Position numbers and translations under genes: made by a program
Shown here: piece after piece, positions 1-64,000 of the stretch
Position numbering within the stretch: position 1 is the stretch's first letter
How the letters are laid out: each line of letters opens with the position of its first letter
Notes under the pieces: model-generated
What the model was told of the DNA's origin: nothing
Databases searched by the model: none
What the model saw: only the letters and a program-made list of their open reading frames with translations
Assembly (NCBI GenBank): GCA_035945995.1
Contig: DASYZR010000044.1
Coordinates: 58,266 to 122,265 of the forward strand
Direction of reading: 5' to 3'
From: a bacterium
Lineage (GTDB): Bacteria; Sysuimicrobiota; Sysuimicrobiia; Sysuimicrobiales; Segetimicrobiaceae
Length of the DNA stretch: 64,000 bases

Positions 1-655
1 GTTCGATCTCCGCGGTGTGATTGTGCGTGGCCACCGAGTACGGGCGCAGATCCTCGTTCGTCTCCGAGTACCCGTAGCCGCCCGCGGCTCCGCCCCGGCC
101 GGCGCCCGAGACGCCGGAGACCGCGTTGATCACGATGCCGTCCCGGGCGATCAGGCCCGGCTTGAGAAACGGCGCCAGCGCGAGCAGCGCCGCCGCCGGG
201 TAGCATCCCGGGTCGGCGACGAGGCGCGCCGCCGGAATCTCGCCGCGGTGCAGCTCGGTCAGCCCGTATACCGCCTCGGCCAGATACCGGGGAGCCCGGT
301 GCTCGAATTTGTACCATACCGGATACTCGGCGGGGTCGCGCAGGCGGAAGTCGGCGGCCACGTCGATCACCCGCACACCGCGCTCGAGCAGCTCCGGCAC
401 CTGCGCCATGGCCTTCCCGCTCGGAAGCGACACGATCACCACGTCCGAGTCGGGCGCGATCGCGGCCGCGTTCGCCTCCTCGGTGACGAGATCCACGAAG
501 CCGCGCAGGTTGGGGTAGAGGTCGGAGAAGGGCCGGCCCTTGTGGGTCTCGGCCGTCAGGTGCGTCAGACGGACGTCGGGATGGGTGGCGAGCAGGCGCA
601 CCGCCTCCGCCCCGCCGTAGCCCGATGCTCCGATCACACTGACCCGGACCGCCAT
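1..655 (-). CDS. argC: N-acetyl-gamma-glutamyl-phosphate reductase (5' part, cut by window edge)
   Basis: Third step of arginine biosynthesis: NADPH-dependent reduction of N-acetylglutamyl phosphate to the semialdehyde, in the cytoplasm. The frame starts at an ATG at 655 with MAVRVSVIGASGYGG, the dinucleotide-binding GxxGxxG of the ArgC family. It later shows the catalytic cysteine in VADPGCYP. About 218 of the usual roughly 345 residues are present; the rest lies before base 1. Upstream is a strong promoter with an ARG-box-like operator, so arginine repression is likely. The neighbouring liv operon is on the same strand but appears separately transcribed. Confidence 0.95.
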   Translation of the reverse strand, partial: MAVRVSVIGASGYGGAEAVRLLATHPDVRLTHLTAETHKGRPFSDLYPNLRGFVDLVTEEANAAAIAPDSDVVIVSLPSGKAMAQVPELLERGVRVIDVAADFRLRDPAEYPVWYKFEHRAPRYLAEAVYGLTELHRGEIPAARLVADPGCYPAAALLALAPFLKPGLIARDGIVINAVSGVSGAGRGGAAGGYGYSETNEDLRPYSVATHNHTAEIE

Positions 656-686
656 CCGCGCCCCCGATCCTTCAAACGATAGCATA

Positions 687-715
687 ATCATACAGACTTA
701 TGAATAAAGTTGCAA
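687..715 (-). promoter_or_regulatory. argC promoter
   Basis: On the minus strand a -35 TTGCAA (710-715) and a -10 TATGAT (687-692) are separated by 17 bp, and the argC ATG lies about 30 bp beyond the -10. The region is AT-rich compared with its surroundings. An ARG-box-like operator overlaps the -35 and spacer. Confidence 0.75.
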
Positions 716-716
716 G
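699..716. promoter_or_regulatory. candidate ArgR/AhrC operator (ARG box)
   Basis: The plus-strand 18-mer TATGAATAAAGTTGCAAG matches the Bacillus AhrC box consensus CATGAATAAAAATKCAAK at 15 of 18 positions by my count. It overlaps the argC -35, a position suited to repression. A sibling site lies at the carAB promoter (11167-11184). The operator assignment is inference from the match and from the shared pathway. Confidence 0.65.
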
Positions 717-751
717 CCCGAATCCAGGGAACGCCGGACGGATCGGACGGA

Positions 752-1471
752 CTAGCGGGGCGCCGCGTCGATGCCGAGGTAGGCCGTCCGCACCTGCGTG
801 TTGTTGGCCAGCTCGACGGCGGTGCCGTGCATCACCACCCGGCCGCTCTCGAACACGTAGGCGCGCTGCACCAGGGTCAGCGCGCGGGCCGCGTTCTGTT
901 CGACCAGGAGCATCGCCATGCCCATGGCATGGATCTTCTGGATCGCGTCGAAGGCGGCATCGGTCACGACCGGCGCGAGCCCCAGCGACGGCTCGTCGAG
1001 CATAAGGAGCCGCGGCTGCAGCATGAGCCCGCGGCCGACGGCCAGCATCTGCTGTTCGCCCCCGCTCATCGTGCCGGCCACCTGCCGCCGGCGCTCGGCC
1101 AGCACCGGAAAGATGCCGAAGACCTGGTCCAGGGTCCGACGGCGCGCACGCCTGGCCCGCGGGATGTAGGCGCCGATCTCCAAGTTCTCCTGCACGGTCA
1201 TCTCGGGGAACACCTGGCGGCCTTCGGGCACGTGGGCGATCCCCAGCTCGGCGACCCGGTACGGAGGCAGGTCTGCGATGTTCGTGCCGTCAAACGTGAT
1301 TGTCCCGGTGCGAAGACGCAGCAACCCGGAGATCGCGCGCAGCGTGGTGCTCTTGCCGGCCCCGTTGGCGCCCAGCAGGCCGACGGCCTCTCCCTCGCCG
1401 ACGGTGATGTTCACGTCGGTCACGGCGGTGACGGCCCCGTAGGCCGCGCTCACGCCGGCGAGCGCTAGCAC
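752..1471 (-). CDS. livF: branched-chain amino acid ABC transporter, ATPase LivF
   Basis: Cytoplasmic ATPase of a high-affinity branched-chain amino acid (or related) importer. 239 aa, normal for LivF. Walker A GANGAGKST at about residues 34-42, signature MSGGEQQ at 136-142 and Walker B LLMLDEP at 156-162 are intact, with the LivF hallmark HVPEGRQVFP near 81-90. It starts with GTG at 1471 behind a GGAGG at 6 nt spacing. It is the last gene of the liv operon, 33 bp after livG. Actual substrate cannot be told from sequence; such systems also carry other amino acids, amides and aromatic acids. Confidence 0.95.
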   Translation of the reverse strand: MLALAGVSAAYGAVTAVTDVNITVGEGEAVGLLGANGAGKSTTLRAISGLLRLRTGTITFDGTNIADLPPYRVAELGIAHVPEGRQVFPEMTVQENLEIGAYIPRARRARRRTLDQVFGIFPVLAERRRQVAGTMSGGEQQMLAVGRGLMLQPRLLMLDEPSLGLAPVVTDAAFDAIQKIHAMGMAMLLVEQNAARALTLVQRAYVFESGRVVMHGTAVELANNTQVRTAYLGIDAAPR

Positions 1472-1504
1472 CGCCGGCCTCCGGGAGCGGCCGCACTATC
1501 GGGC

Positions 1505-2233
1505 TCACACATGCACGTAGCTGCTCCCCAGGTAGGCCCGGATGACCTCGGGGTCCCGCGCGATGTCGGCCGGACCTCCCTCCGCGATCTTCCGTCCGTG
1601 GTCCAGCACCACGATGTGCCGCGCCACGGCCATGATGGCGCGCATCACGTGCTCCACGATCACAATGGTCAGACCGCGCCGGGACAGTTGCTCCACGAGC
1701 GCGACGGCCTGATCGATCTCCGTCGGGTTCAGCCCGGCCATGACCTCGTCGAGCAGCAGCAGGCGCGGTTCGGTCACGAGCGCCCGGGCCAGCTCGAGCC
1801 GCCGCTGGTCGATGGCGGTGAGATCGCACGCCAGGACCCCCTCCTTGGCCGACAACCCCACGAAGTCGATGGCATCGCGGGCCCGCCGGCGCGCGACGTG
1901 CACCCTCTTGTGGCGCAGGAACGCCCCGGTCATCACGTTTGCCAGCACCGTCATTTTGCCGAAGGGCCGAACCACCTGGAAGGTGCGGGCCACCCCGTGC
2001 GCACACACGTCGTACGGGCGCAGGCCGGCGAGTTCCCGGCCGAACGCCAGGATCGAGCCCGCATCAGGACGATAATACCCGGTGATCAGGTTGAAACTGG
2101 TGGTCTTGCCCGCCCCGTTGGGTCCGATCAGGGCCACCGTGTGCCCTTCCGGCACCGAAAAGGACAGGTCCTGAACAGCCCGCAGCCCGCCGAATCGCTT
2201 GCTGAGACCGCGAACGACCAGGGACTCACCCAT
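1505..2233 (-). CDS. livG: branched-chain amino acid ABC transporter, ATPase LivG
   Basis: Second ATPase of the liv importer. Start ATG at 2233 (MGESLVVRGLSKRFGG) overlaps the end of livM by 8 bp, indicating translational coupling; a longer in-frame start at 2314 would run far into livM and is unlikely. 242 aa. Walker A GPNGAGKTT at about 37-45. The ABC signature is unusual: LTAIDQRRLELARAL stands where LSYGEQRR is typical, and Walker B is followed by EVMAG rather than the usual EPxAG. The rest is standard, so this looks like a divergent LivG subfamily rather than a broken gene. Confidence 0.93.
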   Translation of the reverse strand: MGESLVVRGLSKRFGGLRAVQDLSFSVPEGHTVALIGPNGAGKTTSFNLITGYYRPDAGSILAFGRELAGLRPYDVCAHGVARTFQVVRPFGKMTVLANVMTGAFLRHKRVHVARRRARDAIDFVGLSAKEGVLACDLTAIDQRRLELARALVTEPRLLLLDEVMAGLNPTEIDQAVALVEQLSRRGLTIVIVEHVMRAIMAVARHIVVLDHGRKIAEGGPADIARDPEVIRAYLGSSYVHV

Positions 2234-3182
2234 TGAGCGGCGCGCCCTTTCGCTCGCCGGCCGCCCCGCCCGGCGCGGCGTTCGTGACGGTTCGGACCAC
2301 CCGATCGTAGACATCCGTCAGCACTCCGAGCAGGCCCGTCGGCCGCCACAGGATGACGGCCATCAGGATGACCGCGTAGAGGGTCAGCTGCACGCCGCCG
2401 CGCGCGCCGCCGAGCCAGCTCTGCATCAGCGCGGAGGTCGGCTCGAGCAGCGCCGTGCCGATAACGGGACCCCACAACGTGCCGATCCCGCCGACGATCG
2501 ACACGAGCGCCGCCTCCACGGACACGTTGAAGCTGAAGGCCGTGTTGGGATCGATAAAGTAGATGTACTGGACGTAGAACGTCCCGGCGAGCCCGGTGAG
2601 GAACGCGCTGATCAGGTAGATGTCCCGCTTGATCCGCGGGACGTTGACGCCCACGGCTTCGGCCGCGTCCTGGTCCTCGCCGACCGCGACCAGGTAGTAT
2701 CCCATCCAAGAGCGCTCGATCCAGTAGGTGACGGCGAGCCCGAGTGCCAGCAGGCCGAGGGCGATGTAATAGTATGCCGCCTTGGCATCGAACTGCATCA
2801 TCCACGGCGAGTTGCCCTGGTTCGGGATCGTGGTGCCTTCCGCGCCCCACGCGAAGTTGCGGAACTTCAGAAACAGGAGCATCAAGGTCTGCGCCGTCCC
2901 GATCGTGGCGATGGCAAAGTAGGGCCCGCGCAGGCGAAAGCACAGCGCTCCGATCGGCAGACTGGCGAGCATCGCCACGACGCCGCCGGCGGCGATGCCG
3001 ATCCACGGCGATACGCCGAAGCGAATGAGCACGATCGTCGAGGTGTAGGCGCCGAGGCCGAAATACGCGGCGTGGCCCAGGGACAGCTGTTTGGCGTACC
3101 CCCCCAGCAGGTTCCACGCCACCCCGATGAACGCGAAGAGCAGCACTCTGATGAAGATGTCGATGGCGAAGGGATCGGCCAC
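2226..3182 (-). CDS. livM: branched-chain amino acid ABC transporter, permease LivM
   Basis: Inner-membrane permease subunit partnering LivH. The frame shows repeated hydrophobic segments and the LivM signature GYAKQLSLGHAAYFGLGAYT. The given start is a GTG at 3182 (318 aa), the first ATG/GTG/TTG after the upstream in-frame stop. However, 26 further in-frame codons upstream encode Arg-rich sequence and a hydrophobic stretch (VIGLAAAALSLILLP), the usual first membrane helix of LivM. No standard start codon precedes it; an ATA at 3258-3260 overlaps the livH stop. The true start may therefore lie upstream of 3182. Confidence 0.92.
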   Translation of the reverse strand: MADPFAIDIFIRVLLFAFIGVAWNLLGGYAKQLSLGHAAYFGLGAYTSTIVLIRFGVSPWIGIAAGGVVAMLASLPIGALCFRLRGPYFAIATIGTAQTLMLLFLKFRNFAWGAEGTTIPNQGNSPWMMQFDAKAAYYYIALGLLALGLAVTYWIERSWMGYYLVAVGEDQDAAEAVGVNVPRIKRDIYLISAFLTGLAGTFYVQYIYFIDPNTAFSFNVSVEAALVSIVGGIGTLWGPVIGTALLEPTSALMQSWLGGARGGVQLTLYAVILMAVILWRPTGLLGVLTDVYDRVVRTVTNAAPGGAAGERKGAPLNG

Positions 3183-3256
3183 GATTCGCGGCAGCAGGAT
3201 GAGACTCAGCGCCGCCGCCGCGAGTCCGATGACGCGCCAAGAACGCCGCCCGCGTT

Positions 3257-4126
3257 CTATCGGATCCGCCCCCCGAACAGTCCGCTCGGCCTGACCGTCA
3301 GCGTCAACAGCAGGACGGCGAATACCACGATCAGCCCGGAGTCCGCCCCGATGAACTGGATGCCCAGCGACTCGGCCATCCCCATCATCAGGCCCGCGAT
3401 GAGGGCGCCCGTCACGTTGCCCAGCGTCCCGAGGACGACGGCCACGAACGCCATGAGCACAAACACCTGGCCGACCGTCGGGTAGACGGCATAGAACGGC
3501 AACAGGAGCGAGCCGGCGGCGCCGGCGAGCGCGAGCGCGAGCCCCACGGCGACGCCGAAGACCTGATCGGGGTTGACGCCCATCAGCATCGCCACGTCCC
3601 GGTTCTGCGCCGCCGCCCGCATCGCTTTGCCGAGGTCGGTGGCGCGCAGGAACACCTCCAGCGCCGCACTGAGCAGCATCGCGAGCACGAACGCCGTGAG
3701 CCGCGCCACCCCGACGTACAGCGGCCCGATGCGGATGGCCGACTCCGTGTAGCTCGTGTGCACCGTCCGGTAGTCGGCCGTGAACAACAGGAGCGCCAGG
3801 TTCATGAGCAGCAGCGAGAGCGCAAACGTCAGGAAGATCTGGGGCATGTCGCCGAGGCCGAGCACGCGCCGGATCAGCGTTCGCTGCAGCAGCACGCCGG
3901 CGACGAACAGCACCGGCATGGACACGAGCAGCGACGCGAGGGGGTCCACGGCGAAGCGGACGGCGAGCCAGTAGCTGATGTACATGCCGATCATCACGAA
4001 CTCGCCGTGGGCGAAGTTGACGATCTTCACCACGCCGAAGATCAGCGTGACCCCGATGCTCACGAGCGCGTAAATGCCGCCGATGAGCAGGCCGTTCACC
4101 AGGGCCTGAGCGACGACCGCCGTCAT
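3257..4126 (-). CDS. livH: branched-chain amino acid ABC transporter, permease LivH
   Basis: Inner-membrane permease, 289 aa, starting at ATG 4126 with MTAVVAQALVNGLLIGG and the family motif VNFAHGEFVMIGMY near residues 35-50. Multiple hydrophobic helices run to the end, with TVRPSGLFG just before the stop as in LivH proteins. The open frame continues upstream to 5008 but that part is a shadow of the binding-protein gene. The gene lies 11 bp downstream of the binding protein and directly upstream of livM in a five-gene operon. Confidence 0.95.
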   Translation of the reverse strand: MTAVVAQALVNGLLIGGIYALVSIGVTLIFGVVKIVNFAHGEFVMIGMYISYWLAVRFAVDPLASLLVSMPVLFVAGVLLQRTLIRRVLGLGDMPQIFLTFALSLLLMNLALLLFTADYRTVHTSYTESAIRIGPLYVGVARLTAFVLAMLLSAALEVFLRATDLGKAMRAAAQNRDVAMLMGVNPDQVFGVAVGLALALAGAAGSLLLPFYAVYPTVGQVFVLMAFVAVVLGTLGNVTGALIAGLMMGMAESLGIQFIGADSGLIVVFAVLLLTLTVRPSGLFGGRIR

Positions 4127-4137
4127 GCGCCGGGCGG

Positions 4138-5382
4138 CTAAGGTTTCATCAGCGACGCCCGAGCCTCGTCCTTCGGGAACACCGTCACCAGGTCGCCTTT
4201 CTGCCACTGGACGCCCACCGGATGGCCGTAGACGTTCTTGCCGGTGGCCGGGTCGAACTTGACCTTCCCGCCCGGCGCCATCGCGGCGTACCCCTTCGAA
4301 ACGTCGAGGGCGGCCAGCGCGTCCCGGACCTTGCGCGGGTCGGTCGACGCCGCCCGTTCCAACGCGTCGGCGAGCATGAACGTTTGGGCAACCAGCCCGC
4401 CGGCGTACTCGAAGATGAACTCCCCGTACTGCTTCTGATAGGCCGTGTTCACGGTTCTCGCGTCGGCGTTGATGTCGTGGTTCCAGTGCGCCACCCCGAG
4501 CAGTCCCTCCGCGTCCTTGCCCACGCCCTTGTAGAACTCGGGCTGGACAAACCCTCCCGAGCCGCCGTTGATCGGGATGCCGACGCCCATCTGCTTCATC
4601 GTGCGGACGATCAGAATCAGGTCGTTGAGGTAGGACACGGCGAACAGCGTGGTGGCGCCGGAAGCCTTGACCTTGTTGACGAGCGGGCTGGCGTCGGTGA
4701 AGCCCGCGGAATACGGTTCGAACATGACGATGTCGACGCCTTCGCCGGCCGCCTGATCCTGGAGGCCCTTGGAGGTCGACGTCCCGAACGCCGTGTTCTC
4801 GAACACCACCGCCACCTTCGGCTTGTCGCTGATCAGCCGGCTCATCTGCAGCTGTGCTTTCGCGAACTGGGAGGCTCGGGAAAATGGCGTGAACGTGTAC
4901 CTGCGGCCGCCCTGGTTGAGTTGGTCGGAGCTCGAGCCGGTGATGAGCGGCACCTTCGCCCGCTCGGCCACTTCGCTGGCAATCAGGGTCAACGCGCTCG
5001 CGTAGCACCCGTGGATCGCAGAGAGCTTGTGCTGGGTAATCAACCGCTCCGTCTCCGTGCGGGTGACCGTGGTGTCGCTCTGCACATCGGAGAGGATGAG
5101 GTTCAATTTGGCGCCGCCGAGCGCCCGAATGCCGCCCCGGCCGTTCACCATCTGGACCGCGAGCTTGGCGGCGTTGACACAGCCCTGCCCGATTTGCCCG
5201 AGACCACCGGTTACCGGATAGAGCCCCCCGATGTTGACGTCGGCGGGCGCGGCCTCCGACCTCAGGACCGCGGCGCCGAATCCGGAGACCGCGCCGGCGG
5301 CGACGGTGCCGCGCGCGACCGTGGTGAGAAAGCCTCTGCGGGTGTACTGCCTGTGCGAACTCCTACCCCTGGGCTTGTCCAT
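4138..5382 (-). CDS. branched-chain amino acid ABC transporter, substrate-binding protein (LivK/J-like)
   Basis: Extracytoplasmic binding protein, 414 aa, type-I periplasmic-binding fold. ATG at 5382 follows GAAGGAGGGGAG with ideal spacing. The N-terminus carries a twin-arginine-type signal (YTRRGFLTT at about 13-21, then an Ala/Gly-rich hydrophobic stretch to around residue 45), followed by VNIGGLYPVTGGLGQIG, typical of the family. The start overlaps the end of the upstream LacI-family ORF by 20 bp, so regulator and transporter are probably one transcript. Ligand unknown. Confidence 0.93.
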   Translation of the reverse strand: MDKPRGRSSHRQYTRRGFLTTVARGTVAAGAVSGFGAAVLRSEAAPADVNIGGLYPVTGGLGQIGQGCVNAAKLAVQMVNGRGGIRALGGAKLNLILSDVQSDTTVTRTETERLITQHKLSAIHGCYASALTLIASEVAERAKVPLITGSSSDQLNQGGRRYTFTPFSRASQFAKAQLQMSRLISDKPKVAVVFENTAFGTSTSKGLQDQAAGEGVDIVMFEPYSAGFTDASPLVNKVKASGATTLFAVSYLNDLILIVRTMKQMGVGIPINGGSGGFVQPEFYKGVGKDAEGLLGVAHWNHDINADARTVNTAYQKQYGEFIFEYAGGLVAQTFMLADALERAASTDPRKVRDALAALDVSKGYAAMAPGGKVKFDPATGKNVYGHPVGVQWQKGDLVTVFPKDEARASLMKP

Positions 5383-6625
5383 CGTCTCCCCTCCTTCGGG
5401 TCGCGCGTAGGCGCGCGACGTTGGCTCCACTCTCGTGCACGAGCATCCTTGCACTGCGCCGCCGGACTCCGACCACCTCCTCCCCCACCCTGCCGGCGAG
5501 CAGCCTCGCGTCACCCGCGCGCGACCGGCGCGCCGTTCGCAGCGCCGCGGTGAACGCTCCCCGCCGCGCGGACGAGGCGCGCGGAGGCGCCGTCGACGCC
5601 CGCACCATGAGGCGCGGCCGCACCACCAGCGTCGCGGGCTCCTGCGCCGGACGTTGCGCCGCGGCCCGCAGGACCTCGTCCACCGCGATCCGAGCCAATT
5701 CGTCCGCGGGTTGGCGGACCGTCGTCAGCGGGGGATTGGCGAGCCGGGCGAGGTCGATGTCGTCGAACCCCACAACCGAGAGGTCCCGGGGGACGATGAG
5801 CCCGAGTTCCCTCGCCGCGGCCAGGACGCCAAACGCGCAGAGGTCATTCGCGGCGACGACGGCGGTGGGAGGACTCGGGGCCTTAAGCAGATGCCGGATG
5901 CCTATCTGGCCGACCTCGGCGCCCTCCGCGTCGCGGGACATGGTGTCGGCGCCTCGCCGCCACACGAGCGCCGGGTCCATCGCAAGGCCGGCGTGGACCA
6001 ACGCGTCACGGTACCCCCGGTACCGTTCGACGCGGCTTGTAAACCGGGCGAGGTCGGAGATGAAGGCGATGCGGCGATGTCCCTGCCCGAGGAGATGCCG
6101 GGTCGCGAGCAGGCTCCCGTGGCGGTTGTCCACGCTGATGCTGGCCGCGGGGACGACGGCGTCCCCGTGGGATGGGAGTCCGAGGGCGACGACGGTGAGA
6201 CCCCGGGCCATGAGGTCGGCGATGTGATCGAGGGACGGGAGGGAGGAGCCGAGAATGACGTCCCTGATGCCGTCACGCCACAGTCCCGCGACGTAGGCAC
6301 GCTCGCGGGCCCGATCCCGGTCCGTGTTGCAGAGCACGACCTGGTAGCCGTGGGCCCTCGCCGCGCTTTCCACGTACACGGCGAAGCTCCCCCAAAACGG
6401 GTTGGCCACCGAGGGAACGACGAGCGCGATCGTCCGGGCGTGGCCGGTGCGGAGCTGGCGGGCGGCCCGGTTGGGACGGTAACGGAGACGCGCGATGGCA
6501 CGGTCCACCCGGCGGCGCGTCGCGGGCCGCATGCGCCCGGAGCGACCATTCAGCACGTTGGAGACGGTGCTCACGGACACTCGGGCAAGCCGGGCGACGT
6601 CTCGGATCGTCGTGGACTCGGCCAG
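5363..6625 (-). CDS. LacI-family transcriptional regulator (probable CTG start)
   Basis: Repressor-type DNA-binding protein with a LacI helix-turn-helix and a periplasmic-binding-like effector domain (IALVVPSVANPFWG, then VVAANDLCAFGVL and VVGFDDIDLARLANPPLTT). The first standard start in frame is GTG 6580, but that would delete the first HTH helix. Codons upstream encode AESTTIRDVARLARVSVSTVS, the expected LacI N-terminus, and a CTG at 6625 sits 6 nt after AGGAGGGG. I therefore place the start there (420 aa). The C-terminus is also odd: LacI homology ends near residue 345 and about 70 Arg-rich residues follow, running 20 bp into the binding-protein gene. It probably controls the liv operon it precedes. 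Confidence 0.85.
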   Translation of the reverse strand: MAESTTIRDVARLARVSVSTVSNVLNGRSGRMRPATRRRVDRAIARLRYRPNRAARQLRTGHARTIALVVPSVANPFWGSFAVYVESAARAHGYQVVLCNTDRDRARERAYVAGLWRDGIRDVILGSSLPSLDHIADLMARGLTVVALGLPSHGDAVVPAASISVDNRHGSLLATRHLLGQGHRRIAFISDLARFTSRVERYRGYRDALVHAGLAMDPALVWRRGADTMSRDAEGAEVGQIGIRHLLKAPSPPTAVVAANDLCAFGVLAAARELGLIVPRDLSVVGFDDIDLARLANPPLTTVRQPADELARIAVDEVLRAAAQRPAQEPATLVVRPRLMVRASTAPPRASSARRGAFTAALRTARRSRAGDARLLAGRVGEEVVGVRRRSARMLVHESGANVARLRATRRRGDDGQAQG

Positions 6626-6746
6626 ACCCGTCCCCTCCTGCCGGCCTGGCCCCGGTCGTGTCCCGTCCGTGGGGCCGGATCGTAGCAGCGAGTTGCGCAG
6701 CGTGAGGCCGGAGCTGCGGAACTGGTGTATCGTTTTACTTGGTAGA

Positions 6747-6776
6747 AGGTTACACCGGTCTCGGGCGCATTGTCAA
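6747..6776 (-). promoter_or_regulatory. candidate promoter of the lacI-liv operon
   Basis: Minus strand TTGACA (6771-6776), 18 bp spacer, TAACCT (6747-6752). It lies in the 177 bp between carB and the regulator, the only non-coding DNA ahead of the operon. An imperfect inverted repeat GGTGTA...TACACC (about 6725-6756) covers the -10 and could be an autoregulatory operator; that is speculative. Confidence 0.5.
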
Positions 6777-6802
6777 GGAATTGGGGGGGCCGGGGGGCCG
6801 GT

Positions 6803-9999
<3,197 letters not shown>

Positions 10000-10000
<1 letters not shown>

Positions 10001-11088
10001 CAGGGCATCACGGCGGCGGATTCGAGCATCTCCATCCAGGCATCGAACAGATAGGCCGAATCGAGCGGACCGGGCCGGCCTTCGGGATGATACTGGACGG
10101 TCATGATGGGCAGGCGCGGATGGCGGAGGCCCTCCACCGTCCCGTCGTTCAGGTTGCGGTGGGTGACGGCCAGTTCCGTCCCGCCGACCGACGCGTCGTC
10201 GACCGCGTACCCGTGGTTCTGCGTGGTGACGCACACGCGGCCGGTCACGAGATCCTTCACGGGATGGTTGCTGCCGCGGTGTCCGTAGGGCAGTTTGAAT
10301 GTATCGGCGCCCGCGGCCCGGCCGATGATCTGATGGCCGAGGCAGATGCCGAACATCGGCAGGCGTCCCCACAGGCGCCGTACCTGCTCGACCTCGTGGG
10401 GCAGCGTCTGGGGATCGCCGGGGCCCGGCGAGAGCACGAGGCCGGCCGGCGAGAGATCGAGCACCTCCTCGGCCGTGGTCCGGTGCGGGAGGACCCACAC
10501 GTCGCACCCGCGCTTTCTCAAGCCGTCGATGATCCCGGCCTTCACCCCGCAGTCCAGCAGGGCGAGCCGCGGCCCGGGCCCGGGCAGATGACGGACCGAG
10601 GGGGTCGACACCTCTCCCACCAGATCGAGCGTGCTGATGTCCGGCAGGGCCCGCGCCCGCGCGACGAGGTCCGCATCGGGCACGTCCTCTTCGGTGGAGA
10701 CGAGGCCGCGTTTGAGACCCTGCGAGCGCAGGTGGCGGACCAAGAACCGCGTGTCGACACCGGCGATCCCCGGAATCTCCCAGCGGGCGAGCGTGGCGGC
10801 GAGCGTGCTCTCGGCCTGCCAGTGGTGCGGCAGATCCGCGGCCTCGCCGACAACGAAGCCCTCGACGTGCGGGCGGAACGACTCCCACGCCTCACCGCTC
10901 ACGCCGTAATTGCCGATCAAGGGGTACGCCATCGTCACGATCTGGCCGTTGTAGGACGGGTCGGACAACACTTCTTCGTACCCCGTCATCGCCGTCGTGA
11001 AGACGACTTCGCCGCCGGCCCACCCCCGGGCGCCGATGGCGCGGCCCGTGAGCACCGTGCCGTCCTCGAGCGCGAGTCGTGCCCGCAT
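10000..11088 (-). CDS. carA: carbamoyl-phosphate synthase small subunit (glutaminase)
   Basis: Class-I glutamine amidotransferase subunit that releases ammonia for CarB. 362 aa from the ATG at 11088. An ATG two codons earlier (11094) touches the Shine-Dalgarno GGGAGG and is less likely, whereas 11088 has 6 nt spacing. The N-terminal CPSase domain has [19 protein letters not shown]. The GATase domain shows the nucleophile in [10 protein letters not shown] and the His/Glu pair in YHPEGRPGP. Preceded by an ARG-box promoter and farther upstream by a leader with a terminator. Confidence 0.97.
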
Positions 11089-11154
11089 CCGCATCCTCCC
11101 GGCCTGCTCCGCGAGGGCGGCGCACCCCCCGGCACAGGCTCTTAGTCGCGCATG

Positions 11155-11183
11155 ATTATACTATGTCATGCATAAAGATGCAA
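11155..11183 (-). promoter_or_regulatory. carAB proximal promoter
   Basis: Minus strand -35 TTGCAT (11178-11183), 17 bp spacer, perfect -10 TATAAT (11155-11160). The carA start is about 65 bp downstream. The -35 and first half of the spacer nearly match those of the argC promoter. Confidence 0.85.
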
Positions 11184-11184
11184 T
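11167..11184. promoter_or_regulatory. candidate ArgR/AhrC operator (ARG box) at carAB
   Basis: CATGCATAAAGATGCAAT matches the Bacillus AhrC consensus at 16 of 18 positions and contains a perfect inverted repeat TGCAT-AAAG-ATGCA. It overlaps the -35 of the carAB promoter, consistent with arginine-dependent repression. The argC promoter carries the sister site in the same place. Confidence 0.7.
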
Positions 11185-11210
11185 TTCCCTGGGACGGGCC
11201 AAGGCACACA

Positions 11211-11239
11211 CAAAAAGGGGAGCCCCAAAGAGGCTCCCC
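11211..11239 (-). terminator. intrinsic terminator / candidate attenuator ahead of carAB
   Basis: Read on the minus strand, an 8-bp stem GGGGAGCC / GGCTCCCC encloses a short loop and is followed by TTTTT. It sits about 95 nt after another minus-strand promoter-like sequence (11309-11336) and just before the carAB proximal promoter. It could simply end the upstream transcript or act as an attenuator for carAB. Confidence 0.8.
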
Positions 11240-11336
11240 GATCGGCGCACGGTTACCCGGCGCACCATCGATCCCTCCCGGAGATCGTTAATGGTCCGCA
11301 CCCGCTCTATTGTATCGCGGAGACAAGGAATTGCAA
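11240..11336 (-). promoter_or_regulatory. possible carAB leader with distal promoter and PyrR-like hairpin
   Basis: Minus strand TTGCAA (11331-11336), 16 bp, TACAAT (11309-11314) forms a plausible promoter. The predicted leader folds into a hairpin at 11264-11295: ACCAT/ATGGT, a TAA bulge, CGATC/GATCG, and a terminal region containing CCGGGA, which fits the CNGNGA hexaloop of PyrR-binding RNA. The leader ends in the terminator at 11211-11239. The closing base pairs differ from the PyrR consensus, so the assignment is tentative. Confidence 0.4.
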
Positions 11337-11360
11337 GCCGGGCAGAGAACCTGGCCGCCT

Positions 11361-11675
11361 ATGGCTATCCCCGGGCACCGGCGGCGGGCCGCTTCGCCGG
11401 TGACCGTCGCCGGGTACGCGGTCGTTCGGACGCTGGTGCTCCTCGGACTCGGCCTGAGCGCGCTCGCCCTGTCGGTCGTCGCAAGCGTGTGGGGCCTGAC
11501 CGCGGTGCTCGTCGCGGCGGCGCTCGTCGGACTCGTCGTGCTGCGCGCCGGCTACCGCGCGCGGCACGCGACGGACCCGGCGGGCCGGCCGTACCGGGCG
11601 TTCGCGATGACCGCGGTCCTCCTCGTCGGCTTCTTCGTGCTCCTGACGGTCGCGAGCCAAGTCTGGCCGCACTGA
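11361..11675 (+). CDS. small membrane protein, function unknown
   Basis: 104 aa from ATG 11361. Three hydrophobic segments are visible (around residues 18-40, 43-60 and 84-100) separated by basic linkers such as RAGYRARHATDP. The topology looks like a genuine small integral membrane protein rather than a GC shadow. No family recognised. It is encoded entirely opposite the anomalous C-terminal tail of prmA, so only one of the two frames is likely to be a real protein over this stretch; hydrophobicity favours this one. Confidence 0.55.
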   Translation: MAIPGHRRRAASPVTVAGYAVVRTLVLLGLGLSALALSVVASVWGLTAVLVAAALVGLVVLRAGYRARHATDPAGRPYRAFAMTAVLLVGFFVLLTVASQVWPH

Positions 11676-12564
11676 GCACGACCGCCCTCCACTCGCCCGT
11701 CCGGAGTACCGCCGTCTGCCGCAGTCCCGCGCCGCGCGCCGCCGCGAGGACGCGGCGGACGCGGCCGGCGACGATGCCGGAGCCGATCATCACACCGTGC
11801 CGCGCCATCCGCGCGGCCGCGTCCGGCAGGAGGTCTACGATCGTGTCGGCCACGATGTTGGCGACGATCACGTCCGCGCGGCCGGGCGCCCGGCCGAGGC
11901 CCGTCCCCCGCGCGACCGCGACCCGCGCGGCGCATCCGTTCAGGCGGACGTTCGCCCGCGCCACGGCGACCGCGACGGGATCGCTGTCGACGGCCCAGAC
12001 GCGCCGGGCCCCCAACGCCGCGGCGGCGATCGCCAGAACGCCGGAGCCCGTGCCGACGTCGAACACCACCGCGCGGGGCCGCGCGCCGAGGGCCGCGTCG
12101 AGGCCGCGCAGCGCGAGGCGCGTGCTCGGGTGGGTGCCCGTGCCGAACGCCATGCCCGGATCGATCGCGACGGCGACCTCGCCGGCGCGAGGCGCCGCGC
12201 GCAGCCACGAGGGCCGGACGAGCAACCGGCCGATGCGGACCGGCGCGGCGTGCGCGCGCCACGCGGTCGCCCATCGCTGGGCGGCGACGCGCCGCGACGC
12301 GACGGAGATCGGCCGGGGATCGAGCCCGTAGCGCCGGAGCCCGCGAATGCGCGCGCGTACCAACTGCAACGTCGTCCGCACGAGGCGCGACGGCGGCAGG
12401 TAGCAGCGAAGGCGCACCCGGTCACGGGCCGGCCGCTCCTCGACCAATCCGCCGCTACGACAATCCCGGAGGATTTCCGCGACCGCCTCGGCGGCTTCCG
12501 CCGACACCGTCACGCGGACCTCGATCCAGGCGCGCGGCCCTCGGACCGGAGCCGCCGGCGTCAT
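11365..12564 (-). CDS. prmA: ribosomal protein L11 methyltransferase, with anomalous C-terminal tail
   Basis: SAM-dependent trimethylation of ribosomal protein L11. The core is clear: DPGMAFGTGTHPSTRL near residues 135-150, the SAM motif VFDVGTGSGVLAIAA near 167-181 and VIVANIVADTIV near 233-244. PrmA homology ends with TGEWRAVVLS around residue 297. The frame then continues about 100 codons of Arg/Pro/Ser-rich sequence to a stop at 11365, antisense to a small membrane protein gene. A lost stop or base-level error near 11670-11680 would explain this. Position after dnaJ matches Firmicutes-type order. Confidence 0.88.
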   Translation of the reverse strand: MTPAAPVRGPRAWIEVRVTVSAEAAEAVAEILRDCRSGGLVEERPARDRVRLRCYLPPSRLVRTTLQLVRARIRGLRRYGLDPRPISVASRRVAAQRWATAWRAHAAPVRIGRLLVRPSWLRAAPRAGEVAVAIDPGMAFGTGTHPSTRLALRGLDAALGARPRAVVFDVGTGSGVLAIAAAALGARRVWAVDSDPVAVAVARANVRLNGCAARVAVARGTGLGRAPGRADVIVANIVADTIVDLLPDAAARMARHGVMIGSGIVAGRVRRVLAAARGAGLRQTAVLRTGEWRAVVLSAARLGSRPSGARRSRRGGPRSSRTPGTAGPPGPSRAARGSRRAARRVRRAPPRRAPRSGPTRLRRPTGRARSGRVRGAPASERPRTRRRSPAKRPAAGARG

Positions 12565-12595
12565 GGCTCGCGCCGCCGGCCGGCGGGGCGCCCGG

Positions 12596-13729
12596 TCACG
12601 AGTCCTGGACGCGAAGTTTGCCGAAGAGGGTTTTCTTCCGGCCCGCGGACGGCCGGCGGGCCGGCGGCGCCTCGCCGAGCAGACGGCCGAACTCGGCCAG
12701 CGCGGCGGCCTGCTCGGCCGTGAGGCGCGTCGGAATGGCGACGCCGAGGTGCACGATGAGATCTCCCCGGCCGCCGCCCCGCGCGCGCGGCATGCCCTTG
12801 CCGGTCAGCACGAGGGTGGCACCGGGCTGGGCGCCGGCCGGGACGCGGAGCGGGGCGGGTCCGTCGAGCGTCGGTACTTCGATGTCCGCGCCGAGCGCGG
12901 CCTGAGTCATGGAGATCGTCGCCCGGCAGTGCAGGTTGCGCCCCTCGAGTGTGAAGACCGGATGGCGGGCGAGCCGCAGATCGACGTACAAGTCGCCGCG
13001 CTGCCCGCCGCGCATGCCGGCCTCGCCCTCGCCGGAGAGGCGCAGGCGGGTGCCGTCCTCGACGCCGGCGGGGATCGCGACCGTGATCTCCCGCTTCGCT
13101 TCGAGGCGGCCGCGGCCGCGGCACTCGCGGCACGGCTTGCGGATGACCTTGCCGGCGCCGCCGCACTGAGGGCACGTGGTGATCTGCTGGAACGAGCCGA
13201 ACGGTGTCTCGCGACTGTACCGGACCTGGCCGGCGCCGCGGCAGGTGGAGCACGTTTCGGGAGCGCTGCCCTTCTCGGCGCCGGTGCCGAAGCAGACGGC
13301 GCAGGTCTCCTCGCGGACCAGGCCGATCGTCCGCTCCCCGCCGCGGGCCGCGTCCTCCAGCGTGATCTCCAGGGCGACGCGAAGATCGCTGCCGCGCTCG
13401 GGGCCCGGCTCCCCCGGCCGCGCGCCCGCCCCCATCTGCCCGAAGAAAGCGTCGAAAAGATCCTCGAACGGGCCGGCGCCGAAGGGGCCGCCGCGTCCGT
13501 CGGGACGCCCGGCCGCGACAACGTCGCCGCGATCGTACCGCGCCCGCCGCTCGGGATCCCCGAGGACCTGGTAGGCTTCGTTGATGTTCTTGAACCGGTC
13601 CGCGGCGGCCGGATCTCGACTCACGTCGGGATGATGCTCGCGGGCCAGCTGGCGAAACGCGCGCTTGATCTCGTCCTGGGAGGCGCCCCGAGGCACCCCG
13701 AGCACGTGATAGTAGTCGGTCCGAGGCAT
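12596..13729 (-). CDS. dnaJ: chaperone DnaJ (Hsp40)
   Basis: Co-chaperone stimulating DnaK ATPase. 377 aa with all family parts: J domain with HPD in EHHPDVSRD (about 31-39), a Gly/Phe-rich linker (GGPFGAGPFEDLFDAFFG), four zinc-finger CxxCxGxG repeats (CAVCFGTG, CSTCRGAG, CPQCGGAG, CRECRGRG, about 147-218), and the C-terminal substrate-binding domains. It lies 9 bp after hrcA, so heat-shock control through CIRCE is expected. grpE and dnaK, which normally sit between hrcA and dnaJ, are absent here. Confidence 0.97.
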   Translation of the reverse strand: MPRTDYYHVLGVPRGASQDEIKRAFRQLAREHHPDVSRDPAAADRFKNINEAYQVLGDPERRARYDRGDVVAAGRPDGRGGPFGAGPFEDLFDAFFGQMGAGARPGEPGPERGSDLRVALEITLEDAARGGERTIGLVREETCAVCFGTGAEKGSAPETCSTCRGAGQVRYSRETPFGSFQQITTCPQCGGAGKVIRKPCRECRGRGRLEAKREITVAIPAGVEDGTRLRLSGEGEAGMRGGQRGDLYVDLRLARHPVFTLEGRNLHCRATISMTQAALGADIEVPTLDGPAPLRVPAGAQPGATLVLTGKGMPRARGGGRGDLIVHLGVAIPTRLTAEQAAALAEFGRLLGEAPPARRPSAGRKKTLFGKLRVQDS

Positions 13730-13738
13730 CGGAGCGGG

Positions 13739-14761
13739 TTAGAGGCGGTCGAGCGCTTCGCCCAGCGTGTCGGCGAGAAACCGGACGAGCGAGATCGTCC
13801 GGCCGTACCGCATCCGGGTGGGCCCCACGATCGCGAGCTCCCCGGCCGGCCGGCCGCCGACGTAGTAGGTCGCGGCGACGACGCTGCAGTCCCGGATTTC
13901 CTCACGGCGGTGCTCGGCGCCGATCGTGATCCTGACCGGCGCCGGGCCGCCGTCGTGCAGCAGTTCCGCCACCACATCGTGCCGCTGCAGCGCCGAGAGC
14001 ACCGGCTCGGCGCGCCGCGCATCGCGAAACTCCGGCTGCTTCAAGATGTTGGTCTGTCCCTCCGTATGAATCCGGGCCGCCGAGGCCGCGATCTGCTCAC
14101 GGACGAGACGCCCTACCTCCGACACGACCTGCCGGTAGAGCGCCGCCTCGCCGATCACCTCGTCCAGCGCCCGCACCGTCAGCTCGCCGAGCCGCCACCC
14201 GGCCACCCGCCGGCTGATCTCCTGCGAGAGCCGGTCGCAGTCCTCCGGTGACGTCGCGTCCGTGAGTTCGACCATGCGGCCCTCGAAGACGCCCGTGTCC
14301 GTGACGACGACGATGAGCGCCCGGCGCGGCGTCAGCGGAATGAGGTGCAGGTGGCGGACCACCTGCTCCTGCAGGTGCGGCCCCTCGACGACCGACGCGT
14401 ATTCGGTGCCGGTGGCCAGCGCGTGGGCGACCCGCGCGATCGTCCGCTGGGGCTCGTCGTGGGCCAGCAACACCCGCCGGAGGCGCGCCTGCTCGACGGA
14501 GGCCAGCGGCTCTTCCGTCACCAGCGAGTCCACGTAGACCCGATACCCGCGGTCCGTCGGCACGCGGCCCGCCGACGTGTGCGGCTGGTTCAAGTATCCC
14601 ATCTCTTCGAGGGCGGCCATCTCGTTGCGCACGGTCGCCGAACTGACGTTCAGGCCGTGGCGTTCCCGCACCGCCTCGCTGCCGATGGGTTCGGCCGTGG
14701 CGATGTAATCGTCGATGACGATCCGCAAGATCTCGCGCCGCCGGCCCTCGATGGGTTCCAC
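13739..14761 (-). CDS. hrcA: heat-inducible transcription repressor HrcA
   Basis: Represses class-I heat-shock genes by binding CIRCE. 340 aa. The N-terminal winged helix shows YIATAEPIGSEAVRERHGLNVSSATVRNEMAALEEMGYL-type family sequence (key part VSSATVRNEMAALEE near 39-53) and HTSAGRVPTDRGYR near 61-74. It is the first gene of hrcA-dnaJ-prmA, preceded by a perfect CIRCE and a sigma-A-type promoter, so it is autoregulated. Confidence 0.97.
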   Translation of the reverse strand: MEPIEGRRREILRIVIDDYIATAEPIGSEAVRERHGLNVSSATVRNEMAALEEMGYLNQPHTSAGRVPTDRGYRVYVDSLVTEEPLASVEQARLRRVLLAHDEPQRTIARVAHALATGTEYASVVEGPHLQEQVVRHLHLIPLTPRRALIVVVTDTGVFEGRMVELTDATSPEDCDRLSQEISRRVAGWRLGELTVRALDEVIGEAALYRQVVSEVGRLVREQIAASAARIHTEGQTNILKQPEFRDARRAEPVLSALQRHDVVAELLHDGGPAPVRITIGAEHRREEIRDCSVVAATYYVGGRPAGELAIVGPTRMRYGRTISLVRFLADTLGEALDRL

Positions 14762-14795
14762 CGCCGGACCTCCGCCGCCTCAACTCCCGACGTCA

Positions 14796-14822
14796 TTAGC
14801 ACTCACAAGGCGAGAGTGCTAA
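14796..14822. promoter_or_regulatory. CIRCE operator (HrcA binding site)
   Basis: Perfect 9-bp inverted repeat TTAGCACTC, 9-nt spacer, GAGTGCTAA, identical to the CIRCE consensus. It lies between the hrcA promoter and its start codon. Confidence 0.98.
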
Positions 14823-14834
14823 ACATCCGAGACG

Positions 14835-14863
14835 AGCCTACACCGGCCCGAGAACCGTGTCAA
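14835..14863 (-). promoter_or_regulatory. hrcA-dnaJ promoter
   Basis: Minus strand TTGACA (14858-14863), 17 bp, TAGGCT (14835-14840), immediately upstream of CIRCE. The arrangement is the classical HrcA-repressed vegetative promoter. Confidence 0.8.
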
Positions 14864-14882
14864 GCCGCGCGGGGGGGCGCGG

Positions 14883-16517
14883 TCAGTCCGCCGCCATCCT
14901 GCGTCGGCCGATCTGGAGCAGCCGCAGCTCCCGGACGCCCAGGGCGCGGCAAACGCCCAGGTAGACGACCGCGCCGGCGGCGGTCGCGGCCAGCAGGACC
15001 GCGAGCGCTCCGCCGAGGTGCGCGGTGGACACCACGCGCGGCGCGAGGTGCAGCGTGAGTACCATCACCCCCGCCAACGCGAGGGCTGCGGCTCCCGTTC
15101 GGGTCGCCGTATGGGCGAGTGCGCGCCCGTCCAGCCGGCCCAGGCGCCGGCGCAGGATCCACAACAGGATGCCGACGTTGGCGAACGCGACGAGCGACGT
15201 TGCCAGTGCGATCCCCAGATGGCCCAGCCAGCGCATGAGGACGTAGTCGCCGAGGGCGTTCAAGGCGACCATATACAGGCCCACCCGGACCGGCGTGCGC
15301 ATATCGTGGAGCGCGTAGAACGTGCGCGTGACGATGTAGTACGCCGCGTACGGCACCGTGCCTACGGCGTACCCGACGAAGCCCAGGGCGACGGCGGCGG
15401 TCGCCGCAGATCCAAAGGCCCCGCGCTGGAAGATCACGCGGACGATCAGCGGGCTGGCCACGAGGATCCAGGCCATCACCGGCATCATCGTGAAGAGCAC
15501 GCCCCGCAGCCCGAGCGACGTCGCGTCGCGCAGCGCACGGGTGTCCGTCTCGGCGTGCCGCGCCATCGTCGGGAACAGGGCCGTCGCGATGGACAGCGCA
15601 AAGATGCTGACCGGTGCCTGCACCAGCTGGAACGCGTAGTCGAGCACGGCCAGATAGTCCACGCCCGGTTGCGGATGCAGGAACGAAGCGAAGAACCGGC
15701 CGACGTTGGAGTTGATCTCGATGACGGCCAACCCGAGCATCGCCGGGACCGCGAGGCGTCCCATTTCCCTGACCGCCGCGTGCGAGAAATCGAGCGACGG
15801 CCGCCACCGAAATCCCACCGCTCGGGCCTCGGGCAACTGGACGAGGAATTGGGCCGCCCACCCCAGGAAAAAGCTGACCGCGACGCCCAGAATCCCGATC
15901 CGCGGCGCCAGCCAATACACGGCCGCGATAATGACGACGTTGAACACCACCGGCGCGAGCGCCGGCGTACCGAACCGCCGATGGGCGTTCAAGTACCCGG
16001 TGGCGAACGCCGACATCGCGAGGAACGCCATCGAGACAAACATGACCCGGGTGAGTTGCACCGCGGTGGTCAGCACGCCGGGGTTCGTGCGCAGATAGCC
16101 CGGCGCGGCAACCGGGACCAGCAGGGGCGCCGCCGCCACCCCCACCGCCACCATCGCCCCGCCGATCAGCAGCACGAGCGTGAACGTACTCGAGACGACG
16201 CGCCGGATCTCATCCTCGTCGCCCTGCACCAGCACGCGCGTGATCGCCGGAATGAACACAATGCTGAGCGTCCCGCCGAGAAAGAGGCGTTGGACGAAGA
16301 ACGGAAGCGAATAGGCGATGACGAATGCGGATCGGGCGGAGGTGGCACCGAACATCGCGGCGATCAACACGTCCCGCGCGAGGCCGAGCACGCGGCTCGC
16401 CACGGTGCCGGCGGCGATGATCCCGGCCGAGCGCGCGAGCGCCCCGGGAGCCGACGCGCCCGCGGTTGTTCCGGCCGGACCTACCGGAACGGCCGCGGCG
16501 GAATCTCGGGTCGCCAT
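14883..16517 (-). CDS. murJ: lipid II flippase MurJ / MviN family
   Basis: Polytopic membrane protein that flips the peptidoglycan precursor lipid II. 544 aa with about 14 hydrophobic helices after a short Ala-rich N-terminus. It shows the MviN start SRVLGLARDVLIAAMFG (about 41-57), FVQRLFLGGTLSIVFIPA and the Arg-rich first-loop residues of the family. It belongs to the MOP exporter superfamily. It is transcribed divergently from rpsT, with an extended -10 promoter just upstream. Confidence 0.93.
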   Translation of the reverse strand: MATRDSAAAVPVGPAGTTAGASAPGALARSAGIIAAGTVASRVLGLARDVLIAAMFGATSARSAFVIAYSLPFFVQRLFLGGTLSIVFIPAITRVLVQGDEDEIRRVVSSTFTLVLLIGGAMVAVGVAAAPLLVPVAAPGYLRTNPGVLTTAVQLTRVMFVSMAFLAMSAFATGYLNAHRRFGTPALAPVVFNVVIIAAVYWLAPRIGILGVAVSFFLGWAAQFLVQLPEARAVGFRWRPSLDFSHAAVREMGRLAVPAMLGLAVIEINSNVGRFFASFLHPQPGVDYLAVLDYAFQLVQAPVSIFALSIATALFPTMARHAETDTRALRDATSLGLRGVLFTMMPVMAWILVASPLIVRVIFQRGAFGSAATAAVALGFVGYAVGTVPYAAYYIVTRTFYALHDMRTPVRVGLYMVALNALGDYVLMRWLGHLGIALATSLVAFANVGILLWILRRRLGRLDGRALAHTATRTGAAALALAGVMVLTLHLAPRVVSTAHLGGALAVLLAATAAGAVVYLGVCRALGVRELRLLQIGRRRMAAD

Positions 16518-16526
16518 CTCGGCGCC

Positions 16527-16535
16527 ATTATAGCA
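16527..16535 (-). promoter_or_regulatory. extended -10 promoter for murJ
   Basis: Minus strand TGCTATAAT, an extended -10 with perfect hexamer TATAAT at 16527-16532, lies 10 bp from the murJ start region. No convincing -35 is seen. The very short leader suggests either near-leaderless initiation at 16517 or a slightly later start. Confidence 0.5.
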
Positions 16536-16578
16536 CCCGGCCCGCGCGCCCCCGGCGGTGGCACGGCGCGGGACGGGA

Positions 16579-16587
16579 TGCTACAAT
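16579..16587 (+). promoter_or_regulatory. extended -10 promoter for rpsT
   Basis: Plus strand TGCTACAAT, extended -10, 45 bp before the rpsT start. It is divergent from the murJ promoter in the same 115-bp gap. Confidence 0.55.
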
Positions 16588-16632
16588 GAGCGTCGCCCGC
16601 CGGAACGCGGCGGCATTCCTGGAGGTGGCGGT

Positions 16633-16902
16633 GTGGCAAAGCGCATCAAGTCGGGCCTGAAGCGGAAGCGCCAGGACGCGAAACGCACCGTCCGCAATCA
16701 GGCGGTCCGGTCCCGCGTCAAGACCCTGGTCAAGCAGGCGCGCGAGTCGGAGCGGCCGGCCGGGGAGTCGTTAGGGGCGGCGATCAGCGCGCTCGATGCC
16801 GCGGCCCGTAAGGGCATCCTGCACCCGAACGCCGCGGCCCGAAAGAAGTCCCGGCTGACGCGGTGGGCCGCCGCGCAGACCCAGGCGTCCGCTCCGGCGT
16901 AG
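16633..16902 (+). CDS. rpsT: 30S ribosomal protein S20
   Basis: Small basic 16S rRNA-binding ribosomal protein, 89 aa. Starts at GTG 16633 with VAKRIKSGLKRKRQ behind GGAGG at 7-nt spacing; an earlier in-frame ATG (16558) overlaps the promoter and is rejected. It ends with the S20-type NAAARKKSRLTRW. It faces holA, as in Bacillus-type genomes, and shows lysine/arginine density typical of S20. Confidence 0.97.
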   Translation: MAKRIKSGLKRKRQDAKRTVRNQAVRSRVKTLVKQARESERPAGESLGAAISALDAAARKGILHPNAAARKKSRLTRWAAAQTQASAPA

Positions 16903-16903
16903 C

Positions 16904-16945
16904 CCCGCCCCGCGCAGGCGGGGTCCCGCCCCGCGCAGACGGGGT
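16904..16945. repeat. tandem 21-bp repeat with hairpins between rpsT and holA
   Basis: Two adjacent 21-bp copies (16904-16924 and 16925-16945) differ at one base. Each can form a CCCCGC / GCGGGG-type stem around a GCAG loop. There is no T-tract, so it may be a weak bidirectional terminator for the convergent rpsT and holA transcripts. Confidence 0.6.
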
Positions 16946-17925
16946 CACGCCCCGCTCATCCGGACGATCAGCGTCTCCAACGCGACTCGCGGCGGCATCT
17001 GACCGGTCTTGATTGCCGCGTCCGTATCCAGCAGCATGCCGAGCAGCCCCCGAAGATCGACGCGCCCGAACGCCCCGACCTGCCGCTGATAGTCCCGATA
17101 CCGCCAGGCCCGCGAGCCGAGCATCGTCTGGACCTCGGCGCGGTTGCGCACGCCGCGGTCGACGAGGTCCTGGACGCGCGCCAGCATGCGCACCTGGTCC
17201 TCGAGCATGTAGAGAATGCGTAGCGGCGGCTCGCCAAGCGCGATGAGCGCGTCGAGGAGGCGGAACGCCTCGCCGGGGCGCCGGTGGCCCACGGCGTCCA
17301 TGACCTGGAAAATCGTGGCCTGAGCCGCCGCGTGGCTCGTGACCTCGCGGACGTCGCCCGCGGTGATGGTCTCCCGGTCCCCGACGTAGGAGGCCAGTTT
17401 GGCGACTTCCAAGCCGAGCGCGCGCAACCCGCCGCCGGCGAGGTCGAGGAGCAGGCCGGCCGCCTCTGGCGCCATCGTTTTCCCCGCGTCCCGGGCGCGC
17501 GCGATGAGCCAGGCCGGCAGCTCCTGCGGGTCGGGCGGCGGGCACGGAATGATTCGTGCCGTCCGCTGAAGCACCGCAAACAGCCGCCGCCGCTGATCGA
17601 GCCTCGGCGCCACGATGATGAGCAAAGCGGGAGGCGGCCCCTGGCTCAGGTACTCGGCGAGAACGTCCTGTTCCGCCGCGCGCCACGATTCCGGGTTCCG
17701 GATGTTGAGGACCACGACGCGCCGCGCGCCGAAGAACGGCAGCGTCTCGCAGCGCGTGATCAGGTCCGCCACCGGGATGGTACCGGCGTCGAGGACGTCG
17801 AGATTGAGGGCGCGCTCGCCCTCCGGCAGGGCATCGCGCAACAAGTTGGCCAGCGCTTCGTCGGCGCGCACGTCCTCCTCGCCGAGCAGCAGATACACCT
17901 GGGACGCGGGATCCGTCACCGGCAC
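16945..17925 (-). CDS. holA: DNA polymerase III subunit delta
   Basis: Clamp-loader subunit that opens the beta clamp. 326 aa, typical size. Family features include VYLLLGEEDVRADEALANLL at the N-terminus, LNLDVLDAG, LPFFGARRVVVLN and the C-terminal collar helix region (RRPGEAFRLLDALIALGEPPLRILYMLEDQVR, seen around residues 215-246). The holA / rpsT arrangement is conserved in Firmicutes-like genomes. Confidence 0.92.
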   Translation of the reverse strand: MPVTDPASQVYLLLGEEDVRADEALANLLRDALPEGERALNLDVLDAGTIPVADLITRCETLPFFGARRVVVLNIRNPESWRAAEQDVLAEYLSQGPPPALLIIVAPRLDQRRRLFAVLQRTARIIPCPPPDPQELPAWLIARARDAGKTMAPEAAGLLLDLAGGGLRALGLEVAKLASYVGDRETITAGDVREVTSHAAAQATIFQVMDAVGHRRPGEAFRLLDALIALGEPPLRILYMLEDQVRMLARVQDLVDRGVRNRAEVQTMLGSRAWRYRDYQRQVGAFGRVDLRGLLGMLLDTDAAIKTGQMPPRVALETLIVRMSGA

Positions 17926-18008
17926 GTTACCACCGCCCCCGGCCGGCGGACGGCCTCGTGACCGGCGCGATACAGAAACGCGGTACCACGTCGGGGAGAG
18001 GTGCGACG

Positions 18009-18656
18009 ATGACCAAGGTCCGGCCGGCCCGAAATACGACGCGCGTCCTGCTGGTGATCACGATGCTGGCGGCAACGGTCTTCCCCGCCGCGGCGGCCCC
18101 CGGGACGACCCCGGCGGCGCACGCGCCGGCGGCCCTGTTGCCCGTGCACGGCTTCGCGATCGTCCCCGGCGAATCGTCGGTGGTCTTCGCGGTCCCCGAC
18201 AACCGCGGCGGGTTCTCCGGGCACACCACGCGGGTCACGGGCACGGTGGTGGTCGAGCCGGAGGCGGACGGCGAGCGCTACGTCGCCAAGATCGCGGGGA
18301 CCGTCAACGCCCGAACGCTCACCACGGACAACCCCGCCCGCGACCGCGCGATGGCGGCCACCTTCCTGCAGACCGGCACGTATCCCGCGATCACGTTTTC
18401 CGGCACGGCCGCGGCCCAGCCGGGGTTGGGCGTGCGCCCCTTCCCCGCCGCGATCCGCGGGCGGCTGACCATCCGCGCCGTCACCCGGGACGCGGCCTTC
18501 ACGGCCATGGTCACAGCACTCGCGCACGAATATCGCGCCGACGCGACGGCCACCGTCCGGATGGCGGACTACGGCATCCCCTATCCGCGCGCGTTCATCT
18601 TTGTCGCCCGCGACCCGGTCACGGTGACGCTGCGTATCGTCGCCAGGGCGCCGTAG
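18009..18656 (+). CDS. YceI-family secreted protein
   Basis: Extracytoplasmic lipocalin-like protein of the YceI family, which binds isoprenoid-type lipids in characterised members. 215 aa from ATG 18009 behind GGGAGAGG. A signal peptide occupies the first 28-30 residues, ending AAAAPG. The domain then shows FAIVPGESSVVFAV, NARTLTTDN and DRAMAATFLQTGTYPAITFSG, typical of YceI. Role here unknown. Confidence 0.88.
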   Translation: MTKVRPARNTTRVLLVITMLAATVFPAAAAPGTTPAAHAPAALLPVHGFAIVPGESSVVFAVPDNRGGFSGHTTRVTGTVVVEPEADGERYVAKIAGTVNARTLTTDNPARDRAMAATFLQTGTYPAITFSGTAAAQPGLGVRPFPAAIRGRLTIRAVTRDAAFTAMVTALAHEYRADATATVRMADYGIPYPRAFIFVARDPVTVTLRIVARAP

Positions 18657-18667
18657 GGCCCGATCCC

Positions 18668-20605
18668 TCACTGCCGGGCCGCCGCCTCGGCCATCACCCG
18701 TTCCGCAAAGGCCGCGAGCGGTACCTGGCCCTCGTCGCCCTTCGCCCGGCTGCGCACCGCCACCGCGGTCTGCGCTTCTTCGCGATCGCCCACCACCAGC
18801 ATATACGGGAGCTTCATCAATTGCGCCTCACGGATCTTGTGTCCCGTCCGCTCGCTTGACGTATCGATCTCCGCCCGGATGCCCTTCCCCCGCAGGACGT
18901 CGGCGACCCGGCGCGCGTAGCCGAGATGCCGGTCGGCGATCGGGAGCACGCGCACCTGCTCCGGCGCGAGCCAGAGCGGGAAGGCCCCCGCGTACTGCTC
19001 GATGAGGAAGGCCATCATGCGCTCCAGCGTGCTGATCACGCCGCGGTGGATCATCACCGGGCGGTGCGGCCGGCTGTCTTCGCCGGCGTACTCGAGGCCG
19101 AACCGCTCCGGCAGGTAGAAATCGATCTGCACGGTGGAGATTGTCTCGTCCTTGCCCATGACGTTGGGCACCTGCACGTCCAGCTTGGGACCGTAGAACG
19201 CCGCCTCACCCGGCGCTTCGACGTAGTCGAGGCCGAGCGTCTGCATCGCCTGCCGTAGCTGGCCTTCGGCCGATTCCCACATCGCGTCGTCCTGCATGAA
19301 ATTCTCGCGGTCCCGGGGATCCCGGAGCGAGACCCGATACCAGAAGGGATGCAATCCGAGGTCCTGGTAGACGCGCTGGATCAACCGGACGACCGCGATA
19401 AATTCGTCCATCAGCTGGTCGGGACGGCAGAAAATGTGCGCGTCGTTCAGCGTCATCGCCCGCACGCGGGCGAGGCCGGTCAGCACGCCCGACCGCTCGT
19501 AGCGGTACATCGTCCCGAGCTCGGCGATGCGCACCGGCAGATCGCGGTAGCTGTGCTGGCCGTGCTTGAACACCATGATGTGGTGCGGACAGTTCATCGG
19601 CCGCAGCACGAGCTCTTCGCTGTCGACCTTCATCGGCGGGTACATGTTCTCGCGGAAGTGATCCCAGTGGCCGCTGATCTTGTACAACTCCACGTTCGCC
19701 AGGTCGGGGGTGTGCACGTGCCGGTAGCCGAGGCTCTCTTCGAGATCGATGATGTAGCGCTCGAGGAGCCGGCGCACCGTGGCCCCCCGCGGCAGCCACA
19801 GCGGCAGGCCCTGTCCCACCTCCTGCACCGAGGCGAAGAGGGCGAGCTCTCGGCCCAATTTCCGATGGTCCCGGCGCTTCGCCTCCTCCAGGCGGGCCAG
19901 GTACTCGTCCAACGCCGGCTGGGTCGGAAACGAGATCCCGTAGATGCGCTGGAGCATCGGGCGCCGCTCGTCGCCCCGCCAGTACGCGCCCGACGTGCTG
20001 AGCAGCTTCACCGCTTTGATGAGGCCGGTGGAGGCGAGATGCGGACCCCGGCACATGTCCTGGAAGCCGTCCTGCCGGTAGAAGCTCACCGGGTCGTCGG
20101 GGATGCCTTCCAGCAGCTCGGCCTTGTAGATGTCATCGCGCTCGCCGAACAGACCGCGCGCGACGTCCCGCGGTACGGCGATCCGCTCGATCCGCTCGTC
20201 GCGCGCGGCCAGCTCTCGCATCCGGGCTTCGATGCGCGCGAGATCGTCCGGCGTAAACGGCCGCCCGATGTCGAAGTCGTAGTAGAACCCGTCCTCGATC
20301 GGGGGCCCGATCGCGAGCTTGGCGTCGGGAAAGAGCTCGCGGACCGCCTGCGCCAGCAGATGCGAGGTGCTGTGCCAGTAGACCTCGCGGCCCCCGGGAT
20401 CCGCGAACGTCAGCCACTCCATCGCGGCGTCACGCTCCAGCGGAAACGCCAGATCGCGCGCCTCGCCGTCGACACGGGCGGCGAGCACGTCGCGGACGCC
20501 GGCGTCCCGCGCCACCTCGGCGAGGGTCGTGCCGCGCGCGTACGACCGCGTCGATCCGTCCGGCAGCCGCAGCGTGATCTGGTCAACCGAGATCCGTTCG
20601 GCCAT
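18668..20605 (-). CDS. thrS: threonyl-tRNA synthetase
   Basis: Charges tRNA-Thr. 645 aa from ATG 20605 (MAERISVDQITLRLPDG) behind GGGGAGGAG. Domains in order: TGS (about 1-65), editing domain with HSTSHLLAQAVRELFP near 90, class-II catalytic core with motif RPMNCPHHIMVFK (about 345-357) containing the zinc/active-site Cys and His, motif 2 GTMYRYERSGVLTGL, and a C-terminal anticodon-binding domain. The longer frame upstream runs through the T-box leader and is rejected. Expression is controlled by that T-box. Confidence 0.98.
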   Translation of the reverse strand: MAERISVDQITLRLPDGSTRSYARGTTLAEVARDAGVRDVLAARVDGEARDLAFPLERDAAMEWLTFADPGGREVYWHSTSHLLAQAVRELFPDAKLAIGPPIEDGFYYDFDIGRPFTPDDLARIEARMRELAARDERIERIAVPRDVARGLFGERDDIYKAELLEGIPDDPVSFYRQDGFQDMCRGPHLASTGLIKAVKLLSTSGAYWRGDERRPMLQRIYGISFPTQPALDEYLARLEEAKRRDHRKLGRELALFASVQEVGQGLPLWLPRGATVRRLLERYIIDLEESLGYRHVHTPDLANVELYKISGHWDHFRENMYPPMKVDSEELVLRPMNCPHHIMVFKHGQHSYRDLPVRIAELGTMYRYERSGVLTGLARVRAMTLNDAHIFCRPDQLMDEFIAVVRLIQRVYQDLGLHPFWYRVSLRDPRDRENFMQDDAMWESAEGQLRQAMQTLGLDYVEAPGEAAFYGPKLDVQVPNVMGKDETISTVQIDFYLPERFGLEYAGEDSRPHRPVMIHRGVISTLERMMAFLIEQYAGAFPLWLAPEQVRVLPIADRHLGYARRVADVLRGKGIRAEIDTSSERTGHKIREAQLMKLPYMLVVGDREEAQTAVAVRSRAKGDEGQVPLAAFAERVMAEAAARQ

Positions 20606-20960
20606 GATGTACTCCTCCCCGACAAACAATAGCGCCCCCGTCCCAATGGGACGGAGGCACCGCGGTTCCACCCACCTTCCCGCCGCACCGACAGGCATTC
20701 CGGTGCGGCGGACCACTCCGCGCGCGCTCACGGGCGCACCCGGCGGGCTTATCGGCACCCCAAGAATTCGCGGCAATGATGCCAATTCTTGGGGACCCCG
20801 CGGCACCCGACGAGAACGGCGTCGGAACTCGTTCCGCAGGTTTCGCGGCGTACACCCGCGGCTCCGGGGTGGTATTCGATCCGGCGTTCGAGCGGGGCTT
20901 CCAGCCATGACCCCGCCTCTCTTACGGCCGCCTGGACCTACGGCCCCGTCATCGCTTGTC
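20606..20960 (-). promoter_or_regulatory. T-box leader of thrS (tRNA-Thr sensing)
   Basis: The minus-strand leader contains the T-box core GGGTGGAACCGCG (20661-20673), followed by a terminator hairpin. Upstream is a GC-rich stem (20681-20710) in the stem III position, a second long perfect stem of 11 bp (20758-20768 with 20784-20794), and a stem I region with GAATACC, where ACC at 20871-20873 is the likely threonine specifier codon. Uncharged tRNA-Thr would pair with the T-box and specifier and allow thrS transcription. Confidence 0.92.
20634..20658 (-). terminator. T-box conditional terminator
   Basis: 11-bp GC-rich stem with ATT loop, directly after the T-box core and overlapping its pairing partner. 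The following tract GCTATTGTTTG is only moderately U-rich. Confidence 0.85.
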
Positions 20961-20964
20961 CGAG

Positions 20965-20970
20965 ATTATA
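20965..20970 (-). promoter_or_regulatory. thrS leader -10 element
   Basis: Perfect TATAAT on the minus strand at the expected position just upstream of the T-box leader. No good -35 is visible at 16-18 bp. Confidence 0.6.
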
Positions 20971-21076
20971 CCACTAAGACGGGGCGCGTGGCCTATGGTC
21001 CCCAAGGAGGGGCGGGGGTAGCACACGAACATACTATGGCTTGGAAGTGATTATCTCACGCAGGGGGAGGCGTTGC

Positions 21077-22678
21077 ATGGTGACAGCGCAATCGGGCTGG
21101 AGGCGTGTGGCTACCGCTCTTGCAATCGTTGCCGCGCTCGTCGCCGGCGTGCTCGTGGTCCCAGGGTCGGTGATGAGCTGGGCCGCCGGTCCCACGACGC
21201 TCATCTGGGGCAAGTCCGGGGACGCCGACACACTCGACAATCAGGTGAGCTCCAACGGCGAGACGTCCGAGGTCACGACCCAGCTCTTCAATTTGCTCGT
21301 CCGCGCGAAGCCGGGCCAGACGGCGGTCGAGCCGGACCTCGCGACCAGTTGGTCGGTGTCGCCCGACGGCCTGGTGTGGACGTTCAAGCTGCGCCGGGGC
21401 GTGACGTTCCACGACGGGACGCCGTGGAACGCCGCGGCGGCAAAGTTCAACTTCGACCGTCAGGCAGATGCCAAGAACCCCTACCATGCGGCGAAGGACG
21501 CCGATTACTCGTACTGGGACGGCTTCATGGCCGATTACTACAAAGAGGCCAAAGTCGTCGACCCCTATACTCTGCAGTTGGTGCTGAAGCAGCCCAACGC
21601 CCCGCTGCTGTACAACCTTTCCATCATCACCTTCGAGTTCAACAGCCCGGCCTCGTTCCAGAAGTACGGCGGCACGGGCGTCGGCCAGCATCCGGTGGGC
21701 ACCGGGCCCTTCAAGTTCGTGGAGTGGGTGCGGGACGATCACGTGACCATGGTCGCCAACCCCAGCTTTTTCCGGAAAGGCCTGCCCAAGGTGCAACGGC
21801 TCATCATGCGCGTGATCAAGGACAATGCGGCGCGCTTCCTGGCACTCAAGGCCGGCGAGGTGAGCGCGATGGAAGCGCCGAATCCGGACGACGTCCGGGT
21901 CGCGCAGCGCGATCCGAACTTGAAGGCCGTGTTCCGGCCGGCCTTCAACACCGGTTGGCTCCGCTTCAACATGAACAATTCTTTGTTCAAGGACAAGCGG
22001 CTCCGCGAGGCTGTCGCGCTGGCGATCAACCGCAAGGCGATCGTCGACGCGCTCTACGGCGGCTACGGCCAGGTGGCCAACCAGCACATGCCGCCGACGA
22101 TGTGGGGCCGCGCCAACGTGGCGCCGATTCCCTACGACCCCGCCAAGGCGAAGCAGCTGCTCGCGGAAGCGAACTACCCGAACGGATTCTCGTTCGACTT
22201 CTGGTACATTCCGGTGAGCCGGCCGTACTTCCCGAACGGCAAGGAGATCGGGACCGCGATCGCGAGCGACTTGAGTAAGGTCGGAATCCGGGCCCACCTC
22301 ATGACGGAGGACTGGGCGACGTACCTGAAGGACAGCCGCAGTAGCAACAAGTTCCCCATGTACATGATCGGATGGATCGGCGACAACGGGGATCCGGACG
22401 ATTGGCTCGGGTACTTCTTCACCAAGTACGATCCCAACCAGGCCTATCTCTCCTACAACAACCCGGCCGTGTTCGACCTGATCAACAAGGCGAAGGTCGT
22501 CAGCAAGCAGGCGGATCGAGCCAAACTGTACGCGCAGGCGGAATCGATGGTCATGGCCGACTACCGCGACGTGCCGCTGGGACACGCCAGAGTACCGCTC
22601 CTGGTCCGCAAGAACGTCGACGGCCTCATCGGCCAGCCGGACGCCAACGAGTACATGGAGATCGTTTCGGTCAGGTAA
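21077..22678 (+). CDS. ABC transporter substrate-binding protein, peptide/nickel family (SBP family 5)
   Basis: Extracytoplasmic binding component of a Dpp/Opp-type importer, 533 aa. ATG 21077 lies 6 nt after GGGGGAGG. An N-terminal hydrophobic signal ends near residue 37 (SWAAG). Family 5 motifs: TLIWGKSGDADTLDNQ, WTFKLRRGVTFHDGTPW (about 110-126), VGTGPFKFVEW and KRLREAVALAINRKAIV. First gene of an operon with two permeases; no ATPase gene follows. Ligand unknown. Confidence 0.92.
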   Translation: MVTAQSGWRRVATALAIVAALVAGVLVVPGSVMSWAAGPTTLIWGKSGDADTLDNQVSSNGETSEVTTQLFNLLVRAKPGQTAVEPDLATSWSVSPDGLVWTFKLRRGVTFHDGTPWNAAAAKFNFDRQADAKNPYHAAKDADYSYWDGFMADYYKEAKVVDPYTLQLVLKQPNAPLLYNLSIITFEFNSPASFQKYGGTGVGQHPVGTGPFKFVEWVRDDHVTMVANPSFFRKGLPKVQRLIMRVIKDNAARFLALKAGEVSAMEAPNPDDVRVAQRDPNLKAVFRPAFNTGWLRFNMNNSLFKDKRLREAVALAINRKAIVDALYGGYGQVANQHMPPTMWGRANVAPIPYDPAKAKQLLAEANYPNGFSFDFWYIPVSRPYFPNGKEIGTAIASDLSKVGIRAHLMTEDWATYLKDSRSSNKFPMYMIGWIGDNGDPDDWLGYFFTKYDPNQAYLSYNNPAVFDLINKAKVVSKQADRAKLYAQAESMVMADYRDVPLGHARVPLLVRKNVDGLIGQPDANEYMEIVSVR

Positions 22679-22738
22679 CCACCGCGCGCGGGGGGCGCGG
22701 GACCGCGAGTCCCCGCCCCCCGACGCGTGTCCGGCCGC

Positions 22739-23743
22739 ATGGCCCGGTACATCGCCCGCCGCGCGATCGCGCTCCTCCCGATCCTCCTGGGGGTGTCGGC
22801 GGCGGCGTTCTTGATTATCCACCTCATTCCCGGCGATCCGGCGACGGTCTACCTCGGCGAGCACGCGACGTCCGAGGCCGTGCGGCGCGTGCAGCACGAG
22901 TTTGGGCTGGACCAACCGCTGCCCGTACAGTACGGCATCTACCTGTGGAACGTGCTCCACGGCAACTTCGGCCAGTCGCTCGACAGCCACCGCCGCGTGA
23001 TCGACGAGTACATTCCGCGGTTTCCGGCGACGATTGAACTGATGATGGGATCGATGACGGTGGCGCTGCTGGTGGGCGTGCCGATCGGCATCGTCTCCGC
23101 CTCGCGGCCGAATTCCGTGTTCGACCGGCTCGGCATGCTGCTTGCCCTCGCCGGCATCTCGCAACCGGTGTTTTGGCTCGGGCTGATGCTCGTGTACGTC
23201 TTCAGCGTCTACCTGCACGTGCTGCCGACCGCCGGACAACTCGGCGTCAATTTCTCGATCGTGTCGATCACGCGGATCGACGTCCTGGACGGCCTGCTCA
23301 CCGCCAATTGGCCCGCCGCGCTGGACGCTCTGCGTCATCTCATCCTGCCGAGCATCACGCTCGGGTCGATCCCGACCGCGATCATCGCGCGAATGACCCG
23401 AGCGACCATGCTGGACGCGCTGCATCAAGACTACATCCGCACCGCGTACGCGAAGGGCCTGACCGGCCGCACTGTAGTGCTGGATCACGGTCTGAGAAAT
23501 GCCCTCCTCCCGGTCATCACGGTGATCGGACTCCAGGTCGGCTTTCTCCTCGGCGGAGCCACGCTGACCGAAACGATCTTTTCGTGGCCCGGCGTGGGCC
23601 GGTACATGTACGACTCGATTTTGTTCCGCGATTACCCCGTCGTTCTCGCCGGCATTCTCCTGTTCTCGCTGGTATTCGTGCTGGTGAACCTCGTCGTCGA
23701 CGTCCTCTATGCCTTCCTTGATCCCCGCATCCGCTACGCCTGA
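22739..23743 (+). CDS. peptide/nickel-type ABC transporter permease (DppB-like)
   Basis: Membrane permease of the preceding binding protein's system, 334 aa. MARYIARRAIALLPILLGV is the classical DppB N-terminus, followed by a GDP(A) motif and six hydrophobic helices. The EAA-type cytoplasmic loop reads DYIRTAYAKGL (about 235-245), and the end is FLDPRIRYA. A GTG at 22727 is an alternative start. Its 3' end overlaps the next permease by 35 bp, indicating coupling. Confidence 0.93.
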   Translation: MARYIARRAIALLPILLGVSAAAFLIIHLIPGDPATVYLGEHATSEAVRRVQHEFGLDQPLPVQYGIYLWNVLHGNFGQSLDSHRRVIDEYIPRFPATIELMMGSMTVALLVGVPIGIVSASRPNSVFDRLGMLLALAGISQPVFWLGLMLVYVFSVYLHVLPTAGQLGVNFSIVSITRIDVLDGLLTANWPAALDALRHLILPSITLGSIPTAIIARMTRATMLDALHQDYIRTAYAKGLTGRTVVLDHGLRNALLPVITVIGLQVGFLLGGATLTETIFSWPGVGRYMYDSILFRDYPVVLAGILLFSLVFVLVNLVVDVLYAFLDPRIRYA

Positions 23744-24647
23744 GCAGACCCGGCCCGGCGCCCCGCCGGCCGTCGCACTCCCGGCGGCCCGGCCGTCCGG
23801 ACGGTCGGCCCTCCGGATGGCCGCCCGCCGGTTTTGGCGCAACGGCAATGCGCGGGTGGGGCTCGGCATGATCATCTTCTTCGCGTTGATCGCGATCTTC
23901 GCCGGACACATTGTTCCTGAGGGCCCGGATCAGGAGGATCTTCTCGGCAGGCTCCAGCCGCCGTCGGCCCAGCATTTGATCGGCACCGACGAACTGGGCC
24001 GCGACGTGTTCGCGCGTGTGCTCCTCGGAGCCCGCATTTCGATGACAGTCGGGCTCGTTGCGGTCTCAGGATCGCTTCTGATCGGGGCGCTGCTCGGGAT
24101 CACCGCCGGCTACGCGGGAGGCCGGGTCGAAGGCACCATCATGCGTCTGATGGACGTCATGCTGGCATTCCCGTCGATCATCCTGGCGATCGGGATCGTG
24201 GCGATGCGCGGTCCGGGTCTCAACAACACGATTCTGGCGGTCAGCGTCGTGAACATTCCCGTCTTTGCACGCGTGGCGCGAGGATCGACGCTCGCAATCA
24301 AGGAATATGAGTACGTGACCGCGGCCCGGGCCATGGGCGCCAGGCCGTGGCGGGTTCTCCTGCGGTCGATTCTCCCCAACGCCGCGGCCCCGCTGGTCGT
24401 GCAGGGCACGCTCGGAGTCGCGACGGCAATTCTTGATGCGGCCGGGTTGGGCTTCCTCGGACTCGGCGCGCAGCCCCCGACACCGGAGTGGGGTGCGATG
24501 CTCGCCGACGCCTACAAGTATCTGCTCACCGCCTTTTGGGCCGCGCTGGCACCGGGGGTCGCGATCGCGCTCGTCGTCCTGTCCTTCAACCTCGCCGGGG
24601 ACGGGCTGCACGACGCGCTCGATCCGCGGCTGTCGGCACGGGGCTAA
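23709..24647 (+). CDS. peptide/nickel-type ABC transporter permease (DppC-like)
   Basis: Second permease, 312 aa. Cytoplasmic N-terminal extension, then the DppC signatures GTDELGRDVFARVLLGARIS (about 92-111), the EAA loop YVTAARAMGARPWRVL, FLGLGAQPPTPEWGAM and the C-terminal LAGDGLHDALDPRL. The operon appears to end here with no DppD/DppF ATPases, so ATPase subunits must be supplied from another locus if the system works. Confidence 0.93.
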   Translation: MPSLIPASATPEQTRPGAPPAVALPAARPSGRSALRMAARRFWRNGNARVGLGMIIFFALIAIFAGHIVPEGPDQEDLLGRLQPPSAQHLIGTDELGRDVFARVLLGARISMTVGLVAVSGSLLIGALLGITAGYAGGRVEGTIMRLMDVMLAFPSIILAIGIVAMRGPGLNNTILAVSVVNIPVFARVARGSTLAIKEYEYVTAARAMGARPWRVLLRSILPNAAAPLVVQGTLGVATAILDAAGLGFLGLGAQPPTPEWGAMLADAYKYLLTAFWAALAPGVAIALVVLSFNLAGDGLHDALDPRLSARG

Positions 24648-24685
24648 CGGCAGTGTAAAGTGGGGCCAGAGCGGGGCGCATTCCA

Positions 24686-25093
24686 GTGACAGACGAAAGT
24701 AGCGCGCGGTCCGAAAGAGAGCTTGAGCAGCGGATCCGACAATTCGCGCAAGTATGGGCGAAAAGCGATGTTGTCGCGCTCGGCCGATTGTTGGCTTCAG
24801 ACTACCTCCACATCGATATCGAAGGCAAAGTCCAAAATCGAGATGAGTGGCTCGCTTACGCGCCGTCACCGAGGCCGGTTACGCGAGTCGAATTCGAAGA
24901 TGCGAAAATTAGACTCTACGGCGACGTAGCCGTTATCACCGGGCAAAACGCGATCTCCGTCAGCGGCAAGAATGCTGTCACCGGCGAACAGATCGAGGGA
25001 GAAAGCGTTGGCACGATACGATTCACGCAGGTTACAGGAAACCGTCCGGGGGTGTCCCGTGACCATCGACATCAGCCCCTCCTATACCGTTGA
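24686..25093 (+). CDS. NTF2-like (SnoaL/DUF4440-type) ORF, apparently 3' truncated
   Basis: 135 codons from GTG 24686. The first 112 or so look like an NTF2-fold domain: ELEQRIRQFAQVWAKSD, LLASDYLHIDIEGKV, VAVITGQNAISVSG, GTIRFTQV. At that point related proteins continue with a final strand and a Trp-containing tail, but here the frame enters unrelated sequence and ends inside the gentisate dioxygenase gene. The stretch 24650-25050 is visibly less GC-rich than its neighbours. Likely a transferred gene truncated at its 3' end; function doubtful. Confidence 0.55.
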   Translation: MTDESSARSERELEQRIRQFAQVWAKSDVVALGRLLASDYLHIDIEGKVQNRDEWLAYAPSPRPVTRVEFEDAKIRLYGDVAVITGQNAISVSGKNAVTGEQIEGESVGTIRFTQVTGNRPGVSRDHRHQPLLYR

Positions 25094-26141
25094 GGTCGGG
25101 TACGACGAGTTCTGCGGTGCTCTGGCCGCGCGCGATCTCCAGCCGCTCTGGAAAATCGCCAAGCAACTGATGCCCGACGTTCCGGTCCCCACCACGAGGC
25201 CGTGGCTCTGGAAGTGGGAGGACATCCTCCCGTTGGCCAAGCGGGCTGGCGAGATCATCACCCTCGACCGCGGCGGCGACCGGCGCGTGCTCGCGTTCGC
25301 CAACCCGGGGCTCCGGGGCCTGCCGTTCACCAGCACCACGCTTTGGGGCGCGATTCAGTACCTCGGTCCGCGGGAATCCGCCCCAGCCCACCGGCACTCA
25401 CCGGCGGCCGTTCGTTTCGTCTTGACCGGCTCCGGCGTCTCCACGACCGTAAACGGCGACGCCGTCTCAATGGAACCGGGCGATCTGATCCTGACGCCGA
25501 ACTGGAACTGGCACGATCACAACAACGGCAGCGACGCCCCGATGGTCTGGTTCGACGGCCTCGATCTGCCCCTGGTCACCACCCTGGAGTCGATTTTCTT
25601 CGAGCCCCATCCGGCGCATGTCCAGCCGGTCGACGGCCGCGATTTGTCCGAGCGAACCTTCACGGGCGTGGGGCTGCGCGAGATCGAGGCGATGTCCCCT
25701 GCGGCGCACTCCCCGCTCCTGCGCTACCCGTGGGGCGAGACCGACCGGGCGCTCGAGGCGATGCACCGGGCCCGGGGCGGCCGGATGACGAGCCTGGAGT
25801 ACGTGAATCCGCTGACCGGCGCGCCCGCGTTCGCCACGTTTTCCTGCGAGATGCATCGGATCCACCCCGGGGGGCGGACGGCCACCCGCCGCAAGACCGG
25901 CAGTTCGATCTGGGTCGTCTTCCGGGGCCGCGGCTGCACCGTGATCACCGGCGAGCGCTTCGACTGGGGACCGGGCGACGTGTTCGTGACTCCGTCGTGG
26001 GCCGCGGTCGACCACGAAGCGGACGAGACCGCCGATCTCTTCGCGGTCAGCGATCGGCCCGTGTTGCAGGCGCTGCATCTGTATCGCGAAGATACGCTGC
26101 CCGCCCCGCAGGAAATCACCGGGCGCTTCGGCGCCTCGTGA
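25059..26141 (+). CDS. gentisate 1,2-dioxygenase-like bicupin
   Basis: Non-haem iron ring-cleaving dioxygenase family acting on gentisate (or a related hydroxy-benzoate) in aromatic degradation. 360 aa from GTG 25059 (VTIDISPSYTVEV). The first cupin carries APAHRHSPAAVRFVLTG (about 110-126) and MEPGDLILTPNWNWHDH with the iron-ligand histidines. The second cupin has WVVFRGRGCTVITG and WGPGDVFVTPSWAAVDH. Earlier in-frame starts lie within the truncated upstream ORF. Substrate specificity is inferred from family only. Confidence 0.85.
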   Translation: MTIDISPSYTVEVGYDEFCGALAARDLQPLWKIAKQLMPDVPVPTTRPWLWKWEDILPLAKRAGEIITLDRGGDRRVLAFANPGLRGLPFTSTTLWGAIQYLGPRESAPAHRHSPAAVRFVLTGSGVSTTVNGDAVSMEPGDLILTPNWNWHDHNNGSDAPMVWFDGLDLPLVTTLESIFFEPHPAHVQPVDGRDLSERTFTGVGLREIEAMSPAAHSPLLRYPWGETDRALEAMHRARGGRMTSLEYVNPLTGAPAFATFSCEMHRIHPGGRTATRRKTGSSIWVVFRGRGCTVITGERFDWGPGDVFVTPSWAAVDHEADETADLFAVSDRPVLQALHLYREDTLPAPQEITGRFGAS

Positions 26142-26168
26142 TTTCGCCTACACCGGAAAAGCGCCGTC

Positions 26169-27284
26169 GTGGCCCAGGTCGAGCAGATCAAGCTAAAACG
26201 CGCCGGTGTGGGCCTGCGCGCGTACGATCCTGAACGGGCCTGCCCAGGCCTGACGCTATTCGCCCCGCTGACCTCCGAGACGACCGTCTACCTTGTCGAC
26301 CTCGACGGCCGCGTGGTCCACACCTGGGAGCTGCCCTACCCGCCCGGCTTGTACGGCTACCTCACCGACACGGGAATGTTATTGTACAACGGCAAGATTG
26401 TAGAAGAACCGAGCCGGCGTTTCATCAGCGCGCAGCCCTGGAAGGGAGGGGCCGTGCTCGAAGCCGACTGGCGCGGACGGATTCTCTGGGAAGTGCGCCA
26501 TCCCGATCATCACCACGATGCCGTGCGGCTGCGCAACGGGAATGTTCTGCTGCTTTGCATGACCGCGATCGGTCCGGACCTCGCCGCCCGCGTCCAGGGC
26601 GGAATCCGCGGTACCGAGTACCACGGCGAGATGTACGCCGATTACCTCGTGGAGATGACGACGGGTGGGCACGTCGTCTGGGAATGGCGTAGTTGGGAGC
26701 ATCTTGATCCCGAGACGGACCGCATCACGCTCCAGGATCACCGGCACGAATGGACGCACGGCAATACCGTCGCCGAGATGCCCGACGGAAACATCGTGGT
26801 GAGCTTTCGGTACATCTCGACGGTCGCAATCGTCGACCGCGGATCCGGTGAGATCATCTGGAAGCTCGGGCCGCCGACGCTGGCCCAGCAGCACGCGCCT
26901 GCCCCGTTGCCTAACGGCCATCTCCTGATCTTCGACAATGGCACGCACCGGATCAATCACCCGGTCCCCTACTCCCGCGTCATCGAAGTCGATCCTGCCA
27001 CGAAGCAGATCGTGTGGTCGTATCAGGAGCGCCGGCTGTTCGATTTCTTCAGTCCCTACATTTCGAACGCGCAGCGCCTGTCAAACGGCAACACTTTGAT
27101 CTGCGAGGGAAACTTCGGACGCCTCTTCGAGGTGACCCGCGACGGAATGGTCGTTTGGGAGTACGTCAATCCATACTTCGCGAGACCGGCCGGACAGCCC
27201 GACGCGCCGGTCCACAACTCCGTCTTTCGCGCTTACCGATATGGCCCGGAGGAAATCGCGACGGCTCAAGCGGCAACCAGGTAA
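26169..27284 (+). CDS. arylsulfotransferase-like beta-propeller protein
   Basis: 371 aa resembling the ASST / Arylsulfotran_2 families: PGLTLFAPLTSETTVYLVD, DLDGRVVHTWELP, repeated blade motifs such as GGHVVWEWRSW, HEWTHGNTVAEMPDGNIVVSFR and GEIIWKLGPP, consistent with a six-bladed propeller. Starts at GTG 26169, 27 bp after the gentisate dioxygenase, so probably co-transcribed. No signal peptide is evident, so it may be cytoplasmic. Catalysis on aromatic substrates is possible but unproven. Confidence 0.72.
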   Translation: MAQVEQIKLKRAGVGLRAYDPERACPGLTLFAPLTSETTVYLVDLDGRVVHTWELPYPPGLYGYLTDTGMLLYNGKIVEEPSRRFISAQPWKGGAVLEADWRGRILWEVRHPDHHHDAVRLRNGNVLLLCMTAIGPDLAARVQGGIRGTEYHGEMYADYLVEMTTGGHVVWEWRSWEHLDPETDRITLQDHRHEWTHGNTVAEMPDGNIVVSFRYISTVAIVDRGSGEIIWKLGPPTLAQQHAPAPLPNGHLLIFDNGTHRINHPVPYSRVIEVDPATKQIVWSYQERRLFDFFSPYISNAQRLSNGNTLICEGNFGRLFEVTRDGMVVWEYVNPYFARPAGQPDAPVHNSVFRAYRYGPEEIATAQAATR

Positions 27285-27361
27285 GGCCGGATGAGTCGCA
27301 ATAGGGACGGCGGGCGCGACCCGACCGCGGTCGGAATGAGCGTCATCGGGGGAACGCCGGT

Positions 27362-28849
27362 CTAGCGAGGCACGCCCGACCGCTCCACCCGGCCGCTCAG
27401 AATATGGGCGAGTACACGCTCGGCCGCCATCTCCCCTGATCGGATGCAATCCGGAACGCCGACGCCTCGATAGGCGGCGCCGGCCAGGGCCATGCCGGGG
27501 TGGGCCGCGACGCCCGCCTCGATCTCCGCCACCCGCTCGAGATGCCCCACGAGATACTGCGGCATCGCATCGCGATGGCGGAGCACCCGCACCAGGTGCG
27601 GCGTTCCCGCAACACCCAACAACGACGTCATCTCGCCGCGGACCGTCGCGAGGAGCCGCGCGTCGTCCAGGTCGACGATCTCGGGGGCAAGCGCGCCGCC
27701 GAGAAACACGCGGATGAGCACACGGTCTGCCGGCGCCCGACCGGCGAACTTGACGCTGGAGAAGGACGCGGCGAGAATCGGCCGGCGCTCGAGGCGCGGC
27801 ATGATAAACCCGAAACCGTCGAGGGGATGCGCGATCTCGCTGCGCCGGTACGCGAGCGTCACGCTCGCCGAGGACGCGTAGGAGATTCGGCCGAGACGCG
27901 ACGCGAGCGCCTCGTCCAGGCCGGCGAGCAGCCGCGCCGCCACCGCGGCACCGGTCGCGATGATCACGCCGTCGGCCTCGAGTCCGCCTCCCTCGGCGAG
28001 CCCGAGGTAGTACGTGCCGCTCCGCCGGCGCGCCACACTTGTAATGGACGTACCGAGCCGGAGCACGCCCGCCGGCAGACGGGCAGCCGCCGCGTCCGCA
28101 AGCGCCTGCATGCCGTCCGCGGGCGCGGCGAACAGTCCGAGGGGCCGGCCGCGTGCGGCGGTCTTTCCCGCGCCGGCGGCCCGGGCCCGGAGGAGACCGC
28201 GGGTCACGCTGCCGTACCGGCGTTCCAGCTCGAGCAGACGCGGCATCGTCGCGGCGAGGCTGAGCCTGGCGGTGTCCGCCGTATAGATCGTGCCGATCAT
28301 CGGCTCGGCCACGCGATCGAACGCCTCGCGCCCGAGACGCCGCGTGACAAAGGACGCCACGCTCTCATCCGGGACGGCGCGGCCCCGGGGCAGGACGTAG
28401 TCCAGGGCCATGCGCAGCTTGCCCGGCCACGAAAAGAGGGGCGATCGGAGCCACGGCAGCACCCGCGTCGGGGCGATCAGCCGGAAGCCGTCCGGAATCG
28501 GCACAAGACGGCCCCGACGCACGACGTAGGCGCGGGCCGCCCCCTCGCGGATTCCGATCAGCCGGCCGGCGAGGCCGAGCCGCTCGCACAACCGTAGCGC
28601 GTCGGGCTTCTCGGTGAGGAACGAATCCGGTCCGGCCTCGAGGAGATACTCGTCGGTGCGTTCGGTCCGCATGACCCCGCCGGCACGCGGTTCGACCTCG
28701 CACACGACCAACTCGATCCCCTCGGCGTCGGCAATGCGGAGCGCGGCGGCGAGCCCGGTGATGCCGGCCCCGACGATCACGATCCGTGGACGCCGGGCGG
28801 CATCAAGCCCGTGCGCCTCCGAAGACGGCCCGAGCGCGCCGGTCGCCAT
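27362..28849 (-). CDS. hemY: protoporphyrinogen/coproporphyrinogen oxidase, HemY/CgoX type
   Basis: FAD-dependent oxidation of the porphyrinogen ring late in haem synthesis. 495 aa from ATG 28849. The N-terminal dinucleotide fold is RIVIVGAGITGLAAALRI (about 21-38). Further signatures are AGPDSFLTEKP, PMIGTIYTADTARLS and a C-terminal FAD-contact region GVGVPDCIRSGEMAAERV. It lies 7 bp after hemH in hemE-hemH-hemY order, the Gram-positive arrangement in which the enzyme usually works in the coproporphyrin-dependent pathway. Confidence 0.92.
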   Translation of the reverse strand: MATGALGPSSEAHGLDAARRPRIVIVGAGITGLAAALRIADAEGIELVVCEVEPRAGGVMRTERTDEYLLEAGPDSFLTEKPDALRLCERLGLAGRLIGIREGAARAYVVRRGRLVPIPDGFRLIAPTRVLPWLRSPLFSWPGKLRMALDYVLPRGRAVPDESVASFVTRRLGREAFDRVAEPMIGTIYTADTARLSLAATMPRLLELERRYGSVTRGLLRARAAGAGKTAARGRPLGLFAAPADGMQALADAAAARLPAGVLRLGTSITSVARRRSGTYYLGLAEGGGLEADGVIIATGAAVAARLLAGLDEALASRLGRISYASSASVTLAYRRSEIAHPLDGFGFIMPRLERRPILAASFSSVKFAGRAPADRVLIRVFLGGALAPEIVDLDDARLLATVRGEMTSLLGVAGTPHLVRVLRHRDAMPQYLVGHLERVAEIEAGVAAHPGMALAGAAYRGVGVPDCIRSGEMAAERVLAHILSGRVERSGVPR

Positions 28850-28856
28850 GCCGCGG

Positions 28857-29786
28857 CTAAGCGATGGCCTGCTCGACGACAAGGTCCGCGAGCATCCCGA
28901 TGAACGACGGATGGTCCATGACCGTGCCCGCCCGATAGAAGGCGAGGCCGAGGCTCGTCGCCGTCTTGCGGGCTTCGATGTCCAGATCGTACAGCACCTC
29001 GACATGGTCGGAGACAAATCCCACCGGCACGACGACGACCGCGCCCGCGTGCCGCGCGGCCAGCGCCCGCAGGGCGTCGTTCACGTCCGGCTCGAGCCAC
29101 GGCTCGCGCGGATCGCCGCTGCGGCTTTGATACGCCATCTGCCACGCCGCGTGCGGAAGGCGGGCGGCGACCAGCTCCGCCGACGCCACGACCTGGGCCG
29201 GATACGGACCCCGTTCCGCCATGGCCGCCGGAATGCTGTGCCCTGTGAACACCAATCTGACCGCCTCCCGTCCCTCGTCCGGCACAGCGCGCAGGGCGAC
29301 CGAGACCCGATCGGCCTGCGCGTCGATGAACCCCGGCCGATCGAACCAGGGCCCGAGGTATTCGACCGCGGGCGCGCCCTCGCCGATCCGGGAGCGGGCC
29401 TCGGCCACGTTTTCGTGATACTGCTCCCAGCTCGCGTAACTTTGATGCGGCGCCATGATGATGCCGGCCGCGCGCCGCACGCCTGCCGCGCGCATCTCGG
29501 CGAGCGTCTCATGGAGATACGGAGTCCAGTTGCGCATGCCGACGTAGACCGGCAGCGGGAGCCCGCGCCCTTCCAGGGCGCGCTGGAGGGCCGCGGCCTG
29601 CCGTCGCGTCAACGGCGTCAAGGGAGACCGTCCTCCCAGCGCATCGTAGTGATGTGCCACCTCCTCGAGCCGGCCGGGAGGCAGGCGCCGGCCGCGCAGG
29701 ATGCCACTCAGATACGGACGGACGTCCTCGGGCCGCTCCGGCGCGCCGTACGCGATCAACAGCACCGCCTCGTACGGGACGGTCAT
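28857..29786 (-). CDS. hemH: ferrochelatase (coproporphyrin ferrochelatase likely)
   Basis: Inserts ferrous iron into the porphyrin. 309 aa, the short Gram-positive size. Motifs: VLLIAYGAPERPEDV at the N-terminus, LVFTGHSIP with the metal-site His (about 179-187), and VVVVPVGFVSDHVEVLYDLD (about 241-260), containing the conserved Glu. Its ATG at 29786 overlaps the hemE stop by 4 bp. Given the operon order, coproporphyrin III is the more likely substrate; this is inference. Confidence 0.92.
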   Translation of the reverse strand: MTVPYEAVLLIAYGAPERPEDVRPYLSGILRGRRLPPGRLEEVAHHYDALGGRSPLTPLTRRQAAALQRALEGRGLPLPVYVGMRNWTPYLHETLAEMRAAGVRRAAGIIMAPHQSYASWEQYHENVAEARSRIGEGAPAVEYLGPWFDRPGFIDAQADRVSVALRAVPDEGREAVRLVFTGHSIPAAMAERGPYPAQVVASAELVAARLPHAAWQMAYQSRSGDPREPWLEPDVNDALRALAARHAGAVVVVPVGFVSDHVEVLYDLDIEARKTATSLGLAFYRAGTVMDHPSFIGMLADLVVEQAIA

Positions 29787-30820
29787 CGCCGGCTCGCCTC
29801 GTGGACCATCTCCACCATGGCCTTCACATGCTGCCAGGGCGTGTCGGGCAGGACGCCGTGCCCGAGGTTGAAGATATGGCCCGGCCGCCCCGCCGCCGCG
29901 TCCAGGACGCCGCGGACGCCGCGCTCGATCTCCGCCGGCGGGGCGAGCAGCACCGCCGGGTCGAGGTTCCCCTGGACGCCGACGTCAGGGCCGAGCCGCG
30001 CCCAGGCCGCGCCGAGATCGACGCGCCAATCGAGGCCGATGACCTGTCCGCCGGCCTCCCGCATCGCTTCGAGCAACCCCGCGGTGCCGGTCCCGAAGTG
30101 GATCAGCGGCACCTGCGGGGGGAGCGCGGCGAGGACGCGACGCGTGAACGGCAGCACGTAGCGGCGGTATGCATCCGGCGAGAGGCACCCCACCCAGCTG
30201 TCGAACAATTGGACCGCCTCGGCCCCGGCCTCGATCTGACCCGCCAGATATCGTGCGGTGAGCCGGCTGAGTTGCTCCATCAAGGCGGTCCACGTCTCCG
30301 GATCGCCGTACATCACGCGCTTCGTATCGAGAAAATCCCGGGACGGGCCGCCCTCGACGAGGTACGAGGCCACGGTGAACGGCGCGCCGGCGAAGCCGAT
30401 CAGCGGAACCCGCCCGGCGAGCGCGCGGCGCACCAGCCGGACGGTCTCGAAGACGAAGGGCACGGCATCCGCCGGGTCGACGTCCGGCAGCCGGCGCACG
30501 TCGTCGCGCGTACGGACAGGCCTGGCGATCACCGGCCCCTCGCCCTTCGCATACGTGAGCCCTACGCCGAGCGGTTCCGCGAGCAGCAGGATGTCCGCAA
30601 ACAGGATGGCCGCGTCGACGCCGAGCCGGTCGACCGGCTGCAGGGTCACCTCGGCCGCGGCGCCCGGCGTCTTGCACAGGTCCAGGAGGCTCAGCCGCCG
30701 GCGGACCTTCCGATACTCCGGCAGGTAGCGTCCGGCCTGCCGCATCAGCCACACGGGCGTGTAGGGCATGGGAAGGCGATGGCACGCGCGGAGGAACGCG
30801 CTGCTTGGTGGCGCAGACAC
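29783..30820 (-). CDS. hemE: uroporphyrinogen decarboxylase
   Basis: Converts uroporphyrinogen III to coproporphyrinogen III. 345 aa. N-terminal substrate-site motif PVWLMRQAGRYLPEYR (about 22-37), GFAGAPFTVASYLVEGG near 140 and the C-terminal FNLGHGVLPDTPWQHV (about 317-332) are all family hallmarks. It opens the hemE-hemH-hemY operon, with overlapping or near-contiguous genes. Confidence 0.96.
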   Translation of the reverse strand: MSAPPSSAFLRACHRLPMPYTPVWLMRQAGRYLPEYRKVRRRLSLLDLCKTPGAAAEVTLQPVDRLGVDAAILFADILLLAEPLGVGLTYAKGEGPVIARPVRTRDDVRRLPDVDPADAVPFVFETVRLVRRALAGRVPLIGFAGAPFTVASYLVEGGPSRDFLDTKRVMYGDPETWTALMEQLSRLTARYLAGQIEAGAEAVQLFDSWVGCLSPDAYRRYVLPFTRRVLAALPPQVPLIHFGTGTAGLLEAMREAGGQVIGLDWRVDLGAAWARLGPDVGVQGNLDPAVLLAPPAEIERGVRGVLDAAAGRPGHIFNLGHGVLPDTPWQHVKAMVEMVHEASRR

Positions 30821-30935
30821 GGAATTTTATTTCTTCTCTGCTGGCCGAACGCGCTCCTGTGCCGGCCACGGGTACACCACGTCGCTCCAGGACCGCCCCG
30901 GCGGGGGCGCGAAACTAGGACGCGATCCTGACGAA

Positions 30936-30977
30936 TCGGGGCTGTCATATCGGGGCTGTCATATCGGGGCTGTCATA
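30936..30977. repeat. three tandem copies of a 14-bp unit
   Basis: TCGGGGCTGTCATA is repeated three times without interruption (30936-30949, 30950-30963, 30964-30977). It borders the remnant of a permease gene and lies upstream of the alpha/beta hydrolase gene. No spacers, so it is not a CRISPR. Confidence 0.95.
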
Positions 30978-31068
30978 TCTGCGGGAACCGCGATCTTTCT
31001 CGTAGTGCTCGGCATCAATTCTGGTCGGCGACGGCCTGAGAGACGCGCTCGACCCGCGGGCGCGGTGA
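30978..31068 (+). pseudogene. C-terminal remnant of a DppC-type permease gene
   Basis: One frame reads GTAIFLVVLGIN and, one base shifted, LVGDGLRDALDPRAR followed by TGA at 31066-31068. Together they match the last 25-30 residues of DppC permeases (compare LAGDGLHDALDPRL in this window). The 5' part of the gene is missing and replaced by the 14-bp tandem repeat. So a peptide transporter once preceded the hydrolase gene at 31088. Confidence 0.8.
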
Positions 31069-31087
31069 ACGACGAAGGGAGATCGGC

Positions 31088-31918
31088 ATGAACGTACGCG
31101 TCGGAGATGTCGACCTCTTCTACGAAACCACAGGCGAAGGGCCGGCCTGCGTGCTGGTGCACGGCGGCCCGGGTGTGGGGCATCCCGGCCGCCTCGCCCT
31201 GTACGCGCCGCTCGCCGATCTCGTCCACCTGGTCGCCTACGACCATCGCGGGCACGGCCGGTCGTCCAAGGCCCCGGAGGAGACCTACACGCAGGATCGG
31301 CTGGCGCAGGACCTGCGCGGGCTGTGCCGGGCGCTCGGCTTCGAGCGGCCGATCCTTCTCGGCACGTCCGCCGGCGGCTTTATCTCGCTGCTCTATGCGA
31401 CGACGTACCCGGACGCGCTGCAGGCGCTCGTCCTCGTCGGGACCGCGCCGAGCAAGGCGTTCATGCCGCGTGCAACGGCCAATATGGAACGCGAAGGCAC
31501 TCCGGCCATGCGTGAGGCATACCGCCGCCTCTGGGACGGCTCGATCACCGATCCCGCGGAGTTCCGGCGGGCCTTCGAGACGATCCAGCCGATGTACTAC
31601 CATGACACGCGCCGCGCTCCCCTCTCCCTCGCCGGCCGCGACTTCGATCCCGTGACGCGGCGCGCGCTGATCCGCGACTACGATCGCTACGACGTCCGGG
31701 ACGGCCTCTCGCGGATCCGCGTCCCGACGTGGGTGGGCGTCGGCCGGCACGACTGGATCTGCCCGATTCCGGAATCCGAGGAGCTGGCCCTTCGGATCTC
31801 CGGCGCGGAGCTGCATATCTTCGAGCACAGCGGCCACTCGCCGCAGGCCGAGGAGACGCCGGCGTTCATGGAGAGCGTCCGGGCGTTCCTCACCCGCCGC
31901 GTGCTGGCCGCATCATGA
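31088..31918 (+). CDS. alpha/beta hydrolase (proline iminopeptidase-like)
   Basis: 276 aa. Starts at ATG 31088 behind GAAGGGAG. Oxyanion-region motif LVHGGPGVGHPG (about 24-35), nucleophile elbow GTSAGG (about 95-100) with Ser, acid candidate in VGVGRHDWICP and His in EHSGHSPQAEE. The HGGPG motif is characteristic of prolyl aminopeptidase-type hydrolases. It is followed 21 bp later by a creatininase-family gene, suggesting a shared catabolic operon for an amide or peptide-like compound. Confidence 0.88.
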   Translation: MNVRVGDVDLFYETTGEGPACVLVHGGPGVGHPGRLALYAPLADLVHLVAYDHRGHGRSSKAPEETYTQDRLAQDLRGLCRALGFERPILLGTSAGGFISLLYATTYPDALQALVLVGTAPSKAFMPRATANMEREGTPAMREAYRRLWDGSITDPAEFRRAFETIQPMYYHDTRRAPLSLAGRDFDPVTRRALIRDYDRYDVRDGLSRIRVPTWVGVGRHDWICPIPESEELALRISGAELHIFEHSGHSPQAEETPAFMESVRAFLTRRVLAAS

Positions 31919-31939
31919 TGAGCGAGAAGGAGGACGCTG

Positions 31940-32827
31940 GTGGCGACCGCACGGACGTCGAGCAGCCGCAGATCGGTTGAACAGGAGTACCGGTACGAGG
32001 CCCTCACGTGGCCGGAGATCAACGAAGCCGTGGGGATGAACAAGGTGGTGATCCTCCCCGTCGGCTCGACCGAGCAGCACGGCCATCACCTGCCGCTGGA
32101 TGTCGACGCGAAGCTGAGCGCGGCGGTCGTCTACGAAGCCGCCCGGCGCTCGCCCGCCGACATGCTGGTCCTGCCGCCCGTCGCCTACGGCTACTGTCAT
32201 CACGTGATGGACTTTCCCGGGACGATCAATATCGAGCCGAGCACGTTCGTCAAGTTTCTGCTCGACATCACGCGCTCGGTCGCCTACCACGGCTTCAAGC
32301 GCATCGTTGTTCTGAACGGGCACGGCTCGAACCACCCGTTGGTGGAAGAGGTCGGGCGGCAGACGATCCTCCAAACCGACGCGTTGTGCCTGACGCTCTC
32401 CTGGTGGCAGCTCGTCGCGGACCGGTGGAACCGGGAGTGGCGCGAGTCGGTGCTGCCCGGCGGCTGCGCGCACGCCTGCGAGCTCGAGACCTCCCTGTAC
32501 CAGCAGATCGATCCGGACGGCGTGCGGGCCGGGGAGATCCGGAGCGAGTTGGCGGCGTTCATGGCGCTGCCGGGGGCCGAACGCTGGCACACGGTGGACC
32601 TGACCGCGTCCTCGCCGGCCGCGATCGTGGAGTGGACCTCGACGTACACGGACAGCGGCGTCATCGGCGAGGCGGCGCGGGCGACGCCGGAGAAGGGCCG
32701 TCACGTCTTCGAGCATACGGTGACGCACCTCGTCGAGATGGTGCGCTGGTTCCGGACCCGGCCCCGGCCCGAGCGCCGCGACCACCACGCGACGCCCCCG
32801 ACGTTCGCGCTGCCCTTCGGGTGGTGA
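31940..32827 (+). CDS. creatininase-family amidohydrolase (copy 1)
   Basis: Metal-dependent amide hydrolase family that includes creatininase and pterin/F420 pathway enzymes. 295 aa from GTG 31940, preceded by AAGGAGG. Metal-site sequence GSTEQHGHHLPLDVDAK (about 41-57), VVLNGHGSNHPLVEE (about 120-134) and the acidic ligand in CELETSLY. Paired with an upstream hydrolase; a related gene lies at 33863-34720. Actual substrate unknown. Confidence 0.87.
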   Translation: MATARTSSSRRSVEQEYRYEALTWPEINEAVGMNKVVILPVGSTEQHGHHLPLDVDAKLSAAVVYEAARRSPADMLVLPPVAYGYCHHVMDFPGTINIEPSTFVKFLLDITRSVAYHGFKRIVVLNGHGSNHPLVEEVGRQTILQTDALCLTLSWWQLVADRWNREWRESVLPGGCAHACELETSLYQQIDPDGVRAGEIRSELAAFMALPGAERWHTVDLTASSPAAIVEWTSTYTDSGVIGEAARATPEKGRHVFEHTVTHLVEMVRWFRTRPRPERRDHHATPPTFALPFGW

Positions 32828-32998
32828 GGAGCACTTTCGCTGCCCGGTTTGCGACGGTTTGTACATCCGGCCGGCGGTCGCCGAGGAAATGTCAGGTGGT
32901 GAACGGCCGATGACCGGCTTGTGCGGCTGACCCAGGATACTCCACTCGAACCGTTCGTGCGGCGTCTCGACGAGGACTCCCCGTCCCTGCGTCGCTAA
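32823..32998 (+). pseudogene. possible frameshifted small zinc-ribbon ORF
   Basis: Immediately after the creatininase stop, one frame reads HFRCPVCDGLYIRPAV and on to GERPMTGLCG before a TGA at 32928-32930. The overlapping frame continues VRLTQDTPLEPFVRRL and LDEDSPSLRR to a TAA at 32996. Joined by a single-base shift these would form a roughly 58-residue protein with CxxC and a second Cys pair. No standard start codon is evident. Tentative remnant; the rest of 32999-33052 holds nothing I recognise. Confidence 0.35.
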
Positions 32999-33052
32999 CC
33001 GCGCGGGTCTCGCTCACGCGCGCATCGCCGGCCTGCAGGACAAATGCCGAGC

Positions 33053-33808
33053 CTATCTGTGCCGGAAGTCACGCGAGGTCAGCTCTCGCAATTGACCTTC
33101 GACCTTTACCGCCAGCGCCCGGGCTTCGCCGGCTTCCCGCAACAGCCCGTCGATCGCGTCACGGAGCGCCCGCAGGAGTTCGGCCCGATCTAGTGCGCGC
33201 ACCAAGGTCTCTTCGAACGGCTTCAAGGCCTCGGAGGGGAGCTCGTCGTAACCCCTTCCCTGCGCCGTCTCGAGTTCCCGCCGGCGGCAGGCCAGGGTGA
33301 GACCAATCTCGCGCAACTCGCTGATCCAATGCTGCGCCTGCCACAGCCGGCCGCGCTCCACGCAGAACCGGGCGCGCACCGCGTGGTGCACGCCTAAGCC
33401 GAACAGGTGCGGTGCGGACGGCGGCTCCGCGCGGGGGTGCTCGACCGCGGCGCCGAAGAGCAGCCTGAACTTCGGGCCGCGGGCGCCGAATCCGGCCGCC
33501 GGCGCGAACGACAGATCGACCTGCAGGGCGCCGGGAAACAAGAACACGCGATAGATCGCCGCGCCGGAGGCGAGGTCGAAGAGATGCACCGCCTGGCACT
33601 CGCGTTCGAGTCGCGGCGTCCAGTCGGCGAGCACCTCGGCCGGAGTTGCGCCGTCCCCGACGCCGAAGCCGAGATCCAGGTCCGACCAGCGATCACCGAG
33701 CCCCTGCGTCAGGGACCCGATCATCGCGCCTGCGACGATACGCGGATCCGCGTGCGCGATCGCGAGGATCCGGTCACGGATACCATCGCGCTCCTCGATC
33801 GTAAACAT
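33053..33808 (-). CDS. nucleotidyltransferase-domain protein
   Basis: 251 aa from ATG 33808 (MFTIEERDG); a start at 33841 is possible. The polymerase-beta-like NTase motif is GSLTQGLGDRWSDLDLGF (about 31-48), with the G-S...D-x-D metal-binding pattern, followed by a C-terminal helical region. This resembles aminoglycoside-type or stand-alone nucleotidyltransferases that modify small molecules. No partner toxin or antitoxin gene is adjacent. Substrate cannot be inferred. Confidence 0.75.
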   Translation of the reverse strand: MFTIEERDGIRDRILAIAHADPRIVAGAMIGSLTQGLGDRWSDLDLGFGVGDGATPAEVLADWTPRLERECQAVHLFDLASGAAIYRVFLFPGALQVDLSFAPAAGFGARGPKFRLLFGAAVEHPRAEPPSAPHLFGLGVHHAVRARFCVERGRLWQAQHWISELREIGLTLACRRRELETAQGRGYDELPSEALKPFEETLVRALDRAELLRALRDAIDGLLREAGEARALAVKVEGQLRELTSRDFRHR

Positions 33809-33862
33809 CAGCCGGTCACGTAAGCCGCGAGGCGGCGGCACACCAGGGCGCGTGGAGCCGCC

Positions 33863-34720
33863 CTACGTTTTGGCGATCCCGAGCGGCTGCGCCGGCCGGA
33901 CCTGGTGCGGCACCCGGGGCTTGATCGGCCGGGCACGGAACTCGCGGATGATCTCGACGAGCTCGGCGGCGCCGGCGGCGAGCGCCGCCTCGCCCTTCTC
34001 CGCGGTCGCGCGCGTCGGATCCCCCTTGATCCCGTTGGTCGAGTCCGCGCTCCAGTATTCGGTCATCCACAGCGGATTCTTGAACGCCGGGTCGGGCCTG
34101 CGCCCGGCGAGATCACCCCAGAAATGCGGCGACTGCCGGTACGTGGTGTCGGCCGCGGCGCGGTCCATCCGGACCCGCGACGGGTCGACGGCCAGGTACA
34201 CGGAGGTTTCGATCTCGCAGGCGTGCGACGTCACCCGCGATTCCCGCACGGCGTTGAAGGCGGCGCGCACGTCCGCGAGATCCCACCACGACGTATAGGC
34301 GCAGTGGACGTCCGGCCGCTCGACCACGGTGATCCGGGCCGCCATTTCGACGAGCGGGCGGTTGCTGCCGTGCCCGTTCACCATCAGCATCTTTGTGAAC
34401 CCGTGATGCGCCAGGCTGCGCGTGATGTCGGCGAGGTATTCGACGAACGTGTTCCAGCGGATCGTGAGCGTGCCCGGGAAGTCCATGTGGTGCGGGCTGT
34501 AGCCGACCCGGATGCACGGCAACAGCGCAATCTCGTCCGGGGCGAGCTGCGCCGCCCGCTCGCAGAACGCGGACGCGATGACGACATCCGTGTCCACCGG
34601 CAGGTGCGGCCCGTGGTCCTCGATCGTGCCCACAGGGATGAGCGCCACCCTGTCGGCGCGCACGGCATCGTTGACCTCCTCCCACGTCATGTGCTCGTAG
34701 AGATACGGCACCTTCGGCAT
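33863..34720 (-). CDS. creatininase-family amidohydrolase (copy 2)
   Basis: 285 aa from ATG 34720, 5 nt after GGAGGAG. Metal-ligand motif IPVGTIEDHGPHLPVDTD (about 30-47), MLMVNGHGSNRPLVE (about 110-124) and HACEIETSVY. Clearly a paralogue or homologue of the gene at 31940-32827 but divergent, with E-D-H-G in place of E-Q-H-G. It is the downstream member of a unit with a peptide-type ABC transporter (36661-38271, 35674-36621, 34773-35657). Confidence 0.87.
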   Translation of the reverse strand: MPKVPYLYEHMTWEEVNDAVRADRVALIPVGTIEDHGPHLPVDTDVVIASAFCERAAQLAPDEIALLPCIRVGYSPHHMDFPGTLTIRWNTFVEYLADITRSLAHHGFTKMLMVNGHGSNRPLVEMAARITVVERPDVHCAYTSWWDLADVRAAFNAVRESRVTSHACEIETSVYLAVDPSRVRMDRAAADTTYRQSPHFWGDLAGRRPDPAFKNPLWMTEYWSADSTNGIKGDPTRATAEKGEAALAAGAAELVEIIREFRARPIKPRVPHQVRPAQPLGIAKT

Positions 34721-34772
34721 GCCCACTCCTCCTGCCCGTGCGGCCGCACGGGACGTTCGTGTCCGGCCGGCG

Positions 34773-35657
34773 TCAGATCGTGCGGATACGCGGATCCAGG
34801 ATGTCTCGGAGGCCGTCTCCGAACAGGTTGAAGCCCAGCACGGTCACGGCGATCGCGAGCCCCGGCAGCACGGCGATCCACGGGTCGATCAGCATGTACT
34901 GGCGGGCGTCGCTCAGCATCAGGCCCCACGACGGCGTCGGCGGTTGCGTCCCGAGCCCCAAGAAGCTGAGCGCGGCCTCGGTCAGGATGGCCGTGGACAG
35001 CGAGACGGTCGTCTGCACCAGAAGCGGCGCGGACACGTTCGGCACGATGTGCCGCAGCAGGATCGCCGGTGTGGACGCCCCGATCGCCCGGGCGGCCTCG
35101 ACGTACGGCAGGCGAACGACGGCGAGCGTCGGACCGCGCGCGATCCGGGCGAACGTCGGCGCGTAGACGATGCCGATCGCCAGCATCACGTTCGTCAGGC
35201 TCGGCCCGAGCACGGCCGTGATCGCGATCGCCAGGATCAGCGCCGGTAGGGAGAACAGGACGTCCATCACGCGCATCGTCACGTTGTCGATCCATCCGCC
35301 GTAGAAGCCGGCGAGGACGCCCGACGTGCCGCCGAGCGCGAGCGCGACGGCGACCGAGAGCACGCCGACGTACAGCGACACCCGCGCCCCGAAGATGATG
35401 CGGCTCATCTCGTCGCGCCCGAGCTGATCCGTGCCGCCGAGGAACGACCCGCCGGGCTGCAGGAGGGGTGTGGCGATCTGCGCGACCGGGTCGTGCGGCG
35501 CGAGCAGCGGCGCCGCGGCCGCGACGACCACGACGCCGGCGACGAGCACGGCGCCGATGACCGCGGGCGGGGTGCGGCGGATCCGGCGCGACAGCCGGTC
35601 CCGGCGCCGCACGCCGGCGCGCCCGACCCCCGGGGCGATCACCGGTACCTCGCTCAT
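34773..35657 (-). CDS. peptide/nickel-type ABC transporter permease (DppC-like)
   Basis: 294 aa. DppC signatures: LGGTDQLGRDEMSRIIFGARVS (key part TDQLGRDEMSR near 75-85), EAA-type loop YVEAARAIGASTPAIL, FLGLGTQPPTPSWGLM and C-terminal LFGDGLRDILDPRIR. It lies 16 bp after the DppB-like gene and shares its transcript. No ATPase gene is near. Confidence 0.93.
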   Translation of the reverse strand: MSEVPVIAPGVGRAGVRRRDRLSRRIRRTPPAVIGAVLVAGVVVVAAAAPLLAPHDPVAQIATPLLQPGGSFLGGTDQLGRDEMSRIIFGARVSLYVGVLSVAVALALGGTSGVLAGFYGGWIDNVTMRVMDVLFSLPALILAIAITAVLGPSLTNVMLAIGIVYAPTFARIARGPTLAVVRLPYVEAARAIGASTPAILLRHIVPNVSAPLLVQTTVSLSTAILTEAALSFLGLGTQPPTPSWGLMLSDARQYMLIDPWIAVLPGLAIAVTVLGFNLFGDGLRDILDPRIRTI

Positions 35658-35673
35658 CGCTGCCGGACGGGAC

Positions 35674-36621
35674 TCATTCGTACCGGATTCTCGGATCGAG
35701 CGAGGTATACGTCAGATCCACGGCCAGATTGACCAGCACGAACGTCGCGGCAAACAGCATCACCGTTCCCTGCACGATCGGGTAGTCCCGCTGGTAGACG
35801 CCGTTGAGCAGCGTCCAGCCGAGCCCCGGCAGCCCGAAGATCTGCTCGGTGATCACGACGCCGCCGAGCAGATACCCCATCTGCAGCCCCAACACTGTGA
35901 CGATCGGGATGAGGGCGTTACGGAACGCGTGCCGCAGCAGCACGCCCAAGGCCGGTACGCCCTTCGCCCGCGCGACCGTCACGTACTCCTGGCCGAGCAC
36001 CTCGAGCATCGACGACCGCGTCATGCGGACGACGACCGCGGCGAGACCGAGGGCGAGCGACAGCACCGGGAGGAACATCTGCTGCAGATTGACCCAGGGC
36101 TGCGCCCACGGCGGCACGTAGATCAGCGCCGGCAACCAGTGGAAGAGGTACGATGCGCCGATGATGAGGAGGATCGCGATCCAGAAGTTCGGCACCGAGA
36201 GCCCGAGCAGCCCGACGATCTGGACGAGGGTCTTCACCCGGGTGCTCGGCGACACGCTCGCCAGGATCCCGAGGGGGATCCCGACGAGCGTCACGCCGAC
36301 GACCGAGAGGAACGCCAGCTCGATCGTGATCGGCAGCCGGGAGACGAGCAGCGCCGCGACGGGCTGCCCGGACCGGAACGACCAGCCGAAGTCGCCCCGC
36401 AGCATGCTGCCGAGCCACAACACGTACTGCACCGGGAGGGGGCGGTCCAGCCCGAACTGGTGCATCACCGCCGCCTGCTGGTCGGGGCTGAGCTGGCCCT
36501 CGGCCCCCGCCAGGATGTCTACGATCGTGCCGGGAAGCAGCCGGACCAGCAGAAAGATCACGACCGACACGCCGAGGAGCGCGGCGATCGTCCAGAGCCC
36601 GCGCCGAATGAGGTAGCGCAT
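35674..36621 (-). CDS. peptide/nickel-type ABC transporter permease (DppB-like)
   Basis: 315 aa starting MRYLIRRGLWTIAALLGVSV, the standard DppB N-terminal helix. The EAA loop is YVTVARAKGVPALGVLLRHA and the C-terminus SLDPRIRYE. It follows the substrate-binding protein gene at 36661 by 39 bp, with the same strand and direction as the downstream DppC gene. Confidence 0.93.
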   Translation of the reverse strand: MRYLIRRGLWTIAALLGVSVVIFLLVRLLPGTIVDILAGAEGQLSPDQQAAVMHQFGLDRPLPVQYVLWLGSMLRGDFGWSFRSGQPVAALLVSRLPITIELAFLSVVGVTLVGIPLGILASVSPSTRVKTLVQIVGLLGLSVPNFWIAILLIIGASYLFHWLPALIYVPPWAQPWVNLQQMFLPVLSLALGLAAVVVRMTRSSMLEVLGQEYVTVARAKGVPALGVLLRHAFRNALIPIVTVLGLQMGYLLGGVVITEQIFGLPGLGWTLLNGVYQRDYPIVQGTVMLFAATFVLVNLAVDLTYTSLDPRIRYE

Positions 36622-36660
36622 GGTGCCGGGCGTACCCTTGGGGGGGCGGACGCCGCGGCG

Positions 36661-38271
36661 TCAGCCGGCGATCCAGGCCTTCTTGAGGAAGATGCGGCGG
36701 CCCGTAAACGACTGCGTGTAGCCGCCGACCTTCGATGACAGCGCCTCGATGTTGAACTTCGCGTACCACCACCAGTTCGGCGAGTCCTCGAGTAGCATCC
36801 GCTGAATCTCGACGTACAGGCTCCGCCGCGCGTCGTGATTCGAGATCGAGCGGGCCTCCACCATCAGCGGGTCCAGCTTGGGGTTGCTGTAGCCGCCGTC
36901 GTTGATCGACGCCTTGGAGAAGAAATACGGATAGATATACCCGTCGGGACCCGGCCGGAACGTGTTGGCCGAAGCGAAGATCTCTCCGCCTTCCTTGCCG
37001 CCCGTCTTGATCTCCTGCGCGTGCGCCTGCACGAACGACCCCCACTCCATCTGGACGACGCTCGCGTCGATGTTGAGCCGGCGCAGCGACTGCTGGATCA
37101 CGAGAGTGTCGGCGACGAACTCAGGGTACTGCGGCGAGCACTTGATCTCGATTTTGAATCCGCCGTTGGGGTAGCCGGCCTCCGCGAGCAGCTTCTTCGC
37201 GCCCTCGATGTCGGGCCGGAGGAACGGGAGCGACTTGGGATCGAGCGCCCAGTCGCCGTAGCCGGTCGGCACGGGGCCGGACGGCACGCCCGCGCCGTAC
37301 ACCGACTTCTGGATCACTTCGTTGGTATCCACCGCCATCCGCATCGCGCGGCGGACGCGGGCGTCCCGCAGGGGCCCTTGGCTCACGTTGAGGTAGTGGA
37401 GGGCCGCCCAGGCGTTGGGCGCCTTCATGACGCTCAGGCCGGGCGCGTGTTCGAGCTGGGCCACCCCCTGCGCCGAGAGCGTCGCGTACTGAACCTGCCC
37501 GGCGCGCAGGGCCGCGAGCCGGGCGTTCTCCTCGGTCAGGATCTTGAAGGTCATCCCGTTGAGGTACGGCAGCGGCTTGTCCCAATAGTCGGGGTTGCGG
37601 ACATACGTCAGGTGATCTTGAGGGACGTACTCGGCGAGCTTGAACGGTCCCGTCCCCACCGCCTTGATCTTGAGATTCTCCTTCTCCGCGAGCCCCTTGG
37701 GGATGATCCCGGACGCCCGCATCGCCGCGAAGGCGCCGAGCAGATCGGGGTACGGCGCGTCGAGGTTCATGCGCACGGTCATCGGATCGACGGCGGTGAC
37801 CTCTTTGATCGACACGAGCCAGTCCCGCCACGGCGACGCCGTCTTCGGGTTCAGAATGCGCTCCACGCTGTACTTAACGTCCTCGGCCGTCAAGGGCTGG
37901 CCGTTGTGAAACTTCACGTTGGGCCGAAGGTGGAAGACGTAGGTCTTTCCGCCGTTCGTAATCTCCCACTTTTGCGCAAGAGATGGGACGACGTTCGTCC
38001 GCTCGTCGTACATCGTCAGGCTCTCATACACGTGCTCGTACCCTTGGAGGGACGAGAAGTTCGAATTGGTGTGCGGATCGAGGCTGACGGGATCCACTTC
38101 CTGGGCCGCGACCAACGTTCCGCCGGGCTTCGGCGCCCCCGCGGCCGCGAGCGCGATCGTCCGCTCGGGCCCGGACAGAAGACCCCAGCCCGCGAGTCCG
38201 CCGCCGGCCGCGAGCCCGCCCGCGATCAGCTCACGCCGCGTCACCCTGCCGTCAAATCCAACCCGTGCCAT
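36661..38271 (-). CDS. ABC transporter substrate-binding protein, SBP family 5, Tat signal
   Basis: 536 aa from ATG 38271. Twin-arginine-type signal VTRRELIAGG (about 9-18) then a Gly/Ala hydrophobic stretch. Family motifs: GGTLVAAQEVDPVSLDPH, YVFHLRPNVKFHNGQPLTAEDV (key part VKFHNGQPLTAEDV near 112-125), VGTGPFKLAEY and RRAMRMAVDTNEVI. First gene of the transporter unit ending with creatininase copy 2, so the ligand may be a substrate of that enzyme; this is only context inference. Confidence 0.92.
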   Translation of the reverse strand: MARVGFDGRVTRRELIAGGLAAGGGLAGWGLLSGPERTIALAAAGAPKPGGTLVAAQEVDPVSLDPHTNSNFSSLQGYEHVYESLTMYDERTNVVPSLAQKWEITNGGKTYVFHLRPNVKFHNGQPLTAEDVKYSVERILNPKTASPWRDWLVSIKEVTAVDPMTVRMNLDAPYPDLLGAFAAMRASGIIPKGLAEKENLKIKAVGTGPFKLAEYVPQDHLTYVRNPDYWDKPLPYLNGMTFKILTEENARLAALRAGQVQYATLSAQGVAQLEHAPGLSVMKAPNAWAALHYLNVSQGPLRDARVRRAMRMAVDTNEVIQKSVYGAGVPSGPVPTGYGDWALDPKSLPFLRPDIEGAKKLLAEAGYPNGGFKIEIKCSPQYPEFVADTLVIQQSLRRLNIDASVVQMEWGSFVQAHAQEIKTGGKEGGEIFASANTFRPGPDGYIYPYFFSKASINDGGYSNPKLDPLMVEARSISNHDARRSLYVEIQRMLLEDSPNWWWYAKFNIEALSSKVGGYTQSFTGRRIFLKKAWIAG

Positions 38272-38366
38272 GTGCCATCCCCCTTGGCGTTGTGGCGCTC
38301 CGGCCGGCGCCTCGCGGCGCCGGCCGGTCACGGTTGTTTCTATGAGAGCCGCCGGTCCCCCTGTGG

Positions 38367-39569
38367 CTAGGCGCTGGCGGCGGTTCCGCTCTCGGTGCGC
38401 CGGCCGGCCGGTCTCACCTCTGCCCCGAGCACCGTGTACCGCGGCTCAAAGAGCCGCCGTATCGTCGCGACGGCCCCGTAGGAATCCGGCAGCCGCTCCT
38501 CGCCGCCGGCCACGTCGAAGACGGTGAACCGGGCCGGCGCCCCGGCCGCGGCGCGGCCCCATCCCTCGAGCCGCAGGAATCGCGCCGGGGCCGCGCTCGA
38601 GCGCTCGACGGCGTCTTCCACCGTCATGCCGACGGCGAGCATCTTGCTCATTGTCGTCGGCATGTCCCACACGGGGCCGGCGATGTTCCCGTTGTGCAGG
38701 TCGGTGCTGATCGTGGACGGCAAGACCCCGGCGGCGATCGCGTGCCTGGCCGTGCGGTACGAGAAACTGCCCTGGCCGTGGCCGACGTCGATCCAGAGGC
38801 CCTCGTCGAGACGGGCGCGCACGCGCCGCAGATGACCGGGCTGCCGGTCGAGCGCGTTCGTGATCCTGCCGGTGAAGCAGTGGGTGATCATGTCGCCGGG
38901 CTCCAGCAGGTCGAGCAGCTCATCCAGCGTCGGCGGCGCGTCGCCGATGTGGACGACGAGCGGCAAGCCGAGCGCGCGGGCGGTCGCCTTGGCCACGTGC
39001 ACGGGCGTCATCCCCCAATGGCCGAGCACGGTCTTGCTGGCGCGGACCTTGACGCCCTTGATGAGGTCCCGGTTGGCTTCGACGCACGCGGCGGTCCGCT
39101 CCGGATCCAGGACGTCGGGCCCGGGCAGCTCGCACACGCGGTTCGCCGCGACGAGCCCGATCGTGCTGATGTTGAGGTGCGCGAGGATCGGGAAGTCCGA
39201 CCGCTCGACGATGAACTCCCGAAACCCCTGGAAGTTGGCCTCCCCCGCGCTGCCGCAGTCCACGGCGAGACCGACGCCGGTGGCGGGACCCACGAGCTCC
39301 GGGCGGATCGAGAGCCACGTCGCCCCCCAGTAGCAGTGCACGTGCAGGTCGATCCATGCCGGCGAGATCCAGGCGCCTGCCAGGTCGATGACGCGCTCGA
39401 AATCCGCCGCCAATGGGACGGCATCACGCGGGGCCGGCCGCGCCGCGGGGGGCGACGCCGACGCGACGCGGCCGTCGGCGCCGATCCCGAGATCGATCGC
39501 CGCACCGTGCCGCAAACCGTCGAGATGCATCGCCCGGCCGTTTCGCAACAGCACCGATCCCACACGCAC
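38367..39569 (-). CDS. amidohydrolase/deacetylase-family metallohydrolase
   Basis: 400 aa of the dihydroorotase-like amidohydrolase superfamily. Metal motif WIDLHVHCYWG (about 72-82), a putative bridging Lys in LIKGVKVRAS, His ligands in VVHIGDAPPT and THCFTGRITN, and the late Asp in STDLHNGN. C-terminal beta-sandwich remnant around FTVFDVAGGEERL. It sits between two peptide-type ABC transporter units, fitting an uptake-plus-hydrolysis locus for cyclic or acylated amides. Exact substrate unknown. Confidence 0.82.
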   Translation of the reverse strand: MRVGSVLLRNGRAMHLDGLRHGAAIDLGIGADGRVASASPPAARPAPRDAVPLAADFERVIDLAGAWISPAWIDLHVHCYWGATWLSIRPELVGPATGVGLAVDCGSAGEANFQGFREFIVERSDFPILAHLNISTIGLVAANRVCELPGPDVLDPERTAACVEANRDLIKGVKVRASKTVLGHWGMTPVHVAKATARALGLPLVVHIGDAPPTLDELLDLLEPGDMITHCFTGRITNALDRQPGHLRRVRARLDEGLWIDVGHGQGSFSYRTARHAIAAGVLPSTISTDLHNGNIAGPVWDMPTTMSKMLAVGMTVEDAVERSSAAPARFLRLEGWGRAAAGAPARFTVFDVAGGEERLPDSYGAVATIRRLFEPRYTVLGAEVRPAGRRTESGTAASA

Positions 39570-39601
39570 TCCCCCTCAACCCATCGGCCGGACGCGCCGC
39601 G

Positions 39602-40513
39602 CTACGAATACCTCAGGCGCGGATCGAGATAATCGCGCAGCCCGTCGCCGAGCAAATTCAGGCTCAAGACACTCAGCACGATCGCGGCCCCCGGAAAGAT
39701 ACTGATCCACCAGGCCTGCCGCAGATACACCTGGCCCTCGCTGATGATGCCGCCCCAGGTCGGAATCTGCGGCGGAATGCCGACCCCGAGGAAGCTCAGC
39801 GCCGCCTCGCCCAGCATCGCGTAGGCTGTGATGAACGTCGCCTGCACGATGATGGGCGACGCGGTGTTGACGAGTACGTGACGGACCAGGATCCGCGCGA
39901 TCCGCGCGCCCATCGCGCGGGCCGCCTCGACGTACTCCTGGGAGGCGACGACCAGCACCGAGGCGCGGACGACCCGCGCGATCCGGGGCGTGTACACAAA
40001 CCCCAGCGCGATCACTACATTCCTGGCGCTGGGGCCGAGCGAGGCCATGAGCGCGATCGCCAGCAGGATGTCGGGAAACGCCATCAGGCCGTCCATGATC
40101 CGCATCAGCAGACGGTCGGCCCGAGGATTCGTGCCGGCGATCAGCCCCACGGTGATCCCGGCGGTGGTGGCGAGCACGGTGACGAGGACGCCGACGGCCA
40201 GCGACAGCCGGGCGCCGTACAGCGTCCGGCTGAGAATGTCGCGGCCGAACTCGTCGGTGCCGAACGGATGAGCCGGGCCCGGGGCGGTGAGGCGCGAGGG
40301 AACGTCAAGCGCGAGCGGATCGTACGGCGCGAGCTGCGGCGCCAAGAGCGCGGCGGCGAGGATGGCGAGCAGCAGGACCAAGCCCGCCGCCACGATCCGC
40401 CGGCGCCGGACCATTCGCCAGAGCAGCGCGGATGCGCCCCGCCGGCCGCCGGTGGCGGAGACTGCCGCAGCGCCCGCATCGGGCCGGGTGGTCACCTGGC
40501 CGGCCGCCTTCAA
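39602..40513 (-). CDS. peptide/nickel-type ABC transporter permease (DppC-like)
   Basis: 303 aa. DppC signatures FGTDEFGRDILSRTLYGAR (about 88-106), EAA loop YVEAARAMGARIARIL, FLGVGIPPQIPTWGGI and LLGDGLRDYLDPRLR at the end. Its ATG overlaps the stop of the DppB-like gene (40510-40513), indicating coupling. Confidence 0.93.
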   Translation of the reverse strand: MKAAGQVTTRPDAGAAAVSATGGRRGASALLWRMVRRRRIVAAGLVLLLAILAAALLAPQLAPYDPLALDVPSRLTAPGPAHPFGTDEFGRDILSRTLYGARLSLAVGVLVTVLATTAGITVGLIAGTNPRADRLLMRIMDGLMAFPDILLAIALMASLGPSARNVVIALGFVYTPRIARVVRASVLVVASQEYVEAARAMGARIARILVRHVLVNTASPIIVQATFITAYAMLGEAALSFLGVGIPPQIPTWGGIISEGQVYLRQAWWISIFPGAAIVLSVLSLNLLGDGLRDYLDPRLRYS

Positions 40514-41451
40514 TACCGCACCCGTGGATCGACGACGAAGTACAGCACGTCGACGGCCAGGTTGACGACGACGTAGATCGTCGCGACGAGCAGAATGACG
40601 CCCTGGATCACCGGGTAATCGCGCCGGAGGACCGACGAGACGACGAGCTGGCCGATCCCCGGCAGGCTGAAGACCGTCTCGGTGACCACGGCGCCGCCCA
40701 TGAGCGCGGCAAAGGTCAGGCCGACGACGGTGAGGATGGGGACCAGCGCGTTTCGCAGCGCATGCCGGAAGACCACGCGGGGCCGCGGCAACCCCTTCGC
40801 GCTCGCGGTCCGGATATAGTCATTGCCGAGCACATCGAGGAGGCTGCTGCGCGTGAAGCGGATGATGAGGGAGGAATTCGGGAGCCCGAGCGCGAGCGCG
40901 GGCAGAATCAGGTAGTGCAGACTCGCGCCGAGCCCCGCGACGGGAGAACGATAGCCGGACGAGGGCAGCCAGCCGAGATCCACGGCGAAGAGCACGATGA
41001 GCGACAGCCCAAGCCAGAAGCTCGGCACGGCGGCCCCGAGCATCGCCAACGCCAGGCTCGCCTGGTCGAGCCATGAGTTGCGGAACACCGCCGACACGAT
41101 CCCGATCGGAATGCCGATCGCGAGCGCCACGCCGAGGCCGAGCAGCGACAGCATCGTCGTCGGCCCGGCGTGCTCGGCAATGTCGGTCGTGACCGGCAGG
41201 TGCAGAAAGAACGACAGCCCGAGGTCGCCGCGCACCGCCCGGCCAAGCCATAGCACAAACTGCATCGGCAGGGGCCGGTCGAGGCCAAGGTCGTGCCGGA
41301 GGGCCGCCACCTGCTCCCCGGTCGCATCCTGTCCCAGCAGCACGCGCGCCGGGTCGCCCGGCGTCACGTGGATCAGCATGAACACGACGACGGCGACGAC
41401 CAGCAGCACCGGCAGGAGCGCCGCGAGCCGGCCGGCGAGGTAGACCAGCAC
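40510..41451 (-). CDS. peptide/nickel-type ABC transporter permease (DppB-like)
   Basis: 313 aa, starting MLVYLAGRLAALLPVLLVV. Contains VTPGDPARVLLGQDATGEQV, the EAA loop YIRTASAKGLPRPRVVFRHA and terminal VVDPRVRY. It follows the binding-protein gene by 15 bp and overlaps the DppC-like gene. Confidence 0.93.
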   Translation of the reverse strand: MLVYLAGRLAALLPVLLVVAVVVFMLIHVTPGDPARVLLGQDATGEQVAALRHDLGLDRPLPMQFVLWLGRAVRGDLGLSFFLHLPVTTDIAEHAGPTTMLSLLGLGVALAIGIPIGIVSAVFRNSWLDQASLALAMLGAAVPSFWLGLSLIVLFAVDLGWLPSSGYRSPVAGLGASLHYLILPALALGLPNSSLIIRFTRSSLLDVLGNDYIRTASAKGLPRPRVVFRHALRNALVPILTVVGLTFAALMGGAVVTETVFSLPGIGQLVVSSVLRRDYPVIQGVILLVATIYVVVNLAVDVLYFVVDPRVRY

Positions 41452-41466
41452 CGGGTCAGCGGGTGG

Positions 41467-43080
41467 CTACTTCACGGCGGAGACGTTCCACGGCACGATC
41501 CAGTACGAAGCCCGGAATGTCTCGAGCGCCTTGCTCCGGAGCAGCAGGGTGTAGAACTCGCCGGGCCGCACGATCGCCGCCTCCTTGTACATGAGCTGCT
41601 GGAGCTTCGCCCAGGTTTTCACCCGCGCGCCCGGATCGGCTTCGCCGGTGAACTCATCGAGCAGCCGGTTCTTGGTCGTCGTGTCCCACCACCCCGGGTA
41701 GGCGGAGCTGAACACCGTGATCAGCGCCGGATCCGGCACGAACCCGTGCGAGGTCGTGAAGAGATCGTAATCTGCCGGTTTGTTGCGGTGGTCCAAAACA
41801 CCGGCCCACTCCAGCACCTGCATGTCGACCGTGAATCCGGCGTGCTGCAGCTGGGACGTGGCGACCACCGTGCTCTTGAACATGTAATCGTACTGTTGGG
41901 TTGTAAGCCACCGGATCGGCTGGCCGGAGTAGCCGGCCTCCTTCATCAGGGCCTTCGCCCGCGCGACGTCGTGCACGTTATACCAGTCGGCGCCCGCCGT
42001 CGTGTACCATGGGGTGCCCTTCGGGTAGATGCTGGGGTAGAGCGAGTACAGGTCCGGGTTGCCGAATGTCGCGGCCATGATCGGCTGCATGTCGAGCGCG
42101 ACCAGCACGGCCTCGCGCAGTTTTTCGTTCGCCATGAGGCCCTGCTTCTTGTTGAAGAAGAACGTCAGGAACGACCCGGGCCGGATGATCTCCGGCACGA
42201 CGCGCGGGTCCTTCTTGAGTGACGCATAGGCGTCCTGGTTAATCCCGTCGGCGACGTCGTAGTCGCCGCTCTGTACGCCGGCAATCCGCGTCGCGACCTG
42301 TGAGACCGGGAAGTACATGACCTCGTCCGCCAGCGCCTCGCGCCTGCCGGCGTAGCCGCTCGCCGGCTCGCTGCGCGCGGCGTAGTGATCGAAGCGCGCG
42401 AGTTTGACGTAGCGGTCCGGCGCCCACTCCACGAAGCGGTACGGGCCGGTGCCGACAAACTGCTTGACCGGACTCGTGCCGGCGGCGTCCGCGATTTCGC
42501 GCGGCATGATCGCGGCGGCGCCGTTCGGCAGCGCCAAAAACGCCAGCAGCGGCGCGTAGGGCCGCTTCAGCTTCATCACGACCGTGTCCGTCCCGGACGC
42601 CTGCACGCTGTCGACGTGCTGGTAGACGGACGGCCCGCGCGGGCTCACCCGGCCCCAGCGGTTCAGCGAGGCGACGACGTCCGCGGCCGTCATGTCGCGA
42701 CCGTTGTGGAACGGCACGTTCTTGCGGAGCGTGAAGCTGTACGTGAGGGCGTCTTTGCTCACGGTGTACGACGACGCGAGCAGCGGCTGGATCCGCCAGC
42801 CGGCGTCGAAGATGAACAGCTCCTCGAAGACCGGGAGCGTGATGGTGGACGTGAGGTCCCCGGTCGTCGCAACCGTGTCGAGCGTCAGCGGCTCGCCGAT
42901 CTCCGCGATGCGGAGCGTCCCGCCTCGGCGGGGCGCCGCCGCCGCGATCCCCTCGCCGAGCCACCCCGGCGCACCCCGGTCCAACCCCGCGGCCAGGCCC
43001 GCCCCGGCCACCGCCGCCCCCGCCAGCAATCCGCGCCGCGTGAGCCTCGTCGCCGTGTTTCTGCCCGTTGGATCCGCCAC
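41467..43080 (-). CDS. ABC transporter substrate-binding protein, SBP family 5, Tat signal
   Basis: 537 aa from GTG 43080, 6 nt after GGAGG. The frame stays open far upstream, but that part overlaps the NHL gene in shadow. Twin-arginine signal LTRRGLLAGAAVAG (about 11-24). Family motifs GGTLRIAEIGEPLTLDT, KNVPFHNGRDMTAADVV, VGTGPYRFVEW and NEKLREAVLVALDM. Heads the third ATPase-less peptide-type ABC unit. Confidence 0.91.
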   Translation of the reverse strand: MADPTGRNTATRLTRRGLLAGAAVAGAGLAAGLDRGAPGWLGEGIAAAAPRRGGTLRIAEIGEPLTLDTVATTGDLTSTITLPVFEELFIFDAGWRIQPLLASSYTVSKDALTYSFTLRKNVPFHNGRDMTAADVVASLNRWGRVSPRGPSVYQHVDSVQASGTDTVVMKLKRPYAPLLAFLALPNGAAAIMPREIADAAGTSPVKQFVGTGPYRFVEWAPDRYVKLARFDHYAARSEPASGYAGRREALADEVMYFPVSQVATRIAGVQSGDYDVADGINQDAYASLKKDPRVVPEIIRPGSFLTFFFNKKQGLMANEKLREAVLVALDMQPIMAATFGNPDLYSLYPSIYPKGTPWYTTAGADWYNVHDVARAKALMKEAGYSGQPIRWLTTQQYDYMFKSTVVATSQLQHAGFTVDMQVLEWAGVLDHRNKPADYDLFTTSHGFVPDPALITVFSSAYPGWWDTTTKNRLLDEFTGEADPGARVKTWAKLQQLMYKEAAIVRPGEFYTLLLRSKALETFRASYWIVPWNVSAVK

Positions 43081-43313
43081 CGCCCGCCTCCCCCGCGCGA
43101 TCCCGCTCGTGGCGGGACCGGCGTGTCCCCCGGCCGCCCCTCGGGCCGGTTCGAGTTCATTCCATGACCCCTGCCGCTCCCCCTGTGCCGGCGAGGGGAA
43201 AAACATGGCAATAATGCAGGTACTTATCGGGCTCGGGTTGCGGTGGCTCGGACGCTTGGTCAACCCCTGGCCCCGCCCTCGAAGACGTCGAGCACACCAT
43301 CCGCGATACCGGC

Positions 43314-43427
43314 GTGGCGTTCGAAGAATGGGAAGTGCTGCTCCGCGAATTCCTGCTCGTGGAACGGCGGATGCGGAGGGCGGGCTCCGCCGGGGGCGCG
43401 GCGGCCGAGCAGCGTCGCGCCGGGTAA
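43314..43427 (+). other. short unrecognised reading frame in a 356-bp gap
   Basis: The gap 43081-43436 holds no clear gene. One plus-strand frame looks coding-like: VAFEEWEVLLREFLLVER, and shortly MRRAG, ending TAA at 43427 (37 codons from GTG 43314; the frame is open further upstream with LEDVEHTIRDTG). Acidic/amphipathic and with local codon bias, it may be a gene remnant. Nothing else recognised in the gap. Confidence 0.25.
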
Positions 43428-43436
43428 GGGCGCGGG

Positions 43437-44384
43437 CTACCGGACCCGCACGAATTTTTGCAGGCTGCGCAACTCGCGCGGGGGCGTCAGCTGCCGGCCG
43501 CGGATCGTCCAGGACACTTCCCCGACGTAGAAATCCCCCCGCGAATCCACGGCCACCCCGTGGGGCGCGACGAACTCGCCCGGCCCGCTGCCGGGCAGCG
43601 GCGCCCCGATCCGGGCCACGCGCTCTCCGCCGGTGGTGAACATCTGCACGCGGGCGCCGAGGTTGCGGATTCCCTCGCTCACCGAGACGCTCGAGCACAA
43701 CTCGCCCACGTAGACGAGGTCCCCGTCGCCCCGGCGGTCGACGCAGAGGCCGCAGGGACGATACAAGTTGTTCCACTGGGTGATGAAGCGGCCGTCCGGC
43801 TCGAATATTTGGACCCGAAAGTTCTCGCGGTCCGCGACGTAGACCCGGCCGTGGCGGTCCACGCCCACGTTGTGCGGCAGGTTGAACTGACCCGGATCGG
43901 TGCCGGGCTCGCCCCACGATCCGAGGTGCCGTCCGTCGGCGGTGAACCGGTGGACGCGGGTATTGCCGTAGCCGTCGCTGATGTAGAGCGAGCCGTCGGC
44001 GGCGATCGCGACGTGCGTCGGGCGGTTGAACGGCTCGCCGCTCCACTTCGTGGCCGGCTGGTTGGGCGTGCCGATCGTCAGCAACACCCTGCCGTCGAGC
44101 GTGCAGTGCCTGACCGTATGGTCGCCGTCGTCGACGAGCCAGAGCGTATCGTCCGGCGCCATGGTCGCGGCGTGCGGTCGCGTGAACATGCCTTCGCCCC
44201 ACGAACCGAGGAAGACGCCGTCGCGGTCGAGCACGATCACCGGATGCTTGCCGCGGTTGAAGACGTAAAGGCGGTCCCGCCGGTCGACCGCCACGCCCGA
44301 GACCTCGAGATACGACCAGCCGTCGGGCAACGTGCCCCAGTTGTCCTGGACCTCGTAAGTGTATTCACCCGCTCCAACGCGCAT
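43437..44384 (-). CDS. NHL-repeat beta-propeller protein
   Basis: 315 aa from ATG 44384, 5 nt after GGAGG; an adjacent ATG (44387) is possible. Six or so NHL-type blades are visible, e.g. VSGVAVDRRDRLYVFNRG, PTHVAIAADGSLYISDGYGN, NLPHNVGVDRHGRVYVADREN and APHGVAVDSRGDFYVGEVS. No signal peptide. The fold resembles lyase domains of peptidyl-glycine amidating enzymes and lactonase-like propellers, so either a binding or a hydrolytic role is possible. Confidence 0.8.
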   Translation of the reverse strand: MRVGAGEYTYEVQDNWGTLPDGWSYLEVSGVAVDRRDRLYVFNRGKHPVIVLDRDGVFLGSWGEGMFTRPHAATMAPDDTLWLVDDGDHTVRHCTLDGRVLLTIGTPNQPATKWSGEPFNRPTHVAIAADGSLYISDGYGNTRVHRFTADGRHLGSWGEPGTDPGQFNLPHNVGVDRHGRVYVADRENFRVQIFEPDGRFITQWNNLYRPCGLCVDRRGDGDLVYVGELCSSVSVSEGIRNLGARVQMFTTGGERVARIGAPLPGSGPGEFVAPHGVAVDSRGDFYVGEVSWTIRGRQLTPPRELRSLQKFVRVR

Positions 44385-44398
44385 CATGACCTCCGTGC

Positions 44399-44491
44399 TC
44401 AGTCCTCGACGGCGGGCAGACCGCTGCCGAGCATCGCACAGGCGATGCGGATGCCGTCGGCGGCCCGGCAGAAGCGGATCTGCTGTTCCAC
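44399..44491 (-). pseudogene. N-terminal remnant of an alpha/beta hydrolase gene
   Basis: From GTG 44491 the minus frame reads EQQIRFCRAADGIRIACA, then MLGSGLPAVED and TGA. This is the characteristic N-terminus of a group of alpha/beta hydrolases (QIRFC-x-AADGVRIAYA-x-x-GSGPPLV). Only about 30 residues remain, ending just before the Shine-Dalgarno of the NHL gene. It marks an old deletion or recombination point. Confidence 0.7.
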
Positions 44492-44574
44492 GGTGGCCGA
44501 CGTTTTCGCTGGCCGACCTCGGGTTTCCCCTCGGCGCAGGGGAAGCCCGGACCGCCTGCGAACCGAACCGCACA

Positions 44575-45783
44575 ATGGCCGGCCGGCACTTTTTGCAGAT
44601 CCCGGGTCCCACGAACGTGCCCGAGCGGGTGCTGCGCGCGATGGACCGCGCGGTCATCGACCACCGCGGTCCGGAGTTGCCGGCGATCGTGGCAGAAGCG
44701 GTCGCCGGGCTCAAGCAGGTCTTCGGCACGACCCGCGGCGAGATCGTGCTCTACCCGGGGTCCGGCACGGGAGCGTGGGAGGCGTCCCTCGTGAACACGC
44801 TCAGCCCCGGCGATCACGTGCTGGCGTTTGTGAACGGCCACTTCAGCCACCTCTACGCGGAGTGCGCGCGTGGGCTCGGCCTGGCCGTGGACGCGGTGGA
44901 CGTGCCGTGGGGCGACGGCGTGCCGCCAGAGCAGGTGCATGACCGCCTCGCGGGCGACACCGCACACAGGTACCGCGCGCTGCTCGTGGTGCACAACGAA
45001 ACGTCGACCGGCGTCACCTCCGACCTCGCCGCGATCCGCGCGGCCATCGACGCGACCCGGCATCCGGCGCTGCTGATGGTCGACCAGGTGAGCGCGCTCG
45101 GGAGCATCGACTCGCAGTTCGATGCGTGGAAGATCGACGTCGCGCTGACGGGCTCGCAGAAGGGGCTCATGCTGCCGCCCGGGATGGCGGTCCTCTGCGC
45201 CGGTCCGCGCGCCCTCGAGGCCGCGGAACGGGCCACGATGCCCCGCTACTTCTTCGATTGGCGGCCGGTGATCCGGGAGATGCGGCGCGGCTACTTCCCC
45301 TACACCCCGGCCACGCTCACCCTGTACGGGCTTCGCGAAGCGGTGCGGATGCTCTTGGAAGAAGGGCTGCCCAACGTCCTGGCGCGCCACCGCCGGCTAG
45401 CCGACGGGGTGCGGCGCGCCGTCGCCGCCTGGGGACTCGAAAACCTCTGCACGCGCCGGGAATGGTACTCGCAGAGCCTGACGGCGGTCGTCGTCCCCGA
45501 CGGCGCGGATTCCGACGCGGTGGTCCGCGCCGCCACGGCGCGGCTCAACCTCTCCCTCGGCGTCGGCCTCGGCCGGCTGAAGGGCAAAATCTTCCGCATC
45601 GGCCATCTTGGCGCGCTCAACGAGCTCGAAGTCCTTGCCACCCTCGCCGGTGTCGAGCTGGCCTGCACGATGGCCGGCATTACGGTGCCGCTCGGCGCGG
45701 GCATCACCGCCTGCGAGCGGTTCTTTGCGGAGCAGTATGCCGCCGTGACCGCAGCGGCCGGGGCACGGCCGCCCTCCGTCTAG
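44575..45783 (+). CDS. class-V aminotransferase, serine-glyoxylate type
   Basis: PLP enzyme of the alanine/serine-glyoxylate aminotransferase family, 402 aa from ATG 44575 (MAGRHFLQIPGPTNVPERV, the family N-terminus). PLP lysine in LTGSQKGLMLPPGMAV (about 198-213), aspartate in LLMVDQVSALGS, and C-terminal RIGHLGALNELEVL. It would use serine or alanine with glyoxylate in C1/C2 metabolism. It converges with a PfkB kinase; the two stops share the CTAG at 45780-45783. Confidence 0.92.
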   Translation: MAGRHFLQIPGPTNVPERVLRAMDRAVIDHRGPELPAIVAEAVAGLKQVFGTTRGEIVLYPGSGTGAWEASLVNTLSPGDHVLAFVNGHFSHLYAECARGLGLAVDAVDVPWGDGVPPEQVHDRLAGDTAHRYRALLVVHNETSTGVTSDLAAIRAAIDATRHPALLMVDQVSALGSIDSQFDAWKIDVALTGSQKGLMLPPGMAVLCAGPRALEAAERATMPRYFFDWRPVIREMRRGYFPYTPATLTLYGLREAVRMLLEEGLPNVLARHRRLADGVRRAVAAWGLENLCTRREWYSQSLTAVVVPDGADSDAVVRAATARLNLSLGVGLGRLKGKIFRIGHLGALNELEVLATLAGVELACTMAGITVPLGAGITACERFFAEQYAAVTAAAGARPPSV

Positions 45784-46652
45784 TCACCGCGGCGGGACGC
45801 CGCCGCCAGGAATTCCTCGACCGCACGCCGCTCGGGCACCCGGCCGGTTTCGCACCGGAGGGCCGCCGCCGCGGAGGCAAACACGAGCGCCCCGTCCGGG
45901 GCCCGCCGTTCCGCCAGCGCAAGCGCAAACGCCCCGTGAAACACGTCCCCCGCGCCGGTGCTGTCATGGACGGAAACCGGGAATCCCGGGACGTGTCCGC
46001 CGCGATGGCGAACGCCTGCGGGTCCGAGCGTCACAGCGCCCCAGATGCCGTGGGCGGCGAGGCGGGCAAGCACGGCGTCCACGCCGCCGGCGCGCGCGGC
46101 CAGCTCCTCGTCGGCGATCGCGTGCGTGGCCGCCCCGGCGAGCGACCATGCGGCCTCGGTATCGGAATCGAGGTCCAGCACGACGGGAAGCCCCCGGGCG
46201 TGCGCCGCGGCGGCCAGGGCACGGCCCGCACGCGGGAAATGGCTGTCCACCAGCACGGCGTCCGCCCCATGGAGCGCGGCGAGGGGGGCCCACCCCGGAT
46301 CGTCCGGCAGTCCTTCCCCCGCGTACGGAAAGATGAACCGCTCGCCCCCGGGGACGATGACGATGGCCGACACGGGCGTGCGCGCGCCGGCAAACGGTCG
46401 CAGAAATTCGATCGCGACGCCGTGGGCCCGCAAGAAGGCGGCCACGCGCTCACCGGCCGCGTCGGCGCCCCGCGGGCCGACAAGACACGCCGAGCCGCCG
46501 AGCCGGGCCACGGCGACGGCGGCCACGGCGCCGGGGCCGCCCAAGTCTTCGACGTACGCGGTGGCGGGCGTGCGTCCACGGGCCGGCGGCCAGTGCGTCA
46601 CCCAGACCCGGTGGTCCAGCACCGCCGTACCGCAGACTACGACGTGCGCCAT
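45780..46652 (-). CDS. PfkB-family carbohydrate/nucleoside kinase
   Basis: 290 aa from ATG 46652 (MAHVVVCGTAVLD). Ribokinase-like features: Gly-rich LGGPGAVAAVAVARLGG (about 37-53) and the C-terminal ATP/catalytic motif DSTGAGDVFHGAFALAL (about 240-256) with the catalytic Asp. Substrate not predictable; sulfofructose-, sugar- or nucleoside-type substrates are all in the family. Convergent with the aminotransferase gene. Confidence 0.88.
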   Translation of the reverse strand: MAHVVVCGTAVLDHRVWVTHWPPARGRTPATAYVEDLGGPGAVAAVAVARLGGSACLVGPRGADAAGERVAAFLRAHGVAIEFLRPFAGARTPVSAIVIVPGGERFIFPYAGEGLPDDPGWAPLAALHGADAVLVDSHFPRAGRALAAAAHARGLPVVLDLDSDTEAAWSLAGAATHAIADEELAARAGGVDAVLARLAAHGIWGAVTLGPAGVRHRGGHVPGFPVSVHDSTGAGDVFHGAFALALAERRAPDGALVFASAAAALRCETGRVPERRAVEEFLAAASRRGD

Positions 46653-46780
46653 CCTTTTTCGACTACGCCGCCCCGGCACGGATGGGCACGGCGACATCGA
46701 TGCGCATGATGGACACTGGGTACGCCGCGGCCCGGCGTGCTCCTTTGCCCGGATGCGCGGCGCCCGGCGGCTGCGGGGGA

Positions 46781-46803
46781 GGAGCGGCCGAACCGGCCGC
46801 TCC
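46781..46803. terminator. perfect inverted repeat after the diguanylate cyclase gene
   Basis: GGAGCGGCC, 5-nt loop, GGCCGCTCC: a perfect 9-bp stem 24 bp beyond the GGDEF gene's stop. No T-tract, so a factor-assisted or weak terminator at best. The remaining 46653-46780 holds no recognised gene. Confidence 0.45.
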
Positions 46804-46826
46804 TGCCCGCAAGGCCCGGGGAGTGG

Positions 46827-47924
46827 TTACGCGCCCGGCAGCGACGCGGGCGCGTCGGCGAGCCGGCCGTGCTGTTCTTTCATGCGGTAGAGCCGGGTGT
46901 CGGCCATCTGCAGCAACTGATCCGCGGTCTGACCATCCTTCGGCCAGGTCGCGCCGCCCCAGGAAAATCGCAGATCGACGCTCTGGCCATTGTATCCGGC
47001 GTCCGGGATCGTGACGCCCAAGAATCCGTTGGCCACCGCGCTGACGCCGCGTTGTTCCGTCTGCGGCAGGAGGAGCGCGAACTCGTCCCCGCCGTAGCGC
47101 GCGGCAAGATCGGTCCTTCGCACACCGCGGCTGAGGGTCCGCGCCACGGCTACGAGAAACGCGTCTCCGGCGCCGTGCCCGTAGGTGTCGTTGATGCTCT
47201 TGAATCCGTCGAGGTCGAGGAGCGCGATGCTCAGCGGTTGCGACAAGCGCTCGGCCCGCGTGATTTCGTGCTGAAGCCGCTCCAGGAAGATCCGCCGGTT
47301 CGCAATGCCGGTGAGGCAGTCCGTATCGGCGAGGACCCGCAGCGAATCGTGCAGATGGCTGAGTTCGACCGAGCTCGCGGTGTAGCGGGCCACTACCGTC
47401 AGCAGGTGCAGGTCGGGTCCGGCGAACGCATTCGGGGTGGCCTTGTAGGCGCTCAACACGCCGATCGAGCGATTGCGCGCCACCAGCGGGGCATAGATCC
47501 CGGACCGCACGCCGTGGTCTCTTCGGACGAGGCGCGGGTCGGCGTGGAGGTCCCGGACCAACACCGGGGCCTGCGTGTCCATGACCTCCCACATGAGCCC
47601 CTGCCCGCGCGGAAACACCATACCCAACGCCTCCGCGCGCAGGCCGGATGCGGTCTTCACGACCAGTACGTCCCCGCCGTCGCGCTGCTCCAGCAGCGAG
47701 ACGGCGCAGGACTCGAAGCCGAGCGCCTCGTGCAGCGCCCGAATTATGTGCCGGAGGAGCACTGGCAGTTCGAGCACGGCGGCAAGGTCGGTGGCCAGCC
47801 CCGCGAGGAACGCCAGCAACCGCTCGGACTCTGCCCGGCGCCCGCGGACGGCCCTCCATTGAGTTCGCGAAGTAGGGACCCGTGGTGGCACGCTCGCCCC
47901 CCGACGACGGCCGGCCGCATCCAC
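46827..47924 (-). CDS. GAF-GGDEF diguanylate cyclase
   Basis: Synthesises c-di-GMP. 365 aa. N-terminal GAF sensor domain (about 35-185, e.g. VLVVKTASGLRAEALGM and GVRSGIYAPLVARNRSIGVL), then a GGDEF domain with DTDCLTGIANRRIFLERL (about 201-218) and the intact active-site loop YGGDEFALLLPQ (about 278-289). An RRTD five residues before GGDEF fits the allosteric I-site, implying product inhibition. No membrane segment, so a cytoplasmic signal sensor. Confidence 0.92.
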   Translation of the reverse strand: MDAAGRRRGASVPPRVPTSRTQWRAVRGRRAESERLLAFLAGLATDLAAVLELPVLLRHIIRALHEALGFESCAVSLLEQRDGGDVLVVKTASGLRAEALGMVFPRGQGLMWEVMDTQAPVLVRDLHADPRLVRRDHGVRSGIYAPLVARNRSIGVLSAYKATPNAFAGPDLHLLTVVARYTASSVELSHLHDSLRVLADTDCLTGIANRRIFLERLQHEITRAERLSQPLSIALLDLDGFKSINDTYGHGAGDAFLVAVARTLSRGVRRTDLAARYGGDEFALLLPQTEQRGVSAVANGFLGVTIPDAGYNGQSVDLRFSWGGATWPKDGQTADQLLQMADTRLYRMKEQHGRLADAPASLPGA

Positions 47925-48134
47925 GCGGCGGCAGGCTCGCGCACCTGGCGATGACGTAGGGATTCAAGACCCGCCGCTATTCATGCCCCGCCGGCGGATG
48001 CGGTAGACATGCGGTATCATTGGGCGACCGGAACCGGCTTCTACAGCCCGCAAGAAGGCGTGCCCGCGATCGCACTGCCGATTCCCGCCGGTCGCGCAGG
48101 ACTGGTGCCGGCGCGGCGAGAACGCGGCTTCGTC

Positions 48135-48809
48135 ATGGCCGATCACCGTCCGCGCGTGTCCACGGATCACGTCCTAGTCGCGATCCGCGACCTCGCCGAT
48201 GCCGCCCGGCGGTTTGCGACGGTGTACGGTCTGCGGGCGCTGCCGGGCGGACGCCACCCCGGCGTCGGCACGGCCAACATGATCGTGCCGCTGGGGTCCG
48301 CGTACCTTGAGTTCATCGCGGTCGTCGATCCCGAGGAGGCCCAACGGTCGCCCACCACCCGGCGGATTACCCGCGCGATCGAAGAGGGCCGGACCTTCGC
48401 GACGTGGGCGGTGCGCACCGAGAATCTCGATGCGCTGCGCGACCACCTCCGCGGGGCCGGGCTGGACCTCGCCCCGCCCGTCGCCGGCGCCCGGGAACGC
48501 CCGGACGGCGTCACGATCCGGTGGCGCACGCAACTCCTGGTCCCGCCCGGCGAGGCGAGCGTGCTGCCGTTTGTCATCGAATGGCAGGTGCCGCCGGAAC
48601 AGCATCCCGCCCGGGCAGCGGTCGATCATCCGTCGCGGGCGCGGGGCATCCGGACGGTTCGCCTCGGCGATCCGGATCCCGCGGCCGCCTCGGCGCGGTT
48701 TCGTGCGCTCCTCGGCGACGACCCGAGCGTGGTCGTGGACCGGGCCGCCACAAGCGGCGTGCTGGCGGTGGAACTGGACGCGCCGGACGGCGTGCTCACC
48801 ATCTCATAG
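48135..48809 (+). CDS. VOC-superfamily (glyoxalase-like) protein
   Basis: 224 aa from ATG 48135; upstream in-frame starts (48009) add non-conserved sequence. STDHVLVAIRDLADAARRF and GTANMIVPLGSAYLEFIAVVDPEEA match the Glyoxalase_3-type VOC fold, with His and Glu metal-ligand candidates. A second beta-alpha-beta module follows around residue 150. Function unknown; it precedes an LLM flavin oxidoreductase by 68 bp. Confidence 0.8.
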   Translation: MADHRPRVSTDHVLVAIRDLADAARRFATVYGLRALPGGRHPGVGTANMIVPLGSAYLEFIAVVDPEEAQRSPTTRRITRAIEEGRTFATWAVRTENLDALRDHLRGAGLDLAPPVAGARERPDGVTIRWRTQLLVPPGEASVLPFVIEWQVPPEQHPARAAVDHPSRARGIRTVRLGDPDPAAASARFRALLGDDPSVVVDRAATSGVLAVELDAPDGVLTIS

Positions 48810-48877
48810 GCGGCCCGCGCGCGCTACGACCAGGTTACCACAGGGTACGCCGTGAGCCGAACGGGGGAAGCAGCCAC

Positions 48878-49852
48878 ATGAGGTTCGCGCTGACGCTACC
48901 GAACCGCGGGGTGTTGTTCGGCGTGACTACACCCGAGCAGATGCTCCGGATGAGCGAGACGGCCGAGCGCTCGGGCCTGTTCCAGGACGTGTGGGTCGGC
49001 GACAGTCTGCTCGGGAAGCCGCGGATGGAGTCGATCACCCTCATGGCCGGAATCGCCGCGCGCACCACGCGGGTCCGGATCGCGCCCGCCTGCATGGCCA
49101 GTTTCCCGCTTCGCGATCCGGTGCTGCTGGCCTATCAGTGGGCGAGCCTCGATCTGCTCGCGGGCGGCCGCACCCTCCTGATCGCCTGCACCGGGATCGT
49201 CCCCCAGGCTGGCGGCGCCGTGGAGGCCGCGCACTACGGCCTCGACAATAAGGCGCGGGTCGAACGGCTCGTGGAGTGGATCACGATCCTCAAGCGGCTG
49301 TGGACGGAAGACGAGGTCAGCTTCGAGGGCAAACATTACCGCCTGCAGGGGATCACCATCGAGCCCAAACCCGCGGCCAAACCGCGGCCGCCGATCTGGA
49401 TCGCGAACAACGCGTCGGGGCCGCGCGAACGGATCGAGCGGACGCACCGCCGCGTCGCCCGTCATGCCGACGGATGGCAGACGTCGCTGTCGGATCCCGA
49501 GGACGTGCAGTGGCGGCTCGAGGATGTCCGCGGGAAGGCGCGCGAGCTGGGGCGGAATCCCGACGAGCTTGAGACGAGTCTCTATCACAACATCCACGTG
49601 AACGAGGATCGGGAAGCCGCGCTGGCCGAGTCGAAACGATTCCTGGACGCGTACTACATGGTGGACTTTCCTCCGCAGCGGGTCGCCAGCTGGACCGCCG
49701 CGGGATCACCGGCGCAGTGCATCGAGCACCTCAACGTCTACGCCCGGATGGGCATTCACACGGTCGGGCTGCGGTGCACCGGCTGGGATCAGATGGGACA
49801 GCTCCGCCGCGTCATCGAGGAGGTCCTGCCGCACGTCGAGGGCGCCCACTAA
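48878..49852 (+). CDS. LLM-class flavin-dependent oxidoreductase
   Basis: Luciferase-like monooxygenase or F420-dependent family, 324 aa from ATG 48878. MRFALTLPNRGVLFG, a TIM-barrel core with VWVGDSLLGKPRMESITLMAGIAART (key part MESITLMAGIAART), LLAGGRTLLIACTG and KPRPPIWIAN. Cofactor (FMN or F420) and substrate cannot be decided. Its stop overlaps the convergent DUF1684 gene by 4 bp. Confidence 0.88.
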   Translation: MRFALTLPNRGVLFGVTTPEQMLRMSETAERSGLFQDVWVGDSLLGKPRMESITLMAGIAARTTRVRIAPACMASFPLRDPVLLAYQWASLDLLAGGRTLLIACTGIVPQAGGAVEAAHYGLDNKARVERLVEWITILKRLWTEDEVSFEGKHYRLQGITIEPKPAAKPRPPIWIANNASGPRERIERTHRRVARHADGWQTSLSDPEDVQWRLEDVRGKARELGRNPDELETSLYHNIHVNEDREAALAESKRFLDAYYMVDFPPQRVASWTAAGSPAQCIEHLNVYARMGIHTVGLRCTGWDQMGQLRRVIEEVLPHVEGAH

Positions 49853-50469
49853 GCCGGGGCGGTCCGCTCGCCGGCGCGCAGCGCCATCGGCAGCCGGTTG
49901 CCCGGCGGCGCCAGCGGGCAGGTCCACCGCGGATCGTACGCGCACGACGGATTGTACGCGAAATTGAAGTCCAGGACCAGCCGGCCGCCGTCGATGCCGA
50001 GATCCGCGCCTTTGACCGTGTCCAGGAGGTAGCGGCCGCCGCCGTACGTCTCAGCTCCGCTCGTGCCGTCGCGAAACGGCAGAAACAACCCGCCGCCGTA
50101 TCCCTCCAACCAGAACAGGCCCAGCTCACATGACTGCCCGAACAGCGTGAATCGCGCCGCGGCAAAATGCGTAAACCGGCTGGTCGTGCCGTCGTTCGCC
50201 ACGATCTCGTACGGCATTTCATCGACGCCGACGATGTCCGCGAGGGCGCGCGCATCGGAGTCATACGGGTAGTATGAAGGCCTCCGAGGCAGACCACGAT
50301 CGCCCGCCGGAAGCGGCGACTGGGGATGATTCAGGAACAGCGTGTCCCGGGTGGTGCGCCAGGCCGTCCAGGCCGCGGATGGGTCGTTGGCTGTCCGGAT
50401 CTTCCCGTAGAGCTCCGAGAGCTGCCGTTTCCAGTCCAGGAGCTGGAGCCGCTCAGCCGCGTCGGTCAC
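49849..50469 (-). CDS. DUF1684-family protein
   Basis: 206 aa from GTG 50469, overlapping the end of the glycosylase gene by 4 bp (coupled). Motifs LFLNHPQSPLP, YDSDARALADI, FTLFGQSCELGLFWLEGYGGGLFLPF and the C-terminal FAYNPSCAYDPRWTCPLAPPGNRL (key part NPSCAYDPRWTCPLAP) are those of DUF1684. Conserved Cys and Asp hint at a catalytic site, but no activity is established. A much longer in-frame extension overlaps the glycosylase gene and is rejected. Confidence 0.85.
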   Translation of the reverse strand: MTDAAERLQLLDWKRQLSELYGKIRTANDPSAAWTAWRTTRDTLFLNHPQSPLPAGDRGLPRRPSYYPYDSDARALADIVGVDEMPYEIVANDGTTSRFTHFAAARFTLFGQSCELGLFWLEGYGGGLFLPFRDGTSGAETYGGGRYLLDTVKGADLGIDGGRLVLDFNFAYNPSCAYDPRWTCPLAPPGNRLPMALRAGERTAPA

Positions 50470-51059
50470 CTCGCCGCCCGCACCCTGCCCGCCCGGTGCC
50501 GGAAGCACCTGACCAGGTGATCGTCGACGAGCCCGGCCGCCTGCATGAACGCGTAGCAGATGGTGGGACCCACGAACGTGAACCCGCGTGATCTCATGTC
50601 CCGGCTCATCGCGCGGGACTCCGGCGTCTCGGCCGGCACGTCGCTCGGCACCCGCCGCACCCGGCGGATCGGCTCGCCGCCGACAAACCGCCAGACGTAC
50701 GCGTCGAAGCTTCCAAACGCATCCCGGGCGGCGAGCACGGCGCGCGCATTCATGACGGCCGAGTCGATTTTGAACCGGTTCCTGATCAGCCCCGGGTTCT
50801 GGAGAAGCCGCCGGCGCCGCGGGGCGTCGAATCGCGCGACCGCCTCGGCATCGAACGCTCGGAACGCCGCCCGATAGGCCTCGCGCTTCCGGAGCACGGT
50901 CAGCCAGCTCAGGCCGGCCTGCGCGCCCTCCAGCACCAGCAGCTCGAACAGGGCGCGGTCGTCGTGCAGCGGAGTGCCCCACTCGGTGTCGTGGTAGGCT
51001 GTCAGCAGCGGGTCACCCAGCGCCCACCCGCAGCGTGTTACCGGGATCCTCGTGGCCAC
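50466..51059 (-). CDS. tag: DNA-3-methyladenine glycosylase I
   Basis: Base-excision repair of 3-methyladenine. 197 aa, standard size. Family features: TRCGWALGDPLLTAYHDTEWG (key part YHDTEWGTPLHDD near 22-34), LLVLEGAQAGLSWLTVL (about 40-56), and the C-terminal zinc-site region DDHLVRCFRH with His and Cys ligands. Coupled to the DUF1684 gene. Confidence 0.93.
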   Translation of the reverse strand: MATRIPVTRCGWALGDPLLTAYHDTEWGTPLHDDRALFELLVLEGAQAGLSWLTVLRKREAYRAAFRAFDAEAVARFDAPRRRRLLQNPGLIRNRFKIDSAVMNARAVLAARDAFGSFDAYVWRFVGGEPIRRVRRVPSDVPAETPESRAMSRDMRSRGFTFVGPTICYAFMQAAGLVDDHLVRCFRHRAGRVRAAR

Positions 51060-51080
51060 CGTGACTGCAGTATACGACGT

Positions 51081-52691
51081 CTACCCGGCCACGTGAATCC
51101 GAACCTCGTGATACCCCTCCGCGCCGTCCGGCATTCGGCGCCACCGTCCGGGCTGCACCGTTCCGGCACCGTCGACCGCCCGCACCTTCAACGCGTACTC
51201 GCCGGGCGCCGGCGGCGTCCACTCCGCCGACCAGAACTGCCAGCAGTTCTCGCCCAACGCCTCTTTGACCACGGCCGAGAACCACGTCCTCCCGCCGTCC
51301 GCGCTCACGTCCACGCCGGAGATCCCGCGGCTGCCGGCAAACGCCCAGCCTCCGAGCAGCACGACGGTGCCGGCTTTCATCTCGGCGCGGAAAGCGCTTT
51401 GCGTCTTGACGACCGCCGGGTGATGCAGCCGCAGGCGTTCCCAGCGCCCAATGGCGTCGGCATCCGCCACCTGAATGCCGGTCAGCCACTTGGGCTGCTT
51501 CGTCCCGTATTTGTTGAGGAGGAGGACCCGCACGGGCGCACCGTGTTCCTGGGGAAGCGGTCTGCCGTTCATCTCATAGGCGAGGAGCGACCCGGGGTCC
51601 ATCGCCACGGCCAGCGGCACCGACTCGGAGTAGCCGTCGGCGCTGCGCCAGATGATCGTCGCCGCCTCGGGCCGGACCCCGGCCAACCCGAGGATGTCCC
51701 GGACTCTCAATCCTCGCCACCGGGCGTTGCCGATCAAGTCGCCCCCGACCTCGTTGCTGATGCACTCCAGTGTCTGGTAGCGCTCCACCGGGGGCGCGGC
51801 CCTCACGAACTCCGCGTAGGAGAACCTTCGAGGATGAACGACAAGACCGGTGACCCCGAGCGACCACGCCGCGACGTCCACGGCGGGGTCGAAGGGATAA
51901 TTCTTGGACACCTGATAGAACCGCGCGGTCGAGGTGACTTCGGCGGGCATCCCCCAGATCAAGCGAAACGCTCCCGAAGCCGCGGCGGCCGCTCCCGACA
52001 TCCCGGCGGCGATCGTGGAGCCGGCCGCGTCTGCCCAGGCGCCGAGACGGGAGGTGGCGGCAGCCACGAACAGAATCAGCGCGGACCGGCGTAAGAGATC
52101 GCGGCGGGCGATCGCTCCAACGCTCGCAGGGGAGTCGCCGGCCCGTGGCGCGCGGGGCGTGAGAGATGAGGGAACGGAGCTCGGCCGGCCTGTCCGCATT
52201 CGGGGTTGCGCGGGCCGGCAGAACGCTGCCAGGAGCAGTCCGTACACCAAACTTCCGATCGCAAGGGGAAGTGCCGGCGCGGAAACGACCGTGGTGAGGG
52301 GCTCGCCCAGAATCCCTCCCTGGATGACCGGCAGAAAGACACAGGTAAGAAACGCCCACGTGACCGCGGCGGCGGCGAGTCCGAGAGTCAGGCGGGATCG
52401 ACGCCCGGCCCGCGTTGCGCGCGCGTACGCCGCGCCCCCGAGGCCGAAACCGGCGAGGCCGGCCGCAACCGCCACCCCGAAGGCGACCGGTTTCGCGAGG
52501 TGTTGGAGCTCCGCGAGGAGCAGCGCGTACACCGGATACGGGAGCAGCCGGACCATCCGCTCGGCCAGCGCTTCTTGCGGCATCGGAGTGCCGGATGCCA
52601 GCCGATAGGCAACCAGCGCAAGCGTCGCGAGGGCTCCGGCTGCGACGCCGCTCCCGAACCCGGCCGCGTGACGTCCAGGTTCCCATCGCAT
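51081..52691 (-). CDS. sulfite-oxidase-type molybdopterin enzyme with N-terminal membrane domain
   Basis: 536 aa from ATG 52691. About four N-terminal hydrophobic helices (residues 8-160), an Arg-containing linker ARRDLLRRS near 195, then an oxidoreductase molybdopterin-binding domain with the molybdenum Cys in YQTLECISNEVGGDLIGNARW (key part LECISNEVGG), and a C-terminal Mo-co dimerisation domain (GISGVDVSADGGRTW). It resembles membrane-anchored sulfite oxidase family proteins of unknown acceptor. Orientation suggests the catalytic domain is extracytoplasmic. Confidence 0.87.
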   Translation of the reverse strand: MRWEPGRHAAGFGSGVAAGALATLALVAYRLASGTPMPQEALAERMVRLLPYPVYALLLAELQHLAKPVAFGVAVAAGLAGFGLGGAAYARATRAGRRSRLTLGLAAAAVTWAFLTCVFLPVIQGGILGEPLTTVVSAPALPLAIGSLVYGLLLAAFCRPAQPRMRTGRPSSVPSSLTPRAPRAGDSPASVGAIARRDLLRRSALILFVAAATSRLGAWADAAGSTIAAGMSGAAAAASGAFRLIWGMPAEVTSTARFYQVSKNYPFDPAVDVAAWSLGVTGLVVHPRRFSYAEFVRAAPPVERYQTLECISNEVGGDLIGNARWRGLRVRDILGLAGVRPEAATIIWRSADGYSESVPLAVAMDPGSLLAYEMNGRPLPQEHGAPVRVLLLNKYGTKQPKWLTGIQVADADAIGRWERLRLHHPAVVKTQSAFRAEMKAGTVVLLGGWAFAGSRGISGVDVSADGGRTWFSAVVKEALGENCWQFWSAEWTPPAPGEYALKVRAVDGAGTVQPGRWRRMPDGAEGYHEVRIHVAG

Positions 52692-52789
52692 CACTGGCTA
52701 TGTACACCGGAAAGTCGTCTCGCCGGACACCGGGTGGAGATGCTAAGATCAAGATAAGCGTAGTTCTGACGGCGGCAACCCATCGGGGG

Positions 52790-53729
52790 GTGCGCCGCGA
52801 TGGAGGGCGTCAGATCGGTTGGAGCGCCGCGGACGTGCTCGACCGCCTTGAGCGCGGCATGCCGTTCGGCGTTCTCGACGTGCGCAACCGCGACGATGGC
52901 GAACGGTTCGGGCTCGCGGGCCGCGGTGTCGTGGTGGCCATCAACGTTCCGTACTTTGAGATGCTCGAGATGGGCGGCAAGGAAAACATGGTCGACTCCG
53001 TCGTCGCCTACGTGGAGCAACACCTCGCGGAGTGGCTCCCCCGCGATGTGCCGATCCTCAGCGTGTGCGCCACGGGTGACACCTCCGAGGTCCGTCCCTC
53101 GCGGCTGCGACGGGCGCGACCTACTATCTCCATCCCTACGACGCCGTCCACCCGATCGATCTGCTTCCGGCTACGATCTCATATGAGCCGATCCGCGACC
53201 GCCAGATCCTCCCCGTGGGAAGCCGCGCGCTCGAGGCCATGCATATCCCCGGCCATACGCTCGGCCTCGTTGCCCTCCGGCTCGGCGACCGGTACATGTT
53301 CACGGTGACAGCATCTTCGTCCGCTCCATCGCGCGGCCGGACCTCGGCGGCAAGGCGGAGACGTGGGCCCGCCTGCACGCCCGCTCGCTCCGGAAGCTCC
53401 TCAGCCTCCCGGGAGACATGACCGTGCTGCCGGGGCACACCGCCGGCCTTGAGGAAGCCGGCGAGACCGGCGTCGTCGCCGCCTCCCTCGATGATCTCAA
53501 GCGGCGCAACGAGAGCCTCGGCGTCCTTCAGCGCGAAAGCGAGGATGGGTTCGTGCGCTACCTCTTCGCGAGTCTGCCCGAGTTCATTCCGGAGTACATG
53601 GACATCAAGCGGGTCAACATCGGCCTGTTCCGGCCCGGCGAGGACGACGCGTGGGCGCTCGAGCCGGGCAGGAATGTCTGTGCACTCGCGCAGGCGTACG
53701 AGTCTTCTACCGTGGGACGATCACCATGA
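52790..53729 (+). pseudogene. rhodanese plus metallo-beta-lactamase-fold gene, internally deleted and frameshifted
   Basis: Frame 1 encodes a rhodanese-like domain (ADVLDRLERGMPFGVLDVRN to PILSVCATGDTSEV). Near 53095 the sequence jumps to the middle of an MBL-fold domain in another frame (LAAATGATYYLHPYD, PVGSRALEAMHIPGHTLG). At about 53306, TTCACGGTGAC needs one extra G to read FTGDS, and frame 3 continues DSIFVRSIARPDLGGKAE to the stop at 53729. The MBL N-terminal half with the HxHxDH metal site is missing. It is joined by ATGA overlap to tusA. Intact homologues hydrolyse or oxidise persulfide-type substrates. Confidence 0.85.
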
Positions 53730-53977
53730 GCCAGCCCTTCGACAAAATGTTGGACGTACGCGGCCTCACCTGCCCGATGCCGCTCGTGAATGCCCGCAAG
53801 GAAATCGCGACGCTCGACCCGGGCCGCGTGCTCAAGGTCGTGGCGACGGATCGCGGGTCAGTGGCCGATTTCCAGGCCTGGGCGAAGATCGCGAAGAGCA
53901 TGGAGTTGGTCGCGCAGGAGACGGAGTCTGTGGACGGTGCAACAGTGTACGTCCACTATGTCAAGCGAACGGCCTGA
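53726..53977 (+). CDS. TusA/SirA-family sulfur carrier protein
   Basis: 83 aa from ATG 53726. Carries the TusA signature LDVRGLTCPMPLVNARKEI (about 9-27), with the persulfide-bearing Cys in CPMP. Small two-layer alpha/beta protein that relays sulfur between rhodaneses and acceptors. Start overlaps the stop of the broken rhodanese/MBL gene and its end precedes a DsrE-like gene, forming a sulfur-relay unit. Confidence 0.92.
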   Translation: MSQPFDKMLDVRGLTCPMPLVNARKEIATLDPGRVLKVVATDRGSVADFQAWAKIAKSMELVAQETESVDGATVYVHYVKRTA

Positions 53978-53990
53978 GGAGGCGAATCCA

Positions 53991-54572
53991 TTGGACGGCG
54001 TCGTCGATACCAGAGTGGACTTGGCCCCGCCGCTCGAGGGGGCGCTTGACGCGAAACTGCGGGATCTCGAGCACCGGCTCGGGGCCCTCGAGGAACGGGC
54101 GGCAGAGGACCGGGTCGCGATCGTCGTTTTCTCGGGCGACCTGGACCGGGTCCTGGCGGCGTTTGTCATCGCCACGGGCGCCGCGGCCGTGGGCCAGCAG
54201 GTCAGCATGTTCTTTACGTTTTGGGGCCTGAGCGTCATCAAGAAGCGGACCGAGTTGTCGGGAAAGACGCTCTTCCAAAAGATGATGGCGGTCATGGCGC
54301 CCGGCTCCAGCCGGAGCCTCCCGGTCTCGAAGATGAACTATTTCGGCGCCGGCGCGATAATGCTGCGGGCCATGATGAAGGCCAGGAACGTGAACTCGCT
54401 GGAGGACCTGTTTTCCCTCGCGCGGGAGATGGGCGTGCGCATGATCGCCTGCGAGATGTCGCGCGACGTGATGGGGATTTCCGAATCCGAACTGGTGGGT
54501 GGCCTCGAATACGGCGGCGTGGCCACCTTCCTAGCCGACTCGCTGAAGGCGCGGACGAGCCTGTTCATCTGA
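53991..54572 (+). CDS. DsrE/DsrF/DrsH-like protein
   Basis: 193 aa from TTG 53991, 8 nt after GAGGAGG; an ATG at 53958 overlapping tusA is an alternative. After a short coiled segment (LRDLEHRLGALEERA) comes the DrsE_2-type domain: VAIVVFSGDLDRVLAAFVIATGAA, VSMFFTFWGLSVIKK and a C-terminal MIACEMSRDVMGI with the conserved Cys. These proteins accept or donate persulfide sulfur, typically next to TusA and rhodanese genes as here. Confidence 0.9.
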   Translation: MDGVVDTRVDLAPPLEGALDAKLRDLEHRLGALEERAAEDRVAIVVFSGDLDRVLAAFVIATGAAAVGQQVSMFFTFWGLSVIKKRTELSGKTLFQKMMAVMAPGSSRSLPVSKMNYFGAGAIMLRAMMKARNVNSLEDLFSLAREMGVRMIACEMSRDVMGISESELVGGLEYGGVATFLADSLKARTSLFI

Positions 54573-54622
54573 CCCCCACGCGGCGGCGGCGGCCGCTCGC
54601 TCGGCGGCCGGTTCGCGGTTTG

Positions 54623-56206
54623 CTATTGGAGTCCGTACGCCACGACGTCGTGGCCCGCGCCGACGTACACGCGGCCGTCCCACACCGCCGGCGTGATGAA
54701 CCGGTGAGTTTCGCGCAGCGCGTCAGCGCCGCGCGAGACGTACACCGCGGCCCCGGTGCGGGCACGGAGCGCGTAGAGCACGCCGGCGCCGTGATCCACA
54801 ATCCACACGAGGCCGCCGTCCGGGCCGGCTCCCGACACGGCCGGCGCTCCCGGGTCGCTCATCGACGGACCGCACCAGGCGATGGCGAAGGTCGCGGTGC
54901 GCGAGCCCGGCGCGGTGCCGAGGCGCAGCGCGGCGATGCCTCCCGTGCCGCGGCACGGTCCGGGTTGACGGCCACGCCCCGGGACGAAGATCAGGCGTCC
55001 GGCGCTCCCGCCGTCCCAGTACGCGGTGGCGGAGGCTACCTCGGCTCCTCCGTACCCGCAGGACCCGAACAGGCAGCGGCTATACACACCCTCGCCGGCC
55101 ACGCCGTTGCCGCGACTCTGCCCACCCAGGTTATCGCGATTGATCAGATACCCCACGCCCTGCTTGCCGGCGATGAACAAGAGGTGCGGCGTAGACGCGC
55201 CGGCCTCGCCCGGCAGGACAAGCGGCGCCGTCGATCCCAGGTCGGTGTCGCCTTCGTTCAAGGCCACGTGGTTGCTTGGCGTGAAGTAGTCACGCGGCGC
55301 GCCCGAGAACCGAAGGGGCGACGTGAAGAGACGGATCACGCTGTTGCCCAGGTCCACCCGGCCGCGCGATTCGCTGTTCCCGGTCGCCGCATACAGGTTG
55401 CCGTTCGCATCCGCGGCGAGGCCGCCGGTCGCCCAGATCCCGGCCATCCGCGGGCTGGGCGTCACGTACCCGTCCTGCGTCGTAGGGCTGGCAAGGGGGA
55501 CGGCGACGACCCACCCGTGGTAGTCTCCGCAGTCGCCCCGGTAGCCTCCAAAAGGCACATACACCACGCCGTGGAAGAGCGTCAGTGCGCCCCGTTGCTG
55601 CTGGACGCCCGGGTCGAACCGGCGGCCGGAGACGGCCCGAGGCGCGACCTCCGCGGGCCACCCGGGCCGCATCGTGCCGCTCTTCACGTCGAGCGCCGCG
55701 ATCGTGTACGCCTTGCTGCGTCCTCCATCGGGGGTGGTGAGACCGACAACGTAGACCGTGCCGGCGCCCCGATCGATGACCGGCGTGCTCGTAATGCCCA
55801 CGGGGTCGATGTTTCCGCACGGCAGGCTGGCGCGCGGCACCGGTTGCCCGAGCGAGATCGGCCCCCACAGGATCTTGCCGTCCACCGCGTCGAGCGCATA
55901 GACGCGGTTCCGCTCGGTCACGACATACACGACCGTGCGCACGCGGCCAAACATGGCCAGGCCGGGAACCACGAGCGGCTCCGCGTAAATCTCCCCTTCG
56001 ACCCCGGCCGTCCACACTCTATGGACGAAGGGCGCAGTCGACGGCGTCAGAGCGCGCTCGGCGCTGTTCCATCCCGTTCGCCCGAGATCGCCGTGGAACG
56101 TCAGGATCCCGCCTTCCTCGCCGGGAAACGCCGGTGGGGAGGGCGGAATCGCCGCCGCAAGAAACGACGCCAGCAGGGCCAACGCCGGGGACACGGCGCG
56201 CCGCAT
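54623..56206 (-). CDS. secreted PQQ-like beta-propeller protein
   Basis: 527 aa from ATG 56206. An N-terminal signal peptide (MRRAVSPALALLASFLAA) is followed by FHGDLGRTGWNSAERALTP and repeated propeller blades such as VVYVVTERNRVYALDAVDGKILWGP, ATGGLAADANGNLYAATGN and VYVGAGHDVVAYGLQ at the end. It resembles PQQ-binding-like or WD40-like propeller proteins without clear dehydrogenase catalytic residues. Likely exported; function unknown. Confidence 0.8.
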   Translation of the reverse strand: MRRAVSPALALLASFLAAAIPPSPPAFPGEEGGILTFHGDLGRTGWNSAERALTPSTAPFVHRVWTAGVEGEIYAEPLVVPGLAMFGRVRTVVYVVTERNRVYALDAVDGKILWGPISLGQPVPRASLPCGNIDPVGITSTPVIDRGAGTVYVVGLTTPDGGRSKAYTIAALDVKSGTMRPGWPAEVAPRAVSGRRFDPGVQQQRGALTLFHGVVYVPFGGYRGDCGDYHGWVVAVPLASPTTQDGYVTPSPRMAGIWATGGLAADANGNLYAATGNSESRGRVDLGNSVIRLFTSPLRFSGAPRDYFTPSNHVALNEGDTDLGSTAPLVLPGEAGASTPHLLFIAGKQGVGYLINRDNLGGQSRGNGVAGEGVYSRCLFGSCGYGGAEVASATAYWDGGSAGRLIFVPGRGRQPGPCRGTGGIAALRLGTAPGSRTATFAIAWCGPSMSDPGAPAVSGAGPDGGLVWIVDHGAGVLYALRARTGAAVYVSRGADALRETHRFITPAVWDGRVYVGAGHDVVAYGLQ

Positions 56207-56380
56207 CACGCGATACCCCGCAGCAACTCGTCGATGAGCCGTCCCGTCGACACAGCCATGCAATCCAACGCCTCCAGGTTTCCGCAGGGGGATCACACGG
56301 TTGTATGCCCCGAGGGCCCGTCGACCGAAACGGCGCGCCGCTTGCGTGGGCGCAATCCGTGGGGCCCTCGCGCCGGAACG

Positions 56381-58096
56381 CTAGGGCAGGTAGCCGCGTC
56401 TGATCACGGGCCACGGGTCCGGCATCTCCCCGACCGGAACTTCGATCAGGGCCGGCGCATCTTCGAGGAGCGCCGCCGACAACTGGGCGCGGAGTCCTTC
56501 AGGTCCTTCGGCGCGCAGTCCGTTGACGCCGAAGGCCTCGGCCAGTTTCATGAAGTCCGGGTTGTGCAGCTCCGACGCAATCACCCGGCCGCCGTACAGG
56601 CGCTGCTGCATGCGGCGCACGTTCCCGTACGCGCGGTCGTTGAAGACGATGGCGATCGCGTTGATGTGGTGGAGGACCGCCGTAGCCAGCTCCTGGACCT
56701 GGTACATGAACCCTCCGTCGCCGACGACGGCGACGGCGCGCTGCGCCGGCGCGCCGACCTGCGCGCCGAGCGCCGTGCCGTATTCGTAGCCGAGCGTCCC
56801 CTGGTACCCAGGCGTGAGCAGCGTCCGCGGCCGGTAGACGGGAAACGCGCCAAATTGGATCCAGTACCCGAGTTGGGTGACCCCACTCACGACGATGCCG
56901 TCGTCAGGCAGCGCGTCTCGGATGGCCTGTCCGAATGCCGCCTGCGGCCCGAGCACGCCGAGCACCTCGCCCACTCTCCGCTTTACCGCAAGACACTCGT
57001 CCCGGCGGGACGGACGCGTGCGATTGTGCCGCGGGATGCGCCGGAGCAGCTCCGTAAGCGCCCATGCCGCGTCGGCAACGATGCCGGCTGCCACGGGACA
57101 ATTCCGGCCGATTTCCTCCGGGTCGATGTCGACCTGGATCACGGTCTGATCGTGTCGCGGCTTCCACGTCGACAGCGCCGGCTGCAGGAAGCGGGTGCCC
57201 ACCACCAGCACGACGTCGGAGGCCGGCAGCAGCTCCTCTCCGGCGTTCATTGTTTGGGCCAGGTAGTGACGGTCGGACAGCGCGCCTCTGCCGCTGCTCG
57301 ACATGACGACGGGCGCCTCGAGCATCTCCGCAAGCGCTTCGAGGGATGTCCAGGCGCCGGACGCCAGGACACCGCCGCCGGCGAAAATCACCGGCCGTTG
57401 GGCGCCGCCCAGCATCTTGGCCGCCGCCTCCACCGCGTCGGGATCGCCCCCCTCCCGCTCCGTCTCGACCCGCGCCGGCAGCGTCACCTCGGCCGTCGCC
57501 TGCAGGACATCCTGGGGCACCTCAATCGCAACCGGCCGTACGTGTCCGCTCTGCAGCTGCCGGAAGGCCTCCCGGACCGCGCCGGGGATCTCCTCCGGAC
57601 GGCCCGCCTGCCCCGTCCACTTGGTGACGGAACGCGCCGCCGCGAGTTGATCCGGGATCTCGTGCAGTAACCCCCGGCCCGCGCCGATATACTTGGACGG
57701 GATTTGACCGACGATGCAGAGTACCGGGGCGGAGCAGGCATACGCCGTGGCGAGGCCGGATGCCGCATTCAAGAGCCCGGGGCCCGGGACCACCAAACAC
57801 GCGCCGACCCGTCCCGCCGTACGCGCGTAACCGTCTGCCATGTACGAGGCCGCCTGCTCGTGCCGCGTGTGAACGACGCGGATCGCGTCATGCGCCTCGT
57901 ACAGCGCGTCGAACGCCCCGTCCAGCTGCACCCCAGGGAGACCGAAGACTACTTCCACACCCTGGATCTTCAGGCACTCGACGAGTGCCTGGCCTCCCGT
58001 CATGCGCCGGGAGGTGGGCCGTACCTGGTGAGCCGCCGTCACATTCATAGCGGCCCGCGCCCCGCGGCCCCGGTCTGACGGATCGTTCGCCATCAT
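56381..58096 (-). CDS. thiamine-diphosphate-dependent enzyme, acetolactate-synthase-like large subunit
   Basis: 571 aa from ATG 58096, 6 nt after GGAGG. ThDP-enzyme layout: N-terminal PYR domain with VVFGLPGVQLDG and the catalytic Glu in TRHEQAASYMADGYAR (about 78-93), a central domain, and a C-terminal PP domain with the ThDP motif VVGDGGFMYQVQELATAV and a downstream NDRAYGNVRRMQ. No small regulatory (IlvN) subunit gene is adjacent, so a role other than branched-chain synthesis (e.g. oxalyl-, sulfo- or benzoylformate-type chemistry) is equally possible. Confidence 0.88.
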   Translation of the reverse strand: MMANDPSDRGRGARAAMNVTAAHQVRPTSRRMTGGQALVECLKIQGVEVVFGLPGVQLDGAFDALYEAHDAIRVVHTRHEQAASYMADGYARTAGRVGACLVVPGPGLLNAASGLATAYACSAPVLCIVGQIPSKYIGAGRGLLHEIPDQLAAARSVTKWTGQAGRPEEIPGAVREAFRQLQSGHVRPVAIEVPQDVLQATAEVTLPARVETEREGGDPDAVEAAAKMLGGAQRPVIFAGGGVLASGAWTSLEALAEMLEAPVVMSSSGRGALSDRHYLAQTMNAGEELLPASDVVLVVGTRFLQPALSTWKPRHDQTVIQVDIDPEEIGRNCPVAAGIVADAAWALTELLRRIPRHNRTRPSRRDECLAVKRRVGEVLGVLGPQAAFGQAIRDALPDDGIVVSGVTQLGYWIQFGAFPVYRPRTLLTPGYQGTLGYEYGTALGAQVGAPAQRAVAVVGDGGFMYQVQELATAVLHHINAIAIVFNDRAYGNVRRMQQRLYGGRVIASELHNPDFMKLAEAFGVNGLRAEGPEGLRAQLSAALLEDAPALIEVPVGEMPDPWPVIRRGYLP

Positions 58097-58249
58097 TGCA
58101 TGCCTCCGTGATCACGTACCGCTTCGGGATCCGCGGCGAGCTCGGCCGTCGATCTCCACGATCGCGCCATTTTGGATGTCGGGCAGGACTTCGACCGGCG
58201 GCCCGCTCTATCCCACGAGCAGGGAGGGGTCCGAAGAGACTGAGCGCGA

Positions 58250-58812
58250 CGGAGAGCGTTCTCGAGAAGTTTTCCCGGATCAGTTGGCCGAGACCCTTCT
58301 TGGTGACCGATCCCACTCTGCCCGCAATCTCGCAGATGAAATACAACGGGATGATCAGCGAAACGCGAGACAAGACGGTGCGGCGGGTTCTGCTGGCCCT
58401 CCACGCGACCAGGTAGCCGAGAAACACCAAAAGATATCCCGCTCCCATGAGCGCGGCCGCCATCGGCGCAGTCGTCCGCACAAACATGTTCACCACGAGG
58501 AGAGCGCTCCCGAGCGCCACCAGTCCCGCGCCCCGCCACCCCGCCCGCGCCACGCCGAACAGCATCAGGGCGATCGACAGCAGGAGGAGCGGGATGGCGA
58601 TGCCGTTGAGGAAGGCCAGCAGCGGTGAGGTTCCGCCCGGCGCCTGGCCCGCGCCGTTCACGGAGCCCATCCCGGCCATGCCACCCTGGCGGGCGGGCAC
58701 TGCCTGCGGTGCCGACCAGTCCGGCCGCAAGTGACACGATCATGCCGGTGCAACTCACGAGCGCTCCGGCACCGCCGATCCACTGGCACACCTTCTCGCA
58801 TCGCGTCAGCAC
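58250..58812 (-). pseudogene. four-helix membrane protein gene with a frameshift
   Basis: From GTG 58812 one frame gives MLTRCEKVCQWIGGAG then ALVSCTGMIVSLAAGLVGTAG. Near 58690-58700 the hydrophobic protein continues in another frame: SPLLAFLNGIAIPLLLLS, LFGVARAGWRGAGLVALGS and MGAGYLLVFLGYLVAW. The second frame never stops properly and runs into the ThDP gene. Cysteines at the N-terminus and the local context suggest a MerT/MerC-like transporter, but I do not recognise the family. The 58097-58249 stretch holds only short disrupted frames. Confidence 0.5.
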
Positions 58813-58866
58813 GCCCCCGCCCTCCCCGCCGATCCGCCCTGAGCCGCCCGACCCGCTCTGCCACCG

Positions 58867-59076
58867 TCACCGTGCTCTCGCCATCGTTCGAACCAGCCGT
58901 CGTACTGCCCTTGGCAGATTCCACATGACGTAACCTGCATTGTAAACCAGCAATGCTGCCAACCCGAGCAGCAGGCTCGACGGTCAGGTGGGGCACAGCC
59001 CTCGCGCCTTCAATGCCTTGAAAGTGAGGGGGCGTGTGAAACGAACCTGTTTCTGCTCGCCGATCGCGGTCTGCAT
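58867..59076 (-). CDS. small membrane-anchored ORF with in-frame UGA in a CPT-UGA motif (candidate selenoprotein)
   Basis: From ATG 59076 (GAGG 10 nt upstream): MQTAIGEQKQVRFTRP, FKALKARGLCPT, then TGA at 58984-58986, then in the same frame PSSLLLGLAALLVYNAGYV and MWNLPRAVRRLV to a TGA at 58867. If the internal UGA is read through, the product is 69 aa with a Cys-Pro-Thr-Sec redox motif just before a membrane helix. A stem with a GCAU loop (58947-58962) begins about 20 nt after the UGA but is a weaker SECIS candidate. Otherwise it is a nonsense-mutated gene. Family unknown. Confidence 0.45.
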
Positions 59077-59203
59077 CGATGACCATCCTCGATTCGCTTG
59101 TCGTCCCAGCGGATCACCACGCCAGAGATCCAACTCAATAATACGTCGGGCGACCCCCCGCACGTCTCGGCCAACGATATGAGGTTGCCGCGCCCGGGCG
59201 CCG

Positions 59204-59446
59204 TCATGTCCCGGGCAGGCCCAACAACGCCGCCAGCCGCCTGCGGTCGAACCCGACCACGACCTCGCCGTCGATGACCGTCACCGGCGTGCTCGCGACG
59301 CCCAGATGCTCGAGCTCCTCCATCGCCGCCGGATCCTCGGCGATATTTCTCGCCTGGAACGGTATCCCGTGTTGGGTGAGGAACTCCTCGACCCTGCGAC
59401 AGAAGATTCAACCCGGCTGGTTGAAGACCGTGACCGACCTGGCCAT
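59204..59446 (-). CDS. glutaredoxin-family protein with UGA at the first active-site Cys (candidate selenoprotein)
   Basis: ATG 59446, 8 nt after GGAGG. The 80-codon frame reads MARSVTVFNQPG, TGA (59408-59410), IFCRRVEEFLTQHGIPF, then EDPAAMEELEHLGV, ASTPVTVIDGEVVVGFDRRR and LAALLGLPGT. That is a complete NrdH/glutaredoxin-like fold, with the TPVTV cis-Pro loop and GF motif, whose CxxC is UGA-x-x-Cys. The UGA stands exactly where the nucleophilic Cys belongs. A SECIS-like hairpin follows. Decoding as selenocysteine needs SelA/B/C/D elsewhere; a Cys-to-stop mutation is the alternative. Confidence 0.65.
59374..59394 (-). promoter_or_regulatory. SECIS-like hairpin downstream of the glutaredoxin UGA
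   Basis: The RNA forms GGGU, bulged C, GAGG, loop AGUU, CCUC, ACCC. It begins 13 nt after the UGA and the apical loop begins 22 nt after it, with G at the second loop position. The layout parallels the E. coli fdhF SECIS minihelix (outer stem, one bulged nucleotide, short upper stem, G/U-containing loop), although the bulge is C rather than U. Confidence 0.5.
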
Positions 59447-59527
59447 CGTGCATGCCTCCATTCGCAGCTGATCTCGATCACGCGAACCCTCAACTATGAC
59501 ACCCTGATCGCCGCAGCGTTCCTCGCC

Positions 59528-60037
59528 TTATCCCTGACGGCCTCCCCGCCGACGGATGGGGCGCGCGGCAGGCCTGACGAGACCGACACGGTCGTAGTAG
59601 CGGAGTGTTTTGGGCTCGATCGCAGCGCGCGCGCCGAGGCGCCCTATGGTTGCCTCGGTAACGGGATCTCGTGAGGTGACGTCGGCCGTCTTGCCGAGGA
59701 TACCTGGGATGCAAAGACTATCCCACGCGCACCACGCGTAGAGGGTTTGGCCATCCACCCGGAGGTGGTGGGGCGGCATCTCTGCAAACGTGAGCCCGCC
59801 GAAGCCGGTGACCGCGCCGCCGTTGTCGTAAAACACCGCGCAGGCCGACAAGGCGCTGCTGACTGCCTCGGGCCGTAGGTTAAGCAGCGTCGCCAGGCGC
59901 GCAACGGACACCGGCTCGCCCTTGGCCAACTCTCGGTAGAGACTCACCGCGACACGACGGCCGATGGGGTCGAAGCGGGGGACGGCGGCAGCAATTTTCT
60001 CCGCGAGTTGCGTCACGTTCGTTGCTGCTTGCGGCAT
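59528..60037 (-). CDS. truncated organomercurial lyase (MerB-like) fused to a MerR helix-turn-helix fragment
   Basis: 169 aa from ATG 60037 (GAGGAG 8 nt upstream). Residues 1-130 match MerB: ELAKGEPVSVARLATLL, FGGLTFAEMPPH and LYAWCAWDSLCIP, containing the catalytic Cys and Asp of the Cys-x-x-Asp motif. The region with the third catalytic residue (Cys159 in characterised MerB) is missing. The frame instead passes into TIGRLGARAAIEPKTLRYYD and RVGLVRPAAR, a MerR-family DNA-recognition helix, then ends. It therefore looks like a recombination chimera, probably without lyase activity. Confidence 0.75.
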   Translation of the reverse strand: MPQAATNVTQLAEKIAAAVPRFDPIGRRVAVSLYRELAKGEPVSVARLATLLNLRPEAVSSALSACAVFYDNGGAVTGFGGLTFAEMPPHHLRVDGQTLYAWCAWDSLCIPGILGKTADVTSRDPVTEATIGRLGARAAIEPKTLRYYDRVGLVRPAARPIRRRGGRQG

Positions 60038-60066
60038 ACTCTGATCTCCTCGAACGTAGTGCCTCC

Positions 60067-60098
60067 ATCCTAAACCCTAAACCCGAGTTTAAGGTCAA
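60067..60098 (-). promoter_or_regulatory. MerR-type promoter/operator
   Basis: Minus strand -35 TTGACC (60093-60098) and -10 TAGGAT (60067-60072) are 20 bp apart (19 bp if TTAGGA is used). The over-long spacer is filled by the dyad TTAAAC-TCGG-GTTTAG (60077-60092). Long spacer plus central dyad is the hallmark of MerR-family activated promoters. The regulator gene itself is not visible except as the fragment fused to merB. Confidence 0.8.
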
Positions 60099-60225
60099 TA
60101 CCGCACCGAAAGACGATGATCTCCTCTCAGGGAAAAGATGGTGGCGGCTCGGCGGAGTACGCTTGCGGCGAGCTGGCGCCCCCGTCGGGATCCGCCTTGG
60201 CGACAGATCAGCGCTTAGCCCTTGG

Positions 60226-60834
60226 CTAAGTGGGAACAGCGCTGCCCTCATGGGTAAAATTCAACATCTTCGGACCGGGTAGGTAGCCCGTCTCGAGCCG
60301 TTCAAGACGGAAGCCGCTGCCTTCGATCATGGCGCGGATCGGCCGGTTGAGGTGGCACCCGCCGCTGACCCGTCTCCACAACGGTGTCAAGCGATCCTGC
60401 CATCGACGCACGTTCTCCTCCGTCGCGAGCCCGTGCTCGACAAAGACCAGGCGGCCCCCTGGCCTCAAAACGCGGCGCATTTCATGGAGCGCGACATCCG
60501 CGTCAGGTATCGAGCATAACGTCCAGGTCGTGACGACAGTATCGACAGTCCCATCTTCGAGCGGAATAGCCTCTGCAGACCCCTCGATGAACGTCACCGG
60601 GACCGTTGCGCTGGTCGCACGCCGCGCCATGGCGATCAATCGCGGTACAGGCTCAAGCGCCAGTATCTCGCGCACGGAGCCGTAGAAAGGCAGATTCAGA
60701 CCTGATCCGGCGCCGATCTCGAGGACCCGGCCTCGGGCCGAGCCGACGACCCGCTTACGATACGGCAACAGCTGCCGATTGCGCATCGCAAGATCGCAGA
60801 GGCGCGGCAGGACGAAATCACTGTAGAAGGCCAT
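60226..60834 (-). CDS. class I SAM-dependent methyltransferase
   Basis: 202 aa. SAM motif I VLEIGAGSGLNLPFY (about 37-51), acidic residue ILALEPVP, then SAEAIPLEDGTVDTVVTTWTLCSIPD (key part DTVVTTWTLCS) and VLRPGGRLVFVEHG. This pattern matches Methyltransf_11 proteins of the METTL7-like group; thiol, metalloid or lipid substrates are possible. Last gene of the operon with another methyltransferase, 33 bp apart. Confidence 0.88.
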   Translation of the reverse strand: MAFYSDFVLPRLCDLAMRNRQLLPYRKRVVGSARGRVLEIGAGSGLNLPFYGSVREILALEPVPRLIAMARRATSATVPVTFIEGSAEAIPLEDGTVDTVVTTWTLCSIPDADVALHEMRRVLRPGGRLVFVEHGLATEENVRRWQDRLTPLWRRVSGGCHLNRPIRAMIEGSGFRLERLETGYLPGPKMLNFTHEGSAVPT

Positions 60835-60867
60835 GGCCGCGTCCTTGACGTTTTGGGGTGTCGATCG

Positions 60868-61593
60868 TCATTGATGGCGTTGAATCGGGAGGTCTTTCCG
60901 GCCCGGGACCCCAGCCCTCAGGCACACAAAGGAGGCTCCCGGCCTGATTCCGTCATAGACGGGTTCGGCTGTTGGTAGGTCCCCTGGAGGCTGGGTGAGC
61001 GTCGAAGACGTGCCTGCGAGTGCGAGACCAGCGCGCACCAGCAATCCCTGCAGCTCTTCCAGCGAGTAGAACGTGGCGTGCCGATAGAACGGATGGCCGG
61101 CGGCCTTCTTGTCAAGATACCAGCACCCCCAGGGACTGTCCCGCAGGATGTCAGCCACAATGAGCCCGCCCCCGGGCGCGAGGGTCCGTTTCGCCTCCTC
61201 GAGCAGCGAAATCGGATCCGCGAAGCAGAGGGTCACGATCAGGAGCACACTGCCGAAGGTCCCATCAAGGAACGGAAGCGCCTCTCCTCGACCCTGAACG
61301 ACGTGAACGCCGCGCCGCCGGGCAAGTTGCAGAACGCCCCACGAAGGGTCCGCCCCATAGGACACCCCCAGCGCCTGGGCAAACCGGCCCGTGCCGACCC
61401 CGACCTCCAGCCCCGGGCCAGGTAGCCCGCTGAAGAGGCGGCGAACGGCTTCCACCTCTGCGCGGAACAGAACCTGTCCTGCGAGCGAGTCAAACCACGC
61501 ATCGTACCGCGCGGTCTCATGGTCGAAGAGGCGGACCGTCTCAGACGCTCCTGCGGATGCGGGCACCGTCGGCGTCCTGTCCGTCATCGACAT
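60868..61593 (-). CDS. class I SAM-dependent methyltransferase
   Basis: 241 aa. N-terminal AETVRLFDHETARYDAWFDS-like segment (key part FDHETARYDAWFD), motif I LEVGVGTGRFAQALG (about 62-76), GRGEALPFLDGTFGSVLLIVTLCF and LAPGGGLIVADILRDSPWG. Methyltransf_11 type, 241 aa. Sits between an MFS transporter / oxidoreductase remnant and a second methyltransferase. Substrate unknown; context with sulfur and mercury-type genes suggests thiol or metal detoxification, as inference. Confidence 0.87.
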   Translation of the reverse strand: MSMTDRTPTVPASAGASETVRLFDHETARYDAWFDSLAGQVLFRAEVEAVRRLFSGLPGPGLEVGVGTGRFAQALGVSYGADPSWGVLQLARRRGVHVVQGRGEALPFLDGTFGSVLLIVTLCFADPISLLEEAKRTLAPGGGLIVADILRDSPWGCWYLDKKAAGHPFYRHATFYSLEELQGLLVRAGLALAGTSSTLTQPPGDLPTAEPVYDGIRPGASFVCLRAGVPGRKDLPIQRHQ

Positions 61594-61774
61594 GAGGTCG
61601 CCTCCGGCTCAGGCGACAGCCCGAAGCCCGAGGGAGCGCGCGCCAAGCGCAAGGGCGGCCTTGAGGGCGTTTGCGCGGCACCCCCCGAGGTGCAAGCCAC
61701 CACTGCTCGAAGGCGTTCGCGGCCATCAAGCTCCCGACACCGCCGCCGGGCACCGCGATCGTCTTGCCGGCCAT
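61594..61774 (-). pseudogene. N-terminal remnant of an FAD/NAD(P)-binding oxidoreductase
   Basis: From ATG 61774 the frame starts AGKTIAVPGGGVGSLMAAN, the GGGxGG dinucleotide fold typical of sulfide:quinone oxidoreductase-like flavoproteins, but decays after about 24 residues into Arg/Pro-rich sequence. Another frame in the same stretch reads RANALKAALALGARSLG to a stop near 61610. Only a gene head seems to survive between the MFS and methyltransferase genes. Confidence 0.5.
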
Positions 61775-61780
61775 GCCGTA

Positions 61781-63148
61781 TCACCGCCCTCCGAGTACCG
61801 CATAGCTCGCTTGGCGAGCCTGGGGTGCCCTTCTCATACGAACGGCCACCACGATACCGGAGAGGAACGTCAGTCCACCGACGGTGACGATCGCCCACGC
61901 GAGGCCGAAGAGATCCGCGACGATGCCGGAGAGGAGCGCGCCCACGGCGTACCCCAGGTCCCGCCAGAGACGATAGACACCGACGGCCGAGGCACGCCAC
62001 GAGGGATGGACGACGTCGCCGATGGCGGCGAGCAGCGTCGGGTAGACGAGCGCGGTCCCCACACCGAGCAGCACGGCACCGGCGACCCAGAGCCCGAACG
62101 GTCCGCCGTGGGGCGCAAGTCGCGGGGCGGCGACGATGAGCCAGATCCCCAGTGCCTGCGTCCACATCCCCCAGGCAATCATCCATTTCCGGCCCCATCG
62201 GTCTGAGAGCGCGCCGGTCACGAGCTGTCCCACCCCCCACACGGCCGGATAGGTCGCGGCCAGCACGCCGATGCGCGCGACGCCGAGACCGGCTGACGCG
62301 AAGAACAACGGGAGGAGACCCCACGCCATCCCGTCGTTGAGGTTGTTCACCAGCCCCGCCTGGCTGCAGGCGAAGAGATCCCGGTCGCGCCAGCTGGTTC
62401 GGACGAACACCTCGCGAAACGATGGCGGGGCGGCCGGACCGTCGTGGTGCACGCGGGCCTCGTGCCTCGCGTGCGCCGTGGTGTCGCGCGCGAACGCCGC
62501 CGAGAGGCCCAACCCTAGAGCTGCGAACGCCACGCCGAGGTAGAAGGGCACCGGCCGAAGCCCATATGCGCTCGCGAGATACCCGGAGGCCAGCGCCGCG
62601 AGCGCCACCGCCCCATACCCGGCCGACTCGTTGAGGCCCAACGCGAGTCCCCGGCGGCTCGGGCCGGCGAGATCGATCTTCATGATGACGGTCATCGACC
62701 AGCAGAGTCCCTGGTTGATGCCGAGGAGCACGTTGGCCGCGGTGACCCAGCCCCACGACGGCGCCCACATGATCATGAAGGGGACCGGAAGGCCGATGAC
62801 CCATCCCGCGACCAGCAGGCGCTTCCGGCCCACCACCTCCGCGTACCGGCCCGCGAGGAGGTTGGTCAAGGCCTTCACGATCCCGAAGCTCACGAGGAAC
62901 GAGAGGATGACGCTCTTGGACGCGAGCCCAAAGTCGTGCTCGGCGATGAGCGGCAGCACCGCGCGCTCGAGGCCGACCATCCCGCCCACGAAGGCGTTGA
63001 TCAGGACGAGGAGACTGAACTGCGCCAGGTTCGCGCGCAGTCCCAACGCGACGGGCTGGGCTTTCCCGGGCAGCGTCCCGGCGACAGGCATCCTCAGTCC
63101 CATCGCATCCGGGGCCGGCGGCGCTGATGATCCTTGACGGCTCCGCAT
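61781..63148 (-). CDS. major facilitator superfamily transporter
   Basis: 455 aa, 12 hydrophobic helices. MFS loop motifs are present: LLAGRYAEVVGRKRLLVAG after helix 2 (about 97-115) and LVTGALSDRWGRKWMIAWG in the second half (about 312-330), with a cytoplasmic central loop near 230-255. It starts 4 bp after the rhodanese/MBL gene, so they are co-transcribed. Transported compound unknown; drug, sugar-phosphate or inorganic anion efflux are possible. Confidence 0.9.
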   Translation of the reverse strand: MRSRQGSSAPPAPDAMGLRMPVAGTLPGKAQPVALGLRANLAQFSLLVLINAFVGGMVGLERAVLPLIAEHDFGLASKSVILSFLVSFGIVKALTNLLAGRYAEVVGRKRLLVAGWVIGLPVPFMIMWAPSWGWVTAANVLLGINQGLCWSMTVIMKIDLAGPSRRGLALGLNESAGYGAVALAALASGYLASAYGLRPVPFYLGVAFAALGLGLSAAFARDTTAHARHEARVHHDGPAAPPSFREVFVRTSWRDRDLFACSQAGLVNNLNDGMAWGLLPLFFASAGLGVARIGVLAATYPAVWGVGQLVTGALSDRWGRKWMIAWGMWTQALGIWLIVAAPRLAPHGGPFGLWVAGAVLLGVGTALVYPTLLAAIGDVVHPSWRASAVGVYRLWRDLGYAVGALLSGIVADLFGLAWAIVTVGGLTFLSGIVVAVRMRRAPQARQASYAVLGGR

Positions 63149-63152
63149 GCTC

Positions 63153-64000
63153 CTACCCGACCGCGCACCGGTTGGCCCCGGCTTCCAGGACGATCGGGTC
63201 GTCCTCCGGCCACCGGCCTGTCTCGTTCAAGGCGACGATGCGGTGATGGTTGGGGGGTGTGGGTGGAATACGGGCGAGCAGGGTGTGCACGAATGCCGTT
63301 TCATTCAGCTGCAACAGTGGAACTCGGGAGCGCACCGCCGCGAGCGGCGCGGCCCACGGGATGCCGTCAAACGTGAGCGGGCCGCCGGCGTGCCCCGGCA
63401 GGACTTGGGTCTCCTCCGGCAGCGACACGAGCCGCTGAAGAGACTGGTAGAGGGTACGGCCGCGCTCCTCCGCCTCGCCGACGCGCGCCTCAAGATCCGG
63501 CCGTCCCACGCCGTCCAGGAACAGCGTATCGCCGGTGAACACGCCACCGGCCGGGAGATGATACGTGGAGCTCTCCCACGTATGCCCCGGCGTGTGCAGG
63601 ACTTCCAGCGCCGTTCCACCCAGCGGGATGCGGTCGCCGTCCCGGAGAGCCGCAAAGGAGAAATGCACACGGTCCTGCGCGGGCAGATAATGCGGAATCT
63701 CCAGTTCCTGCGCCAGGAGCCGCGAGCGCGACAGATGATCTGCGTGGACGTGCGTGTCGACGACCCCGAGGATTTTGAGTCCGCTCGCGGCGGCGATCTC
63801 CCGGTAGACGTCCGAGCCCAGGGCCGGGTCGATGACTAGTGCCTCGTCGTGATCGGCCACGACGTATGAGAGGCACCCCTTGCCCGTCCGGCGGACCTGA
63901 ATCACGGTGACGCCGCCGGCCAACCGCAGTTCCGCGAGGTTCCAGGCGAGGCTCCACGCCTGCATCCCGCCGTCGAGGGACTCCGCCGCCACCCCTTGGG
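63153..64000 (-). CDS. rhodanese / metallo-beta-lactamase-fold hydrolase (5' end beyond window)
   Basis: The frame is open to the window edge. The visible N-terminal part (VAAESLDGGMQAWSLAWN) is the last helix of a rhodanese domain, so the gene starts beyond 64000. The MBL domain is intact: metal motif THVHADHLS, HTPGHTWESSTYHLP, GVFTGDTLFLDGVGRPDLEA and VLPGHAGG, the pattern of persulfide-dioxygenase/glyoxalase II-like enzymes. It is the intact counterpart of the broken gene at 52790-53729, and is followed by the MFS gene. Confidence 0.88.
   Translation of the reverse strand, partial: QGVAAESLDGGMQAWSLAWNLAELRLAGGVTVIQVRRTGKGCLSYVVADHDEALVIDPALGSDVYREIAAASGLKILGVVDTHVHADHLSRSRLLAQELEIPHYLPAQDRVHFSFAALRDGDRIPLGGTALEVLHTPGHTWESSTYHLPAGGVFTGDTLFLDGVGRPDLEARVGEAEERGRTLYQSLQRLVSLPEETQVLPGHAGGPLTFDGIPWAAPLAAVRSRVPLLQLNETAFVHTLLARIPPTPPNHHRIVALNETGRWPEDDPIVLEAGANRCAVG

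Follow-up and report, generated by a model that had tools for sequence, protein, structure and literature searches.

Glutaredoxin gene and its product

The window, a stretch of 64,000 nucleotides from a bacterial genome of 4.15 Mb and 98.8% completeness (G000), contains on its reverse strand a short glutaredoxin gene preceded by the remnant of a MerB-family gene, and the features of both are collected in Table 1. Translation of positions 59446-59204 (minus strand) gives the product MARSVTVFNQPG-U-IFCRR...TPVTVIDGEVVVGFDRRRLAALLGLPGT-stop, in which U stands for the only internal TGA of the frame, located at the codon of the catalytic cysteine. A preliminary description made from the letters alone had claimed an 80-codon glutaredoxin frame broken by a single TGA, placed at the first Cys of a CxxC motif, with the resolving Cys and the TPVTV cis-Pro loop intact and a good ribosome-binding site, and each of these points is borne out by the translation and by the GGAGG ahead of the ATG.

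Table 1. Positions of the glutaredoxin gene, its predicted recoding signals and the neighbouring mercury-related frames in the window
Feature	Position	Strand	Details and basis
Predicted Sec-glutaredoxin gene	59204..59446	(-)	ATG at 59446, terminal TGA 59206-59204, 80 codons; translation
In-frame TGA, codon 13, predicted Sec at the catalytic position of UxxC	59408..59410	(-)	translation and relatives
Resolving Cys codon, residue 16	59399..59401	(-)	sequence and alignment
bSECIS-like hairpin	59374..59394	(-)	8 bp, one bulged C, loop AGUU (59385-59382); folding and model scan
Ribosome-binding site (Shine-Dalgarno) GGAGG	59455..59459	(-)	8 nt before ATG
MerR-type N-terminal helix-turn-helix fragment, in-frame fusion to MerB remnant	59558..59647	(-)	PF00376
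MerB-family (organomercurial lyase) gene, 5' part	59656..60037	(-)	PF03243, 46.6 bits vs 27

With Cys put for the TGA, the protein matches the Pfam glutaredoxin family PF00462 at 55.8 bits against a cut-off of 22.9, and Cys16 is nearly invariant in an alignment of 32 glutaredoxin rows. The AlphaFold2 model obtained with this alignment as input is confident (pLDDT 91.8) and places residue 13 just ahead of the first helix, and its top PDB match in Foldseek is 7c10, the structure of cGrx1 (TM 0.88/0.93, 44% identity). None of the 16 NCBIfam families matching the protein reaches its curated cut-off, including the UXX-star families NF041212 (52.2 of 66 bits), NF041211 (37.3 of 100), NF041114 (26.5 of 72) and NF047338 (24.1 of 97), as well as NrdH (TIGR02194, 56.7 of 85.75) and YruB (TIGR02196, 69.6 of 88.55).

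Conservation of the TGA codon

Both other genomes of the genus (G001 and G002) carry the glutaredoxin with the identical TGA, at 82% identity to the protein in the window. Comparison of the window gene with these two relatives gives dN of 0.10-0.11 against dS of 0.49-0.71, with dN/dS (NG86) of 0.22 for G001 and 0.15 for G002, and the degraded homologous frames that had been named in advance as evidence against the reading did not occur. In a search of 43 genomes of the phylum, 20 were found to contain a glutaredoxin match, and TGA occupies the site in 23 of the 25 matches (five of the 23 being distant or partial) and in all 18 matches of at least 49% identity. A scan of named genomes yielded at least 39 loci, of which those listed divide into 24 that have TGA at the site and 15 that have Cys. 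The alignment of homologues that the preliminary description had proposed has TGA at column 13 in 26 of 32 rows and Cys in six, and the residues upstream of the TGA are conserved. Since the TGA is common to independent genomes, a base-call error is argued against.

Locus counts given below refer to the 61 distinct loci listed, 16 of which have the Cys form; they leave out L055, L116, the second copy in L064, and L060, which lies on the same contig as L100 (genome G038). L060, which comes from Candidatus Segetimicrobium genomatis (order Sysuimicrobiales), overlaps L100; G038 belongs to the same order as the window, whose organism is on this basis inferred to fall within Sysuimicrobiales. A tree of the glutaredoxins, built on 77 columns without L052, L056, L060 and L114, has few supported forks; TGA and mercury labels are clustered in it, and the number of origins is not settled by it. 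For its labels, L067 and L069 were called mercury by their downstream genes, with no MerB in the DNA fetched for them, and L070 was not called mercury despite a MerB gene 2.9 kb from its Sec-glutaredoxin.

Public protein sets contain 115 homologues, of which 110 start after residue 13, and none of these 110 could reach it. The five that cover the position have Cys in three distant cases, Arg in P0003, a close metagenomic relative, and Trp in P0077; the Arg and the Trp at the Sec position are possible losses or errors. Because 110 of the 115 matches begin after the TGA, the UxxC glutaredoxin family is routinely mis-annotated in these sets: gene callers start after the UGA, and the active site of these 110 proteins is missing from public databases.

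bSECIS-like hairpin

A hairpin of 21 nt with a bulged nucleotide and an AGUU loop had been described 13 nt after the UGA, and all of these details were confirmed, the structure being GGGU-(C)-GAGG-AGUU-CCUC-ACCC with the loop beginning 22 nt after the UGA. The bSECIS model, as given in the available part of a review, demands a 3-9 nt loop that has G among its first two nucleotides, located 16-37 nt from the UGA, and an MFE of -7.5 or lower (PMC13188914). The SECIS check recommended for this region placed the hairpin within this published bacterial model, with its loop at 22 nt and -12.9 kcal/mol in an extended form. Being unexceptional when taken alone (z of -1.26 in single-sequence folding, p of 0.08 against synonymous recoding), the hairpin draws its weight from conservation among relatives.

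Among the 61 distinct loci listed, a G-[G/U]-loop hairpin 20-24 nt after the site is present in 34 of 45 TGA genes vs 1 of 16 Cys genes, and the loose bSECIS model is satisfied by 35 of 45 vs 8 of 16. Compared with synonymous recodings, the mean z of the same loci is -1.82 for the TGA genes (n=45) and -0.20 for the Cys genes (n=16), a difference with a Mann-Whitney p of 9e-6, these rows being related and the p-values hence too small. The typical hairpin is absent in the scan from 11 of the 45 TGA genes listed, among them those of the mercury operons L059, L063, L064 and L072. When pairs were counted with the register fixed to that of the window hairpin, the value was 67.8%, vs 34-67% in slid registers; this support is weak because many of the relatives form their pairs in a different register.

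Selenocysteine machinery of the genome

The selA (551 bits), selB (352 bits) and selC genes of G000 all lie on contig C155 and score over their cut-offs. The tRNA-Sec gene (selC) matches RF01852 with 70.8 bits against a cut-off of 47 and is called tRNA-Sec with anticodon TCA (UCA) by ARAGORN; two weaker RF01852 matches in the genome, with 56.6 and 47.6 bits, are also over the cut-off. The selD gene (386 bits, likewise over its cut-off; C5:47185-48105, L030) was identified with one in-frame TGA read through, which would fit a SelD that itself contains Sec. All four genes that the preliminary description had wished to see sought were thus found, and the absence of selB or selC, which would have told against it, did not occur. 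In 14 control genomes, the cut-offs were passed by selC in five, selB in two, selA in one and selD in two. Across 41 genomes, selB co-occurred with the glutaredoxin without discrimination (12 of 15 full-length carriers vs 19 of 26 others).

The Sec genes, the conservation of the TGA and the non-degraded homologous frames support the proposed selenocysteine glutaredoxin, and Sec is very probably inserted at the UGA of codon 13. Reassignment of TGA throughout the genome was considered separately and rejected, given that TGA ends the glutaredoxin frame and two of six neighbouring frames and that the Sec genes are present.

Association with MerB-family genes

A fused MerB/MerR-like frame of 169 residues (59528-60037) lies 81 nt upstream of the glutaredoxin gene in the same direction. 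Its MerB part matches the intact G001 MerB at 74% on the nucleotide level and keeps the residues equivalent to Cys96 and Asp99 (WCAWD), and the Cys159 region is gone together with the C-terminal part, these catalytic residues having been placed by aligning the G001 MerB to 3f2g. The MerR-like fragment reaches 25.1 bits for PF00376, under the cut-off of 28.2. In G001, the gene order is that of the window and MerB is intact, with three catalytic residues aligning with 3f2g. In G002 and on contig C116 of G000, the glutaredoxin follows an ArsR-type regulator and the MerB gene faces away. The C116 gene (C116:67810-67953, L115:9811-9954) is a second copy of the Sec-glutaredoxin gene, with 88% identity across residues 1-48; it keeps the TGA, lacks its 3' part and ends before a tRNA gene, and its neighbours include an ArsR-type regulator and a MerB gene that is intact.

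The suggestion that the gene belongs to a mercury-type cluster stands in part: a MerB-family frame is present and the pairing recurs elsewhere, but no functional mer locus was found in the window, where MerB is truncated and without its third catalytic Cys, and no MerA of G000 is over the cut-off (best 338.7 of 454.45 bits). The mercury role is therefore argued from comparison and chemistry.

Among the 61 distinct loci listed, MerB lies within 0.5 kb of the glutaredoxin at 12 of 45 TGA loci vs none of 16 Cys loci. All four copies found in the genus have a MerB-family gene within this distance, and these pairings are read as one or two ancestral loci, not four independent events. A further eight loci with MerB within 0.5 kb on the same strand are labelled Methylomirabilota/NC10 in seven cases and Nitrospirae in one. 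MerB matches occur in 10 of 41 genomes of the phylum, in which positions within 1 kb of MerB make up about 3e-4, the chance per locus. The order is clearest at L062 and L068, where an ArsR-type gene is followed by MerB, the Sec-glutaredoxin, a small LysW-like frame with TGA and finally MerF; at L059 and L063, MerF stands ahead of the glutaredoxin, and some loci are without one of these parts or run into a contig end. Both MerF proteins tested are over the cut-off of 50 bits (81.8 and 63), as is the one ArsR-family protein tested over its own (L097, 82 of 55).

In nine loci, a further TGA-containing gene adjoins the Sec-glutaredoxin. LysW-like zinc-ribbon frames were observed downstream of it in L059, L062, L063, L064, L065, L067, L068, L069 and L072, with one or two in-frame TGA at the ribbon cysteines (CxG[U/C]...CPNUAG). 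The two frames tested match LysW only, with 49.9 and 39.6 bits where the cut-off is 75, so that the group is perhaps an unnamed selenoprotein family. A search of 41 genomes of the window's phylum, run without a positive control, returned none of them.

Two other frames in these loci were noted. The MerB-family frames L059:4140-4757 and L063:4140-4748, on two contigs of one Methylomirabilota MAG, have by eye an in-frame TGA at the apparent third catalytic cysteine (AHU-P-xTNFFC). At L070, a MerA/lipoamide-dehydrogenase-like flavoprotein (L070:5007-6591; 313.7 bits against the MerA cut-off of 454.45) begins 20 nt downstream of the Sec-glutaredoxin and is a candidate reductase partner.

Proposed function and alternative explanations

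The interpretation that is somewhat favoured is that the window encodes a cGrx1-type glutaredoxin whose UGA13 is read as Sec by means of the selA, selB, selC and selD of the same genome, and which likely serves a MerB mercury locus. For a role of the Sec-glutaredoxin tied to mercury loci as such, the genomic evidence leaves the chances about even, and a hand-off of Hg(II) from MerB to the Sec-glutaredoxin, suggested by analogy, is put forward tentatively. In such a scheme, SelB bound to tRNA-Sec would recognise the hairpin and insert Sec13, and the Sec13/Cys16 pair would play the part of the N-terminal Cys pair of MerA (NmerA): it would accept Hg(II) from the active site of MerB, hand the metal onward and be regenerated by a thioredoxin-reductase-like flavoprotein. 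The role of Hg(II) acceptor would suit a Sec/Cys pair in which one of the two residues is ionised at neutral pH. In G000, the glutaredoxin and MerB would act in trans, as the only intact glutaredoxin lies in the window beside a broken MerB and the only intact MerB lies on C116 beside a truncated glutaredoxin. A classical hand-off to MerA is spoken against by the lack of a MerA over the cut-off in this genome.

A wider reading is possible, on the doubtful side, in which these loci would represent a selenium-based mercury detoxification: the Sec-glutaredoxin would replace the N-terminal Cys pair of MerA, accompanied by the LysW-like Sec ribbon (in Methylomirabilota) and by Sec at the third catalytic cysteine of MerB (in one genome), and the window would belong to a reduced branch.

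The strongest rival holds that the protein is a Sec-glutaredoxin of general thiol-redox function, and that the MerB neighbourhood reflects shared stress regulation or transfer and not direct mercury handling; with a likelihood somewhat short of even, it remains strong because most of the homologues examined are not near MerB. Thus, 33 of the 45 TGA loci listed have no MerB within 0.5 kb (some of their contigs end close by), on account of which the Sec-glutaredoxin probably has other jobs elsewhere, and in other families of the phylum a different conserved gene, which we take to encode a CoA-binding protein, follows it at about 20 nt or less in eight distinct loci (L099, L100, L101, L103 and L105-L108). 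A precedent also exists in cGrx1, proposed in the accessible portion of its description as the reductant of the selenoprotein MsrA, methionine sulfoxide reductase A (PMC7642778). A general function accounts less readily for the presence of MerB at all four copies found in the genus and at eight further loci, several of which also have ArsR-type and MerF genes.

It is unlikely that the window gene is only carried along, readable yet unused, in a mercury locus that is decaying, as might be thought from the truncated adjoining MerB with its MerR-like fusion and from the sister copy on C116 without its 3' part; the gene is of full length with a good ribosome-binding site, its dN/dS against the two same-genus copies is low (0.15 and 0.22), and the genome has an intact MerB at another locus. 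That the TGA is a true stop, created by sequencing error or mutation in a gene that is broken or starts after it, is very improbable: public annotation does begin after the TGA in nearly all matches and the read-through product is a prediction from sequence, but the same codon is TGA in many independent genomes, the residues before it are conserved, the Sec genes are present and the hairpin is enriched in TGA genes.

The affinity of selenols for mercury far exceeds that of thiols, which is the usual explanation of the poisoning of selenoenzymes by mercury. The Sec-redoxin and MerB form a conserved pair, which suggests that this affinity has become a tool in some bacteria and leads to a prediction about the cycling of mercury in soil and groundwater that can be tested.

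Comparison with known systems

The nearest solved fold and sequence match is cGrx1, to which the window protein aligns without gaps (1-77 to 1-77). According to the available sections of its structural description, cGrx1 of Clostridium oremlandii is a native selenoprotein with catalytic residue 13 and resolving Cys16, the same positions as in the window protein, and was crystallised in its Cys13 form (7c10) (PMC7642778). It differs in having UPxC and a proposed role as MsrA reductant, whereas the window protein has UIFC, stands beside MerB-family genes and comes from a different phylum. Families of UxxC glutaredoxin selenoproteins are also listed for the Sargasso Sea and GOS metagenomes, with a SECIS drawn for the Sargasso one, and the portions of the two papers available mention no mercury neighbourhood for them (PMC1088965, PMC2398784). 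Given these cases, a selenocysteine glutaredoxin is not in itself new, and the window gene is a further case of the cGrx1 type.

The UXX-star proteins (NF041212, families 1-3) are related small glutaredoxin-like (seleno)proteins, for which metal binding is suggested in the part of the review at hand (PMC13188914); the window protein differs in falling under every cut-off, with 52.2 of 66 at best. The same excerpt describes the SAO system, composed of SaoL, a MerB-like lyase, and SaoT, a thioredoxin-like UxxC selenoprotein, so that, in outline, both systems join a MerB-like lyase to a small redoxin-type selenoprotein with UxxC (PMC13188914). The two systems differ in their components: no match to SaoT (NF040730) was obtained at E 1e-3 among 11 glutaredoxin proteins tested, the MerB neighbours tested score at most 87.1 for SaoL, whose cut-off is 140, and ABC-transport partners are listed for SAO in that excerpt, whereas the Sec-glutaredoxin loci have MerF and ArsR.

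With the mer operon (MerB, MerA, NmerA), the related loci share a MerB-family enzyme, MerF and an ArsR-type regulator. External thiols are needed to remove Hg(II) from MerB, a step performed in vivo by the N-terminal Cys pair of MerA according to the pages available (PMC4525700), and a Synechocystis MerA-like enzyme dependent on a glutaredoxin is cited in the accessible text of PMC8261052. The difference is that a Sec-glutaredoxin would replace the NmerA Cys pair, and that G000 is without a MerA over the cut-off. A Sec-glutaredoxin beside MerB was not found in the literature searched, which consisted of partial texts and excluded the primary SAO papers. Judged from the gene neighbourhoods, the company of MerB-family genes appears to be the less ordinary feature of this Sec-glutaredoxin.
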